DNA of 51,568 bases from an uncultured Acidobacteriia bacterium (GTDB taxonomy: Bacteria; Acidobacteriota; Terriglobia; Bryobacterales; Bryobacteraceae), in assembly GCA_903900705.1 (NCBI GenBank), contig CAIUOG010000051.1, forward strand, positions 1 through 51,568, given 5' to 3'. The notes beneath the pieces are model-generated. The model ran no database searches. It saw nothing but the letters and a program-made list of their open reading frames with translations, and was not told the origin of the DNA. Below are positions 1 to 51,568 of the stretch, piece after piece. Position 1 is the stretch's first letter. Each line of letters begins with the position of its first letter. Made by a program: the position numbers and the translations under genes.

Positions 1-746
1 CCTGATGAATTTCGACGTATCCATGCTAATTCCAGTAGAGCAAAGCAAGGGCCATATTGGATAGCCCCGCTAAATCATTGGTTCCAGTACCGTCGGGACT
101 ATGTTATCCAAGTGCATATGTGACAGGATGACGCAGTCTGCGGAAAAAGCGTCACAGGCTGCCATCGGATTATTCCGAGGGTGTCTCGGAAAGATATATG
201 TCCAGGGGATAAGTCTTTACCTATCCAAAGTTAACAGACTACGCCCTGTCCCCGGAATGCTGCCCTACAGGCCCGCTGGACCGGCGGTCGCGTGTGACAT
301 GTTGGCGCATCCCGAGTGCCGCGTCACCACCGGGCGTACCGTTCCGTACGGTCACCGATGGTTCCTCGTTTTTGCCATTCGAAGCCAGGCTTTTCCGAAA
401 GGGCGTCACGCTCAAAAAAAGACGACGAAATCCCGCTTTAAAACAAGTTCAAATGCTGTGTTGAAACAAGACGTCCCGTTTTGACATTGGCGATCTTTTT
501 CCGCCCACGTTCCCCGGGAACCGGGGATAAAATGGCTCTCCAGGAAAAAGCCGGGTTACGGACGGTTTCCGGCACTTGGAGTCAGTGGTGGTGGCGGACG
601 TAAACATCCTGCTTCTCTACACTTATAGATGTCTGCCATTCCGGTACGGCGACTCGTATTTTTCTGATGCCAATAGGCCGAATAGCTGGAATCTGTCTTT
701 CGGATGCGGTGGGATTCGGGGACGGAAAAAACTTCCGGGGAGTAAA
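1..746. other. gene-free stretch, visibly less GC-rich than the rest
   Basis: I see no convincing gene here. One open frame (101-484, plus) has no ribosome binding site, no recognisable domain and an amino-acid composition unlike the neighbouring proteins. The base composition is more AT-rich than the flanking genes. A short perfect hairpin lies at 511-527 (TCCCCGG, loop GAA, CCGGGGA), followed by GATAAAAT. A TTGACA occurs at 481-486, but no -10 lies at a proper distance from it. The stretch could be a long regulatory region for a gene to the left of the window, or decayed DNA. Confidence 0.5.
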
Positions 747-784
747 AAATACCCGCAATTCGGGAGTCAGAATTGCGGGTATTT
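747..784 (-). terminator. rho-independent terminator of the aldose epimerase gene
   Basis: A perfect 15-bp inverted repeat (747-761 against 770-784, 8-nt loop) begins 7 bases after the stop codon of the minus-strand epimerase gene. Read on the minus strand, it is followed directly by a run of six T. This is the classic intrinsic terminator layout and fixes the transcript end of that gene. Confidence 0.85.
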
Positions 785-791
785 GCGGTCT

Positions 792-1889
792 CTACCTGGT
801 TCCGAAACGGAACTCGGTGGTGGTGTCGTACTTTGCTCCGGGTTTCAATTCCGTCGTGGGGAAGGAGGGTTTGTTGGGCGAATCGGGATAGTGCTGGGTT
901 TCGAGACAGAGGGCGGCGTGGAGGAGGGCCGGTTTGCCGCCTTTGCCTTTCACCGTGCCGTCGAGGAAGTTTCCGGTGTAGAACTGGATGCCGGGCTGGT
1001 CGGTATAGACCTCGAGAAAACGGCCGGAGGCGGGGTCGTCGACGCGGGCGGCGAGTTCGGGGCCTTTGCCGGATTTATTGAGAATCCAGTTGTGGTCGTA
1101 GCCGTGTCCGAGCTGGAGTTGTGGGTCGTTCTGAGCGATCCGGGCGCCGACGGCGGTGGGTTTGCGGAAGTCGAACGGGGTTCCGGCGACGGATTTGAGC
1201 TCTCCGGTCGGGATCAGGCCGGCATCGACGGGGGTGTAGCGGTCGGAATTGATGGTGAGGAGGTTGTTCAGAATATCGCCGTCGCCGCGGAGATTCCAGT
1301 AGGAGTGGTTGGTCAGATTGACGACGGTGGCTTTGTCTGTGGTGGCGGTGTAGTGAAGCTGCAGGCTGTTCGTGGTGAGGAGATAGGTCACGACCGCCTT
1401 CAGCGTTCCCGGGTAGCCCTCTTCGCCATCCTTGCTGGTGTAGCTGAGTTCCACGCCACCGGGCACTTCTCTGGCGGCCCAGACGCGGGAATTGAAGCCG
1501 GCGAGGCCACCGTGGAGCGCGTTTTCTCCGTTGTTTTTCGCCAGTTTGTAAGCGGCGCCGTTCAGGGTGAAGGCTCCGTGGGCGATGCGGTTGGCGTAGC
1601 GGCCGATGAGCGCGCCGAAGTAGGTTCCTTTGTCGCCCATGTAGCCGGCCAGATCGTCGTGGCCGAGAACGATGTCGCCCGCGACGCCCTTGCGGTCGGG
1701 AGTCTTCATGGAGACGAGGATGCCGCCATAAGTAATGATGCGGGCTTCGAGCGCGCCATTGGTGAGGGTGTAGATTGCGACCGGCGTGCCATCCGGCATT
1801 TTCCCGTAGTCGCCTTTCTTCACGGTGGTTGCGGCCGGGAGGCAGAGGGCAGAGACTGCGAGGGCGGCGGCAAGGGCGGCAAACTTCAT
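792..1889 (-). CDS. galM: secreted aldose 1-epimerase (mutarotase)
   Basis: Interconverts the alpha and beta anomers of aldoses such as galactose and glucose. The 365-residue product has the family hallmarks: GRYANRI (about 97-103), a conserved His in ENALHGG (about 126), the catalytic His in NHSYWN (about 195) and the catalytic Glu in CLETQHYPD (about 330). I chose the ATG at 1889 because AGGAG lies 9 bases upstream and because it gives a clean N-terminal signal peptide (MKFAALAAA, Ala-rich core, cleavage near PAA). A longer reading from 1925 would bury that signal. Epimerases are often cytoplasmic. Export suggests that this one acts on sugars released outside the inner membrane. It stands alone and has its own terminator. 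Confidence 0.9.
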   Translation of the reverse strand: MKFAALAAALAVSALCLPAATTVKKGDYGKMPDGTPVAIYTLTNGALEARIITYGGILVSMKTPDRKGVAGDIVLGHDDLAGYMGDKGTYFGALIGRYANRIAHGAFTLNGAAYKLAKNNGENALHGGLAGFNSRVWAAREVPGGVELSYTSKDGEEGYPGTLKAVVTYLLTTNSLQLHYTATTDKATVVNLTNHSYWNLRGDGDILNNLLTINSDRYTPVDAGLIPTGELKSVAGTPFDFRKPTAVGARIAQNDPQLQLGHGYDHNWILNKSGKGPELAARVDDPASGRFLEVYTDQPGIQFYTGNFLDGTVKGKGGKPALLHAALCLETQHYPDSPNKPSFPTTELKPGAKYDTTTEFRFGTR

Positions 1890-2201
1890 GGTCCGGTTCT
1901 CCTGTTGGCGGGCGATTGCCCACATGCGAGACTATCAGATTCGATGGGATTTGCCGTCTGGATTGATGAGGAGCATGGTCTTGCGTGGGCGAGCGGAACG
2001 CACGAATACCGTCCGATGGGAACGGCTGTGGTGGCGGTTTCCGACCAGTTCCGGCACCGGGATTTTCAGCAGAAGCGACCGCGACCGGCGCATCTCGGGC
2101 GGGATTTTGTTGGTTTTTTCGGTTCGCTCGAAGAGGTAAATGTCACTTTGCGGGCCGCGCCGAAGTGGAAACGCAGGCCCACTCCGGCGCATTTGCGCTG
2201 A
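1890..2201. other. 312-bp gap without a recognised gene
   Basis: The gap lies between two minus-strand genes. The open frames here have no ribosome binding site or recognisable domain. It probably holds the promoter of the epimerase gene, but I see no clear -35/-10 pair. Confidence 0.4.
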
Positions 2202-3011
2202 TTATTTGCCGGCTTTGATGGCGTTGGAAACGTCGCGCAGCATTTTGTCGACGGCGTCTTTCGAGCGTTTGGTGCCCCACCAGGCGAAGCCCAGGGGGCT
2301 GGGGCGGGAGAGGGCGAGGGAATCGGCCTGCAGGTCGAGGCCGCCGTTGCGTTCGCGGGCGAACCAGTACGTGTTGGTCTTCCAGAGAAAGCCGTGGTCG
2401 TCGCCTTCGGGGTAGGTGCCGGCCGCCTGATTTTTCGGATCTTTCCACTCCCGGATATAGGTGGCGACGGAGCGGGTGGTCCAGCGGTCTTTGGCGATGC
2501 GCCGGTAGTGGGTGTCGTAGAGGGTGTCGTAATTGACGCCCATCCAGATGGTGGTCTGGACGAGGAGCAGTTTCGACAGGAAATGCTCGTCTTCGGGAGT
2601 GCTGTCGGGCTCTTTCGTGCCGGAGGCGGAGCCGAGATCGGGCTTGAAGATCTCCACGTAGTGGGGGTAGTCTTCCATCACGTGGCGGACTGACTCGATA
2701 TTTGCGCCGTTGACGTGAATGGACCCGGAGAAGTGATGGATGCTGCCGTGCGCGATGTCTTCGTTGCGGCGGGGTTCGACGACGGGTTTGGAGGATTCGA
2801 GCAGACCACGATGGCCGCAGCATTCATCGTCGATCCAGAGTTTGCCGGATTTGTTGAATTGTTCGACTACGGTTTTCTCGAAATGATTGACGTAGTCCTG
2901 GTAGGCTTTGAGAGTTGCTTCGTCCAGATGAACGGTAGGAATCAGAGAGGCGCTGAGTGTGGTGACGACACAAAGCGCCAGAACACACACTACGCCGGTA
3001 TTAGACCGCAT
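2202..3011 (-). CDS. secreted protein with START/SRPBCC-like fold, function unknown
   Basis: A 269-residue protein beginning with a signal peptide (MRSNTGVVCVLALCVVTTLSA). No enzymatic motif was recognised. The middle and end read like a START-like (SRPBCC) ligand-binding fold: a helix-type segment around ESVRHVMEDYPHYVEIF, then alternating strands through TRSVATYIREW, FLWKTNTYWFARERNGGL and LALSRPSPLGFAW. The pattern of a tryptophan-rich strand followed by 'ERNGGL...LALSR' recurs in exported acidobacterial START-like proteins. This is pattern memory, not a search result. Start: ATG at 3011. TATATT ends 6 bases before it on the minus strand, so the transcript may be leaderless. The neighbours do not suggest a pathway. 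Confidence 0.7.
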   Translation of the reverse strand: MRSNTGVVCVLALCVVTTLSASLIPTVHLDEATLKAYQDYVNHFEKTVVEQFNKSGKLWIDDECCGHRGLLESSKPVVEPRRNEDIAHGSIHHFSGSIHVNGANIESVRHVMEDYPHYVEIFKPDLGSASGTKEPDSTPEDEHFLSKLLLVQTTIWMGVNYDTLYDTHYRRIAKDRWTTRSVATYIREWKDPKNQAAGTYPEGDDHGFLWKTNTYWFARERNGGLDLQADSLALSRPSPLGFAWWGTKRSKDAVDKMLRDVSNAIKAGK

Positions 3012-3064
3012 CCTTCAAATATAGCGACGACGCGGTTGTAACAGTTCGTCAGCGAGCGCGCGGG

Positions 3065-3072
3065 TATAGAAT
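3065..3072 (+). promoter_or_regulatory. -10-like element TATAGAAT directly before the enolase-superfamily gene
   Basis: TATAGAAT ends 7 bases before the ATG at 3080, so transcription would start at or next to the A of the start codon. No Shine-Dalgarno sequence is visible between them. A weak -35 candidate (TTCGTC, 3045-3050) lies 16 bp upstream of TAGAAT. The same hexamer occurs before several other genes in this window. Confidence 0.45.
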
Positions 3073-3079
3073 TCGGGCA

Positions 3080-4372
3080 ATGCCGCAGCCTGGTTTGAAC
3101 CGCCGCGAATTTCTGAGCACGTCTTTTCTGGGTACAGCCGCCGCCGGCGCCGGATTTCTTTTTTCCGGAGAGCACTGGAAAGCCGCGGCGGCGTTGAAGG
3201 GCAAGGTGAAGATCCGCGATGTGAAGGTGATGATCATTCGCGGAACCTGGGACTGGAACCTGATCAAAATCGAGACGGACCAGCCGGGGCTGTACGGAAT
3301 CGGCGAGGCGTACTGGGGTCCCGGGGTGAAGGATCTGGTGCTGAACCAGCTGAAGCAGCATGTGATCGGGGAAGATCCGCTGAACGTCGACAAGCTCTAC
3401 ACGAAGATGCTGATGAAGAGCATGGGGGCGGGCGCGATTGCGGGGGCGACGGTGACGGCGGCGAGCGGCATTGAGATCGCGCTGTGGGATCTGGCCGGGC
3501 GGATTCTGGAAACGCCGGTGTGCAATCTGCTGGGGGGAAGGTTCCGGGACAAAGTTCGTTTTTACCGCACGATGTCGAAGCCGGCGGCGCACGTGGAAGA
3601 CATGCAGAGCTGGAAGGATCACGTGGCGGCGGCGCAGGCGGAGAAGTGGGGCTGGACGGCGTTCAAGTTTCAGGGCGACGGGATTCCGCCGAACGCGGAT
3701 CCGGAATTCAGAGAGCCGGGGCACGACCCGTTTGCGCGAAACCTGACGCACAAGGACATCCGGCGGATTGTGACGGCGATGGAGACGGTGCGCGAGAAAG
3801 TTGGTCCGGACGCGGATTTTGCGGTGGAAGCGCACTGGCGGTATGACGTGAATGACGTGATCACGCTCGGGAACGCGCTGGAGCATGTGAAGCCGATGTG
3901 GCTGGAGGACCCGGTGCCGCCGGAGAATATCGAGGCGATGGCGCGGGTGGCGCATGCGGTGAACGTGCCGATCTGCACGGGGGAGAATCTGTATACGCGG
4001 CAGGGTTTCCGGCGGCTGATCGAGATGCAGGCGACCAGCGGGGTGCATATTGACATTCCGAAGTCGGGCGGACTGCTGGAATCGAAGAAGATTTCGGATC
4101 TGGCGGATTTGTATTACATCTGGACGGCGGCGCATAATCCGGCGAGCGCGCTGGGGACGATTGCGAGCGCGCATGCGGCGGCGTCGATGCGGGAATTCCG
4201 GGTGCATGAGCTGGCGAACTGGATTGACTGGTGGCCGGACCTGGTGGTGCGGGAAGGGCCGTTCTGGGAGAAGGGGTATTTCACGATTCAGGACAAGCCG
4301 GGGTATGGGGTGGAACTGAATCCGGACGTGGCGAAGGCGCATCTGGCGCCGGGGGAAGTCTGGTGGGGGTAG
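3080..4372 (+). CDS. Tat-exported enolase-superfamily dehydratase (mandelate racemase/galactonate dehydratase type)
   Basis: A 430-residue member of the mandelate racemase/muconate lactonizing enzyme group, which removes the alpha-proton of a carboxylate sugar acid using Mg2+. Metal ligands are visible at E250, E276 (WLEDPVPPEN) and E302 (TGENLY) with the exact 26-residue spacing of the family. H252, two residues after the first ligand, and H352 (AAHNP) match the acid/base pair of galactonate dehydratase-like members. The first ligand is Glu, where Asp is usual. The N-terminus has a Tat signal (NRREFLSTSFLG, then a hydrophobic Ala/Gly stretch), so the folded enzyme is probably exported, which is unusual for this superfamily. 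Its 3' end faces the next gene, with 6 bp between them. The substrate cannot be read from sequence; an aldonic acid is the best guess. Confidence 0.88.
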   Translation: MPQPGLNRREFLSTSFLGTAAAGAGFLFSGEHWKAAAALKGKVKIRDVKVMIIRGTWDWNLIKIETDQPGLYGIGEAYWGPGVKDLVLNQLKQHVIGEDPLNVDKLYTKMLMKSMGAGAIAGATVTAASGIEIALWDLAGRILETPVCNLLGGRFRDKVRFYRTMSKPAAHVEDMQSWKDHVAAAQAEKWGWTAFKFQGDGIPPNADPEFREPGHDPFARNLTHKDIRRIVTAMETVREKVGPDADFAVEAHWRYDVNDVITLGNALEHVKPMWLEDPVPPENIEAMARVAHAVNVPICTGENLYTRQGFRRLIEMQATSGVHIDIPKSGGLLESKKISDLADLYYIWTAAHNPASALGTIASAHAAASMREFRVHELANWIDWWPDLVVREGPFWEKGYFTIQDKPGYGVELNPDVAKAHLAPGEVWWG

Positions 4373-4378
4373 GCCGGG

Positions 4379-5008
4379 TTAGTCGGGGTTGAATTCGAAG
4401 GTCTCGCCGTCGCAGCGGAAGACGAGGTGGCCGCCGGAGAGGTTTTTGATTTCCTTCGTGAGCGGGATGAAGACCGCGCCGTCAGTGGACTGGCCGGGCG
4501 CGAGGCGCGTCTGGCTGAGGGCGATGGCGGAGGCGGTGGCGGCGGCTTTGAGGCGTGTGGACATGCCGTAGGCCATGGCGTTCTGGCGGCGCTGTTCGTA
4601 GCCGTTGGTGGAGCGCATGTGGGGGATGCCGTAGAGAGCGCCTTCGTAGGAGGAGACGAGTTTCACCACGTCGGCATGGGAGGCGCGGTCGAGCATGATA
4701 TCCACCATCTGACCGGCCTGGAGGCCCTGCATGTTGCCTTCGGGGCGGACGTAGGCGAAGGCTTCGGGCTTCACGTTCCAGTAGGTCTGGGAGCCGTTCG
4801 AGACCGAGACCTGGATGAGGCCGAAACCGGCGACGTGATTGGGCAGGTGGGTGACGATGACGGTGAGTCCGCGGCGCGTGGCGGTTTGGAATTTGAGGCC
4901 ATTCGCTTCATATTCAATGACCTGGGCGGAGGCCGGGACGAGGGCGGCGCCGAGAAATGCCCCGGCCGTTTGCAGGAACCGGCGGCGGATTTGTGGGGAA
5001 TTGTTCAC
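4379..5008 (-). CDS. Tat-exported protein of unknown function
   Basis: A 209-residue protein with a twin-arginine signal (IRRRFLQTAGAFLGAAL, cleavage near ASAQ). I do not recognise the mature part. It is mostly beta-strand-like (LKFQTATRRGLTVIVTHL, GGHLVFRCDGETFEF) with an alanine-rich helix around residues 155-170, and it has no obvious metal or catalytic motif. It converges on the enolase-superfamily gene with a 6-bp gap. Both neighbours carry Tat signals, so they may work in the same compartment, but nothing shows a shared pathway. Confidence 0.75.
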   Translation of the reverse strand: MNNSPQIRRRFLQTAGAFLGAALVPASAQVIEYEANGLKFQTATRRGLTVIVTHLPNHVAGFGLIQVSVSNGSQTYWNVKPEAFAYVRPEGNMQGLQAGQMVDIMLDRASHADVVKLVSSYEGALYGIPHMRSTNGYEQRRQNAMAYGMSTRLKAAATASAIALSQTRLAPGQSTDGAVFIPLTKEIKNLSGGHLVFRCDGETFEFNPD

Positions 5009-5062
5009 CAGCGTCGTTTACCAGAGCGTTGTATACCAGAGTAGCGCGGGCTGTGAGCGCCG

Positions 5063-5584
5063 TTACTTGATTTCCGCGATGACGAAGGGGCCAGGCGAAG
5101 CCGGCAGCTGGTTCCAGAGGACAGCGCCTTTCCGGATGTCGACGGCGACGTAGCGCGGGGCGGTGACGGGGCCTTTCGCCGCGCGGTAGACGCGAACCTG
5201 GGGGTTGTCAACGAGGTTGCGGCCGGGGGCTTCGCGGCCCATGATTTTGGGCTTTCCTTTTTTGACTTTGAGCTCGATTTCGACGATGCGGACGGGCTTG
5301 GGAGAGGCGTTCCGGCTGGTGTGGAGGCCGCTGGCGGGGCTCCAGGCGACGTCGCCCGCGTTCCAGTGCTGATTTTCTTCCTGGCCGTCCTTGTAACGAA
5401 GCTGGATTTCACCGGGGTCGAGGTAGATCATGACGCGGTTCAGCTTGTGCTCGTGGAGGGCTCCGGGCTGTTTCAGGGGCTGGTCGACGACGGAGAGGAC
5501 GCGGACGTACTCGTTGTCGATGGGAACGTTCCGGTCCTGCGCGAGCAGGAGCGCGGCGGGGAGGAGCAGGAGGGCGAGGCGCAT
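5063..5584 (-). CDS. secreted cupin-fold protein, paralogue of the product at 17637-18281
   Basis: A 173-residue protein with a short signal peptide (MRLALLLLPAALLLAQ). The region HEHKLNRVMIYL (about residues 44-55), followed by a strand-rich part with a late His (GLHTSRN), is cupin-like and could bind a metal through the HEH histidines. The same core, HEHK-NRVMIYL, and the later '-EIELK-' strand occur in the secreted protein at 17637-18281, so the two are paralogues. The role is unknown. Divergent from the FRG gene, whose start lies 61 bp away. Confidence 0.75.
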   Translation of the reverse strand: MRLALLLLPAALLLAQDRNVPIDNEYVRVLSVVDQPLKQPGALHEHKLNRVMIYLDPGEIQLRYKDGQEENQHWNAGDVAWSPASGLHTSRNASPKPVRIVEIELKVKKGKPKIMGREAPGRNLVDNPQVRVYRAAKGPVTAPRYVAVDIRKGAVLWNQLPASPGPFVIAEIK

Positions 5585-5631
5585 TCAATGTCAGTCTACC
5601 CCCGCGTCAGTCTAGTCTCACGAGTTTCGGG

Positions 5632-5637
5632 TACAAT
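5632..5637 (+). promoter_or_regulatory. -10-like hexamer TACAAT before the FRG gene
   Basis: TACAAT ends 7 bases before the ATG at 5645, and no Shine-Dalgarno sequence lies between. No good -35 is visible. It fits the leaderless arrangement seen elsewhere in the window. Confidence 0.35.
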
Positions 5638-5644
5638 GCGGACC

Positions 5645-6448
5645 ATGGCTGAACGCGCACCCCTGACCACTCTGACGGCGACATCCCTGATGAACGCCTT
5701 TGACGTTGTTACGAAATGGACGGCGGACGTCAACGACGGCGGGCTGTTCTGGTTCCGCGGCGTGAAGGACTCCCGGCTCGATCTGCAACCCGGGGCTTAC
5801 TGGCGGAAGGACTTCGATGAGTATGGCCCGTTGCTGGACTTTGTGCAGCAGGGCCGGGCCTATGCCGATGTGGGCGATCTGCGGGAATGGCGCACTTACT
5901 ACCTGGCGCAGCACCATGGCCTGCCGACGCGGCTGCTGGACTGGTCAGAGAGTTTTTCGGCGGCGTTGTTCTTTGCCATGGATGGCTGGGACGGGTTGAC
6001 CACGCCGGTGATCTGGATTGTGCGGCCGGAGATGATCAACAAGATTTCGGTGGATTGGGAGGGGATTATTTCGCCGGAAGAGAACAAGGAACTGGACGCC
6101 TGGCTGCCGGCGGGGATTCAGGAGGGCTCGAAGAAGATCGCGACGGCGGACGGGAAGTGGATCTATGATTCCGCGCTGCCGCTGGCGATTTATCCGCGGA
6201 AAGACAATAACCGGATTGTGGCGCAGCAGGGCGTCTTTACGATTCACGGGGTGGAGAAGGTGAAGCTGAACGAGTGGATTGTGGAGAAGCGCGAGGACCA
6301 TCCGCAGATCATTTGTCAGGTGCGGCTGGAGGGTCTGGACCGGGAGAAGTCGATGAATCAGCTGCAGACGCTGGGGTTGCGGCGGCATACGATGTATCCG
6401 GATATCGATAATTTCGTGTCGTATCTGAAGACGTATTACAACTGGTAG
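5645..6448 (+). CDS. FRG-domain protein
   Basis: A 267-residue cytosolic protein that is essentially one FRG domain, named for its conserved Phe-Arg-Gly (here FWFRG, about residue 37). Further family marks are YLAQHHGLPTRLLDW (about 85-100), the following SAALFFA, and the late R-x4-QQGVFTIHG segment. FRG proteins are widespread and poorly understood. Some occur beside defence or toxin genes, and the conserved charged pockets suggest an enzyme. Start: ATG at 5645 was preferred over in-frame ATGs at 5636 and 5588 because it lies 7 bases after a -10-like TACAAT. The end overlaps the tail of the convergent TetR gene by 13 bp. No partner gene is apparent. Confidence 0.85.
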   Translation: MAERAPLTTLTATSLMNAFDVVTKWTADVNDGGLFWFRGVKDSRLDLQPGAYWRKDFDEYGPLLDFVQQGRAYADVGDLREWRTYYLAQHHGLPTRLLDWSESFSAALFFAMDGWDGLTTPVIWIVRPEMINKISVDWEGIISPEENKELDAWLPAGIQEGSKKIATADGKWIYDSALPLAIYPRKDNNRIVAQQGVFTIHGVEKVKLNEWIVEKREDHPQIICQVRLEGLDREKSMNQLQTLGLRRHTMYPDIDNFVSYLKTYYNW

Positions 6449-7017
6449 GCATCGTCGCGAAAGCTTCTGAGTACGGCCTCGGCGGTCGAGAGGAGCGGAA
6501 CCTGCAGGGAAGCTCCGTAGACTCTCCGCAGGGAAAGCGCACCATCGATGACGATCAGGAGCTTTGCTGCCGCCACTGTCCGATCAATTTTGAAGGGCTT
6601 TAACAGGTCGACGAGGTAGGCAAGCAGTTTGTCTTTTTGCCCGATTACGCGACGGTGAAAGGGATGAGCAAGGTCGGGGTACTCTGACGCCGCCAGCAGG
6701 AAGGGACAGCCGGTGACATCGGGCCGGTTCGCCATCCGGTCGATTTTGACCAGAGCCTGATGCACATCTTCCGGAGGGGTGGGACTGGAGAGAAAGTCCC
6801 AGAACGCCTGAGCGCTTCTGTCGAGGTAGGCGAGCACGAGAGCATCTTTGCTTTCGAAATGCCGGTAAAAGGTGGCTTTGGCCACGTCGGAGACGGCCAT
6901 GATTTTCTCGGTGCCGGTGGCGCGAATTCCCTCCGTGTAGAAGAGGTGTTCGGCGACGTCCAGGATCCTCGTGCGCGGATCCATGTTTTTAGTCTTGCCG
7001 TTTTTAGTGCTGCCCAT
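6436..7017 (-). CDS. TetR-family transcriptional repressor of the divergent DoxX-like/OYE genes
   Basis: A 193-residue regulator. The N-terminal helix-turn-helix spans about residues 31-55 (GIRATGTEKIM through DVAKATFYRHF), with typical TetR spacing. The C-terminal half should form the ligand and dimer domain. It contains one cysteine, C104 (TGCPF), in a position where Cys is common in this family; in NemR a cysteine senses electrophiles. Start: ATG at 7017 (MGSTKNGK). A second in-frame ATG at 6984 is possible. Neither has a clear Shine-Dalgarno. The gene is divergent from a DoxX-like gene and an Old Yellow Enzyme gene, with two palindromes in the shared promoter region. It is therefore very probably their repressor and represses itself. 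Confidence 0.9.
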   Translation of the reverse strand: MGSTKNGKTKNMDPRTRILDVAEHLFYTEGIRATGTEKIMAVSDVAKATFYRHFESKDALVLAYLDRSAQAFWDFLSSPTPPEDVHQALVKIDRMANRPDVTGCPFLLAASEYPDLAHPFHRRVIGQKDKLLAYLVDLLKPFKIDRTVAAAKLLIVIDGALSLRRVYGASLQVPLLSTAEAVLRSFRDDAYQL

Positions 7018-7027
7018 GAAATATATC

Positions 7028-7058
7028 TTGACGCGATACAGACCTGTCTGTCTATAAT
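7028..7058 (+). promoter_or_regulatory. sigma70-type promoter of the DoxX-like/OYE operon
   Basis: TTGACG (7028-7033) and TATAAT (7053-7058) are separated by 19 bp, slightly long, which would make the promoter dependent on local DNA shape. The first operator palindrome sits in the spacer and the second begins 8 bp after the -10, so a bound repressor would block RNA polymerase. Confidence 0.65.
7038..7051. promoter_or_regulatory. TetR operator 1, ACAGAC-N2-GTCTGT
   Basis: Perfect 6-bp arms around a 2-bp centre, lying between the -35 and -10 boxes. The identical half-sites recur 31 bp downstream, on the same side of the helix after about three turns. Confidence 0.7.
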
Positions 7059-7066
7059 GGCCATGC

Positions 7067-7084
7067 AGACAGACAAGTCTGTCT
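7067..7084. promoter_or_regulatory. TetR operator 2, extended palindrome
   Basis: AGACAGAC-AA-GTCTGTCT: 8-bp arms that contain the same ACAGAC-N2-GTCTGT core (7069-7082) as operator 1. It lies just downstream of the -10 and 45 bp before the chosen start of the DoxX-like gene. Confidence 0.7.
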
Positions 7085-7128
7085 ATGTCGCTGGATTGAT
7101 GCGGCGCGTAGAAAGTGGAGGAAGGAAA

Positions 7129-7593
7129 ATGTCGCGTCACCTGAGCAAGGCTTTATCGCTGTTCCTGGGAGTTCTGATGTTCACGTTCGGATTCCTGAAG
7201 TTCTTTGAGCCATTCCATGGATGGTTTGAGGTGCAGATTCAACAGAGTCATCTCCCTCACGAGGCGATTCTCGCCGGCAAACTGGGGGAAATGTTCACCG
7301 GATGCCTGTTCGTACTGGCATGGCTTCGGAGTGCGTGGACCGAGAGAAGCAGAGCGCAGATGCTGTTGATTGCGTGTTTGATCCTGGTGGTTCAGATGGG
7401 GGTGGCGATCTATGTCCACCTGCAGCCTGGGGTGCCCGCCAGCGTACTTCCTCTCGGGATCAAGCCCCCGGTGATTCCCGGAGTTGTTCTCATCCTCGCC
7501 CTTTTGAATGCATTCATGGTGTGGAAGAAGAATGTGTGGAAGAAGAATGTGTGGAAGAAGAATGTGTGGAAGAAGAATGACCAAGCTATTTGA
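7129..7593 (+). CDS. DoxX-like small membrane protein with a repeated C-terminal tail
   Basis: A 154-residue membrane protein with four predicted hydrophobic segments (about residues 7-23, 45-63, 70-90 and 105-123), consistent with the DoxX/DoxD-like superfamily of four-helix membrane proteins. Start: ATG at 7129, preceded by GTGGAGGAAGG, one of the best ribosome binding sites in the window. An in-frame ATG at 7063, next to the -10, is a second possibility. The C-terminus is odd: the pentapeptide VWKKN is repeated four times, encoded by a 15-bp tandem repeat, and forms a basic tail. The gene overlaps the next one by 17 bp. It probably belongs to the same electrophile- or redox-responsive operon as the flavin reductase. 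Confidence 0.85.
   Translation: MSRHLSKALSLFLGVLMFTFGFLKFFEPFHGWFEVQIQQSHLPHEAILAGKLGEMFTGCLFVLAWLRSAWTERSRAQMLLIACLILVVQMGVAIYVHLQPGVPASVLPLGIKPPVIPGVVLILALLNAFMVWKKNVWKKNVWKKNVWKKNDQAI
7519..7578 (+). repeat. four exact copies of a 15-bp tandem repeat at a gene junction
   Basis: The unit GTGTGGAAGAAGAAT occurs four times without a mismatch (7519, 7534, 7549 and 7564). In the upstream gene's frame each unit encodes VWKKN. At each unit end, AAT plus the next G makes an ATG in the frame of the downstream Old Yellow Enzyme gene, preceded by the purine-rich GGAAGAAGA. Each copy therefore supplies a possible ribosome binding site and start codon. The unit length is a multiple of three, so gain or loss keeps both frames open. 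Confidence 0.95.
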
Positions 7594-8671
7594 ACCGGTG
7601 CGGCTTGGGTCTCTGAGCCTGGCAAATCGGGTCTTTATGGCGCCTCTCACGCGTAACCGCGCGGACGCGGCGGGGGTGCCGGGCGAACTCGCGGCAACTT
7701 ACTACGCGCAACGCGCTTCGGCGGGACTGATCGTGACTGAGGCGACGCAGATCTCGCCCATGGGCAAGGGGTATATCAACACTCCGGGTATTCATTCCCC
7801 GGAGCAGGTGCGAGGGTGGCGCCGGATTGTGGACGCCGTTCATCAGAGTGGAGGCCGGATCTTTCTTCAGTTGTGGCATGTGGGCCGGATCTCTCATTCG
7901 TCCCTGTTGCCGAACAACGCGCAACCCGTTGCTCCATCGGCAATCCGCGCCGAGAGCCACACGTTCATTGCCACCGGCGCGGCGCAGGTTTCGGAGCCGG
8001 TTGCGCTAACGGCTCGCGGGATCGAGGAGACGCTGGCCGATTATGGGCTGGCGGCGGCCCATGCGAGAGAAGCCGGATTTGACGGGGTGGAGATCCATGC
8101 GGCGAACGGATACCTGATCGATCAGTTTCTACGAACGGGATCGAACCGGAGAAGCGATGAATATGGGGGAGTTGCGCGGAATCGGGTCCGCTTTCTGACT
8201 GCAGTGGTGGAGCGCGTCCTCGAAGTCTGGGACAGAGGGCATGTTGGTGTGCGCATCTCTCCGACGGTTGGTTTTAACGATATGTCGGACGAGAACCCAA
8301 TCGAAACCTTCTCCGTCGCGGTGGAAAGCCTCAACGGTTATGGGCTGGGGTACCTCCACGTGGTGGAAAGGTCGCAGGACAGCAAAGGCAGCAGCGCCCA
8401 GGATCTCGCGGTGTCGGCCCATCTGAGAACTCTTTGGAACGGTCTCTACGTCGCCAATGGCGGATATGACGGGCAGACGGGAGAGAGGGCAGTAAGAACG
8501 GGGCATGCCGACGCGGTGGCATACGGCCGCGCCTTTCTGGCCAACCCGGATCTGCCCCGACGGCTGCAACTGGGAGTCGCTCTGAATGAACCGGACCCCA
8601 GCACTTTCTACGGAGGGGGCGCCGCCGGTTATACGAGCTATCCCTATTTCTCGAAGGTGATGGTGGATTGA
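7577..8671 (+). CDS. Old Yellow Enzyme family NADPH-flavin ene-reductase (NemA-like)
   Basis: A 364-residue FMN enzyme that reduces activated C=C bonds and nitro groups of electrophiles such as enones, maleimides and nitrate esters. Visible marks: the N-terminal LFEPVRLGSLSLANR; RASAGLIVTEA; LQLWHVGRISH; H174 and N177 (EIHAANGY), which bind the substrate; Y179, the proton donor position; and the FMN phosphate region GGYDGQTGERA through VAYGRAFLANPDLP. Start: ATG at 7577 (MTKLFEPV) matches the family N-terminus. Three more in-frame ATGs lie upstream in the tandem repeat. The TetR/DoxX-like/OYE arrangement resembles nemR-nemA, so a role in electrophile defence is likely. It converges on the next gene with a 28-bp overlap. 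Confidence 0.93.
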   Translation: MTKLFEPVRLGSLSLANRVFMAPLTRNRADAAGVPGELAATYYAQRASAGLIVTEATQISPMGKGYINTPGIHSPEQVRGWRRIVDAVHQSGGRIFLQLWHVGRISHSSLLPNNAQPVAPSAIRAESHTFIATGAAQVSEPVALTARGIEETLADYGLAAAHAREAGFDGVEIHAANGYLIDQFLRTGSNRRSDEYGGVARNRVRFLTAVVERVLEVWDRGHVGVRISPTVGFNDMSDENPIETFSVAVESLNGYGLGYLHVVERSQDSKGSSAQDLAVSAHLRTLWNGLYVANGGYDGQTGERAVRTGHADAVAYGRAFLANPDLPRRLQLGVALNEPDPSTFYGGGAAGYTSYPYFSKVMVD

Positions 8672-9414
8672 GCGCCGAAGCGTTTGTAGTCGGTGTAGCG
8701 GATGGTGAGCTTTTCGCGGATGGGGGCGGCGCGGAAGTAGAGGGTGTCGTCGGCGGTGGTGAGTGCGGGGAACCAGAAACCGTTGACGAGTTTGCGGGTG
8801 GTGGTGAATTTCGGGAAGAGGTTTTCCTGTTTGGTGGTGACGATTTGCGGCACGGCCTGGCCGGTGCCGCGGATGACGGAGAAGTCATCCTGGCGGACCC
8901 AGATCAGACCGTCGAAAAGGCGCTGTCCGGAGAGGATGTGTTTGGGGCGGAGGCGGAGGACGAAACAGTCGATGCCGTCGACGGGTTCCTCGCCTTTGTA
9001 GTCGGCGTCGTAGTTCCAGAGCTGGTCTGAGGTCAGGACGAAGGGCTGGATGTTGCGGATGTCGGCGAAATCCTCCACGGTCATGATGAGGTTTTTGAGG
9101 TGGGATTCGGGCTGGCCGACGAACTGTTCGCTGCGTTCGCCGGAGGGCGAGAAGATGACTTCGCGGGTTTCCTTATACTCGCCGGTGGCTGCGCCGCGGG
9201 CATCGAGTTCCTGAAGGCGGACGGACTGGGTGTAGGTGTAGTGGCTGCGTTCCCCGGCGGTGGCGGTTTCGCGCGCTGCGACGAGTTTGGCGAGGTTGGC
9301 GGGGGGATCGGCCGCGCGCAGAGGGATTGCGGTGCAGAATGCTATGATGGCCGCGATGCCATACACGCCCAGGCGATATTGGGCGGTGGTGGGCGCGGGG
9401 TGGCTGGTCCTCAT
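8644..9414 (-). CDS. exported LolA-fold-like protein of unknown function
   Basis: A product of about 256 residues with an N-terminal signal segment (LGVYGIAAIIAFCTAIPLRAADPP), followed by a strand-rich body. Segments such as QLWNYDADYKGEEPVDGIDCFVL, GLIWVRQDDFSVIRGTG and NGFWFPALTTADDTLYF resemble the outer-membrane lipoprotein-sorting (LolA-like) fold common in exported acidobacterial proteins; this is a fold-level guess. The start is uncertain. ATG at 9414 gives a charged n-region before the hydrophobic core. GTG at 9366 and ATG at 9492 are alternatives. None has a Shine-Dalgarno sequence. With the 9414 start it overlaps the 5' end of the divergent protease gene by 59 bp. Confidence 0.75.
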   Translation of the reverse strand: MRTSHPAPTTAQYRLGVYGIAAIIAFCTAIPLRAADPPANLAKLVAARETATAGERSHYTYTQSVRLQELDARGAATGEYKETREVIFSPSGERSEQFVGQPESHLKNLIMTVEDFADIRNIQPFVLTSDQLWNYDADYKGEEPVDGIDCFVLRLRPKHILSGQRLFDGLIWVRQDDFSVIRGTGQAVPQIVTTKQENLFPKFTTTRKLVNGFWFPALTTADDTLYFRAAPIREKLTIRYTDYKRFGAQSTITFEK

Positions 9415-10312
9415 GGTGGCGGCGGTCTGGTATGCCGGCACGAAGAGCATACCGGCGATGGTGGCCCTTCCGGCCGCTGCCGCATTCCTCATCGAGTTTT
9501 CATTCTACCTGGTTCCGGGATTCAACGCCGCCTGGCTGGCGGATCGCCCGGAACTGCTGATGGGTTCGTGCCTGCTTCCTTACCTTGTATACAGCGTGCC
9601 GACGGGCAAATTTCTGCCGGCCGGGCTGATTTTTCTGTGTTCGGTGGCGGCGCTGATTTCCTGGTGGTATCGCGTGTTTCCGCGCTGGGCGGCGACGGAC
9701 GCGCTGTTTCTGGCGCTGGTGGCGACGGTATTGCTGTCGAAGGCCTTTGACCGCGTCTATCCGTCACCCATCCCGAAGGTTCCGTTCTCGACGCTGGGGC
9801 ATCTGATGCTGATCCGCGTGTGCGCGATCGCGGTGCTGGGGATGCGGGGTGGTGTGGCGGCGGAGTTCCGGTTTCTCCCCACGCTGCGCGAGATACGCGC
9901 CGGGGTGATGTGGTTTGCGCTGATGATTCCGCCGGTAGTCGCGGCCCTGTGGGCAACGGGGTTGTGGAAGCTGAAGGCGCATCCGAACGCGCCGGCCGGG
10001 GTGGCGCAGTTCTTCGGGATTCTGTGGGTGGTGGCGCTTTCTGAAGAGTTCTTTTTCCGGGGGCTGCTGCAGGACTGGCTGACGGGATGGCTGGGGGAGA
10101 ACGGAACGGCGGCGCTGCTGCTGACGTCGGTGCTGTTTGGCTCCGCGCATCTTTGGTTCAACCATGGCTTTCCGAACTGGCGCTTCAGCATTGTGGCGGC
10201 GATCTTCGGGCTGTTCTGCGGATTGTGCTGGAAACAAACGCGCAGCGTGCAGGCGAGCATGGTGACGCACGCCATCGGAGCGACTTTATACCGGGTGTTT
10301 TTTCAATCATGA
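9356..10312 (+). CDS. CPBP-family intramembrane endopeptidase (CAAX protease-like)
   Basis: A 318-residue multi-span membrane protein. The catalytic signature is EEFFFR (E230, E231, R235), followed by the motif-3 His (H265, FGSAHLWF) and a final His at H305 (THAIGA). The family normally shows HxxxN here, but A309 replaces the Asn. Such proteins cleave near membrane-embedded sites and include CAAX proteases and bacteriocin-immunity proteins; the substrate is unknown. Start: several close ATGs (9344, 9347, 9356). I chose 9356 because TATGAT ends 7 bases before it, as in a leaderless mRNA. The stop overlaps the next start (ATGA at 10309-10312), so it is probably translationally coupled to the secreted protease. 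Confidence 0.87.
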   Translation: MPYTPRRYWAVVGAGWLVLMVAAVWYAGTKSIPAMVALPAAAAFLIEFSFYLVPGFNAAWLADRPELLMGSCLLPYLVYSVPTGKFLPAGLIFLCSVAALISWWYRVFPRWAATDALFLALVATVLLSKAFDRVYPSPIPKVPFSTLGHLMLIRVCAIAVLGMRGGVAAEFRFLPTLREIRAGVMWFALMIPPVVAALWATGLWKLKAHPNAPAGVAQFFGILWVVALSEEFFFRGLLQDWLTGWLGENGTAALLLTSVLFGSAHLWFNHGFPNWRFSIVAAIFGLFCGLCWKQTRSVQASMVTHAIGATLYRVFFQS

Positions 10313-13300
10313 CGATTCGCGGCTTGCTGGTTTTCCTGTTTCTCGCCGGCGGTCTGAGCGCCGCCGAGCTGACGCGTTATGTGGTGGTTCTCAACGATCC
10401 GCCGGTGTCCGCGCAGGGGGAGCGGGCGCAGATTGAGCGGGCGCACGCGTCGGTGAAGACGGCGCTGCGGGGGCGGAATATCGCGGTGACGGGCGAATCG
10501 AGTGTCCTGCTGAACGCGTTGTTTGTGGCGGCGGAGCCGGCGCAGCTGGGGGCAATCCGGGCGCTGGCGGGCGTGAAGTATGTGGCGCGGGAGCCGCGGT
10601 TTCACCTGCAACTGGACCGCGCCGAGCAGCTGATCAATGTTCCGGCGGCGTGGAATCTGTTGAGCGGCGGGATGGCGGGCTCCGGGATGGCGGGCTCAAT
10701 GATAAACGCGGGCGCGGGCGTGAAGATCGGCGTGATCGACACGGGGATTCAGGCGACGCATCCGGCGTTTCAGGATACGGGCTTTCAGGCTCCCGCGGGT
10801 TTTCCGGCCTGCGGCATTTATCAGCAACCGCTGATGCCGATTGATTGCGCGCAGTTCACCAACAACAAGGTGATTGTGGCGCGGAGTTACGTGGCGAGTC
10901 TGGCGGCGGGCGTGGGGCCTGTGCCGGCGGCGAATTCCCGCCCGGACGACCTTTCGCCGCGTGACCGGGTGGGGCACGGCACGGCGGTCGCGATGGCGGC
11001 GGCGGGCGTGACGAACACCGGACCATCCGACACGATTACGGGTGTTGCGCCGAAGGCATATCTCGGGAGTTACAAAGTTTTTGGCTCGCCGGGCGTGAAC
11101 GATTACACGAGCGGGCAGACGGTGATTGCGGCGTTGACGGATGCGTACAGCGATGGCATGGATATCGCGATTCTGTCGCTGGGCGCGCCGGCGCTGGCAG
11201 GGCCGGACGATTCGGGAATCACGTGCGGCCTCGCGAATAACGCGGCGTGCGATCCGTGGTCGGCGGCGGTGAAGAACGCGGTTTCGACGGGGATGCTGGT
11301 GGTGGTGGCGGCGGGGAACGAAGGGCCGTCACTGGCGTCGATGGATTCGCCGGGCACGGCCCCGTATGCGCTGACGGTGGGCGCGGTGACGAACGGGCAT
11401 AACTGGTCGAATCCGCTGACGGTGAGCGGGCTGGGGCTGTTTCATTCGCTGCTGGGGGGAAGCGCCGCGCCGGTGGCGGGCGTGAACGCGCCGCTGGCGG
11501 ACGCGGTGAACGCGGGGGATTCGCTGGCCTGTAATCCGCTGGGCGCGGGTACCCTGAATGGCGCGTACGCCCTGGTGGAACGCGGGCTTTGTACGTTCGC
11601 GCTGAAGGCGCAGAATCTGCAGGCGGCAGGGGCGCTGGGCGTCATCATCACGAACAACAATGGCGATGACACGGTGCTGGTGCCGGGCGGTCTGGGCGGC
11701 GCGACGATTCCGGTGGCTTTTATTGGGTTTGACGACGGGCAGGCGATCCGGAACTATCTGCAGGCGAAGCCGAACGCGACGGCGAGCCTGAGCCCCACGC
11801 TGCAGCCGTATGACGTGACGACACAGAATCAGGTGGCGGCGTTCAGTTCGCGCGGTCCGGTGCTGGGTTCGGGCGGGCTGAAGCCGGATGTGATGGCGGT
11901 GGGCACGGATCTGTATCTGACGGGGCAGACTTATGACCCGAACGGGGCGCTGTACGCGCAGGGCGGGTATCTGACGAGCCAGGGGACGAGCTTTTCCACG
12001 CCGCAGGTGGCGGGCGTGGCGGCGCTGGTGAAGCAGGCGAATCCGGGGCTTTCGGCGCTGCAGCTGCGGTCGGCGATTGTGAATACCGCCACGCAGGATG
12101 TGACGGATAACGGCGTGGCGGCCTCGGTGCTGGCGGTGGGGGCGGGGAAGGCGAACGCGGTGGCGGCGGTGGGGACGAACCTGGTGGCGTCACCGGTGAG
12201 CGCGTCTTTCGGTGTGCCGCAGGTTTCGAAGCTGCCGGCGAATCAGGCGATTCAGCTGACGAATGTCGGCAAGACGGCGCTGAATCTGACGCTTTCGATT
12301 ACGCGGCGGACGGCGGAGACACAGGCGAAGACTTCGATTGACCGGCCGACGCTGACGCTTGCGCCGGGGCAGACGAATACGGTGAATCTGAGCCTGACGG
12401 GGCAGTTGCCGAATCCGGGAATTTACGAGGGCTTTGTGACGGTGCAGGGCGCGGCCTCGCCGGTGCAGATTCCGTATCTGTATGTGGTGGGGGACGGGAT
12501 TCCGTCTTACGTGACGCCGATTCTGGGCAATGGCGATGACGGGAACGCGGGGCAGACCACGTCATCCGGCGTGGTGATTCTGCAATTGCTCGATCAGTAT
12601 GGCGTGCCGGTGCCGAATGCGCCGGTGAATTTCAGTGTGGTGAGCGGCGGCGGGTCTTTGCAGAATGCCGATAACTCCACCGATATTTACGGTTTTGCCG
12701 GGGCGGAAGTGACGCTGGGGAAGACGCCCGGGACCAACGAGTTTGCCGGGACGGCGGGCGGGCTGGCCGTGACGTTCATGGCGACCGGGCGCGCGCAGCC
12801 GGCGATTACGCCGAAGGGTGTGGTGAACGCGGCCACCTTTGCTTCCGGCGCGGCGGTGGCTCCAGGCTCGTACGTGGCGATTTTCGGGACAGGTCTTGCG
12901 ACGGCAACGCAGGTGGAGAGTACGCCTTATCTGCCGGTTTCGCTGGGGCAGACGAGCGTCAGTTTCGACACGGCGGCGCAGAGCGCTCCGGGGCATCTGC
13001 ATTTCGTGACGACGGGGCAGGTGAATGTGCAGGTTCCGTGGGAACTGGCGGGGCAGAGCTCGGCGCAGATGAAGGTGTCGATCCAGAACAGTTCCGGCAC
13101 GCTCTACACGGTGCCGCTGGCGACGTATGCGCCGGGGATTTTCCAGATTCCGGTGGGCGGCGGCATGTTCGCGGCGGCGCGGGACGAGAACTTCAACACG
13201 ATCACGCCCGCGAACCCGGCGCTGGCGGGGCATGCGATTCAGCTGTATTGCAATGGCCTGGGGCCGGTGACGAATGCGCCGGGGAGCGGGGAGCCGTCGC

Positions 13301-13509
13301 CGGTGAGTCCGCTGTCGATGACGGTATCGACGCCGGTGGTGACGATTGGCGGGAAGCCGGCGCAGGTGCTGTTCAGCGGGCTGACGCCGACGGCGGTGGG
13401 GTTGTATCAGATCAATGTGGTGGTGCCGGCGGGGGTGTCGGGTACTGTGCCGGTGGTGGTGAGCACGAGTGGGGTGAACAGCGTGGCGGCGAATATTGTG
13501 GTGCAGTAA
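10309..13509 (+). CDS. secreted subtilisin-like S8 protease with PA insert and TIGR03437 C-terminus
   Basis: A 1066-residue multidomain protease. In order: signal peptide (MTIRGLLVFLFLAGGLSAAE); inhibitor-like propeptide (about 22-105); S8 catalytic domain with D144 (GVIDTG), H223 (GHGTAVA) and S561 (GTSFSTP); a protease-associated insert between His and Ser (about 390-480, VERGLCTFALKA); Ig-like sheets including a Big_1-like domain (about 745-830); and a TIGR03437 module (about 840-1066), the C-terminal domain typical of Solibacter-group secreted proteins. A short Met/Gly/Ser repeat (SGGMAGSGMAGSM) precedes the catalytic domain. The start overlaps the protease upstream (ATGA). The role is probably extracellular protein degradation. 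The TIGR03437 module itself has no established function. Confidence 0.93.
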   Translation: MTIRGLLVFLFLAGGLSAAELTRYVVVLNDPPVSAQGERAQIERAHASVKTALRGRNIAVTGESSVLLNALFVAAEPAQLGAIRALAGVKYVAREPRFHLQLDRAEQLINVPAAWNLLSGGMAGSGMAGSMINAGAGVKIGVIDTGIQATHPAFQDTGFQAPAGFPACGIYQQPLMPIDCAQFTNNKVIVARSYVASLAAGVGPVPAANSRPDDLSPRDRVGHGTAVAMAAAGVTNTGPSDTITGVAPKAYLGSYKVFGSPGVNDYTSGQTVIAALTDAYSDGMDIAILSLGAPALAGPDDSGITCGLANNAACDPWSAAVKNAVSTGMLVVVAAGNEGPSLASMDSPGTAPYALTVGAVTNGHNWSNPLTVSGLGLFHSLLGGSAAPVAGVNAPLADAVNAGDSLACNPLGAGTLNGAYALVERGLCTFALKAQNLQAAGALGVIITNNNGDDTVLVPGGLGGATIPVAFIGFDDGQAIRNYLQAKPNATASLSPTLQPYDVTTQNQVAAFSSRGPVLGSGGLKPDVMAVGTDLYLTGQTYDPNGALYAQGGYLTSQGTSFSTPQVAGVAALVKQANPGLSALQLRSAIVNTATQDVTDNGVAASVLAVGAGKANAVAAVGTNLVASPVSASFGVPQVSKLPANQAIQLTNVGKTALNLTLSITRRTAETQAKTSIDRPTLTLAPGQTNTVNLSLTGQLPNPGIYEGFVTVQGAASPVQIPYLYVVGDGIPSYVTPILGNGDDGNAGQTTSSGVVILQLLDQYGVPVPNAPVNFSVVSGGGSLQNADNSTDIYGFAGAEVTLGKTPGTNEFAGTAGGLAVTFMATGRAQPAITPKGVVNAATFASGAAVAPGSYVAIFGTGLATATQVESTPYLPVSLGQTSVSFDTAAQSAPGHLHFVTTGQVNVQVPWELAGQSSAQMKVSIQNSSGTLYTVPLATYAPGIFQIPVGGGMFAAARDENFNTITPANPALAGHAIQLYCNGLGPVTNAPGSGEPSPVSPLSMTVSTPVVTIGGKPAQVLFSGLTPTAVGLYQINVVVPAGVSGTVPVVVSTSGVNSVAANIVVQ

Positions 13510-13548
13510 GAGCGTTGTGCAGCAAGAGCGTTGTGCCGTAAAAGCGTG
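13501..13548 (+). repeat. three imperfect 16-bp tandem repeats spanning the protease stop codon
   Basis: Units start at 13501, 13517 and 13533 (GTGCAGTAAGAGCGTT, then GTGCAGCAAGAGCGTT, then GTGCCGTAAAAGCGTG). The first contains the TAA stop of the S8 protease. The second differs by one base that turns TAA into CAA. This looks like a local duplication of the gene's 3' end. Confidence 0.85.
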
Positions 13549-13572
13549 CACCGCAATATACTGGCAGGGACT

Positions 13573-14808
13573 ATGCGAATTTGTTTGCTGCCGGCGCTCT
13601 GTGTGTTGCTCTCTGTGGCGGCGCAGGGCGCGGATCTGATGAAACTGGCCCTGGGGCATGCGGCTCCGGCGGAGATGGCGGCGGCGATTGTTTCGACGCT
13701 GAAGGACGCTGATCTTACGAAGGGGACGGCGGTGGTGGCCGAGGGCGGGAACCTGTTCTTTGCCGTGAAGGCGGCGGGCGCGCCGACGCTTTTGATCAAT
13801 GAAAAGCCGGGTCCGGCGATGACGAAGGCGGGTGAGGTCTACTATGCGCTCGCCACGGTGGAAACGGGGCGCAGTCATAACTTCGCGTATCTGGTGGAGG
13901 GCAAGCCGTTCGGCGGGAAAACGGATGTTCCCGCGTGGCCCGCTGACGCTTATGCGCAGCCGGGCGTGCCGCAGGGGCAACTGACGGAAAAGCTGGTGCA
14001 TGCCAGTAAGATCTATCCGGGCATGCAGTCGAATTACTGGGTCTACACGTCCGCCGGGTATCGCGCGGGGACGCCCGCCGCGCTGATGGTCTGGCAGGAT
14101 GGCGAGGTGAATGTGGACCGCACGCAGCAATCGCACACGCTGAACGTGATCGATAATCTGACGGCGAAGAAGCGGATTCCCGTGATGGTGCACGTGTTTA
14201 TTTCGCCCGGCATGGTGAACGGCAAGGCGATGCGGAGCATTGAGTACGACACGGTGGATGACACGTATCCGCGCTTCCTGCGGGACGAGATTCTGGCGGA
14301 AGTGGGGGCGAAGTACAGCATCCGGAAGGATGCGTACAGCCGGGGGATTATCGGGGAATCGTCGGGCGCGATCTGCGCGTTTAACGCGGCGTGGCAGCAG
14401 CCGGATCAGTTCAGCCGGGTGGTGTCGCGGATCGGCAGCTTTACCAGCATTCAGTGGAAGGCGAATGTGCTGGATGGCGGGCAATCGTATCCGAACAAGA
14501 TCCGGAAGGAAGCGAAGAGGAATATCCGGGTGTGGCTGCAGGACGGGTCGGAAGACCTGGAGAATGAGCATGGCAGCTGGCCGCTGCAGAATATTCAGAT
14601 GGCGAATTCGCTGAAGCGCCAGGAGTACGATTTCCATTTCAGTTTCGGGAATGGCACGCATACGCGGATTGGCGGGCAGGTGGAAGCGCCGGCGGAACTG
14701 AGCTGGCTGTGGCGCGGGTATGACCCGGCGAAGACGGAACAGACTTATGAGATGGAGCCGGAGGAGCGCGGGAAGCCGCTCTGGAGAATCCGGTCTTTTA
14801 ACAGGTAG
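13573..14808 (+). CDS. secreted alpha/beta-hydrolase esterase (enterochelin-esterase-like)
   Basis: A 411-residue protein with a signal peptide (MRICLLPALCVLLSVAAQGA), a strand-rich N-terminal domain resembling an early-set/CBM48-type module (about 25-130), and an esterase-D/Fes-like alpha/beta-hydrolase domain. The nucleophile elbow is G261-E-S263-S-G265. The acid is probably the Asp in QDGSEDLEN and the base His that in GNGTHTR. It probably hydrolyses esters on exported or environmental polysaccharides or phenolics; siderophore hydrolysis is less likely because no siderophore genes are near. CAGGGA precedes the ATG, and a TATACT hexamer at 13557-13562 could drive separate transcription. Confidence 0.88.
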   Translation: MRICLLPALCVLLSVAAQGADLMKLALGHAAPAEMAAAIVSTLKDADLTKGTAVVAEGGNLFFAVKAAGAPTLLINEKPGPAMTKAGEVYYALATVETGRSHNFAYLVEGKPFGGKTDVPAWPADAYAQPGVPQGQLTEKLVHASKIYPGMQSNYWVYTSAGYRAGTPAALMVWQDGEVNVDRTQQSHTLNVIDNLTAKKRIPVMVHVFISPGMVNGKAMRSIEYDTVDDTYPRFLRDEILAEVGAKYSIRKDAYSRGIIGESSGAICAFNAAWQQPDQFSRVVSRIGSFTSIQWKANVLDGGQSYPNKIRKEAKRNIRVWLQDGSEDLENEHGSWPLQNIQMANSLKRQEYDFHFSFGNGTHTRIGGQVEAPAELSWLWRGYDPAKTEQTYEMEPEERGKPLWRIRSFNR

Positions 14809-14827
14809 AACCTTTAGCAGGTAAAAA

Positions 14828-15634
14828 ATGACGAGAACACTGGCTTTATTGACGCTGTCGGCACTCGCGCTGGGCGCGGCCGACAATACGCTGACTCCCG
14901 AAGAGAAGAAAGAAGGCTTCAGGCTTCTCTTCGACGGGAAGACTTATAAGAACTTCCGCGACCCCTCGAAAGAGACGCCGCCGGGCGATTCCTGGACGAT
15001 TGAAGATGGCTGCCTGACCACGCTGCCGAAGGCGCTGCGGCAGGAAGATCTGATCACCGCGAAGGCATATGGCGATTTCGAGCTGCGCTTTTCCTGGAAG
15101 GTTTCCGAAGGCGGCAATACGGGGCTGAAGTACCGGCAGCAGCGGACCGTTTATCTGGATCCGAAGCAGATGAAGGGGCCGTTTGAGGCGAACGTGCAGA
15201 AGCAGATCGATTCGCCGACGGTGGAACGCGCGAAGCTGGCGGCGGACGCGAAAGGCCAGGAATACACGGTGGCGTTTGAGATGCAGCTGATTGATGATCT
15301 GCGGCACCCGGACGCGAAGAAGAGCGAAGACCGCAAGACGGGCGCGCTCTATTCGATGCTGGCGCCGACGAAGCATCCGGCGCACCCGGCGGGCGAGTGG
15401 AATGACGCGCGGCTGATTCTGAAGGGCACGCATTTCGAGCACTGGATTAACGGGGAACTGGTGCTGAGCGGGACGCTGGATGATCCGGCTGGTCTGGCGA
15501 GTCTGAAGCATCGCTGGGAGAACGGGCCGGCGGTTTACGAGATTCTGGCGCATGAAAAGCTGACCGGGCAGTTCAGCCTGCAGCATCACGGCGACAAGGT
15601 CTGGTTTAAGAATCTGCGGATCAAAGAGAATTAG
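14828..15634 (+). CDS. secreted DUF1080 / 3-keto-disaccharide hydrolase domain protein
   Basis: A 268-residue protein: signal peptide (MTRTLALLTLSALALGA) followed by a full DUF1080 domain (beta-jelly-roll, concanavalin-like). It shows the typical opening GFRLLFDGKTYKNFRD, the SWTIEDGCL strand, YGDFELRFSWKVSEGGNTGLKYR, WNDARLILKGTHFEHWINGE and the closing KVWFKNLRIKE. Some members of this family cleave 3-keto-glycosides, so a role in breaking oxidised disaccharides outside the cytoplasm is a reasonable inference. An insert of about 70 residues between the two halves mentions no known motif. AGCAGG lies just before the start. It follows the esterase with a gap of only 19 bp, so the two are likely co-transcribed. 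Confidence 0.9.
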   Translation: MTRTLALLTLSALALGAADNTLTPEEKKEGFRLLFDGKTYKNFRDPSKETPPGDSWTIEDGCLTTLPKALRQEDLITAKAYGDFELRFSWKVSEGGNTGLKYRQQRTVYLDPKQMKGPFEANVQKQIDSPTVERAKLAADAKGQEYTVAFEMQLIDDLRHPDAKKSEDRKTGALYSMLAPTKHPAHPAGEWNDARLILKGTHFEHWINGELVLSGTLDDPAGLASLKHRWENGPAVYEILAHEKLTGQFSLQHHGDKVWFKNLRIKEN

Positions 15635-15667
15635 CGCTTCGTATACTCAATCACAGGGGTGGTTGCC

Positions 15668-16942
15668 GTGACTTTTCGAACTCTGGCGATTCTGGCGGGC
15701 GCGTGCGTGGCGGCGAAGGCCGCGCCGACGCCCACATTCAGCAAAGACGTTGCGCCGCTGCTGCAGCAGCATTGCCAGGCCTGCCACAGGCCCGGGGAAG
15801 CGGCGCCGTTTTCGTTGCTGAGCTACCAGGAAGCGCGTCCCTGGGCGTCGTCGATTCAGGAAGCGGTGCAGCTGCGGAAGATGCCGCCATGGTTTGCCGA
15901 TCCGCATTACGGCAAGTTTGCGAATGACCGCCGGATGACGGAGAAGGAAATCGAAACGATTGTCTCCTGGGTGAAGGGCGGCGCGCCGGAGGGGAATCCG
16001 AAAGACCTGCCGAAACCGCTGGGGTTTGTGGACGGCTGGAATATCGGGAAGCCGGATCTGACGGTCACGATGGCGCAGAAGTTCGAGGTTCCCGCGAGCG
16101 GGACGGTGGATTACCAGTATGTGCTGGTGCCGCTGAACCTGACGGAAGACAAGTGGGTGCAGGCGGCCGAGGTTCGGCCCGGCAATCGTGCGCTGGTGCA
16201 TCATGTGATCGCGTATGTGCGCGAGCCGGGTTCGAACTGGATGAAGAGCGCGCAGCCGGGCATTCCCTACAAACCGAAGCCGGGCGAAGGCGGCAACGGC
16301 GAGCATCTGGTGGGCTATGCGCCAGGTGTGCCGCCGAATGCGCTGGAGGATGGCCAGGCGAAGCTGGTGAAGGCCGGTTCCGATCTGATTCTGCAACTGC
16401 ATTACACGGCGAATGGCAAGGCGGGGTCTGACCAGACGAGCATCGGGCTGCGGTATTCGCGGGTACCGGTGAAGGAACGGATTTACACGCTGGCGGCGCA
16501 GAATAACCGGTTTGTGATTCCGCCGGGTGACGCGAATTTCGAAGTGAAGGCGTCGTTCGAATTTGGTGACGAGGCGCGCGTGACGGCGCTGATTCCGCAC
16601 ATGCACCTGCGCGGGAAAGACTTCCTCTTCAAGGCGACGTATCCGACCGGTGAGAGCGAGGTGCTGCTGAGCGTGCCGCATTATGACTTCAGCTGGCAGC
16701 TTTCGTATGATCCGGTGAAGCCGATCCTGATGCCGAAGGGCGCGAAGATCGAATGCGTGGCGCATTTCGATAATTCGCCCAACAATCCGGCGAATCCGGA
16801 TGCGACAAAGGAAGTCCGCTACGGCGACCAGAGCTGGGAAGAAATGATGTTCGGGTTCTTCAATGTCGCGATCGATGCGAATAAAGACCTGCGGAGCATT
16901 CTGCCGCAGCGCCGGCCTGCCGCGAAGCCCGCGGCGCACTGA
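15668..16942 (+). CDS. secreted mono-haem cytochrome fused to a copper type-II monooxygenase-like domain
   Basis: A 424-residue exported protein. The N-terminal cytochrome part carries one haem c motif (C36-Q-A-C39-H40) and a 'KMPPWFADP' loop that could supply the axial Met. The larger part follows the PHM/DBM copper-monooxygenase plan: HH at 178-179 and H245 (LHYTANG) resemble one copper site, while H311-x-H313 (PHMHLRG) and Met 393/394 (WEEMMFGF) resemble the catalytic CuM site. Haem plus copper in one chain suggests built-in electron delivery in place of ascorbate. Start: GTG at 15668, placed 5 bases after AGGGGTGG. A GTG at 15659 lies inside that ribosome binding site and is less likely. 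A TATACT hexamer lies at 15642-15647. The substrate is unknown. Confidence 0.87.
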   Translation: MTFRTLAILAGACVAAKAAPTPTFSKDVAPLLQQHCQACHRPGEAAPFSLLSYQEARPWASSIQEAVQLRKMPPWFADPHYGKFANDRRMTEKEIETIVSWVKGGAPEGNPKDLPKPLGFVDGWNIGKPDLTVTMAQKFEVPASGTVDYQYVLVPLNLTEDKWVQAAEVRPGNRALVHHVIAYVREPGSNWMKSAQPGIPYKPKPGEGGNGEHLVGYAPGVPPNALEDGQAKLVKAGSDLILQLHYTANGKAGSDQTSIGLRYSRVPVKERIYTLAAQNNRFVIPPGDANFEVKASFEFGDEARVTALIPHMHLRGKDFLFKATYPTGESEVLLSVPHYDFSWQLSYDPVKPILMPKGAKIECVAHFDNSPNNPANPDATKEVRYGDQSWEEMMFGFFNVAIDANKDLRSILPQRRPAAKPAAH

Positions 16943-16946
16943 GGCC

Positions 16947-17633
16947 ATGCGCGCGCTTCTGAAGCGCCTGACGCCGGCGGTGATTTTGGTGAGTCTGGCG
17001 ATGCCGCTGGCGTCGCATGACCCCATCACGACGAAGCTGACGTGGACGCAGGAGATTTCCCGCATGGTCTACAAGCGCTGCGCCGGCTGCCATCATGCGG
17101 GCGGCATGGCGATGTCGCTCACTACTTACGAAGATGCCCGGCCCTGGGCGAAGGCGATCCGGGATGAAGTGCTTTCCCGGCGGATGCCGCCCTGGGGCGC
17201 GGTGAAGGGGATCGGCGAGTTTGCGGGTGACCCGAGCCTGTCCCGGCAGGAAATGGATAACTTCGTGGCGTGGGTTGAAGGGGGAGCGCCGGAGGGCGAT
17301 GCGGGGCTGCCGCCGTCACACGGTCCGGTGTTGAAGCCCGAAACGATGCCGATGCCGCGGTATGCGCGGATGCTGCCGGTGGTGCGGGAAGTCACGCTTC
17401 CGCGGACGCAGAGCCTGGTGGCGATTCGTCCGAAGGACCTGGTGGAAGGCGGCGCGCTGGAGGCGTGGGCGGTGAAGCCGGATGGCGCGGTGGAGCGGCT
17501 GATCGCGGTGCAGGGGTTCCGGAAGCGGTGGGCGCGGGATTATGTGCTGCGGGAGCCGTTACGGCTGCCGGCGGGAACCAGACTGCGGGTGGCGGCGAAG
17601 GCCGGGTCCGCAGTCCTGTTCTTTGCGGATTAG
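16947..17633 (+). CDS. small exported haem c protein, probable partner of the upstream copper-haem enzyme
   Basis: A 228-residue protein with a signal peptide (MRALLKRLTPAVILVSLAMPLAS) and one haem site (C45-A-G-C48-H49). The following RPWAKAIRDEVLSRRMPPW parallels the RPWASSIQEAVQLRKMPPW of the upstream protein, and both continue with VxWVxGGAPEG. It is therefore a shortened paralogue of the upstream cytochrome domain that lacks the copper domain. The rest is strand-rich and unassigned. It starts 4 bases after the upstream stop, so it is in the same operon and may shuttle electrons to or from it. Confidence 0.85.
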   Translation: MRALLKRLTPAVILVSLAMPLASHDPITTKLTWTQEISRMVYKRCAGCHHAGGMAMSLTTYEDARPWAKAIRDEVLSRRMPPWGAVKGIGEFAGDPSLSRQEMDNFVAWVEGGAPEGDAGLPPSHGPVLKPETMPMPRYARMLPVVREVTLPRTQSLVAIRPKDLVEGGALEAWAVKPDGAVERLIAVQGFRKRWARDYVLREPLRLPAGTRLRVAAKAGSAVLFFAD

Positions 17634-17636
17634 CGT

Positions 17637-18281
17637 TTAGCTTTTCAATTCCACGATGACGAATTCGAGCAGGCCGTCCGCCACGTTTTCGAGCGGCTTG
17701 CGACCGGGCTTATCGAAGATGGCCTGGCCGGCCTTCTTGCCGCTCAGATAGACGCGCACGCTGTTGTGGGTGAGGTTCAGGCGGCTGGCTTTTTCAAATC
17801 CGCTGAGGCGGACATGGATGACGCGGACCTGATCGTTTTCGAACTCGAGCTTGCACTGGCGGCGGCAGGCGCTGAGAATGTCGCCGGAGGCTTTCACCTT
17901 GCCGGCGGGCGTGGCGGCGGGGTTCTTCAGTTCGATTTCGATGATGTTGAAGGGTTCGTCGCTCACCACTTCGGGCTGGTGCATGCCGTCGGCTTTGCTG
18001 AAGACGACCTGGCCGGCCTTCCAGGCGAAGTCGGCGGCGGGGCGGCCGTCTTTATACTCGAAGCGCTGCTTGCCGTCCTGCAGGTAAATCATGACGCGAT
18101 TGACCTTGTGCTCATGGAAACTGCCCTTCACGTGGGCTTTTTCGAGGGCGCGGACGACCTTGACCTGATCGTTTTCGAGCAGCGTGGCGGACGGTTCCAC
18201 GGCGGCGAAGGCGAGGGCGGCACAGGCGGCGGCAACGGCGGCGGCACAGGTAGAGAGGCGGAGCTTCGGAGAGGTTTTCAC
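17637..18281 (-). CDS. secreted double-cupin-like protein, paralogue of the product at 5063-5584
   Basis: A 214-residue protein with an Ala-rich signal (STCAAAVAAACAALAFAA). Two similar halves are visible. The first has LLENDQVKVVRALEKAHVKGSFHEHK-NRVMIYL; the second has LEFENDQVRVIHVRLSG and NSVRVYLSG. This suggests an internal duplication of a cupin-like unit, with only the first half keeping the HEH metal-type residues. A CRRQC pair lies between the halves. The HEHK-NRVMIYL core is shared with the secreted cupin at 5063-5584. The function is unknown. It converges on the small cytochrome gene with a 3-bp gap. Confidence 0.78.
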   Translation of the reverse strand: MKTSPKLRLSTCAAAVAAACAALAFAAVEPSATLLENDQVKVVRALEKAHVKGSFHEHKVNRVMIYLQDGKQRFEYKDGRPAADFAWKAGQVVFSKADGMHQPEVVSDEPFNIIEIELKNPAATPAGKVKASGDILSACRRQCKLEFENDQVRVIHVRLSGFEKASRLNLTHNSVRVYLSGKKAGQAIFDKPGRKPLENVADGLLEFVIVELKS

Positions 18282-18341
18282 AATGCGCTTATTGTATTGG
18301 ATCAGTCACTCTGCCGTGGGCACGGCATCCTGTATGCTCAA

Positions 18342-18347
18342 TATGAT
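18342..18347 (+). promoter_or_regulatory. -10-like TATGAT just before acs
   Basis: TATGAT ends 5 bases before the acs ATG. An alternative hexamer TATGCT lies at 18333-18338. No Shine-Dalgarno or good -35 is visible, so this is a tentative leaderless promoter. Confidence 0.3.
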
Positions 18348-18352
18348 CACGC

Positions 18353-20329
18353 ATGTCCGAACAGAATCCGTCTCACAATACTCAGAGCAACGACATCCAG
18401 TCCACGCTCCGCGAACAGCGTCTTTTTGCTCCTCCGTCGGAGTTCAGCTCCAGGGCTCACATCAAGTCCATGGCCGATTACGAGCGTCTCTATGATGAGG
18501 CGGATCGCGATCCGGAAACGTTCTGGGGCAACATTGCCCGCGAACTGGAATGGTTTGAGCCGTGGAAGAGCGTGCTCGAGTGGGATGCGCCGTGGGCGAA
18601 GTGGTTTGTGGGCGGAAAACTCAATCTTTCGCACAACTGTCTGGACCGGCACCTCACGACGTGGCGCAAAAACAAGGCCGCCATCATCTGGGAGGGCGAA
18701 CCGGGCGATATCCGCACGCTTACCTATCTGCAGTTGCATGCCGAAGTCTGCAAGTTCGCCAACGTCCTCAAAAAAGTGGGCGTGAAGAAGGGGGACCGCG
18801 TCGCCATTTACATGGGCATGACGCCGGAACTGGCCATCGCGCTGCTGGCCTGCGCCCGCATTGGCGCGCCGCACACGGTGGTATTCGGCGGGTTCTCGTC
18901 GCAGGCTCTGGTGGACCGCATCAACGATTCGCAGGCGACGTGCGTAATCACGCAGGACGGGTCTTTCCGGCGCGGCGTGGAAGTGAAGCTGAAGCCGGCG
19001 GTGGATGCGGCGCTCGATCATTGCCCCACGGTGGAGAGCGTGATCGTGTACCAGCGAACCGGGACGCAGCAGCATATGAAACCGGGCCGCGATCACTGGT
19101 GGCATGAGCTGATGGCGATCGCGTCCGACGAATGCCCCGCCGAATCGCTCGATTCCGAGCATCCGCTGTATCTGCTGTATACCTCCGGCACCACCGGCAA
19201 GCCCAAGGGAATTCTGCACACCACGGGCGGCTACGCGGTATCCACCTACATCACGACGAAGTGGGTTTTCGATATCCGCGATGAGGATATTTACTTCTGT
19301 ACGGCTGATATCGGGTGGGTGACGGGCCACAGCTATGTGGTTTACGGACCGCTGCAGAACGGCGCGACGGTGCTGATGTATGAAGGCGGCCCGACGCATC
19401 CGCAGCCGGACCGTTTCTGGGACATGATCGACCGGCACAAGGTGACCATTTTCTACACGGCTCCGACGGCGATCCGGGCGTTTATGCGGCTGGGCGAGCG
19501 GTGGCCTGCGAAGCATTCGCTGAAGAGCCTGCGGCTGCTGGGCAGCGTGGGTGAGCCGATTAATCCTGAAGCCTGGATGTGGTACCGCAGCACCATCGGC
19601 CATAACCGCTGTCCGATTGTGGATACGTGGTGGCAGACGGAGACGGGCGCGATTATGATCAGCCCGATTCCGGGCGCGACGCCGGCGAAGCCTGGTTCCT
19701 GCACGCGACCGCTGCCGGGCATCAAGGTGGAAGTGGTGACGAAGGAAGGCGAGCCGGTGCCGGTGGGTTCGGGCGGCTATCTGGTGGTCCGCAAGCCGTG
19801 GCCGGCGATGCTGCGCACGATTTACGGGGATAACGAACGGTTCCAGCAGCAGTACTGGTCGCAGAATCCGGGTTCGTACTTCACGGGCGACGGCGCGCGG
19901 CAGGACGAAGACGGCTACATCTGGGTGATGGGCCGCGTGGACGACGTGATTAACGTCTCCGGGCACCGGCTGAGCACCATGGAAGTGGAATCGGCGCTGG
20001 TGGCGCATCATCTGGTGGCGGAAGCCGCGGTGGTGGGGCGTCCCGACGAGATCAAGGGGCAGGGAATCGCGGCGTTCGTGACGCTGGCGGAAGGCACGGA
20101 GCCGACCGAGGAGCTGAAGGCGGAACTGCGGACGTGGGTGGCGAAAGAGATCGGATCGCTGGCGAAGCCGGACGACATCCGGTTCACTGATTCGTTGCCG
20201 AAGACGCGTTCCGGCAAGATCATGCGCCGGTTGCTGCGGGAACTCGCGGCGGGTGGCGAGGTGAGGGGCGACACCACGACGCTCGAAGACCTGGGCGTGC
20301 TGTCGAAACTTCGCCAGGACGAAGACTAA
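18353..20329 (+). CDS. acs: acetyl-CoA synthetase (acetate-CoA ligase, AMP-forming)
   Basis: Activates acetate with ATP and CoA to acetyl-CoA. The 658-residue length and the motifs are canonical: [11 protein letters not shown] from Y276 (phosphate-binding loop), [10 protein letters not shown] (adenine site and the Trp that limits the acyl pocket to acetate), [31 protein letters not shown] (hinge and A8 region, split here by description only), and K622 in TRSGKIMRR, the catalytic lysine that is the target of regulatory acetylation in this family. The N-terminal ACAS domain is complete. Start: ATG at 18353, without a Shine-Dalgarno. It is divergent from the second cupin gene and followed by recA after 58 bp. 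Confidence 0.96.
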
Positions 20330-20387
20330 CTGAAATTCCTCTGAGAATTTTCCGTCGTGAACGCACCTTCCTTATTTGGAGGCGTTC

Positions 20388-21407
<1,020 letters not shown>

Positions 21408-21439
21408 GGATGCAGGGGGGATTGCGGGTTGTGGGGGAG

Positions 21440-21458
21440 TGGTCATATAATGTGACCA
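21440..21458. promoter_or_regulatory. promoter and overlapping palindromic operator of the toxin-antitoxin pair
   Basis: TGGTCA-N7-TGACCA is a perfect 6-bp-arm palindrome whose spacer is TATAATG, so the -10 box (21446-21451) is the centre of the operator. The right arm ends on the A of the antitoxin start codon. A -35-like TTGCGG (21422-21427) lies 18 bp upstream of the -10. This fits autorepression by the antitoxin and a leaderless mRNA. Confidence 0.65.
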
Positions 21459-21670
21459 TGGAGCATAAGCTGGCGGAGGTGAAGGCGCATTTTTCGGAGA
21501 TGGTGCAGAAGGCGATGCTCGGGGAGACGGTGATTGTCACCAAAGAGAACCGCCCGGTGGTGAAGATCGTGGCGATCAAGCCGGCGAAGCGCGTGCCCGG
21601 GACGGGCAAGGGCGTCTGGCTGGCTCCGGATTTCGACGAGCCGCTGGCGGACTTCGCGGAGTATATGTAG
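21458..21670 (+). CDS. Phd/YefM-type antitoxin
   Basis: A 70-residue antitoxin. The N-terminal part (LAEVKAHFSEMVQKAMLGETVIVTKENRPVVKIV) has the Phd/YefM DNA-binding fold. The C-terminal tail (WLAPDFDEPLADFAEYM) is the acidic, normally disordered segment that wraps the toxin. Start: ATG at 21458, positioned at the edge of the palindrome. It is followed after one base by the PIN toxin gene. The pair is expected to neutralise the toxin and repress its own promoter. Confidence 0.9.
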   Translation: MEHKLAEVKAHFSEMVQKAMLGETVIVTKENRPVVKIVAIKPAKRVPGTGKGVWLAPDFDEPLADFAEYM

Positions 21671-21671
21671 G

Positions 21672-22052
21672 TTGCGGGTTCTGCTTGATACGCACGCCTT
21701 TCTGTGGTGGTGCGAGGATGATCCGCAGCTTTCGCCGAAGGCGCGCGAGGCGATGGAAGGCAGCGAGTGCTCCGTCAGCTTCGCGAGCTTTTGGGAAATC
21801 GCGATCAAGTGCAGTCTGGAGAAGTTGCGGCTGCCGACCGCGCCGGAGAAGTATATTCCGGAGCAGATGTCGCTGAACGGATTCGATCAGCTGGAGATCA
21901 GCTTCCGGCAGATGATGCGAACCGCGAAGCTGCCGTTCCATCATCGGGATCCCTTTGACCGGCTGCTAATCGCCCAGGCGCTGGAGGAGGAACTGCCGAT
22001 GGTGTCGCGCGACCCGATGGTGGAGCGGTATGGGGTGGCGCGCATCTGGTAA
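21672..22052 (+). CDS. PIN-domain toxin (VapC-like ribonuclease)
   Basis: A 126-residue PIN-domain nuclease. The acidic residues expected to hold Mg2+ are visible in LLDTHAFLWW (D6), SFWEIAIK (Glu about 42), HHRDPFDRLLIAQA (Asp about 93-96) and VSRDPMVERYGV. It belongs to the 'THAFLWW' subgroup commonly paired with Phd-type antitoxins. Start: TTG at 21672, one base after the antitoxin stop, with CGGAG about 11 bases upstream. No nearer ATG exists in frame. Members cleave RNA, often tRNA or rRNA; the target here is unknown. Confidence 0.9.
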   Translation: MRVLLDTHAFLWWCEDDPQLSPKAREAMEGSECSVSFASFWEIAIKCSLEKLRLPTAPEKYIPEQMSLNGFDQLEISFRQMMRTAKLPFHHRDPFDRLLIAQALEEELPMVSRDPMVERYGVARIW

Positions 22053-22069
22053 GCGTTTACGCGGTTGTA

Positions 22070-22099
22070 TTGGGATTGCCCGCCGTGAAGCTATATAAT
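22070..22099 (+). promoter_or_regulatory. promoter of the cytochrome c/PQQ dehydrogenase operon
   Basis: TTGGGA (22070-22075) and TATAAT (22094-22099) are spaced 18 bp apart. The transcript would start near 22106, giving a leader of about 35 bases that contains the GAGGGAG ribosome binding site. Confidence 0.5.
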
Positions 22100-22140
22100 C
22101 GAACCCGAGATGCGCAATGTTATCGAGGGAGACGATTGGA

Positions 22141-23034
22141 ATGGCTGACTCTACGACCACGTGGCTTCGGACAGCGATATTAGGCGCCGCTGTGGCCGGA
22201 TGCCTGCTTGCACAGGGAGGCCCGCCGCCTCCGGCAACCGGTGGACGCGGCAGAACCGCACCGACGGGCGGGGGCATGCTGGCGCAGGCCGGCGCGGCCG
22301 ATAAGCACATCATCGATGCCGCCGGGGTGGAACGCGGCAGGAAGGTCTATGCGGCCGAGTGCGTCACCTGCCATGGACCGAGCGCGCGCGGCGCGCAGAA
22401 CGGGCCGGATCTGGTGCGTTCGCTGGTGGTGCTGCATGACCGCTACGGCAGCGACATCGGGCCGGTGATGAAGAAGGGCCATCCGCTGCAGAGCGGCGCG
22501 AAATCGGCGAATCTGACGCAGGCGCAGATTGAAGATCTGGCGGATTTCCTGCATTTCAAAGTGACGGATACGCTCCGCAGTTCCCCGCTGTTCCATGCGC
22601 AGAATGTGCTGACCGGCGACGCGAAGGCTGGTGAAGCGTACTTCAATGGTGACGGAAAATGCAGCCAGTGCCATTCGGCGACGGGCGACCTGAAGGGCGT
22701 GGGCGCGAAGTACGATCCGGTGGACATGCAGCAGAAGTTCCTGTTCCCGAAGCCGGCGTTTGGCCGCGGAGGCCGGGGCGGCGGTGGTGGTGGTAAGCAG
22801 ACGATGGTGACGGTGACGCCGGCGTCCGGTCCGGCTGTGACCGGGGTGCTGGATAAGATTGACGACTTCAACGTTTCGCTGCGTGACAAAGACGGCGAGT
22901 ATCACGCCTGGACGCGCTCTTCCAGCCTGAAAGTCAAGGTCGACGACCCTTATAAAGCCCATTACGAACTGCTGGATCGCATCAGCGACAAGAACATGCA
23001 CGACATCACCGCCTACCTGGAGAGCCTCAAATGA
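22141..23034 (+). CDS. exported di-haem cytochrome c, electron acceptor of the PQQ dehydrogenase
   Basis: A 297-residue protein with a signal peptide ending near CLLAQ and two haem c motifs, C74-V-T-C77-H78 and C174-S-Q-C177-H178. A Gly-rich linker (GRGGRGGGGGGK, about 215-228) joins the second haem region to a small C-terminal strand-rich domain, which resembles modules found beside PQQ enzymes. Start: ATG at 22141 with GAGGGAG 10 bases upstream; an ATG at 22117 lies before that site. The gene overlaps the PQQ dehydrogenase by 4 bp (ATGA at 23031), so the two are translationally coupled, and the cytochrome probably takes electrons from the reduced quinone. Confidence 0.9.
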   Translation: MADSTTTWLRTAILGAAVAGCLLAQGGPPPPATGGRGRTAPTGGGMLAQAGAADKHIIDAAGVERGRKVYAAECVTCHGPSARGAQNGPDLVRSLVVLHDRYGSDIGPVMKKGHPLQSGAKSANLTQAQIEDLADFLHFKVTDTLRSSPLFHAQNVLTGDAKAGEAYFNGDGKCSQCHSATGDLKGVGAKYDPVDMQQKFLFPKPAFGRGGRGGGGGGKQTMVTVTPASGPAVTGVLDKIDDFNVSLRDKDGEYHAWTRSSSLKVKVDDPYKAHYELLDRISDKNMHDITAYLESLK

Positions 23035-24608
23035 AATCGATCCGACTCATCGCGGCGATGGCCGCCATTTCCGCCACACTCTTCGGCCAGGGCGCGCTGG
23101 ATCCGGCGAAACTGCTGCAGCAGCCCACCGACACATGGCCGGGGTATAACGGCGACTATTCGGGACGGCGCTTCAGCCCGCTCAAGAAGATCAATTCGAC
23201 GAACGTCCACAACCTGAGCCTGCAGTGGATTTACCGCATTCCGCAGGGCGTGCCTGGCGCGACCATTAAGGCGACGCCGGTGGAAGTGAACGGGGTGCTG
23301 TATTTCACGGTGCCCGATCACGTGTGGGCAATTGATGCGCGGTCTGGTCGCGAACTCTGGCACCATACGCATCAATCGAAGGGCGGCATCCATATCGGCA
23401 ACCGCGGCGTGGCGGTTTATGGCGCGTGGCTGTATTTTGAAACGCCGGATTGCCAGCTGATTTCACTGAATCTGAAGGACGGCAAGGAGCGCTGGCACAA
23501 GTCGATCTGCGATCTGGATCAGTTGTACTATGCGTCGGTCGCGCCGATTATTGTGAAGAACCATGTGCTGGTGGGCGTGAGCGGTGACGATCTGGACATT
23601 CCGGGTTATTTCGAATCGCGCGATCCGGAAACCGGTGAGTTGCAGTGGCACTGGTCGGCGGTCCCGAAGAAGGGCGAGCCGGGTTTTGAGACGTGGCCGA
23701 ACGAGGATGCGGCGGCGCATGGCGGCGGCATGACATGGGGCACCACGACATACGACCCGGAACTGAATCAGATTTACCTGGGCACGGGGAATCCGCAGCC
23801 GGTGATTGCGGGCAAGGGACGCGAGGGGGACAACCTCTACACGGCGTCGATTGTGGCGCTGAACCCGGACACGGGCAAGATGGTCTGGTATTTCCAGCCC
23901 TCTCCGCATGACACGCATGACTGGGACAACGTGGAAGTTCCGGTGCTGTTCGATGGCAAGGTGGAGGGGCAGAATAAGAAGCTGCTTTCCATGGCCTGCC
24001 GCAACGGCTGGTTCTTTGTGCTGGACCGCGCGACCGGCAAGGCGCTGGTTTCGAAGGAATACGTGAAGACCAACTGGGCCAAGGGCATTGACAAGCGAGG
24101 GCAGCCGATTCCGGACCCGAAGAAGGAGCCGCAGTTCGATGGGGCGCTGGTGTCTCCGAATCAGGGCGGCGCGGCGAACTGGCCTCCGCCCACCTACAGC
24201 CCGGATACCGGGTTGTTCTACATCAATGCCAACCGCGCGTTCAGTGTCTGGTATCTGTACGACATCGATGAGAAGCCGGAAGGCTGGGGCGGCACGGACC
24301 GTGGCGGGTACACGGAGGCGCTGTTGCAGGCGATCGACGTGAAGACGGGCGCGATCCGGTGGAGCCACAAGTGGGAAGGTTCCGGCGGGCGTTCCGGGCT
24401 GATGAGTTCGGCGGGCAACCTGGTGTTTGCGGGGGACACGTCGAATAATTTCGTCGCGATGGATGCGAAGACGGGCGAGCCGCTCTGGCACGCCAATCTG
24501 GCGTCTTCGGTGAGCAACGCGCCGATCAGCTATGAACTGGACGGCAAGCAGTTGGTGATTGTGGGCGCGGGCGATTCGCTATTCGCGTTCACGGTGAATG
24601 AGAAATAG
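23031..24608 (+). CDS. PQQ-dependent dehydrogenase (quinoprotein alcohol/sugar dehydrogenase)
   Basis: A 525-residue periplasmic eight-bladed beta-propeller with signal peptide (MKSIRLIAAMAAISATLFGQ). The opening DTWPGYNGDYSGRRFSPL, the repeated W-motif blades (DGKERWHK, TGELQWHW, TGKMVWYF, TGAIRWSH, TGEPLWHA) and SPHDTHDWD, the region supplying the catalytic Asp, are typical of the acidobacterial PQQ dehydrogenase group. I see no adjacent Cys-Cys disulfide of the methanol dehydrogenase kind. The substrate is probably an alcohol or sugar. It lies in a tight operon: cytochrome c (4-bp overlap) upstream and a Tat-exported TIM-barrel isomerase immediately downstream. Confidence 0.92.
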   Translation: MKSIRLIAAMAAISATLFGQGALDPAKLLQQPTDTWPGYNGDYSGRRFSPLKKINSTNVHNLSLQWIYRIPQGVPGATIKATPVEVNGVLYFTVPDHVWAIDARSGRELWHHTHQSKGGIHIGNRGVAVYGAWLYFETPDCQLISLNLKDGKERWHKSICDLDQLYYASVAPIIVKNHVLVGVSGDDLDIPGYFESRDPETGELQWHWSAVPKKGEPGFETWPNEDAAAHGGGMTWGTTTYDPELNQIYLGTGNPQPVIAGKGREGDNLYTASIVALNPDTGKMVWYFQPSPHDTHDWDNVEVPVLFDGKVEGQNKKLLSMACRNGWFFVLDRATGKALVSKEYVKTNWAKGIDKRGQPIPDPKKEPQFDGALVSPNQGGAANWPPPTYSPDTGLFYINANRAFSVWYLYDIDEKPEGWGGTDRGGYTEALLQAIDVKTGAIRWSHKWEGSGGRSGLMSSAGNLVFAGDTSNNFVAMDAKTGEPLWHANLASSVSNAPISYELDGKQLVIVGAGDSLFAFTVNEK

Positions 24609-24609
24609 C

Positions 24610-25473
24610 ATGAACCGCAGAGAAGTACTGGCGGGTCTGGCGGCGGCTGGCGCGATGAGCGCCCAGCCGCCGGCTGCGTCGAACGCGTCGCCGATGATTC
24701 GCAAAGGACGTTTGCGGCAGGGCGTGACGCGTGGCGTTTTCGGGCGCGGCATGTCGCTCGAAGACAGCTGCCGGGAAGCGGCGAAGCTGGGGGTGAAGGG
24801 CTTTGATCTGATCGGTCCGGCCGACTGGCCGATGCTGAAGAAGTACGGCCTGACGCCCACCATGTATCCGCCGGGGCCGGGCGGCACGATTCCCGAGGCG
24901 CTCAACCGCAAAGAGAATCACGAGCGGATCGAGAAGGGGCTGCATGCCGCGATCGACGAAGCTCTGGCCAACGGTGTTCCGAACATCATCACGTTCAGCG
25001 GCAACCGCAAGGGGATGGATGACCGCGAGGGCGCCGATAACTGCGTGGCTTCGCTGAACCGGATCAAGGCGCATGCGGAGGACAAGGGCGTCACCATCTG
25101 CATGGAATACCTCAACAGCAAGGTGAACCACAAGGACTACATGTTCGACCACATCGCCTGGGGTGTGGACGTGATGAAGCGGGTGAATTCACCGCGCGTG
25201 AAGATTCTGTTCGACATCTATCACGCGCAGATCATGGACGGCGATATTGTGCGGAATATCCGGGATCACATCCAGTGGATCGGGCATTTCCATACGGGCG
25301 GAAACCCGGGGCGGCATGATATTGACGAATCGCAGGAGCTGAACTACCGGTTCATTGCGAAGGCGATTGCGGATACCGGGTATACGGGGTTCATTTCGCA
25401 CGAGTATTCGCCGGACCAGGGGCACGATCCGATTGCGACTCTGAGCAAGGCGCTCGATATTTGTGATGCGTAA
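24610..25473 (+). CDS. Tat-exported TIM-barrel sugar isomerase/epimerase (hydroxypyruvate isomerase-like)
   Basis: A 287-residue member of the xylose-isomerase-like TIM-barrel family (AP endonuclease 2 superfamily). Metal-site segments are visible: CMEYLN (Glu), ILFDIYHAQ (Asp and His), HFHTGGNPGRHDID (His/Asp) and FISHEYSP (Glu), in the order found in hydroxypyruvate isomerases. The Tat signal is NRREVLAGLAAAGAMSA. Start: ATG at 24610, just after the PQQ gene stop; an in-frame ATG at 24598 overlaps that stop. A Tat-exported version is unusual compared with cytoplasmic Hyi. The operon context suggests it acts on the oxidised sugar produced by the PQQ enzyme. Confidence 0.88.
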   Translation: MNRREVLAGLAAAGAMSAQPPAASNASPMIRKGRLRQGVTRGVFGRGMSLEDSCREAAKLGVKGFDLIGPADWPMLKKYGLTPTMYPPGPGGTIPEALNRKENHERIEKGLHAAIDEALANGVPNIITFSGNRKGMDDREGADNCVASLNRIKAHAEDKGVTICMEYLNSKVNHKDYMFDHIAWGVDVMKRVNSPRVKILFDIYHAQIMDGDIVRNIRDHIQWIGHFHTGGNPGRHDIDESQELNYRFIAKAIADTGYTGFISHEYSPDQGHDPIATLSKALDICDA

Positions 25474-25504
25474 GTTTTGATGCTTCGGTGAGTGGGCGTG
25501 ACGG

Positions 25505-26524
25505 TCAGAGCAGGCCGTCACGCCGCGCCGTTTTGAGGGCTTCGATGGCTGCGCCGCGCGCACCGGCGGTATCGCCATCGGGCATGATGTGAATCGGGAT
25601 ATCCAGTTGCTCGGCGCGCTGCGAAGGCATGCCGCGGCGGATTTCGCGGACGAACCAGCCCTGGAAATCGGCCGTGGTCTCGATGGCGCCGCCGCCGACG
25701 ATGAGGGCGTCCGGGTCAAAGATATTGATCATTTCGTCGAAGAAAAGCCCGAGGGCGTGGGCCTGCACGCGGAAGATTTCGCGCCCGAGCGGATCGCCTT
25801 TTTCCGCCAGGCCGCGGACGAGTTTGGCGGCCTTGCGGTTGTCGTCAAGCTTTGCGAGTTCGTGGTCGGGATACTGCGGCAGGAAGTGCGGCAGCAGGGA
25901 ATTTTCGATGGCGGTGAGGGAGCAGAGCGATTCGAGGTCGCCGATGCGTCCGCAATTGCAGCGGGGCTTCATGCCTTCGGCGCCGGCGATGCTCTGGTAG
26001 GGGATGAGGACGTGCCCCAGTTCGCCGCCGAAGCCCTTGCGACCGCGGATGACGTTGCCTTCCGCGATGACGCCGCCGCCGAGGCCGGTGCCGATGATGG
26101 CCGAGACGGAGGTGGCGGATGTGCCGGCTCCGAAGAGGGCAAAGTGTCCCCAGAGCGCGCCGGCGTTGCCGTCGTTCAGATAAATGACGGGTTTGCCGAT
26201 CTTCTGTTCGAGGCCGAGGCGGATATCGAAGCCGCACCAATCGGTGTGGACGAAGTTGGTGCTGCCGCGTTCGCTGAGGACGCCGGCGGAACTGGCGGGG
26301 CCGGGGGTATCGAGCCCGACCATGGCGATGTCTTCGAGCGGGACGCCGGCGCGGTCTGCCGCGATGCGGAGGCCATCGGCAATCTGCTGGAGGCAGATGG
26401 CGGGACCCTCGCGGGCGCGCGCCGGATGCTCACATAAGCCATCGATCAGAAAGTTCTCATCGGCGGTCGTCAGGGTGTAGTTGACGGCCGTCCCTCCAAG
26501 ATCCACGCCAGCAACGAGACTCAT
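25505..26524 (-). CDS. ROK-family sugar kinase (glucokinase-like) with a changed zinc motif
   Basis: A 339-residue cytoplasmic kinase that phosphorylates a hexose with ATP. Marks: the N-terminal phosphate loop VAGVDLGGTAVNYTL, catalytic D118 in YLNDGNAGALWG, EAxGH-type GGELGHVLI, and the ROK zinc motif, which reads C189-N-C191-G-R-I-G-D196-L-E instead of CxCGxxGCxE. The third zinc cysteine is thus Asp. Start: ATG at 26524, giving the family N-terminus (MSLVAGVDLGGT). No Shine-Dalgarno is visible. It is divergent from an exported propeller gene, with a perfect 9-bp inverted repeat in the shared region. Confidence 0.92.
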   Translation of the reverse strand: MSLVAGVDLGGTAVNYTLTTADENFLIDGLCEHPARAREGPAICLQQIADGLRIAADRAGVPLEDIAMVGLDTPGPASSAGVLSERGSTNFVHTDWCGFDIRLGLEQKIGKPVIYLNDGNAGALWGHFALFGAGTSATSVSAIIGTGLGGGVIAEGNVIRGRKGFGGELGHVLIPYQSIAGAEGMKPRCNCGRIGDLESLCSLTAIENSLLPHFLPQYPDHELAKLDDNRKAAKLVRGLAEKGDPLGREIFRVQAHALGLFFDEMINIFDPDALIVGGGAIETTADFQGWFVREIRRGMPSQRAEQLDIPIHIMPDGDTAGARGAAIEALKTARRDGLL

Positions 26525-26607
26525 CACGGTTAGATTACCAGTCTGGACGGCGGTCGTCGGGTAAAACTGAGGAAAAAAGTGGCGATGGCCCACGCTCTGT
26601 GTGTATG

Positions 26608-26631
26608 CCGGAATTCCTGATAGAATTCCGG
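26608..26631. repeat. perfect 9-bp inverted repeat before the propeller gene
   Basis: CCGGAATTC, loop CTGATA, GAATTCCGG. It ends 2 bases before the GTG start at 26634, and its right half contains the -10-like TAGAAT (26621-26626). It could be an operator covering the promoter. If transcription starts further upstream, it could be a hairpin hiding the start codon. Confidence 0.6.
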
Positions 26632-26633
26632 GC

Positions 26634-27479
26634 GTGAACCGCCGATCTTTCCTGTCTGTTGCCGTCGCGCCGGCAATCGCCGCCGCTGATTTAGCAAAAC
26701 TGCCTGTCCGGAAAGTGGGGAAGCCGTCGGTGGTGTTCAAGTCGCCGGATCCGCATCCGAATGGCCTGCAGGCGACCGACGAGGGACTGTGGATTATGGA
26801 CCAGTCGGCGGGGAGCCGGGCTTCGCTGGTTCGTTATGAGGATGGCGGGGTGATCCGGGCGTTTGAGACGGAGACGGATCAATCGAGCGGGATTACGTTT
26901 GACGGGAGCAGTTTGTGGATCGGGTCGACGTACAGCCGGGAGATTGTGCGGGTGGACGCGAGGACGGGGAAGACGCTGGAGCGGCACTTCACGCCGGGGG
27001 CGGGCGTGATTTATAAGATGGCGGGCGACCCGGCGGCGCGGAGCAGTCCGCTGGCGAAACCTGTGACGGCTCCGAAGCCGGCGACGCCGAAATCGGTGGG
27101 CGGCTTTCAGGCGGGGGATACGCTGGGCAGCAAGGCTCCGGGGACGGGCGCGCATGGGCAGGAGTGGCGGGACGGCTTCCTGTGGATGGCGGTGCCGCCT
27201 TCGCGCGAGGTCTATAAAGTGGACCCGAAGACGTGGGTGGTGCAGACGAAGTTCCCGACGGCGGCGAACCGTCCGCATGGCATTGGCTGGGAGGGGAAGT
27301 ATTTGTGGGTGGCGGACAGCAATCTGAACGCGTTCTTCAAACACGACCCGGAGACCGGCCGGATGGTGGAGAAGATTCAGCTGGCGGACAGTGATCCGCT
27401 GCCGCACGGGATGACGATCCGGGCTGGCTGGCTTTGGTACTGCGATGACGTTGGGGTGGTGTGCAGGCTGAAATTGTAG
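26634..27479 (+). CDS. Tat-exported beta-propeller protein (SMP-30/YncE-like)
   Basis: A 281-residue protein: Tat signal (NRRSFLSVAVAPAIAAA), then repeated propeller blades with the pattern 'G-LWI-D...-I-RVD--TG' (GLWIMDQSAGSRASLVRYE, SLWIGSTYSREIVRVDARTGKT, FLWMAVPPSREVYKVDPKT, YLWVADSNLNAFFKHDPETGR, WLWYCDDVGVVCRLKL). Five to six blades are visible, resembling SMP-30/gluconolactonase or glutamine-cyclotransferase-type propellers. No clear catalytic set is recognised. Start: GTG at 26634, because the signal begins there; no ATG is in frame nearby. TAGAAT ends 7 bases before it. Possibly a lactonase for aldonolactones; this is inference. Confidence 0.82.
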   Translation: MNRRSFLSVAVAPAIAAADLAKLPVRKVGKPSVVFKSPDPHPNGLQATDEGLWIMDQSAGSRASLVRYEDGGVIRAFETETDQSSGITFDGSSLWIGSTYSREIVRVDARTGKTLERHFTPGAGVIYKMAGDPAARSSPLAKPVTAPKPATPKSVGGFQAGDTLGSKAPGTGAHGQEWRDGFLWMAVPPSREVYKVDPKTWVVQTKFPTAANRPHGIGWEGKYLWVADSNLNAFFKHDPETGRMVEKIQLADSDPLPHGMTIRAGWLWYCDDVGVVCRLKL

Positions 27480-27519
27480 TGCCGGGGATAGGCAAAAAAC
27501 GCTATCCATTTGTAACGCG

Positions 27520-27548
27520 TTGCTTCCCAACCCTATGCAGGTCATAAT
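27520..27548 (+). promoter_or_regulatory. candidate promoter of clpX
   Basis: TTGCTT (27520-27525) and CATAAT (27543-27548) are 17 bp apart, leaving a leader of about 50 bases before the TTG start. No CIRCE or other heat-shock operator was seen. Confidence 0.4.
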
Positions 27549-27607
27549 AAAAGTGAATTGAACCCTGCGACCACCCCCAAGCGTGATCGCCGCGGAAGGA
27601 GAATCGC

Positions 27608-28888
27608 TTGAAGCGTGCTGGATCGGATGACACCCTGCGTTGCTCCTTTTGTCATAAGAGTCAGGACGTTGTTGGCAAGCTGATTTCCTCCCCGAGCGAT
27701 TATCCGCGCGCCTACATTTGCGATGAGTGCATCGCCGTTTGCAACTCGATACTGGAAGACGATAAGCCGGAGCCCGCCGCCGCGGGTCCGCACAAAATTC
27801 CCAAGCCTTTGGAAATTAAGGACTTTCTGGACCAATATGTAATCGGTCAGGAAGCGACGAAGCGCAAGCTCGCGGTTGCGGTTTACAACCACTCGAAGCG
27901 CATCCACATGAACCGGATGCGGAATTCCGAGATTGAACTGGCGAAGTCGAACATTCTGCTGATTGGTCCCACCGGTACCGGTAAGACCCTGATGGCGCAG
28001 ACGTTAGCGCGGATTCTGGACGTTCCGTTTGCCATTGTCGACGCCACCACGCTCACCGAGGCGGGCTACGTCGGTGAGGACGTGGAAAACATTATCCTGA
28101 AGCTGCTGCAGGCGGCTGACGGGGATGTGCAGCGCTGTCAGCAGGGCATCATCTATATCGACGAAATCGATAAGATCTGCCGGAAGGACGAGAATCCGTC
28201 GATCACCCGGGACGTTTCGGGCGAAGGCGTGCAGCAGGCGCTGCTGAAGATTCTGGAAGGCACGGTTGCCAACGTTCCGCCGCAGGGCGGACGGAAGCAC
28301 CCGCACCAGGAATTTACGCCCATCGACACGACGAACATCCTGTTCATCTGCGGCGGGGCGTTTGTGGGTCTCGAAAAGATCATCTCGCGCCGCGTGGGAA
28401 AAAAGTCGATTGGTTTCCATCAGGAAGAGCCGAAGGGCGATCAGCCGCAGGTGAAGACGGTGGGGATCAGTGATCGGCGCGACATCGATCTGCTGCGGAA
28501 TCTGCAGCCGCATGATCTGATCAAGTACGGTTTCATTCCGGAATTCATTGGCCGTCTGCCGGTGGTGGCGACGCTGGAAGATCTGGATAAGGCGGCGCTG
28601 ATTCAGATTCTGACCAAGCCGAAGAACGCCATTATCAAGCAGTACCAGCGGCTGTTCGAGTATGAGAATGTCCGGTTGCGGTTTACCGATGACGCTCTCG
28701 ACGCGATTGCGCAGCTGGCGCTGGAACGCAAGGTGGGGGCGCGTGGTCTGCGAATGATTATCGAAGACCTGATGCTGGATCTGATGTACTTCCTGCCTTC
28801 CTATAAGAAGGTGAAGGAGTTCCAGGTGACGCGCGAGATGGTGCTGAGCCAGAAGATCAGCCTGACGCTGCTCGAAAAAGCCGGGTAG
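27608..28888 (+). CDS. clpX: ClpX, ATP-dependent unfoldase of the ClpXP protease
   Basis: Recognises tagged or damaged proteins, unfolds them and feeds them to ClpP. The 426 residues comprise the N-terminal zinc domain (CSFC and CDEC cysteine pairs, about 12-45) and the AAA+ module: Walker A GPTGTGKT (K126), pore loop GYVGED, Walker B IIYIDEID (D185, E186), the RRVGKK region, sensor residues, and the C-terminal GARGLR box. Start: TTG at 27608 with an excellent GGAAGGAGA five bases upstream, which decides the start. clpP is not in this window, so the usual clpP-clpX operon is split here or lies elsewhere. Its stop directly abuts the convergent DUF3237 gene. Confidence 0.97.
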
Positions 28889-29350
28889 TCAGCAGACCTG
28901 CCAGAGCCGGATGCGCACGGTATCCGGCAGTCGCTCCGCCTGGGCGAGGAAGATCGCCCTCGCGAGCCATTCGTAAGGCCCGGCGGGGGCTTCCACGCGG
29001 ACCGCTGTGCGGAAGTAATACGTGGCGGGGTCGACGGCTTCGCCACGCGCGAGGCGCGCGAGTACTTCGGGCGGTCCGGCGCGAAGGCCGCGGCTGGTGA
29101 TGCCGAGCAGAACGCCGTCAGACGTGCGGAGGGTGTAGCGCGCGTCGACATCGGTGGTTCCGGTGGCGTCGATGTACTGCCAGTCCGCGCCGCCGGGCAG
29201 GATGACACCCTTGAGCTTCGGTCCCTCGACCCGTCCGCCCGTGATGGGGATGATACGGTGGAGGCCCCGCGGGGTGGGACCGACGACGAGGGGTTCGCCC
29301 AGGGTGACGGTCAGGTCGGCAATGAACTCCAGGTGAGGCGGTTCGGGCAT
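28889..29350 (-). CDS. DUF3237 family protein
   Basis: A 153-residue soluble protein matching the DUF3237 (UPF0311) family throughout: LEFIADLTVTLGEPLVVG, RIIPITGGRVEGPKLKG, ILPGGADWQYI, DVDARYTLRTSDGVLLGITSRG, and the closing YYFRTAVRVEAPAGPYEWLARAIF region (quoted in parts). The family is a small beta-barrel of unknown function, sometimes encoded beside oxidoreductases. It is divergent from an FAD monooxygenase gene (31 bp between starts), which suggests shared regulation. Confidence 0.9.
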   Translation of the reverse strand: MPEPPHLEFIADLTVTLGEPLVVGPTPRGLHRIIPITGGRVEGPKLKGVILPGGADWQYIDATGTTDVDARYTLRTSDGVLLGITSRGLRAGPPEVLARLARGEAVDPATYYFRTAVRVEAPAGPYEWLARAIFLAQAERLPDTVRIRLWQVC

Positions 29351-29360
29351 TCTCCGTCAG

Positions 29361-29368
29361 GATAGAAT
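29361..29368 (+). promoter_or_regulatory. -10-like GATAGAAT before the FAD monooxygenase gene
   Basis: The same octamer as before the propeller gene (26619) and the dehydrogenase gene (42560). Here it ends 13 bases before the ATG, giving a leader of only a few bases. No ribosome binding site is visible. Confidence 0.45.
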
Positions 29369-29381
29369 GGCGGGTTCTGTC

Positions 29382-30632
29382 ATGAAAGCAATTATTTGTG
29401 GAGCGGGAATTGGCGGGCTGACGACGGCGCTGCACCTGCACCGGGCGGGGATTGAGGCGGAGGTTTTCGAGTCGGTCGCGGAGATTCGGCCGCTGGGGGT
29501 GGGGATCAACCTGCTGCCGCACGCGGTTCGCGAACTGACGCTGCTGGGGTTGCAGGAGCGGCTGGCCGAAATCGCCATTCCGACGGCGGAACTGGCCTAT
29601 TTCAGTAAGTTCGGGAAGCCGATCTGGAGTGAGCCGCGCGGGCTGGCGGCGGGGTACCGGTGGCCGCAGTTTTCCATTCATCGCGGCCGGCTGCAGATGC
29701 TGCTGTTCGACGAAGTGTCGCGGCGGCTGGGCCCGGAGCGCGTTCATGTGGGTCATCACCTGAATTCCTTCGAGAGCGGGGATGACGCGGTGACGGCGCA
29801 GTTTTCCGACCGGCAGACGGGGGCTTCGAAGGGCTCGGCGACGGGCGACGTACTGATTGCGGCTGAGGGCATTCATTCCACGGTGCGCCGTTATTTCTAT
29901 CCGGATGAGGGCGCGCCGCCGTTTTCCGGGCGCTATCTTTTCCGCGGCGTGACGGAGGCTGCGCCGTTTCTGACGGGGAAGTCGATGATCATGGCCGGGT
30001 ATCCGGACCGGAAGTTCGTCGCGTATCCCATCTGCCCGGAAACGGCGGCGAGGGGCGCTTCGCTGGTGAACTGGATTGCCGACGTCCGCATGCCGGGTGA
30101 GCAGGCGCCGCCCGTTCGGGACTGGAACAGGCGGGTGGACGCGTCCGTATTCGGGTCCCTTTTTGAACCATGGAAGTTCGACTGGCTCGACATTCCGGCG
30201 CTGATCCGGGGGGCGAACGAGATTTTCGAGTATCCGCTGGTGGACCGCGACCCGCTGCCGCGCTGGAGTTTCGGGCGTGTCACGCTGCTGGGGGACGCGG
30301 CACATCCCATGTATCCCATTGGTTCCAATGGGGCTTCGCAGGCGATTCTGGACGCGGCGGCGATTGCGGCGGCGCTCACCGCGCAGGCGAACGTTCCTGA
30401 GGCGTTGCGCGTCTATGAGAGTGTGCGGCTGGAGCCGACTTCGAAAATTGTTCTCGCCAACCGGCAACAAGGGCCCGAGGCGTGCATGCAACTGGTGGAA
30501 GAGCGCGCGCCCCACGGGTTCGGGCGGCTGGAGGACGTGATTTCGAGGGCGGAACTGGAAGAGATTGCCGCACGCTACAAGGCCGTGGCGGGTTTTGACC
30601 GGGATCTGTTGAACGCCATGGCAACTGTGTAG
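29382..30632 (+). CDS. FAD-dependent monooxygenase (PHBH fold, PhzS/salicylate hydroxylase-like)
   Basis: A 416-residue flavoprotein hydroxylase. The FAD-binding GxGxxG (GAGIGGLTTALHL) starts at residue 7. The GD motif is LLGDAAHPMYPIGSNGASQAILDA (quoted in parts), about residues 300-320. The middle DG motif reads AAEGIHSTVR, with Glu replacing the usual Asp. The chain resembles aromatic-ring hydroxylases such as PhzS; the natural substrate is unknown. Start: ATG at 29382 gives the correct FAD N-terminus (MKAIICGAGIGG). It is divergent from DUF3237 and followed by a Bax-inhibitor-like gene. Confidence 0.9.
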   Translation: MKAIICGAGIGGLTTALHLHRAGIEAEVFESVAEIRPLGVGINLLPHAVRELTLLGLQERLAEIAIPTAELAYFSKFGKPIWSEPRGLAAGYRWPQFSIHRGRLQMLLFDEVSRRLGPERVHVGHHLNSFESGDDAVTAQFSDRQTGASKGSATGDVLIAAEGIHSTVRRYFYPDEGAPPFSGRYLFRGVTEAAPFLTGKSMIMAGYPDRKFVAYPICPETAARGASLVNWIADVRMPGEQAPPVRDWNRRVDASVFGSLFEPWKFDWLDIPALIRGANEIFEYPLVDRDPLPRWSFGRVTLLGDAAHPMYPIGSNGASQAILDAAAIAAALTAQANVPEALRVYESVRLEPTSKIVLANRQQGPEACMQLVEERAPHGFGRLEDVISRAELEEIAARYKAVAGFDRDLLNAMATV

Positions 30633-30688
30633 CCTATATTGAAGACGAAGCATCTAACACGGTACAGAAGCCTGAGAGCTTACCTTAT

Positions 30689-31465
30689 ATGAAAACCTCG
30701 AATCCCGTCTTTGGCAATAACGTTTACGATGTTCGCGCCACGCACGTCGGCTATGGCGAAGGCATGACGATCGCCGGGACTGTAAACAAAGCCGGCATCC
30801 TGCTGATTCTGGCGATGCTGTCCGCCGCCTTCACCTGGAGTCAGTTCTTCAATGGCCTGCAGGTGACGCCGGATGGCGTCTATCCCACGAACGGGATGGG
30901 CGGCTACATCATGATCGGCGCATTTGGCGGATTCATTGCCGCGATGATCACGACTTTTAAGCGGGAATGGGCGCCGGTGACCGCGCCGATTTATGCGCTC
31001 CTCGAAGGGCTTTTCCTCGGCGCGCTTTCGGCGACGTTTGAACTCCGCTACCCCGGCATCGCGATTGAAGCGGTCGCGGGGACGTTCGGCACGGCGTTCT
31101 GCCTGCTGCTGGCGTACCGTTCCGGCATGATTCGAGCGACCGAGAAGTTCACGCTGGGCATTGTGGCGGCGACCGGCGGCATCGCTCTGGTTTACTTCCT
31201 GAACATGATTCTCGGATTCTTCCACATCCAGGTGCCGGGGATTTTCGGCAGCGGTCCGATCGGGATTCTGTTCAGCGCGGTGGTGGTGGTGATCGCGGCG
31301 CTGAATCTGATTCTGGATTTCGCCTTTATCGAAGAAGGCGCGTATCGCGGCGCCCCGAAATACATGGAGTGGTACGGAGCGTTCGGCCTGATGGTGACGC
31401 TGGTCTGGCTGTACCTCGAAATCCTGCGGCTGCTTTCGAAGCTGCGGGGTGACGACCGCCGCTGA
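30689..31465 (+). CDS. Bax inhibitor-1/YccA-like membrane protein
   Basis: A 258-residue integral membrane protein with about seven hydrophobic segments (around residues 35-52, 70-88, 97-115, 123-145, 152-175, 185-208 and 228-246). The N-terminal SNPVF and the overall layout match the Bax1-I/YccA branch found in many bacteria, where proteins are proposed to conduct Ca2+ or to modulate membrane proteases such as FtsH. Those roles come from relatives, not from this sequence. It ends with charged residues (KLRGDDRR). Start: ATG at 30689, with no strong ribosome binding site. Confidence 0.87.
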   Translation: MKTSNPVFGNNVYDVRATHVGYGEGMTIAGTVNKAGILLILAMLSAAFTWSQFFNGLQVTPDGVYPTNGMGGYIMIGAFGGFIAAMITTFKREWAPVTAPIYALLEGLFLGALSATFELRYPGIAIEAVAGTFGTAFCLLLAYRSGMIRATEKFTLGIVAATGGIALVYFLNMILGFFHIQVPGIFGSGPIGILFSAVVVVIAALNLILDFAFIEEGAYRGAPKYMEWYGAFGLMVTLVWLYLEILRLLSKLRGDDRR

Positions 31466-31512
31466 TCCAAAATAAAAAGGTGTAATCGACAGGGCGAATG
31501 CCGTGACTTACC

Positions 31513-32814
31513 ATGAAGAAGATGGACGGCACCCTTCACAGCGACTGGAAAGTCATATTTGACAGGCACCACGCCGCCTTAGCGGAAGAGTTGTCATCAC
31601 GGCTGGAAGCGGGTCTGGCGGACGCCGCTTCCCGGCACGATCAGGCGCTGGAAGATCACCGGGCGCAGGCGGCGGAGGAACTCCGGCAGGCTACCGAAGC
31701 GGCTCGTCTGGAGGCGCTGGAACAGGGCAGGGAGCAGGGGCGAGAAGAAGCCGCCCGAGCCGCCGCCGCCGAGTATGAACTGGTCCTGGCGCGAGCCGTT
31801 GAAGAAGAGCGGGCACAGAACGCGGCGAAACTGGAAGCCGTCGCGGCGGAAAACGCTGACGCTCTTGTCCGGACCGTGGAGCAGGAACGCGGACAGGCGG
31901 ACGACCGCGTGCGGCTGGCCCGGGAACATGCGAGAGCGGAAGCTTTCCAGTCGACCCAGCGAATTACCGCCGAGGCTCTGAATCAGGTGGTCCGCCGCCT
32001 GCGGAATGCGCCTTCGGAAGCGGCCGTGCTCCAGTTGCTGTCGTCGGGAACCACCCCGTGGGCACCTCAGGCCGGCGTTTTTCAGGTGGAGGAAGAGCGG
32101 GCGCGGTCTCTGGTGCTGCGCGACATCGAGATTGAAGGCAAGGTTCAGTTCGAACTATCTGCCGCCGGGGCGTTTCAGTCCACTGTGGAGACCCGGGATC
32201 CGGTGGTGGCGGTGGCGTCGGAGAGCGAGGTCTCGAACTTACTGGCGGAGGCGTTGCCCGTCGATTCCGACGGCTGCACGCCGATGGCGTATCTTTTCCC
32301 GGTCACCGTACGTCAATCCGTTGTGGCTGTGCTTTTCGCAACCGGTAAGGTGGTGCCGGCGCCGCTTGAACTGCTCTGCGAGGCGGCCGGCATGAAGCTG
32401 GAAATGCTGACGGCTCCGGCGATGTCGCCGTTGAAGAGTCCGGAACTGGTGCAGATCGCCGCCGCGGCGGTACCTGCCGCCGTGGAATCGGTACGCGCCG
32501 CGCAGTCGCCGCGGACGTGGGAAGATCTTTCCGCGGATGATCAAAAGCTGCACCTGCAGGCACAGCGCGTGGCGCGGGTGAAGGTGGCGGAGCTGCGGCT
32601 TTACCATGCCGAAGAATTGCGCAAAGGAGTGTTTGCCGGGGATATTTACACGGCGCTGCAGACTGGTATCGATGCGGCGCGGGCGGAATTCCTGCAAACG
32701 TTCCTTTCGAAGTCGCCCACTATGGTGGATTACCTGCATCTTGAAATCCTGCGTAGTCTGGCCCATGACGATGACCGGCTGCTGGGTCTGGGATATCCCG
32801 GTCCCATGGTGTAA
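31513..32814 (+). CDS. coiled-coil protein with GAF-like middle and a conserved C-terminal helical module; function unknown
   Basis: A 433-residue soluble protein in three parts. Residues 18-165 form a long, highly charged Ala/Glu/Arg coiled coil. Residues 175-300 resemble a GAF-type sensor domain (strands such as ARSLVLRDIEIEGKVQF and CTPMAYLFPVTVRQSVVAVLFATG). Residues 340-433 are a compact helical module (RVARVKVAELRLYHAEELR, YTALQTGIDAARAEFL, MVDYLHLEILRSLAHDDDRLLG, ending YPGPMV). I recall similar C-terminal modules in acidobacterial proteins, but it has no name that I know. It lies 9 bp before the lytic transglycosylase gene, so a link to cell-wall metabolism is plausible. Confidence 0.8.
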   Translation: MKKMDGTLHSDWKVIFDRHHAALAEELSSRLEAGLADAASRHDQALEDHRAQAAEELRQATEAARLEALEQGREQGREEAARAAAAEYELVLARAVEEERAQNAAKLEAVAAENADALVRTVEQERGQADDRVRLAREHARAEAFQSTQRITAEALNQVVRRLRNAPSEAAVLQLLSSGTTPWAPQAGVFQVEEERARSLVLRDIEIEGKVQFELSAAGAFQSTVETRDPVVAVASESEVSNLLAEALPVDSDGCTPMAYLFPVTVRQSVVAVLFATGKVVPAPLELLCEAAGMKLEMLTAPAMSPLKSPELVQIAAAAVPAAVESVRAAQSPRTWEDLSADDQKLHLQAQRVARVKVAELRLYHAEELRKGVFAGDIYTALQTGIDAARAEFLQTFLSKSPTMVDYLHLEILRSLAHDDDRLLGLGYPGPMV

Positions 32815-32823
32815 ACAAAAAAT

Positions 32824-35139
32824 ATGAGAGTATCGGCACTCGCGCTTCTGATTCCGGTTCTGCTGAGTGCCGCTGACCCTGCCACCACCCGTCTGGGCCA
32901 GGGTATCAATGCTTACAACGTGAAGGACTATCCGGTCGCGGTACAGCATTTGCGCGGTTTACAGCCGCAGTTGCCGAAGCTGGCCGACTACGTCTCCTAT
33001 TACCTGGCTTCTTCCGAACTCCAGACCAGCGATTTCGATGGCGCGGTGCGCGATCTGAACGCGTACAGGGCGCATCCGACGCCGTCGTCTCCACTCGCGG
33101 GCAAGCTCAGCCTGCTGCACGCGCGGGCTCTGCTCGATCAGAAGCAGGCGGCTTCGAATACGAAGGCGCTCGAAATTCTGCAAGCCGACTACAAACTGCT
33201 GCCGCAACCGGACGGGGACTTCACGCTCGGCATGGCGTATGAGGCCTCGGGCGAGAAACTCCAGGCCGCGGTGACGTATCAGAAAGTCTACTTCGGTTCA
33301 CCCAACACCGATCTGGCGGCGCAGTCTCTGACGGCGCTCGAACGTCTCCGGAGCATGTTGGGCCGCGATTATCCCGCCGCGCCGCCGCTGCAGGAACTGG
33401 AGCGCTGCCAGAAGTGGCTGGACGTGCGGGAGTTCTACAAAGCGAAGCAGGAGTATGCGGCGCTGGCGGGCACTTTGCCGGAACCGGAGCGGGATCAGGC
33501 GAGGGTCGGGATCGGCGCGGCCGAGTACCTGGCCGGGGATGCCGTTTCCGCGCTGAAGTATCTGAAAGCGCTCAAAGTCGCCAAGGGCGACGCCGACGCC
33601 CGGCGTTTGTATTTCCTGACGGATGCCGCGCGGAAGACCGGCGACGATGCGGAGATGGGCGAGGCCGTTCAGTTACTGAACCAGAAGTACGTGGACTCTC
33701 CGTGGCGTCTGAAGGCGCTGCTGGCCGCCGGTAACCGGTACCTCTCGACCAATGAACATGCGAAGTATGCGCCGCTGTTCAAGGCGGCGTCCGATTCCTT
33801 CCCGACCGATAACGCCACTATTCCCGGGCACTGGCGCATCACGTGGGATTCCTATCTGATGGGTGATTCCGGCCGCATGGATCTGTTGCGCGAGCAGGCG
33901 GAACGCTATCCGGCGGACTCGCGGGCCGGAACGGCGCTCTACTTTCTGGGACGAATCGAGGAAAAGGCGGGGAATTTCGGGGTCGCGCGCGCCTATTATG
34001 AACGGCTGAGCGCCCAGTTTCAGCATTATTTCTACGCCGTGCAGGCGCGGGACCGGCTGCAGGATCCAAAGCTCGCGTCAGTAAAGGCGGATGCGGCGAC
34101 GGTGACGTGGCTGGGCGGAATCGATTGGCCGGAGCACAAGGATCTGACGGCTGTGGTGGCCAATCCGGCGACGCGTCTGCGGATTGAGCGGGCGCGACTG
34201 CTGATGCTGGCCGGGTTGCCGGACGTGGCGGACACGGAACTGCGATTCGGCGCGAAGACCGAAGGCGAACAGCCACATCTGCTGGCCATGGAGCTGGCAA
34301 AAAGCATGCCGACGCCGTTTCATGCGCTGCGCATCATGAAAAGCTTCAGCGCCGACTACCTCGCGTTGCCGTTCGACAAGGCCCCGCTGAAGTACTGGGA
34401 ACTGCTCTTCCCCCTGCCCTATAAAGAGGACGTGGTGAAGAACGCGAAATCCCACGATCTGGATCCTTATTCGGTGGCCGCGCTGATCCGGCAGGAGACA
34501 GAGTTCAACCCCGCCGCGCATTCGCGGGCCAATGCTTACGGGCTGATGCAACTGGTTCCCGCGACCGGCCGGCAGATGGCCAAACAGCAGGGCATCCGGA
34601 TTGCGAGCAACTACACGCTGCTGGAACCTTCAGTGAGCATTCAGCTGGGCACACACTATCTGCGGGAGCAGCTCAACAGCTGGAACGGCGACTGGATTCA
34701 GACGCTGGCGGCGTACAACGCGGGTCCGGGGCGGGTGCGGCAGTGGCTGAACACCATTCCCTATCAGGAACCGGCGGAGTTTGTGGAGAGCATCCCCTTC
34801 AGTGAAACCAAGGAGTATGTCCAGGCGGTGCTGCGGAACGCGGACATGTACCGGGTGATCTACGGCCAGAAGCATCCGGCGGTGGCGGAGATTCGGGACG
34901 GCGCGTCGGTGCCCCCGGTGAATCTGGCGAGTCTGCCGCTGGCGGCGCGCACGCCGGGCGGGGTGATCCGGACGGCGAAGGCTCCGGTTCCGGTGGCCAC
35001 GGCGCGGAAGCCCCTGGCACACGTCGGGAAGCCGGTCGCCCACGCCGGAAAACCGGTGGCGAAAAAGGTCACGCCGGCTTCTGCGAAGAAGCCGGTGGCC
35101 AAAAAAGCCGCGCCCCCGAGGAAAGACGCCGGGGCTTAG
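32824..35139 (+). CDS. periplasmic soluble lytic transglycosylase (Slt70-like)
   Basis: A 771-residue peptidoglycan lyase that cleaves MurNAc-GlcNAc bonds with 1,6-anhydro ring formation. It has a signal peptide (MRVSALALLIPVLLSAA), a long superhelical region of TPR-like repeats (about 25-530) and the SLT catalytic domain (about 540-690). Catalytic E558 sits in RQETEFNP, where Ser usually follows the Glu. AYGLMQLVPATGRQ and LAAYNAGPGRVRQW are the other family signatures. The last 50 residues are an Ala/Lys/Pro tail with repeats of KPVAHAGKPVAKK, which is basic, probably disordered and perhaps wall-binding. The stop overlaps that of the convergent peroxidase gene by 4 bp. Confidence 0.94.
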   Translation: MRVSALALLIPVLLSAADPATTRLGQGINAYNVKDYPVAVQHLRGLQPQLPKLADYVSYYLASSELQTSDFDGAVRDLNAYRAHPTPSSPLAGKLSLLHARALLDQKQAASNTKALEILQADYKLLPQPDGDFTLGMAYEASGEKLQAAVTYQKVYFGSPNTDLAAQSLTALERLRSMLGRDYPAAPPLQELERCQKWLDVREFYKAKQEYAALAGTLPEPERDQARVGIGAAEYLAGDAVSALKYLKALKVAKGDADARRLYFLTDAARKTGDDAEMGEAVQLLNQKYVDSPWRLKALLAAGNRYLSTNEHAKYAPLFKAASDSFPTDNATIPGHWRITWDSYLMGDSGRMDLLREQAERYPADSRAGTALYFLGRIEEKAGNFGVARAYYERLSAQFQHYFYAVQARDRLQDPKLASVKADAATVTWLGGIDWPEHKDLTAVVANPATRLRIERARLLMLAGLPDVADTELRFGAKTEGEQPHLLAMELAKSMPTPFHALRIMKSFSADYLALPFDKAPLKYWELLFPLPYKEDVVKNAKSHDLDPYSVAALIRQETEFNPAAHSRANAYGLMQLVPATGRQMAKQQGIRIASNYTLLEPSVSIQLGTHYLREQLNSWNGDWIQTLAAYNAGPGRVRQWLNTIPYQEPAEFVESIPFSETKEYVQAVLRNADMYRVIYGQKHPAVAEIRDGASVPPVNLASLPLAARTPGGVIRTAKAPVPVATARKPLAHVGKPVAHAGKPVAKKVTPASAKKPVAKKAAPPRKDAGA

Positions 35140-36479
35140 AGGACCTTCAGGAAGTTGGCGAGGTCGGCCTTCTCCGCTTCGGTGTAGCCGATTTTGTAGC
35201 GTTCGTCGTAGTAGTCAATGACCTGCCGGAGCGTCTTTGCGGAGCCGTTGGAAAAGTACGGCGCGCGCGCCGCCAGGCCCCGGAACTGCTGGAGCACGAT
35301 GGAGCCGACATCCGCGCATTTGCCCGAAATGAGACCACGTCCCGGATCCTGCGTGAGAATGACCTTGCCGCTGTCGCAGGTCACGCGGAAGAGGGGCAGG
35401 TCCGCGGAGGCCTGATTGGTGGTGCCGATGTTCATCCAGGCGGTACCGCTGTTCTGGTTGTGACAGGTGGCGCAGGTGGCTCCGGCGCGGCCTTCCAGAG
35501 AGAAGGGACGCCGGAAGAAAACGTCGCCGCCGCGGACGACGGAATCGCGGAAGTCCTTTTGGAGTCCGTCCTGGAGGCGGCCGGGGCCCTGCCATCCGGC
35601 GTAGGAGACCTTCTCGAAGAGCACTCCGTTTTTTCCCTGCGAGACATTGTTCGGGCCGAGGATGGAAGGGCCGTCGTTTTCGGTCAGCAGGCCGCCGCGC
35701 ATGTCGGCGCTCTGGGCCACAAAAATCTGGCGTTCGAAGGCGACGATCTGGCGGAGCTGTTCGGCGGTGGGCGGCGCGGTGGCCTGTTCATGGCCGAGGA
35801 CGGCGGTAATTGCCTGGCTGCGCAGGCTGGGTTCGCGCCCATCTGCCATGAGCCGGATGCCGTGGGCCTCGCCGACGCCTTCGCTGGTGAGGTATTTCAG
35901 ATTCGCGGCGAGGCGCGGCCGGCGAAAGACGGAGATGGCCGGCTTGGCGCTTTTGAGGCCGAACTCGCGGCTGGTGTTGCAGCCGGTGGGGTCCTGAACC
36001 ACTTCGATTTTGAAATCCGGGCGGACATCTTTTGGCGGCCAGGGAAGGGCGATGCGGAACAGTCCGCGTTCGAGCAGCAGGGAATGGGATTCCCGCGCGT
36101 CCTGGGGCAGACTGGGGCAGTTGGAACCGTCGATGGCGGCGAACAGGGGATCTTTGCCCTCGGTCTCCTCCCAGCGTTTGGCGATCACTGCCGCGGAGAG
36201 GCTCATGGCGTTGGCGGGCTGGTGGCAGGTGATGCAGGCCCGTTTATTGGTGCCCAGCGCCTGGAAGAAGGGGTGCTCGTCGGTGTGCACGGCGCCGCGT
36301 TCGTTGAGGATGCCGACGATGCCTTCGGGATCGTCATAGTCTTCCTCCCAGGGGAGGATGCCGCCCTGACCGGATTCCCACCAGACCCGACTGGGTCCAT
36401 AGGAGCGCCCGCTCTGGGCATGGACGATGGCAACGAATGCGAGAGCCGCACCGCTGATGACAAAAAGGGAAGACTTCAC
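35136..36479 (-). CDS. exported di-haem cytochrome c peroxidase family protein
   Basis: A 447-residue protein with a signal peptide (SSLFVISGAALAFVAIVHAQ) and two haem c motifs, C82-I-T-C85-H86 and C336-A-T-C339-H340. The C-terminal part (RAPYFSNGSAKTLRQVIDYYDERY) matches the MauG/CcpA peroxidase family. Length and the wide spacing between haems suggest an extended relative that may oxidise something other than H2O2. Start: GTG at 36479, supported by GAGGTGA just upstream. It is divergent from the aminotransferase gene. A short inverted repeat (GCGAAC at 36530, GTTCGC at 36547) lies between them and might be a binding site. Confidence 0.9.
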   Translation of the reverse strand: MKSSLFVISGAALAFVAIVHAQSGRSYGPSRVWWESGQGGILPWEEDYDDPEGIVGILNERGAVHTDEHPFFQALGTNKRACITCHQPANAMSLSAAVIAKRWEETEGKDPLFAAIDGSNCPSLPQDARESHSLLLERGLFRIALPWPPKDVRPDFKIEVVQDPTGCNTSREFGLKSAKPAISVFRRPRLAANLKYLTSEGVGEAHGIRLMADGREPSLRSQAITAVLGHEQATAPPTAEQLRQIVAFERQIFVAQSADMRGGLLTENDGPSILGPNNVSQGKNGVLFEKVSYAGWQGPGRLQDGLQKDFRDSVVRGGDVFFRRPFSLEGRAGATCATCHNQNSGTAWMNIGTTNQASADLPLFRVTCDSGKVILTQDPGRGLISGKCADVGSIVLQQFRGLAARAPYFSNGSAKTLRQVIDYYDERYKIGYTEAEKADLANFLKVL

Positions 36480-36615
36480 TGTTCACCTCGCCAGGCAGAA
36501 TCGATTGGGGACGAACAGTGTCCGCTGGCGCGAACGCCGCGCGGCAGTTCGCTCCATTCAGTGTAAACGTGTTTTGGGTTTTCCGCAGGGGTGCTTCGTG
36601 AGACGATATCGTAAT

Positions 36616-37806
36616 ATGTCTACCGTCGCCGTCGCGAAGAGCTTTCGCAGCGCCCGAACCGCGAATTTCACCGAATCCGTGATCCGTGAAATGACCCGTC
36701 TCGCCGTGATTCACGGCGCGGTGAATCTGGCGCAGGGCTTTCCGGACTTCGCCGCGCCGGTGGATCTGAAGCAGGCGGCGGTGGACGCGATCAACGCCGA
36801 CCACAATCAGTACCCCATCACGTGGGGCACGAAGCCGTTCCGCCAGGCGATTGCGGCGAAGTACGCGCGTACTTATAACCTGCCGGTGGACCCCGAACGC
36901 GAAATTACCGTCACCTGCGGCGCGACGGAGGGCATGATTGCCTCCCTGCTGGCGGTGGCCGATCCGGAAGACGAGATTGTGGTTTTCGAGCCGTATTACG
37001 AGAACTATCACCCGGATACGCTGCTGTGCGGCGCGGTCCGCAAGCTGGTGAAACTGCACGCGCCGGACTGGACGTTCGACCGCGATGAGCTGCGGCGCGC
37101 CTTTTCACCGAAGACCAAGGCGATCATCATCAATACGCCGAATAACCCGACAGGGAAAGTTTTCTCGCTGGAGGAAATGACGTTCATTGCCTCCCTGTGC
37201 CAGGAGTTCGACGCGCTCGCCATTACGGATGAGATCTACGAACACATCACGTATGACGGCGAAAAGCACATTCCGATGATCACGCTGCCGGGCATGCGGG
37301 ATCGCACCATCCTGATCAACAGCATGAGCAAGACCTTCTCGGTGACGGGCTGGCGCGTGGGCTGGGTGATTGCTTCGCCGGAGCTTTCGAATTCGATCCG
37401 CAAGGTGCATGACTTTCTGACGGTGGGCGCGGCGACGCCGCTGCAGCAGGCCGGCGTGATGGCGCTGCAGCAGCATGACGCATATTTCAACGGGCTTTCC
37501 GAAGAGTACGTGGGTCGCCGCAAGGCCGCCATCGAAATGCTGGAGGGCGCGGGATTCCGCTGTTTTGTGCCAAAAGGCGCATACTACGTGATGGCGGACA
37601 TCAGCGCGTTCGGCGCGGCGAACGATGTGGAGTTCGCAAAGTACATGGTGGAAGAGATTGGCGTGGCGGCGGTGCCGGGTTCGAGCTTTTATTACAACTC
37701 CGCGCTGGGCAGCCAACAAATCCGCTTTTGTTTTTGCAAGAAATATGAGACGCTTGCGGCAGCGGGGGTCAAACTGGCCCAACTTGCCGGACGCCGCCGG
37801 TTCTGA
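36616..37806 (+). CDS. PLP-dependent class I/II aminotransferase (kynurenine/methionine aminotransferase-like)
   Basis: A 396-residue fold-type I aminotransferase. The PLP lysine is K239 in SMSKTFSVTGWRVGW. NLAQGFPDFAAP, the substrate-loop motif of the kynurenine/methionine/glutamine transaminase group, is near residue 37. NTPNNPTGKVFS, ITDEIYEHITYD and the substrate-carboxylate Arg in QQIRFCF complete the set. It probably transaminates an aromatic or sulfur amino acid with a 2-oxo acid; exact specificity cannot be read. Start: ATG at 36616. An ACGATATCGT palindrome (36603-36612) lies just before it, and no good ribosome binding site is visible. Confidence 0.93.
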   Translation: MSTVAVAKSFRSARTANFTESVIREMTRLAVIHGAVNLAQGFPDFAAPVDLKQAAVDAINADHNQYPITWGTKPFRQAIAAKYARTYNLPVDPEREITVTCGATEGMIASLLAVADPEDEIVVFEPYYENYHPDTLLCGAVRKLVKLHAPDWTFDRDELRRAFSPKTKAIIINTPNNPTGKVFSLEEMTFIASLCQEFDALAITDEIYEHITYDGEKHIPMITLPGMRDRTILINSMSKTFSVTGWRVGWVIASPELSNSIRKVHDFLTVGAATPLQQAGVMALQQHDAYFNGLSEEYVGRRKAAIEMLEGAGFRCFVPKGAYYVMADISAFGAANDVEFAKYMVEEIGVAAVPGSSFYYNSALGSQQIRFCFCKKYETLAAAGVKLAQLAGRRRF

Positions 37807-37853
37807 CGGCCCGGTGGCACTTCAATTGCTGAGGATTTGAAAAAGGAGGCGCA

Positions 37854-38225
37854 ATGCCCCGTTTTCTCGTCGAAGAACTCACTGCGCGCGAAGCCGGCGA
37901 AAGCGCGGTCCTTGCGCTGGGCGACACCGAACACCACGATCTCACGCTTGAGCTTGAGATCACACACGTCAAACAACAACAGGAGATGGATGTGGAGGTC
38001 TACGCGTCGAAAGACGGCGTGAACTGGCCGAAACGCCCTGCCACGGTATTCCTCGAAAAAATGTACTGCGGAACCTATAAGGTGGTGATTCCGCATACCG
38101 AGGCGCGGTATCTGAAGGCGGTCTGGATTCCGCACAGACGGGGACGCCAGCAGGGCGCACCGCTGTTCCGGTTCAGTCTGCGGGTGGGAACGGCGGAGGC
38201 GCGCGCCATGGCGGGCGCGGCCTGA
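37854..38225 (+). CDS. small conserved-looking protein of unknown function
   Basis: A 123-residue soluble protein with an excellent ribosome binding site (AAAAGGAGGCGC directly before the ATG), so it is surely translated. It is strand-rich and looks like a small beta-sandwich: TLELEITHV, EMDVEVYASKDGVNW, YCGTYKVVIPHTEARYLKAVW. 'YASKDGVNW' and 'ARYLKAVWIP' resemble discoidin or F5/8C-type sheets that bind ligands, but this is weak. The gene follows the aminotransferase after 47 bp and may be in its operon. Confidence 0.8.
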   Translation: MPRFLVEELTAREAGESAVLALGDTEHHDLTLELEITHVKQQQEMDVEVYASKDGVNWPKRPATVFLEKMYCGTYKVVIPHTEARYLKAVWIPHRRGRQQGAPLFRFSLRVGTAEARAMAGAA

Positions 38226-38351
38226 GTTTCGATTTCGCTCTTCCGTTTCAATCAATCTGATTGGACTTTCGTCCGATTGCCGCATTGATTTTTCCGGGAT
38301 AAATTAACTGGAAACTGCTTTCTTTATAGCGGTTTTCAGGAGAACTTTATC

Positions 38352-39263
38352 TTGTCGAAATACACCTTTGCCGGCCTTTTGTTGTTGTCCGGCGCGCTGT
38401 CCGCGCAGGCCGCCACACTCACGTGGACGGACCGCAATGCGGGCGGCAGCCTGCAGCAGACCGATACGTCCACAAGCACAACAACGCGGCTGACGTCCAC
38501 GCCGAACCTGCCGGATTCCCTGGCATATCTGCCGAACGGAAGTATTATCTATACGGTAAATAGTTCCAGCCCGAACGCCGTCGCTATCTGGGATGGGACG
38601 TCGAATACCACATTTTCGGTGGGATCTTCCTCGCCGACGGCGGGAATCCGGGACATTACCATTGGCCCGGACGGCAATGCTTATGTGGGCGGATTTACTT
38701 CCGGCGATGTCTATAAATTCGACCTTTCGACCGATACGGTCAGCGTTTTCGCGTCGGGTCTGGGCGCCGTGGACGGGCTGGCCTTCGGCAGCAACGGGAA
38801 CCTTTATGCCGTGACCAATTCGGAAACGAAAGTCAAAGAACTGGATGGCGGCACGGGGAGCGTGCTCGCGACCAGCGCCTCTTTTACCGGGCTGGACGGG
38901 ATGACGATCGACGGCAGCACCGATACGATCTATGTGGCGGACAAGACCACCGGCGGCTTTCTGCGATGCGATCTGGCGCTGAGCTGCGGCACCATCGCGA
39001 CGGGTCTGTTTAATACGCCGGACGGTATTGTGGCCGATGGCGCGGGGGGGATTTACGTCGCCGACTCGGGCGCGGGGAAGATCGATCTGTATAACATTGC
39101 CGGCAACACGTCGAGCGTGGTGGCGAATACGCCGGGTATCGATGATCTCGCGCCGGTGGCGGGTCTGGGCTCTTCGTCCAATACTCCGGAACCGGGCAGC
39201 CTGCTGTTGATGGGGGCTGGTCTGGTGTGCCTGGCATCACTGTCTAAGAAACGCATTTCGTAG
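38352..39263 (+). CDS. secreted beta-propeller protein with PEP-CTERM sorting signal
   Basis: A 303-residue protein. Signal peptide (KYTFAGLLLLSGALSAQA), propeller-type blades with the pattern 'DGLAFGSNGNLYAVT', 'DGMTIDGSTDTIYVAD', 'DGIVADGAGGIYVADSG' (NHL/SMP-30-like), and a C-terminal PEP-CTERM signal: TPEPGSLLLMGAGLVCLASL followed by KKR. PEP-CTERM proteins are processed by an exosortase (EpsH) and usually displayed or released with exopolysaccharide, so the genome should encode an exosortase elsewhere. Start: TTG at 38352, fixed by CAGGAG 11 bases upstream and by the signal peptide. It is followed by a strong terminator. Confidence 0.9.
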   Translation: MSKYTFAGLLLLSGALSAQAATLTWTDRNAGGSLQQTDTSTSTTTRLTSTPNLPDSLAYLPNGSIIYTVNSSSPNAVAIWDGTSNTTFSVGSSSPTAGIRDITIGPDGNAYVGGFTSGDVYKFDLSTDTVSVFASGLGAVDGLAFGSNGNLYAVTNSETKVKELDGGTGSVLATSASFTGLDGMTIDGSTDTIYVADKTTGGFLRCDLALSCGTIATGLFNTPDGIVADGAGGIYVADSGAGKIDLYNIAGNTSSVVANTPGIDDLAPVAGLGSSSNTPEPGSLLLMGAGLVCLASLSKKRIS

Positions 39264-39281
39264 TCGCGTTTCCTTTTTGAT

Positions 39282-39329
39282 CCGCCGCCTTCCCCGTGCG
39301 TGACCGCGGGGCAGGCGGCGGAACTTTTT
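39282..39329 (+). terminator. rho-independent terminator after the PEP-CTERM gene
   Basis: CCGCCGCCT (39282-39290) pairs with AGGCGGCGG (39313-39321); after one mismatch CCCCG pairs with CGGGG. The loop is 10 bases and a run of five T follows. It separates the PEP-CTERM gene from the large fusion gene downstream. Confidence 0.8.
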
Positions 39330-39375
39330 GGGGCTTCCACATCACTTCTTAACACTTCGTTGTTAGGGTGAGGGC

Positions 39376-41925
39376 ATGAGAAGTAGACTGCCCGCGCTCT
39401 TTTACCTGCTCTCCCCGGTACTTTTCGCGGCCCCGCTTTTATCGGCACCTCCCGCCATCGATCACATCATTACGGCCAGCGGCTTCGGCGGGTACCCCGG
39501 CGTCGCGGCGCCGGGCTCCTGGGTGGAGATCTACGGGACGAATCTGGCGGGGACCACGCGGCAGTGGGTGGCGAGCGACTTCACGGGTGCGGCCGCGCCC
39601 ACCACGCTCGACGGCGTGAGCGTGACCATTGGCGGGAAACCGGCCTTTCTCAGTTATGTGAGTCCGACGCAGATTAATCTGCAGGCGCCGGACGTGCCGC
39701 CGGGAGCCGGGCTGCCGGTGGTGGTCAGCTATCAGGGTCAACAGAGCGCGGCCGGCAGTCTGACGGTGAACTCGCAGGAGCCGGGGTTGCTCGCGCCCTC
39801 CACGTTCAGCGTGAGCGGGAAGCAGTATGTGGTGGCGATTCACGCGGCGTCCGGTGCGTTTGTGGGGAACGGGTCGGTTCCGGGCGTTCCCGCCGCGCCT
39901 GCCACCACCGGTGAAACGCTGGTGTTTTATGGGGTGGGCTTTGGCCCGGTGAAACCGGCGGTTCCGGCGGGTCAGGTGGCGGCGGGGCAGGCAACGCTCG
40001 CGGGCAAGCTGACTTTCACCATCGGGAACTCGGCGGCCACCGTTTCCTATGCGGGCATAGCGCCGGGCGTGGTGGGGTTGTATCAGTTCAATGTCGTGGT
40101 GCCGGGCGGGTTGCAAAACGGGGATCAGACGGTGACGCTCTCGCTCAATGGCGCGGGGAATTCGCTGCAGACGTTGTACCTGCCTGTCGGCGGTGGCGGC
40201 GCTCCTGGCCCACCTTCCAATGTGAGCGCGACGGCCGGCGATGGTCAGGCGACCATTAGCTTTACGGCTCCGGGCGGCAATGGCGACACTTTTACGGCGA
40301 CCTGCACCGCCGGTTCGGCGTCGTTTACGGCGAAGGGTTCGGCCAGCCCGCTGGTGGTGACGGGGCTGACCAACGGCACGGCCTATTCGTGCACCGTGAC
40401 GGCCACCAATGGCGCGGGAACCGGCAGACCTTCCGCCGCCGTGACCGTCACTCCTGGCGGCGCGTCAACGTCCGGCGGCTTCACGCTGACCAGCGCCGCG
40501 GGGGCGAACGGCGGACTGCTGCCGTCCGACTACACCTGTGACGGCATGGGATCCACCCTTCCGCTCAGCTGGTCCGGCGCGCCGGCGGGCACCACCGAAT
40601 ACGCCGTCCTCATGACCACTCTGCCGGGCGACGGCAGCACGAAATGGAACTGGGTTCTGTACCACATCCCGGCCACGACCAGGAGTCTGGCGCGGGACTC
40701 GTTTCTGATCGGCGCCCTGGGGGTGGGCAGTGACGGGCCGGGGACCATCTACAATCCGCCCTGTTCGCAGGGCCCGGGGGCGAAGCTCTATACGTGGACG
40801 GTTTACGCGCTGTCCGGGGCGCCCTCGTTCAGCGTTACCGGGGGCACGGCGCCCGCCGCTCAGATCACCGGGCAGATGGTGACGGACGCGATCGCTTCGC
40901 TCACGCTGGGCTCGGCCTCGCTGAACCTGAGCTATACGCGGCCCGCCAACCCGACGGGGTCGTCGCCCGCCTGCACGAGCATCATCAATTCCCTGCGGGC
41001 GTCGAAATCCGGCACGGCCTCCGTGAGTTGCGATGGCACGTATGCGTATGTGGGGTCGACCGGCATCACCACGCAGCCGATGATGAACGGGATTACATCG
41101 ACCAATCTGCAGATCCCGACGCCACAGAATTTTCAGGGCGCGAATGGCTGGAAGATACCGCTGAATCCACAGATTGCCGCCACGCCGACCGATGTGGTGG
41201 ACGGGCCGCTGGGGGTGGCGATTAACGGCGTCCCGATATTCAATCCCTGCACGCAGGGGGGCTGCGTGACCGGGGGTGACACCAAAGCGCTGGGGCAACT
41301 GGATAACTGCAACGGGCACTCCGGGCGGGCGGATGATTACCACTACCATGCCGCGCCCAACTGCATGATGGCGGATCAGGCGGCGAATTACTGGGACACG
41401 CATCCTCTTGGCTGGGCGCTGGACGGGTTTGCGATTTACGGCTATCACGATGCGGACGGCAGCGTTGCGGCGCGGGACAACATCTGCGGAGGCAACACGA
41501 AGACGGAGCCGAACGGGCCGGCCGGCTACAGCTATCACGTGACGGATGCGCCGCCCTATGTGACGAATTGCCTGGTGGGTTCGCCGAGTCCGGATCTGCC
41601 GAATCAGGCGTCGAAGTACCATCCGCTGCGGCAGCCGCCGGTGACGCCTTTCGTGGATTCCGCCATGACGCTGACCACCGATCCGACGGATGGCTATCAG
41701 GTTCTGCAGTTCACTTCGGCGGTGAAATTCACCACCACGGAGAACGGGTCTGACAGTTACCAGAATGCGCCGGGGACCTATAAAATCCGGTACAAAATGG
41801 TGACAGGCGCGGACCTGATCCCGTTGCTGACGGGGAAGAACGCGGGCGCGACGGCCTGCTGGAATTTCCAGTTCGTTGATAGTACGGGAAAGACCACGCA
41901 GCCGAGCGTGGCTTACTGTAAGTGA
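39376..41925 (+). CDS. secreted four-domain fusion: TIGR03437, fibronectin III, PEBP (YbhB-like) and YHYH
   Basis: An 849-residue secreted protein. In order: signal peptide; TIGR03437 module (about 25-275, VSPTQINLQAPDVPPGAG, GVVGLYQFNVVVPGG); a fibronectin III domain (about 278-362, PSNVSATAGDGQATISF); a YbhB/YbcL-type phosphatidylethanolamine-binding (Raf-kinase-inhibitor-like) domain (about 370-525, SDYTCDGMGSTLPLSWSG, WNWVLYHIP); and a YHYH domain (about 540-790) with YHYH itself at 655-658, flanked by cysteines and DGFAIYGYHDADG. Several cysteine pairs suggest disulfides. Each domain is known, but this combination is unusual. The YHYH histidines could bind metal. It is probably extracellular, and the role is unknown. 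Confidence 0.88.
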   Translation: MRSRLPALFYLLSPVLFAAPLLSAPPAIDHIITASGFGGYPGVAAPGSWVEIYGTNLAGTTRQWVASDFTGAAAPTTLDGVSVTIGGKPAFLSYVSPTQINLQAPDVPPGAGLPVVVSYQGQQSAAGSLTVNSQEPGLLAPSTFSVSGKQYVVAIHAASGAFVGNGSVPGVPAAPATTGETLVFYGVGFGPVKPAVPAGQVAAGQATLAGKLTFTIGNSAATVSYAGIAPGVVGLYQFNVVVPGGLQNGDQTVTLSLNGAGNSLQTLYLPVGGGGAPGPPSNVSATAGDGQATISFTAPGGNGDTFTATCTAGSASFTAKGSASPLVVTGLTNGTAYSCTVTATNGAGTGRPSAAVTVTPGGASTSGGFTLTSAAGANGGLLPSDYTCDGMGSTLPLSWSGAPAGTTEYAVLMTTLPGDGSTKWNWVLYHIPATTRSLARDSFLIGALGVGSDGPGTIYNPPCSQGPGAKLYTWTVYALSGAPSFSVTGGTAPAAQITGQMVTDAIASLTLGSASLNLSYTRPANPTGSSPACTSIINSLRASKSGTASVSCDGTYAYVGSTGITTQPMMNGITSTNLQIPTPQNFQGANGWKIPLNPQIAATPTDVVDGPLGVAINGVPIFNPCTQGGCVTGGDTKALGQLDNCNGHSGRADDYHYHAAPNCMMADQAANYWDTHPLGWALDGFAIYGYHDADGSVAARDNICGGNTKTEPNGPAGYSYHVTDAPPYVTNCLVGSPSPDLPNQASKYHPLRQPPVTPFVDSAMTLTTDPTDGYQVLQFTSAVKFTTTENGSDSYQNAPGTYKIRYKMVTGADLIPLLTGKNAGATACWNFQFVDSTGKTTQPSVAYCK

Positions 41926-41936
41926 GCGGATTGCAA

Positions 41937-42488
41937 ATGAAAGGCATCTTACTCGCCACGGTGCTTTGGGCGCTGCCCGGCCTCGCGCATGAGCTGCAGG
42001 ATAACCGCGCGACCCTGGTGCTGCGCGAGAACAACCACGTCACGCTGACTGTTTACGTTGGCCTGGCGGACGCGCTGCACCTGGCGCTGGCGCCGCAGCG
42101 GCCGCTGGGTGAATTCCTCGCGTCGTGGGCGGCGATGAAGCCGGAAGAGCTGCAAAAGCAGTTGCTCCAGGCGCAGAAGCGTTTTGAGGCGGGGACGCGC
42201 CTGGTGCTGCCGCAGGGCGGGGAACTGGCGCTCACCAACTGGGTGTGGCCGGATGCGCGGCAGGTGCAGAGTCTGCTGCAGCGCCGCATTATGCAGTCGC
42301 TGGTGGATCCGGGTGGACATTTCCATGAAGACCCGACGGAGATTCATGCCGAAGCCGTCGCGGTGCGCGAAATCGCGTCGCTGCGGGTGCAGTTCCCGGA
42401 GGAGTTCCAGCGCGTTCTGGTCGTCGCGTACCGTCCGTCACAAGTGTGGGCGGAGCCAAGGACGATGTCACCGGCCATCCGGTTTTAG
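41937..42488 (+). CDS. exported protein of unknown function, probable partner of the YHYH fusion
   Basis: A 183-residue protein with a signal peptide (MKGILLATVLWALPGLAHE). The body has a strand pair (RATLVLRENNHVTLTVYVGL), a helical segment with Gln/Lys (KPEELQKQLLQAQKRFEAG), a histidine-rich stretch (HFHEDPTEIHAEA, about 127-139), which could hold a metal, and a closing beta segment. I do not recognise the family. Start: ATG at 41937, just after the upstream stop. A GTG at 41922 overlaps that stop by 4 bases and is possible. The position next to the YHYH gene suggests joint function. Confidence 0.75.
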   Translation: MKGILLATVLWALPGLAHELQDNRATLVLRENNHVTLTVYVGLADALHLALAPQRPLGEFLASWAAMKPEELQKQLLQAQKRFEAGTRLVLPQGGELALTNWVWPDARQVQSLLQRRIMQSLVDPGGHFHEDPTEIHAEAVAVREIASLRVQFPEEFQRVLVVAYRPSQVWAEPRTMSPAIRF

Positions 42489-42511
42489 TTTTCCTGTCTT
42501 TCCTGTCTTGT

Positions 42512-42536
42512 CACGCATGGGTGCCACTCATGCGTG
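42512..42536. repeat. perfect 8-bp inverted repeat
   Basis: CACGCATG, 9-base spacer, CATGCGTG, lying about 50 bases before the dehydrogenase start and just after the preceding gene. There is no T-run, so it looks more like an operator than a terminator. Two direct copies of TTTCCTGTC precede it (42490-42507). Confidence 0.5.
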
Positions 42537-42559
42537 TCACCCATCGGTGTGCCCTTCCC

Positions 42560-42567
42560 GATAGAAT
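42560..42567 (+). promoter_or_regulatory. -10-like GATAGAAT before the sorbosone-type dehydrogenase gene
   Basis: Identical to the octamers at 26619 and 29361. It ends 15 bases before the ATG, giving a leader of roughly 8 bases. No -35 is evident. Confidence 0.45.
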
Positions 42568-42582
42568 GGAAGCCCGGACCCG

Positions 42583-43737
42583 ATGAAAACACTTCTCGCA
42601 ACTGCACTCACGCTGATTTCCGTCAGCGCCTCGTTCGCGCAGCAACCGCCGAAACTGCCTCCTCCGTTTGACGTTCCCTCGGTGAACAACAGTCCCACGG
42701 TCATTCCCCGGCCCGCCGGCGCACAGGTGAAGGTCCCGGCCGGTTTCACGGTGGAGGAATACGCGTCCGGTTTCCAGCGGCCGCGCGTGATGGTGGAAGG
42801 GCCCGGTGGCGAGATCATCGTCAGCGAGACGATTGCCAACGGCTCCGTGGTGGCGCTCAAGGGCGGCACGAAGACGGTTCTGCTCAGCGGCCTCGACCGG
42901 CCCTATGGGCTGGCATTGTGGAAAGAATATCTGTACGTCGGCGAGCCCGCTTCCATCAAGCGGTACAAGTACGATTCGAAGGCGCTCACGGTGGGCAAAG
43001 GGGAGGAAGTGGTTTCGCTGGCCGGGTATGTGAAAGGCCATGTGACGCGTACCATCCTGTTCGATGAGAAGGCCGGCAAGATGTATGTGACGGTGGGCTC
43101 CTCGGCTGACCTGGTGGTGGGCGACCCGGCGGACCGCGCGGCGATCAACGTTTACAACCCGGATGGATCGGGGCATGAGGTCTACGCGACCGGGCTGCGT
43201 AATACGGTGGGGCTGCGTTTTTACCCTGGCACGAAGCAGCTGTGGGGCACGGTGGAAGAGCGCGATGGCCCGGTGCCGGATTTCTTCACCAGCATTCAGA
43301 AGGGCGGCTTCTATGGCTGGCCTTACGCGTGGGTGGGCCCGAACGTGGATCCGCGCATTGCGGAAAAAGATCGCAAGCCGGAGATGGTGGCGAAGGCGAT
43401 TAAGCCGGATGTGCCGCTGGAACCGCACGTCGCCGTGCTGGACCTGCTTTTCTACACGGGCCGGCAGTTCCCCGCGGAGTACCGCAACGGGGCGTTCCTC
43501 GCCAACCACGGCTCGCAGAGCCTGCCGCAGCGCATCGGTTATTCGGTCTCATTCGTGCCTTTTAAGAACGGCAAGCCCGCCGGACCGCCGCGCGATTTTG
43601 CGACGGGCTGGATGCTGGGCCCGGATAAGAAAGAAGTCTGGGGCCGTCCGGTGGCGATGCTGCAACTGAAGGACGGCAGCCTGCTGATTTCCGATGATGG
43701 CGGTAAGGTGATCTGGCGCGTTTCTTATAAGAAGTAA
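42583..43737 (+). CDS. exported PQQ-dependent sugar/sorbosone dehydrogenase-like six-bladed propeller
   Basis: A 384-residue exported protein (signal MKTLLATALTLISVSASFAQ) of the glucose/sorbosone dehydrogenase family, which oxidises aldoses at C1 using soluble PQQ. The visible family stretches are FTVEEYASGFQRPRVMV, RNTVGLRFYPGTKQLWGTVEERD (the Arg-Asn-rich active-site blade), GGFYGWPYAWVG and ANHGSQSLPQRIGYSV. The catalytic His of Acinetobacter glucose dehydrogenase cannot be placed with certainty, so it may be only a structural relative. It probably feeds electrons into the cytochromes encoded nearby. Its 3' end faces the fucosidase gene, with two inverted repeats between and within the ends. 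Confidence 0.88.
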   Translation: MKTLLATALTLISVSASFAQQPPKLPPPFDVPSVNNSPTVIPRPAGAQVKVPAGFTVEEYASGFQRPRVMVEGPGGEIIVSETIANGSVVALKGGTKTVLLSGLDRPYGLALWKEYLYVGEPASIKRYKYDSKALTVGKGEEVVSLAGYVKGHVTRTILFDEKAGKMYVTVGSSADLVVGDPADRAAINVYNPDGSGHEVYATGLRNTVGLRFYPGTKQLWGTVEERDGPVPDFFTSIQKGGFYGWPYAWVGPNVDPRIAEKDRKPEMVAKAIKPDVPLEPHVAVLDLLFYTGRQFPAEYRNGAFLANHGSQSLPQRIGYSVSFVPFKNGKPAGPPRDFATGWMLGPDKKEVWGRPVAMLQLKDGSLLISDDGGKVIWRVSYKK

Positions 43738-43747
43738 TTTGCGGGCG

Positions 43748-43766
43748 CTTCTTAGAAACTAAGAAG
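43748..43766. terminator. 8-bp perfect hairpin at the fucosidase stop, possible bidirectional terminator
   Basis: CTTCTTAG, loop AAA, CTAAGAAG. It contains the TAG stop of the minus-strand fucosidase gene and lies 11 bases after the dehydrogenase stop. There is no T-run on either strand, so it may act with the larger hairpin beside it. Confidence 0.45.
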
Positions 43767-45246
43767 CTTCGAGATAAAGGCCGAATTCTGAGATCGCCGG
43801 GGCCGCCGGCGATCTCAGAATTCTCAGCCGCATTTTCGTGGCGGACTTTTCGTGATCGAGCCTTAAAATACGCCCGGCCCCGATGCTGGAGCCAATGCCC
43901 ACGGCGGACCAGCCGCTGTCCTGCCAGACCTCCACCACAAACTCTTCCACGCGCTGCCCCAGGCGGACTTCCTCGCGCAGACGGATCACGTTGAACGTGA
44001 CGGGCTTCTTCCATTCGAAGGTGATTTCCGACTCCGTCGCACCGTCGTCGGTGGCCCAGTAGGTGGCGCGGTTGCCATCGAGCAGATGCTCCGCGCGGAA
44101 CTGCTTATTTGCGCCGCGCGTGTTCGATGCGGTGATCTTTGCGCCCACGGCGAGGTTCCTTGCAAACGTACGCTTCAGCAGGTCGCCCACGCCGCTGAGA
44201 GCCGCCACATCGTTCTCATGCAGCAGGCCGCGCTGGTCCGGCGGAACGTTGAGCAGGAAGCCCGCGCCGCGGCCCGCCGACTGGTAGTAGAGGTCCAGCA
44301 GCTGGCGCGGCGTTTTGACCTTCGCGTTCTCCTTCTCATGCCAGAACCAGCCGGGCCGGATGGAAACGTCGCACTCGGCCGGAATCCACTTCGCGCCGTT
44401 GCGCGTGCCGGTCATGGATTGTTTCGCGTTCACGTTGCCAGGCGACGCGGGGCCGCCTTTATCGCCCACCGGATCGTAGGTCGCCCAGCAGGTTTCGTTG
44501 GCGATGCCGCGCTCATTGCCCACCCAGCGAATATCCGGCCCGACGTCGCTGAAGATGACGGCGTTGGGCTGCAGACCGCGAATCATTTCCCAGGTGCGGG
44601 GCCAGTCGTAATAGGTGTTGCGGTCGATGTTGCGCTTTTCGCGCGCACCGCCGTAGAAGCCGTCTCCGCCGTTGGCGCCATCGTGCCAGATTTCGTCGAT
44701 GGGTCCGTACTGCGTGAGCAGTTCGCGCAGCTGGGCGCGGTACATTTCCACGTAAGCGGGTGTGGCGTAGGAGGCGGCGTTGCGATCCCAGGGCGAGACG
44801 TAGACGCCGAAGCGGAGGCCGGCTTTGCGGGCGGCGTCTGAAATCTCACGCACCACATCGCCTTTGCCGGCGCGCCACTTTGAGTTCATCACGCTGTGGT
44901 CGGTGGTTTTGGTGGGCCAGAGGCAGAAGCCGTCATGGTGCTTGCAGGTGAGCATCACGCTCTTCATGCCGCAGGCTTTGAGGTGGCCCACGATGGCCTC
45001 GGCATCGAACGCGGTGGGGTGGAAGAGGTTCGGGTCTTCGTCGCCATAACCCCACTCTTTATCCGTGAAAGTGTTGATGGTGAAGTGGAGGAAAGCGTAG
45101 AACTCTTTCTCATGCCAGAGCAGTTGCCCTGCTGAAGGGAGCGCCCCATAGGGGGCCGGTTCCGCGGTGTTGGCCGCCCAGGCGAATGGTATGGCGGAAG
45201 CTGCCGGGATGGCCTTCAGCAGTTGGCGTCTGGAGAGTGTGCGCAT
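43759..45246 (-). CDS. Tat-exported alpha-L-fucosidase (GH29) with C-terminal F5/8C-like domain
   Basis: A 495-residue glycosidase. Tat signal (SRRQLLKAIPAASAIPFAWA); GH29 barrel with LLWHEKEFYAFLHFTINTFT near the start, MLTCKHHDGFCLWPT, and the nucleophile D189 in EIWHDGANGG; then a discoidin-like F5/8C domain (about 375-495, KQFRAEHLLDGNRATYWATDDG) that probably binds glycans. It removes terminal alpha-L-fucose from host or plant glycans. Start: ATG at 45246, because the Tat motif follows directly. The last 25 codons contain a perfect 18-bp inverted repeat, an unusual feature for coding DNA. It is divergent from a Gfo/Idh/MocA gene, 69 bp between starts. Confidence 0.93.
   Translation of the reverse strand: MRTLSRRQLLKAIPAASAIPFAWAANTAEPAPYGALPSAGQLLWHEKEFYAFLHFTINTFTDKEWGYGDEDPNLFHPTAFDAEAIVGHLKACGMKSVMLTCKHHDGFCLWPTKTTDHSVMNSKWRAGKGDVVREISDAARKAGLRFGVYVSPWDRNAASYATPAYVEMYRAQLRELLTQYGPIDEIWHDGANGGDGFYGGAREKRNIDRNTYYDWPRTWEMIRGLQPNAVIFSDVGPDIRWVGNERGIANETCWATYDPVGDKGGPASPGNVNAKQSMTGTRNGAKWIPAECDVSIRPGWFWHEKENAKVKTPRQLLDLYYQSAGRGAGFLLNVPPDQRGLLHENDVAALSGVGDLLKRTFARNLAVGAKITASNTRGANKQFRAEHLLDGNRATYWATDDGATESEITFEWKKPVTFNVIRLREEVRLGQRVEEFVVEVWQDSGWSAVGIGSSIGAGRILRLDHEKSATKMRLRILRSPAAPAISEFGLYLEAS
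43783..43823. repeat. perfect 18-bp inverted repeat within the fucosidase coding end
   Basis: Left arm 43783-43800, right arm 43806-43823, loop GGCCG; every base of the 18 pairs (arm begins GAATTCTGAG and ends CGCCGG). It lies within the last codons of the fucosidase frame (peptide ILRSPAAPAISEF) and 46 bases after the convergent dehydrogenase stop. It may terminate dehydrogenase transcription into the fucosidase gene or protect the 3' end of either mRNA. Confidence 0.9.
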
Positions 45247-45314
45247 GGCTTGAGCAGGGTGTAAAAGCCCTCTGGCAGAGTATATGCTAAGAGCTGTCAA
45301 ACGGAGCCTCCCTG

Positions 45315-46634
45315 ATGAATCGACGTACCTTTCTTTCGCTTGCGCCCGCGATCATTCCGGGGTCGGCACTGGGTTTGAATGGCGCGGTTGCGCCGAGTAA
45401 CCGGATTGCGCTGGCGGTGATCGGAGCGGGCAATCAGGGCAGTAACGATTTCAAGGCGTTTCTTCGGGATGAGCGCGTGCAGATTACGGCGGTGGCGGAC
45501 CTGAATCGCCAATCGCCCGGCTACTGGGATGGCGGGATTGCGGGCCGCGAGCCGGCGCGTTCGTGGATCGAATGGCATTATGCGCGGCAGAAGCGTTCGG
45601 GCACGTATAAGGGCTGCGACGTCTATGAGGATTTCCGCGAGGTTCTGAATCGCAAAGACATTGACGCGGTGACGATCGCCGTGCCCGACCACTGGCACGC
45701 GCTGGCCGCCACTGCCGCCGCGCGCGCCGGTAAGGACATCTACGGCCAGAAGCCACTCGCGCTCACTATCGCGGAAGGCCGCGCCATCAGCGATGCCGTG
45801 AAGAAGTACAACCGCGTCTTCCAGTGCGGCAGCCAGCAGCGGTCTGACGTACGCTTTCGCAAGGCCTGTGAAATTGTGCGCAATGGCCGCATCGGCAAGC
45901 TGCAGAAGGTGCTGTGCGGGCTGCCGGGAGGCACGCCGGATTTCGGGAGGACGGGGGATCGTCAGGAGCCCGAACCGGTGCCGGAGGGCTTTAACTACGA
46001 GATGTGGCTCGGGCCCACGCCGGAGGCTCCATATGCGCCGGGGCGCTGCCATGTGAATTTCCGGTGGATTCTGGATTATTCGGGCGGGCAGATTACGGAC
46101 TGGGGCGGGCATCATCCGGACATCGCGCAGTGGGGCATGGGGACGGAAAAGACCGGGCCGGTGGCGATCCGCAACGGCCAGGCGCAGTGGGCGCGGGAGA
46201 AGCTCTGGAATACCGCGACGGACTTCACGTTTGACGCGGTTTATGAGAGCGGCGTGACGCTGACGGTTTCGAGCCGCCTGCGCAGCGGCGTGACGTTCAT
46301 CGGCAGCGAGGGCTCCGTGTGGGTGACGCGCGGGGCCATGGAAGCCACGCCGCAGGCGCTGCTCGATTACACGCCCGGGCCGGGCGAGATCAGCCTGTAT
46401 AAAAGCGAAGACCACTACCGCAATTTCATCGATTGCGTGCAGAGCCGGAAGGAGCCGATTGCGCCGGCCGAGCAGGCGCATCGCTCGATTACGATCGGGC
46501 ACCTGGGGAATATCAGTCTGCGCGTGGGGCGCGATCTGCGTTGGGATCCGAAGACGGAGCAGATCCTCGGCGACGAGGTGGCGAACCGCATGCTTTCGCG
46601 CCCGATGCGGAAGCCCTGGAAACTGGAAGTCTAA
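45315..46634 (+). CDS. Tat-exported Gfo/Idh/MocA-family NAD(P)-dependent oxidoreductase
   Basis: A 439-residue oxidoreductase. Tat signal (NRRTFLSLAPAIIPGSALG); Rossmann domain with GxGxxG (VIGAGNQGS, about 36-44); VPDHWHA; the active-site loop IYGQKPLAL containing the catalytic Lys; and the substrate domain with DWGGHHPDIAQWG. Exported members of this family are common in acidobacteria and planctomycetes; related enzymes carry tightly bound NAD(H) and interconvert sugar hydroxyl and keto groups, often at C3. Start: ATG at 45315 with CGGAG 10 bases upstream. It is divergent from the fucosidase gene, so the two may jointly process fucosylated sugars. Confidence 0.92.
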   Translation: MNRRTFLSLAPAIIPGSALGLNGAVAPSNRIALAVIGAGNQGSNDFKAFLRDERVQITAVADLNRQSPGYWDGGIAGREPARSWIEWHYARQKRSGTYKGCDVYEDFREVLNRKDIDAVTIAVPDHWHALAATAAARAGKDIYGQKPLALTIAEGRAISDAVKKYNRVFQCGSQQRSDVRFRKACEIVRNGRIGKLQKVLCGLPGGTPDFGRTGDRQEPEPVPEGFNYEMWLGPTPEAPYAPGRCHVNFRWILDYSGGQITDWGGHHPDIAQWGMGTEKTGPVAIRNGQAQWAREKLWNTATDFTFDAVYESGVTLTVSSRLRSGVTFIGSEGSVWVTRGAMEATPQALLDYTPGPGEISLYKSEDHYRNFIDCVQSRKEPIAPAEQAHRSITIGHLGNISLRVGRDLRWDPKTEQILGDEVANRMLSRPMRKPWKLEV

Positions 46635-46650
46635 GCGAAGCCTTTGGAAT

Positions 46651-47268
46651 TTAGGCCAGTTCGCCGTTCCGCCAGGCCGCGAGCAGCGCTTCCTGCGCGG
46701 CCACGGCGGCATCTTTCACACGCCAGGCGGCGCGGTCGCGGTTGCCCACGGGGTTGCTGATGCCGCGCACTTCCCCGGCGCGAAGGCCAAACAGCCGCGC
46801 CACGTGCGCAATGGCCGCGCCCTCCATGTTCTCCACGCCGCCGCCGGTGCGCGCGGCGAGCGCGAGAGCACTGGCATTGTCGCCGGTGCAGGTGTTGACG
46901 GTAACGAAAGGAACAAGGCGGCGTTCAGGCACAATTTGCAGCGGCAGCACGTTGTAGACGGGTTCCGGGCCGGCGATGACCGGGAAGCCCAGCGCCCGCA
47001 TATCGAGGAAGCCGCCAGCCGAGTTCGCGCCGAGATCGCCGTAGCATTCGGTCTCCGCCCAGGCGACGCTGCCCACCGGCAAATCCGCGCCCGGATAGCC
47101 GCCGCCGATGCCGCAGACCACGACGGCCTTCGCCTGTTGCGCGGCGAGAAAACGCGTGAGCGCGATGGCGGCATTCACGGCGCCTACGCCGGTAATGATG
47201 ACAGGCAGGTGTGGCCGCAGCAGAGCGCCTTCCATTTCGGTGGCAACGCAGATGATGAGGTCGGTCAT
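46651..47268 (-). CDS. mqnB: futalosine hydrolase (menaquinone biosynthesis, MqnB)
   Basis: Cleaves futalosine to dehypoxanthine futalosine plus hypoxanthine in the futalosine route to menaquinone. The 205-residue protein has the nucleoside-phosphorylase/MTAN fold: VATEMEG near the start (catalytic Glu), VVVCGIGGGYPG, VENMEGAAIAHVARLFG (substrate ribose-binding Met-Glu) and VRGISNPVGNRDRAAW, where the Asp acts as general acid. The 'RGISNPVGNRDR' form is distinctive of MqnB. Its ATG follows the upstream stop directly (TAAATG), so it is the last gene of a four-gene operon. No other mqn gene is in the window. Confidence 0.9.
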   Translation of the reverse strand: MTDLIICVATEMEGALLRPHLPVIITGVGAVNAAIALTRFLAAQQAKAVVVCGIGGGYPGADLPVGSVAWAETECYGDLGANSAGGFLDMRALGFPVIAGPEPVYNVLPLQIVPERRLVPFVTVNTCTGDNASALALAARTGGGVENMEGAAIAHVARLFGLRAGEVRGISNPVGNRDRAAWRVKDAAVAAQEALLAAWRNGELA

Positions 47269-47877
47269 TTATTTGGGCGCATAGCCGCCGCGCGCGCTGA
47301 TTTTGCCGCGCTTCCGGTGCCCTTCGTCAGACATGGGATGCACGCCGGTGGCATCAATCCAGCGGTTGTAAAAATTGAACAGCGCGCAGACCGTGATGGC
47401 GTAGTAGATCGCTTCATCGCTCCAGCCGGCGGCGCGCAGGGGTTCCATATCGGCAGCCGTGATGGCGGGCGAATGGCTGTTCACCTTGCGCACGAAGCGC
47501 AGCAGCGCCTTCTCGTTTTCGGGAAGCGCCGAGGCTTCCAGGTCTTCAATCACGCTCCACACCAGAGCCTCATCTCCCATTCCTTCACCCCCCAGCAGTT
47601 CCGCCGCGACCGCGGCGTGTGACTTCAGTCAGAACGGGCACTGATTTTCAGCCGAGGTGAAGGCCGCGATCAACTCCCGCAGGCCGGGCGTGAGCGGCGA
47701 AGGTTCGCGCAGAATCTCCTGCGTGAAGCGGGCCAGGTGTTCGGTGGCTTTCGGCCTGAAGGCGAACAGGTGCCAGATCTGCGAATACTCGCCGCCGGCC
47801 TGCATCTGCCGCAACAGGTCGGCGTACGGCCCGGGTTCCGGATTGTTTTCGACATCGGGCAGAAACAGCGGTTCCAT
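47269..47877 (-). CDS. AhpD-like (carboxymuconolactone decarboxylase family) peroxidase, probable selenoprotein with in-frame TGA
   Basis: A 202-residue AhpD-like protein read as one gene across an in-frame TGA at codon 83 (47629-47631). The first 82 residues (ending ENQCPF) and the following 119 residues (LKSHAAVAAELLGG onward) are both typical of the family and in the same frame. The TGA replaces the second cysteine of the CxxC-xxx-H redox motif: C80-P-F-[TGA83]-L-K-S-H87. A GC hairpin with GGUC loop follows at the distance expected of a bacterial SECIS. Both halves would otherwise be truncated genes, and the second has no good start before 47580. The family reduces peroxides through its thiol or selenol pair. 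It sits between the M20 gene (2-bp gap) and mqnB (0-bp gap). Confidence 0.85.
47602..47617 (-). promoter_or_regulatory. candidate bacterial SECIS hairpin downstream of the TGA
   Basis: In the mRNA: CGCCGC, loop GGUC, GCGGCG; six perfect pairs with an optional seventh G-C that leaves a GU apex. The loop begins 17 bases after the UGA. In E. coli fdhF the GGUCU loop begins about 18 bases after its UGA, so position, loop sequence and stem match the SelB-binding element. Confidence 0.75.
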
Positions 47878-47879
47878 AC

Positions 47880-49121
47880 TTAGGATTCTGACAGCCTGGC
47901 AAGGGTCTGCGCCAGGACCAGCGTGCCCTGCGCGATGGCCTCCGGCGAGGCGTATTCATCGGGCCGGTGGCTCACGCCATTGCGGCAGGGGATGAACAGC
48001 ATGGCGGTGGGGCAGATGCGCGCCATGAAGAGCGAATCGTGATAGGCGCGGCTCACCATGCGGTCGAACGGGAGATTGCTTTCTGTGCAGACGGCGCTGA
48101 TGGCATCGACAATCTTCGGCGCGCAGGCGCAGGGCGCGTCGCGGTTGATGATCTCGATGCTGATGCTCACGCCCCGGCGCGTGGCGACGTCTTCGCAGGT
48201 CCGTTCCAGATGTTCGATCATGCCGTCGCGGCGGACGCCGTCGATATCGCGGATATCGGCCTCCAGATGCACGCGGCTGGCGATGCCGTTGCTGACGCGC
48301 GGAAACAGGTCGCAGACGCCGGTGGTGGCGACGCTGTCGATGGAGCCTGTGGCGAGCGCGGCCTTTTCGAGTGCGAGGGCGATCTCCGCAGCGGCCAGGA
48401 AAGCATCGTGGCGGTCCCGCATGAGCACCGCGCCAGCGTGGCCGCCCTGACCGTAGATTTCGAGGCGCAGACTGGCCGGCGCGGCGATGGCGGTGACCAC
48501 GCCGACAGGCACGCCGCGGCGCTCCAGCAGCGGGCCCTGTTCGATGTGCAGTTCCACAAAGGAATCGTAGTAGTTGTCGGGCAGGCGCACCGAAGCCAGA
48601 TCGCCGGTGAAGCCCGCCGCCGTGCGGATCTCGCGCAGCGTGCGGCCCGCGGCGTCTTTCATGGTGGTGTCCACGGAGACTTCCAGGCTCCCGGTCAGCA
48701 GCCGGGAGCCCAGGCAGCCGAGGCCGAAGAGCGTGGGTTCTTCGGAGGTAAACAGGAGCAGTTCCAGTGACCGGCGCGGCACGAAGCTGGCGGCCTGGAG
48801 CGCGCGGATGGCTTCGAGTCCGGCGAGCACGCCCACCGTGCCGTCATAGCGGCCGGAGTGCGGAATGGCGTCGATGTGGGAGCCGGTGCCCACGGCGGGG
48901 GCTTCGCGGTCCGAACCGTGCCAGCGCGCGAAAGTATTGCCGACCGCGTCTTCCCGAACGTCAAGACCCGCCTGCGCGCAGAGGTCTTTGAGCCAGGCGC
49001 GGGCGCGCAGATCGTGCTCGGAGAAGACGATGCGGCTCACCTCCGGTGCTTCCAGAGCGGAGAACGCGGCGAGTTCGTCGAGTTCGCTTGTGAGGCGGTC
49101 CGGATTAATAGAGATCTGCAT
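47880..49121 (-). CDS. M20-family amidohydrolase (allantoate/ureidoglycolate/N-carbamoyl amino acid hydrolase type)
   Basis: A 413-residue binuclear zinc enzyme of the M20C (AllC/hydantoinase-carbamoylase) subfamily. Zinc ligands are in GTGSHIDAIPHSGRYDG (His and Asp), FTSEEPTLFG (tandem Glu, general base), ELHIEQGP (His) and the C-terminal GVSHRPDEY (His). The substrate could be allantoate, ureidoglycolate, ureidoglycine or an N-carbamoyl amino acid. Its place directly after a guanine deaminase gene (5-bp gap) favours purine-ring breakdown, but uricase, allantoinase and the other steps are not in the window. The substrate assignment is therefore open. Confidence 0.9.
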   Translation of the reverse strand: MQISINPDRLTSELDELAAFSALEAPEVSRIVFSEHDLRARAWLKDLCAQAGLDVREDAVGNTFARWHGSDREAPAVGTGSHIDAIPHSGRYDGTVGVLAGLEAIRALQAASFVPRRSLELLLFTSEEPTLFGLGCLGSRLLTGSLEVSVDTTMKDAAGRTLREIRTAAGFTGDLASVRLPDNYYDSFVELHIEQGPLLERRGVPVGVVTAIAAPASLRLEIYGQGGHAGAVLMRDRHDAFLAAAEIALALEKAALATGSIDSVATTGVCDLFPRVSNGIASRVHLEADIRDIDGVRRDGMIEHLERTCEDVATRRGVSISIEIINRDAPCACAPKIVDAISAVCTESNLPFDRMVSRAYHDSLFMARICPTAMLFIPCRNGVSHRPDEYASPEAIAQGTLVLAQTLARLSES

Positions 49122-49126
49122 AGTTT

Positions 49127-50425
49127 TCAGCCTGCGGGCGCTTCAAAGACGACGCTTCCTTCCACGCGGACCTCGCGGATACTCTCCGGACCGGCCATTG
49201 TGATGATGGCCGCGAGTTGCCTGTCAGGATCGTCGCTGTTTTTCAGGCTACCAGCAAGCACGCTCCCCGCGGGGGGCCGGAGGTAGACAAAGTCGGCGGC
49301 CTTGCCGGGGGAAAAGTCACCCGTGAGGCTTTCCATTCCGAGCGCCTCCGCGCCGGCCCGGGTGGCGAGATAGAGCAGTTGCGCTGCCCGCAGCGTCACG
49401 GGTTTCTCCGCCACCCGTTGCATCAGGCAGGCCTGCAGCGCTTCCCTGAGAAGGCCGAAGCCGGCGCCGGCGCCCACGTCTGTACCGAGCGCGAAGCGGA
49501 CGCGGGCATCCAGATGGCGGCGCAGCGGAAAGATGCCGCTGCCGAGCGCCGCGTTGCTGGAGGGGCAGTGCGCCACGGCGCAGTCCCGGGCGGCGAAGCG
49601 CCGCAGTTCGTCGTCAGTGGCCTGCACGTTGTGCGCGAAGACGGAGCGGCGGGTGGCGAGATCGAACTGTTCGTAAACGTCGAAATAATCGCGGGCGCGC
49701 GGGAAGAGCCGGGCGACATCGCTCACTTCCTGTGGATTCTCATTGATATGGGTGGTGAAGTACAGGCCGGGTTCTTCGCGGAGCAATGTGCGGCAGACGT
49801 CGAGCATCGGCTCACCGGCGGAGAGCGCGAAGCGCGGGGTGACGGCGTACCGCAGCCGCGCGTGTCCCTGTACCCGGGCGGCCAGTTGCCGGCAGGCCGC
49901 ATACGCCGCTTCCGGCGTCTGGTGCAGTTCCGGGAGCAGGAGCCGGTCTGACAGGACCAGCCCGCTGATGAGGCGCAGGCCCTTGCGGTCCGCCGCGTCA
50001 AAAAGCGCCGCGACCGCCGGGGCGAAGTGCGCGCCAAAGACCAGAGAGGTGGTGGTTCCATGCGCGGCCAGATGATCTGCAAACTCGCTGGCAAGCGCCT
50101 GTGCGTAGGGGAGGTGGGCGAGGCGCGCTTCCTCCGGCAGTGCCACGGCCCGCAGCCAGTCCAGCAGGGAATGCCCCAGGCTCCCGGTGATGCGGGCCTG
50201 CGGGAAGTGGATGTGGGTGTCGATGAACCCGGGCAGCAGAAAGCCCCCGCGCAGATCGCGCACGGTGGCGCCGGGATACCGCGCGCGCAGGGTGGCGAAG
50301 TCATCGCAGGCGGCGATGCGGCCCGCGTGAATGGCCAGCGCGCCATCCGGCAGCGAAACCAGTGCGGAGGCCGAATCAAAAGGGTTCGCCGGGGTGTGAA
50401 AGACGGCGGCGCGCAGGATCTCCAT
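49127..50425 (-). CDS. guaD: guanine deaminase
   Basis: Hydrolyses guanine to xanthine and ammonia. The 432-residue amidohydrolase has the guanine-deaminase form of the metal motif, PGFIDTHIHFPQ (about 66-77), then YAVTPRFALS, FTTHINENPQE (His), VFAHNVQATDDE, AHCPSSNAALGSG and LGTDVGAGAGFG (metal Asp). These together match GuaD rather than cytosine or chlorohydrolase relatives. It is the first gene of a minus-strand operon continuing with an M20 hydrolase, an AhpD-like selenoprotein candidate and mqnB. Start: ATG at 50425. GATAAT on the minus strand ends 14 bases before it, giving a very short leader. Confidence 0.93.
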   Translation of the reverse strand: MEILRAAVFHTPANPFDSASALVSLPDGALAIHAGRIAACDDFATLRARYPGATVRDLRGGFLLPGFIDTHIHFPQARITGSLGHSLLDWLRAVALPEEARLAHLPYAQALASEFADHLAAHGTTTSLVFGAHFAPAVAALFDAADRKGLRLISGLVLSDRLLLPELHQTPEAAYAACRQLAARVQGHARLRYAVTPRFALSAGEPMLDVCRTLLREEPGLYFTTHINENPQEVSDVARLFPRARDYFDVYEQFDLATRRSVFAHNVQATDDELRRFAARDCAVAHCPSSNAALGSGIFPLRRHLDARVRFALGTDVGAGAGFGLLREALQACLMQRVAEKPVTLRAAQLLYLATRAGAEALGMESLTGDFSPGKAADFVYLRPPAGSVLAGSLKNSDDPDRQLAAIITMAGPESIREVRVEGSVVFEAPAG

Positions 50426-50439
50426 GGTCAGCCAAGTGG

Positions 50440-50445
50440 ATTATC
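50440..50445 (-). promoter_or_regulatory. -10-like GATAAT of the guanine deaminase operon
   Basis: Read on the minus strand, GATAAT ends 14 bases before the guaD ATG. No good -35 spacing was found (TTACAG lies about 21 bp upstream). It would place the transcription start about 8 bases before the start codon. Confidence 0.35.
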
Positions 50446-50693
50446 TCATCAACTGTCCCAGGCGTCCTGTAACGGAAACGAAACGCTGTCATCACGCGTT
50501 AACCCAGGGCTGTTAAAGATGGGGTAGTTCCGCACACATGATAAACTTGGGTATAACTTTCAGAGTCGCGGCCCGCCCTGCGTACAGCGTGGCTGTCAGT
50601 TCAGCTCAGATCCGGTTAGTACCAACCCTCCCCCGAACCAATCGCTCCCCCGTCTGTGAGCGAATTCCAAATACTTTTGTCAGGAGAAACAAA

Positions 50694-51568
50694 GTGGAGT
50701 TACCCAGTAATCCAAAGTCGTTCCTGTTTTCCCTTGTGTTACTCGCGGGTTTTGCCGGCAGTGTTTTTGCCCAGACCGCGGGTTCCGGCGCAATCACCGG
50801 TACCGTGAAGGATCCCTCCGGTTCCGTGATTCCCGCCGCCACCGTTCAGATTCACAGCGCCGATACCGGCATTGATCAGAATCTGGTCACCAACGAGTCC
50901 GGCATTTATGTCGCACCCTTTCTGAAGCCTGGCACCTATGAGGTGATTGCCGCCAAGACCGGTTTCGCCAAGACCGCTCGCAAGGGCCTTGCCGTACAGG
51001 TTGGCCGCAGCCTCACCATTGATTTCTCTCTTGCCGTGCAGAGCAGTTCGGAGACCGTGACGGTCAGCGCGGAAACCCCGATTGTCGACACCGAGAAGAC
51101 CGAAGTCTCTCAGGTGGTGAGCGAAGACGCCGTGAAGAACCTGCCGATCAACGGCCGCCGCTGGGATGCCTTCGTGCTGCTGACGCCGAACGTGACCACG
51201 GATGGCGGCACCGGCCTGGTTTCGTACCGCGGTATTTCCGGCCTCTATAACAACAACTCGGTGGACGGCGCGAACAACCAGCAGGCGTTCTTCTCGGAAT
51301 CGAAGGGCCGCACCGTGACGGGCATCCCGTACGTTTACAGCCTTGATTCCATTCGGGAATTTCAGGTGAGCGCCGCCAACTACAGCGCCGAATTCGGCCA
51401 GGCGGCGGGCGGGCAGGTGAACGCCGTGACCAAATCCGGCGGCAACCAGACCACAGGCGACCTGTTCTACTTCCTGCGTTACCCCTCCCTCAACGCACTC
51501 GACCCGCTCAGCAAGGCGTCCGGCAACTACACCCAGCCGACTCACCAGCAGCAGCAGTTCGGCGGCAG
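50694..51568 (+). CDS. TonB-dependent receptor, Oar-like, N-terminal part (cut by the window end)
   Basis: The first 291 codons of an outer-membrane receptor continuing beyond the window. Signal peptide (SFLFSLVLLAGFAGSVFAQ), a carboxypeptidase-regulatory-like domain (about 25-110, GAITGTVKDPSGSVIPAA, PFLKPGTYEVIAAKTGF), then the plug domain (about 120-230, NLPINGRRWDAFVLLTPN, VDGANNQQAFF, IREFQVSAANYSAEFGQ, GGQVNAVTKSGGNQ). These are hallmarks of the large Oar family expanded in Solibacter-type acidobacteria, proposed to import polymers. Start: GTG at 50694, seven bases after AGGAG. The upstream leader is long (from 50426), with a possible -10 TATAAC at 50552-50557. Confidence 0.92.
   Translation, partial: MELPSNPKSFLFSLVLLAGFAGSVFAQTAGSGAITGTVKDPSGSVIPAATVQIHSADTGIDQNLVTNESGIYVAPFLKPGTYEVIAAKTGFAKTARKGLAVQVGRSLTIDFSLAVQSSSETVTVSAETPIVDTEKTEVSQVVSEDAVKNLPINGRRWDAFVLLTPNVTTDGGTGLVSYRGISGLYNNNSVDGANNQQAFFSESKGRTVTGIPYVYSLDSIREFQVSAANYSAEFGQAAGGQVNAVTKSGGNQTTGDLFYFLRYPSLNALDPLSKASGNYTQPTHQQQQFGG

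Follow-up and report, generated by a model that had tools for sequence, protein, structure and literature searches.

The window, that is, the whole stretch of 51,568 nucleotides analysed here (contig CAIUOG010000051.1, from an uncultured Acidobacteriia bacterium), contains a run of four tightly packed genes on the minus strand, separated by gaps of 5, 2 and 0 bases (Table 1). The third gene of this run is interrupted by a TGA at 47631..47629 (tca at 47629-47631 of the plus strand), which is its sole internal stop, lies within the motif C-P-F-[TGA]-L-K-S-H, and breaks the frame into the ORFs 47877..47629 and 47580..47269 of a mechanical ORF list. When this TGA is taken as a residue, a single protein of 202 residues results, with U83 in the context N78-Q-C80-P-F-U83-L-K-S-H87. 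An earlier reading made from the sequence alone (hereafter, the sequence-only reading) had described two ORFs of the same frame parted by a single TGA, and had placed this codon at the second redox position of the motif; the joined translation confirms both descriptions, and places the gene on the minus strand, a point that reading left unstated. The tight run as a whole (46651-50425) holds an unusual mix of genes: guanine deaminase, amidase, the putative selenoprotein and futalosine hydrolase.

Table 1. Features of the putative selenoprotein locus and of the tRNA-Sec blocks in the same genome. Positions are those of the window unless a contig is given.
Feature	Position	Strand	Basis or remark
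Guanine deaminase	49127..50425	-	First gene of the apparent operon
Hydantoinase/carbamoylase-family amidase (TIGR01879; allantoate amidohydrolase-like)	47880..49121	-	Upstream, 2-base gap
Predicted AhpD-like (TIGR01926, peroxidase-related) selenoprotein gene	47269..47877	-	202 codons + TAA; joined ORFs, family model
Glu68, 12 residues before Cys80, in the place of the AhpD relay glutamate	47674..47676	-	Invariant in 23 rows
Cys80, first redox residue of CxxU	47638..47640	-	Invariant in 23 rows
UGA codon, almost certainly selenocysteine; residue 83, second position of CxxU	47629..47631	-	TGA in 77/80 relatives, TGC in 3
His87 of the CxxUxxxH signature	47617..47619	-	Invariant in 23 rows
Predicted bacterial SECIS stem-loop, CGCCGC-GGUC-GCGGCG	47602..47617	-	Columns 15-30 from the U of UGA; covariation, folding
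Apical GGUC; outer bases (columns 21, 24) covary G-C / A-U	47608..47611	-	
Futalosine hydrolase (TIGR03664)	46651..47268	-	Next gene; begins one base past the AhpD stop codon
tRNA-Gln/tRNA-Sec block copies (L135, L136, L137)	G000 contigs C100:257-347, C126:70431-70521, C59:1002-1091		

Neither half of the frame alone gave a Pfam match at E 0.001, whereas the joined protein matched CMD (PF02627) with 36.5 bits (cut-off 23) and the NCBIfam model TIGR01926, 'peroxidase-related enzyme', with 95.9 bits (cut-off 81.8), Cys being written for Sec in the scoring; the assignment of the joined halves to AhpD-like proteins in the sequence-only reading thus stands. In an alignment of 23 rows (the window's own protein with 19 TGA and three TGC relatives, Sec written as Cys), E68, C80, residue 83, H87 and C164 were invariant. 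The AlphaFold2 model derived from this alignment, with a mean pLDDT of 89, contains helices at residues 64-77 and 81-95, and C80 lies directly before the second of them. In the model, the Glu, CxxU and His residues of the active site sit in two adjacent helices, as the TIGR01926/AhpD-like assignment requires. The best fold matches in the PDB (Foldseek) were 3c1l, 2pfx, 2oyo, 6k40 and 2prr, with E values of 1.9e-8 to 3.2e-7, and these same five structures were also the closest by sequence (E 2e-17 to 2e-13).

Relatives of the gene were confirmed in genome contigs for 165 stretches, from which we kept the best 80. The sequence-only reading had left it to homologues whether Cys or TGA occupies position 83: among the best 80 of 165 relatives, codon 83 is TGA in 77 and TGC in three (L064, L086 and L104). 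According to record titles, 76 of the 80 kept relatives belong to the Acidobacteriota; the other four are titled as Proteobacteria (L039), Chthoniobacterales (L041), Cyanobacteria (L049) and Gemmatimonadetes (L083), and some of these may be mislabelled bins. A second survey covered 61 genomes, 60 from the same bacterial family plus the one that contains the window, and may share organisms with the best 80 relatives. It produced 38 matches at E <=1e-30 in 34 genomes, with identities of 48-100%; 32 of them have one internal TGA and six have no stop. At the codon position, 30 survey loci, the window's own included, carry TGA (28), TGC (1) or TGT (1). A motif scan also placed CxxC relatives of the AhpD type directly ahead of the Sec gene in three loci, with three of them in L073 (positions in this observation 3104, 3845, 4433 and 5241), two in L076 and one in L082.

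These comparisons bear on the possibility that the TGA is a nonsense mutation or a sequencing error in an ordinary Cys gene, which would leave a truncated, decaying pseudogene. TGA is one base from TGC and TGT, Cys forms do exist (3/80), and the window's gene clusters with two of them: in a quick protein tree, for which Sec and the 11 residues after it were masked and whose midpoint root does not give the direction of change, it falls into one group (support 97) with the TGC genes L064 and L086, which themselves sit on a long branch (0.61). The highest identity of the window's gene (74%) is to L026, a TGA gene, and the tree needs at least two changes between TGA and TGC. Against a pseudogene, however, stands the fact that 77 of the 80 relatives share this TGA, which also makes a read error at this point very unlikely. 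Moreover, in each of the 81 genes (the 80 relatives and the window's own), reading on from codon 83 to the next stop yields a product of 194-211 codons. Pairwise comparison of the window's gene with four hand-picked relatives (L025, L027, L031 and L046) gave dN/dS values of 0.07-0.22 for a 40-codon segment ahead of the TGA and 0.08-0.10 for a 70-codon segment close to the 3' end. These values are rough, as seven of the eight dS estimates exceed 1, and they argue for purifying selection on both sides of the UGA. Decay of the frame after the TGA, which the sequence-only reading had named as evidence that would speak against it, was thus absent in relatives, with full-length products in 81/81 and low dN/dS on both sides in the four pairs. 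Furthermore, the window's stem pairs fully, like that of 73 of the 78 TGA genes, among which the stem covaries (see below). We therefore consider a pseudogene or a read error extremely improbable.

The sequence-only reading had also noted a hairpin that begins 11 nt after the TGA, with its GGUC loop 17 nt after it, and both distances are correct. Its further argument, that a stop codon with a fitting hairpin would be unlikely by chance, is weak: in the window's sequence alone, the hairpin gave z-scores of -0.18, -0.86 and -1.82 against shuffles for three folded segments, and around 9% of the synonymous codings of H-A-A-V-A-A would pair at all seven positions. The lone hairpin is unexceptional, and the case goes beyond chance because 77 of 80 relatives keep the TGA and because the stem covaries.

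To describe this covariation, columns are numbered from the U of UGA. Columns 15-20 pair with 25-30 in the stem, columns 21 and 24 form an extra pair, and the counts refer to 78 TGA rows (77 relatives and the window's own). The innermost pair, 21/24, is G-C in 44 rows, A-U in 33 and G-U in one. Pair 18/27 is C-G in 74 rows and U-A in four, and pair 15/30 is C-G in 68, U-A in six and U-G in one, the other three rows being unpaired (two U-U, one C-C). Pairs 16/29 (75 G-C, three G-U) and 17/28 (76 C-G, two C-A) vary little, and 19/26 and 20/25 are invariant. The paired changes are mostly synonymous, because columns 15, 18, 21, 24, 27 and 30 are third codon positions. On the quick protein tree, pair 21/24 changed at least 15 times; supported independent pairs agreed in 7/7 cases in nearly all of 200 random pairings, and occasionally in 6/6, with a median p of 0.0156 in a sign test. 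Pairs 18/27 and 15/30 provided three independent pairs each, too few to reach significance.

The published bSECIS model, in the part of its source available to us (PMC13188914), has a loop of 3-9 nt with an early G, mostly with an N1/N2 pair around it, an upper stem of 4-16 bp, a spacing of 16-37 nt and an MFE <=-7.5. The element in the window agrees with this model, with a GGUC loop of 4 nt, a stem of 6-7 bp, a spacing of 17 nt and -12.4 kcal/mol. The MFE is <=-7.5 in 76 of the 78 TGA rows; L026 and L093 miss the limit. A scan of positions 46500-48600 against Rfam, with E up to 1, gave no match. The apex itself varies in four TGA relatives (L054, L056, L057 and L060), in which Gly replaces Val at codon +7, giving GG, not GU, at columns 22-23; their apical bases are AGGU in the first three and GGGU in L060, to which the single G-U at columns 21/24 belongs, against AGUU or GGUC elsewhere.

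Could the stem-loop reflect mainly the coding of an H-A-A-V-A-A helix, rather than a SECIS? These amino acids favour G/C-rich complementary codons, hence the fraction of synonymous codings that pair fully, and a fair hairpin is kept in two of the three TGC genes: the MFE is -8.4 kcal/mol in L086 and -8.0 in L104, both still below -7.5, and -4.5 in L064, versus a median of -12.4 in the TGA rows. Nevertheless, all seven pairs are standard in 73/78 TGA rows and in 0/3 TGC rows, which retain 5, 6 and 5 standard pairs of seven, and paired synonymous changes have no coding reason. In addition, residue 88 is Ala in 78/78 TGA forms and Val in 3/3 TGC forms, a split that fits a constraint of the RNA on the protein. 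A stem owed mainly to coding is therefore hardly credible, and the preferred reading is a SECIS element. The TGC genes thus have a stem that is weaker, but not in every case lost; inspection by eye of the more distant Cys versions L130 and L133 showed no such stem.

The window's genome (6.1 Mb, 99.87% complete) contains selA (487.1 bits, cut-off 268), selB (349.8 bits, cut-off 242), selD (365.8 bits, cut-off 125) and two copies of tRNA-Sec with a UCA anticodon (68.9 and 64.6 bits, cut-off 47). The absence of selA, selB, selC and selD, which the sequence-only reading had held would count against a selenoprotein, is thus contradicted, since all are present and each scores above its cut-off. The selD gene (G000:C152:8002-8910, L143) probably encodes a selenoprotein as well, and has a single in-frame TGA, in K-A-A-G-U-A-S-K. 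We also searched for SelB in 40 hand-picked genomes of the 80 relatives, where it scored above the cut-off in 37/37 TGA genomes and in 2/3 TGC genomes; the third TGC genome (L064) has a partial match of 142.9 bits. Of the 61 surveyed genomes, 51 gave a SelB match (E 1e-62) and 49 a tRNA-Sec match (E 1e-8). At least one of the two was present in 30 of the 31 genomes with a TGA gene, the exception (G046) being 80% complete, and in 25 of the remaining 30. Co-occurrence with the machinery agrees with selenocysteine, yet barely discriminates, since the machinery is widespread throughout this bacterial family. Extra matches of ca. 50 bits to the tRNA-Sec family in G081 and G042 were discarded, as they are tRNA-Ser according to ARAGORN; the 50-bit matches in G050 and G093, which are the sole basis for tRNA-Sec in these two genomes, both with SelB, may be tRNA-Ser too.

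The tRNA-Sec genes of the window's genome belong to a divergent tRNA-Gln(TTG)/tRNA-Sec(TCA) block of ca. 260 bp, present in three copies that are 83-92% alike in pairwise blastn comparisons. The copy on C100 is probably the original, because the gene that follows it begins like DnaJ, and this arrangement recurs in G081, a genome of the same genus. An additional 105-bp piece of the C100 flank is present on C126, and the tRNA-Sec on C59 was not called by ARAGORN and looks degenerate.

Such copies are relevant to a different explanation, in which the UGA would be read as another amino acid (e.g. Trp or Cys, via a suppressor tRNA) or the downstream piece would be reinitiated. tRNA-Sec-like tRNAs charged with other amino acids do exist, according to the available portion of PMC7609411, and the window's genome has extra tRNA-Sec-like copies. 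Its two strong copies, however, carry the UCA anticodon and score above the tRNA-Sec cut-off, and selA and selD are present. The alternative residue at the redox position is Cys and a SelB-type stem is conserved; furthermore, UGA regularly serves as a stop codon in this gene family, where 30 of the 81 coding sequences in the gene set end with it. The second tRNA-Sec was likewise rejected as a sign of code variation, as it has the UCA anticodon and the difference amounts to one base within the tRNA. Altogether, we regard decoding as another amino acid, or reinitiation, as highly improbable.

Sequence comparison establishes the UGA and its conservation, the covarying stem, the selenocysteine machinery, the fold match and the active-site residues; TGA conservation, stem and machinery, together with the intact downstream frame, support the claim of the sequence-only reading that this is a real selenoprotein and not a nonsense mutation. 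Judging from these comparisons, UGA 83 almost certainly codes for selenocysteine, and the gene very probably encodes an AhpD-like, peroxidase-related (TIGR01926) selenoprotein with SelB-dependent Sec at U83. In the mechanism that we propose, SelB with Sec-tRNA-Sec(UCA) would bind the stem-loop 12-27 nt past the UGA and deliver Sec at codon 83. The product would have the redox motif C80-P-F-U83, followed by H87 and preceded by E68, that is, an AhpD active site with selenium replacing the second cysteine. It would most likely be a thiol/selenol peroxidase or a disulfide-exchange enzyme, with U83 and C80 alternating between a reduced pair and a selenylsulfide; family resemblance makes this redox chemistry likely. 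Its substrates are more likely than not peroxides or small electrophiles of another kind, with a reduced thiol as the partner in the reaction.

The neighbouring genes in the window say little on function, because they were not found in the 80 relative loci (tblastn, E 1e-15; flanks of up to 5 kb, many shorter), nor around the futalosine hydrolase of G081, in whose 11 kb of surrounding sequence the other operon genes are absent. At E 1e-30, the selenoprotein had no match in this same-genus genome, which is 98% complete. A conserved operon with purine or futalosine genes was consequently rejected, the neighbours being absent from both the 80 loci and the G081 stretch. Of the 80 relatives, 37 have a same-strand MFS gene downstream, which is absent from the window's locus; in 35 of those 37 its match starts within 75 bases of the stop codon. 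If only loci with at least 1300 bases downstream are counted, the MFS gene is present in 35 of 75. This pairing is independent of Sec, because all three TGC loci are among the 37. The one example scanned (L098:5530-6792) came closest to the MFS models for lactate and for oxalate/formate, but did not reach their cut-offs.

We add a broader and tentative suggestion, which we hold to be possible rather than probable: that Sec is ancestral and normal in the Acidobacteriota AhpD-like clade and was lost to Cys more than once, and that in nearly half of the lineages the gene and one for a lactate/oxalate-type MFS transporter make up a unit of two. If true, the selenoenzyme would be linked to the uptake or efflux of one particular small molecule and would not be a general peroxidase. 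The 78 TGA and three TGC versions, with their covarying SECIS, make the exchange between Sec and Cys and the requirement for the SECIS directly testable.

The sequence-only reading had stated that Sec-containing AhpD-like members had already been reported, and this is borne out by the portions of the literature available to us, in which the CxxU form has been in print since 2005. In that year, 27 AhpD-like CxxU selenoproteins of COG2128 were reported from the Sargasso Sea (PMC1088965). As far as the accessible text goes, a 2006 survey of bacteria tabled AhpD-like selenoproteins, e.g. from Alkaliphilus, and gave four selenoproteins of three families for Acidobacteria (PMC1794560), whereas a GOS table from 2008 has the entry 'AhpD-like 1, COG2128, CxxU, 299' (PMC2398784). 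More recently, a 2026 review, in its available part, lists 'AhpD-like protein, TIGR01926, CxxU', together with the NF041238 AhpD-related and NF041047 GSU3128-family (seleno)proteins, also with CxxU (PMC13188914); the string 'acidobacteri' is absent from its main text. The window's protein shares the AhpD core with NF041238 and NF041047 and belongs to neither, since it scored 40.8 bits against a cut-off of 175 for the former and 18 against 110 for the latter. Literature on selenium in Acidobacteria, Bryobacter and Solibacter, in a search that left most subscription journals and bioRxiv uncovered, yielded no account of this clade, and in the literature searched we found nothing on its spread in Acidobacteriota or on the downstream MFS gene.

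Comparison with characterized proteins places the predicted Sec at the second redox position of the AhpD active site. In the available part of its description, the relay of Mycobacterium tuberculosis AhpD comprises Glu118, Cys130, His132, Cys133 and His137 (PMC3141380), and the spacing of Glu118-Cys130-Cys133-His137 equals that of E68-C80-U83-H87 here; the window's protein differs in having Sec for the second Cys and Phe82 where AhpD has His132, and the fold match between both proteins is weak (Foldseek E 0.09 and above). Likewise, the AhpD-like PA0269 of Pseudomonas aeruginosa shares with it the active-site order of Glu, CxxC and His, with a second Cys as opposed to the Sec here. Among the closest structures, 2oyo, 6k40 and 2prr have Cys in place of the window's Sec in the printed alignments, and none of the five (3c1l, 2pfx, 2oyo, 6k40 and 2prr) is named a selenoprotein in the structure listings. 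The closest likeness is to the AhpD-like selenoproteins of COG2128/TIGR01926, as far as these are described in the sources available: the window's gene has CxxU, scores above the TIGR01926 cut-off and carries a SECIS directly 3' of the UGA. Compared by motif and family model, the two differ in where they were found, because the available 2005 and 2008 texts place the COG2128 selenoproteins in marine metagenomes, whereas the clade described here is mostly from Acidobacteriota. The window's gene is thus a further case of an already known selenoprotein family, and the advance is one of breadth, not of kind.
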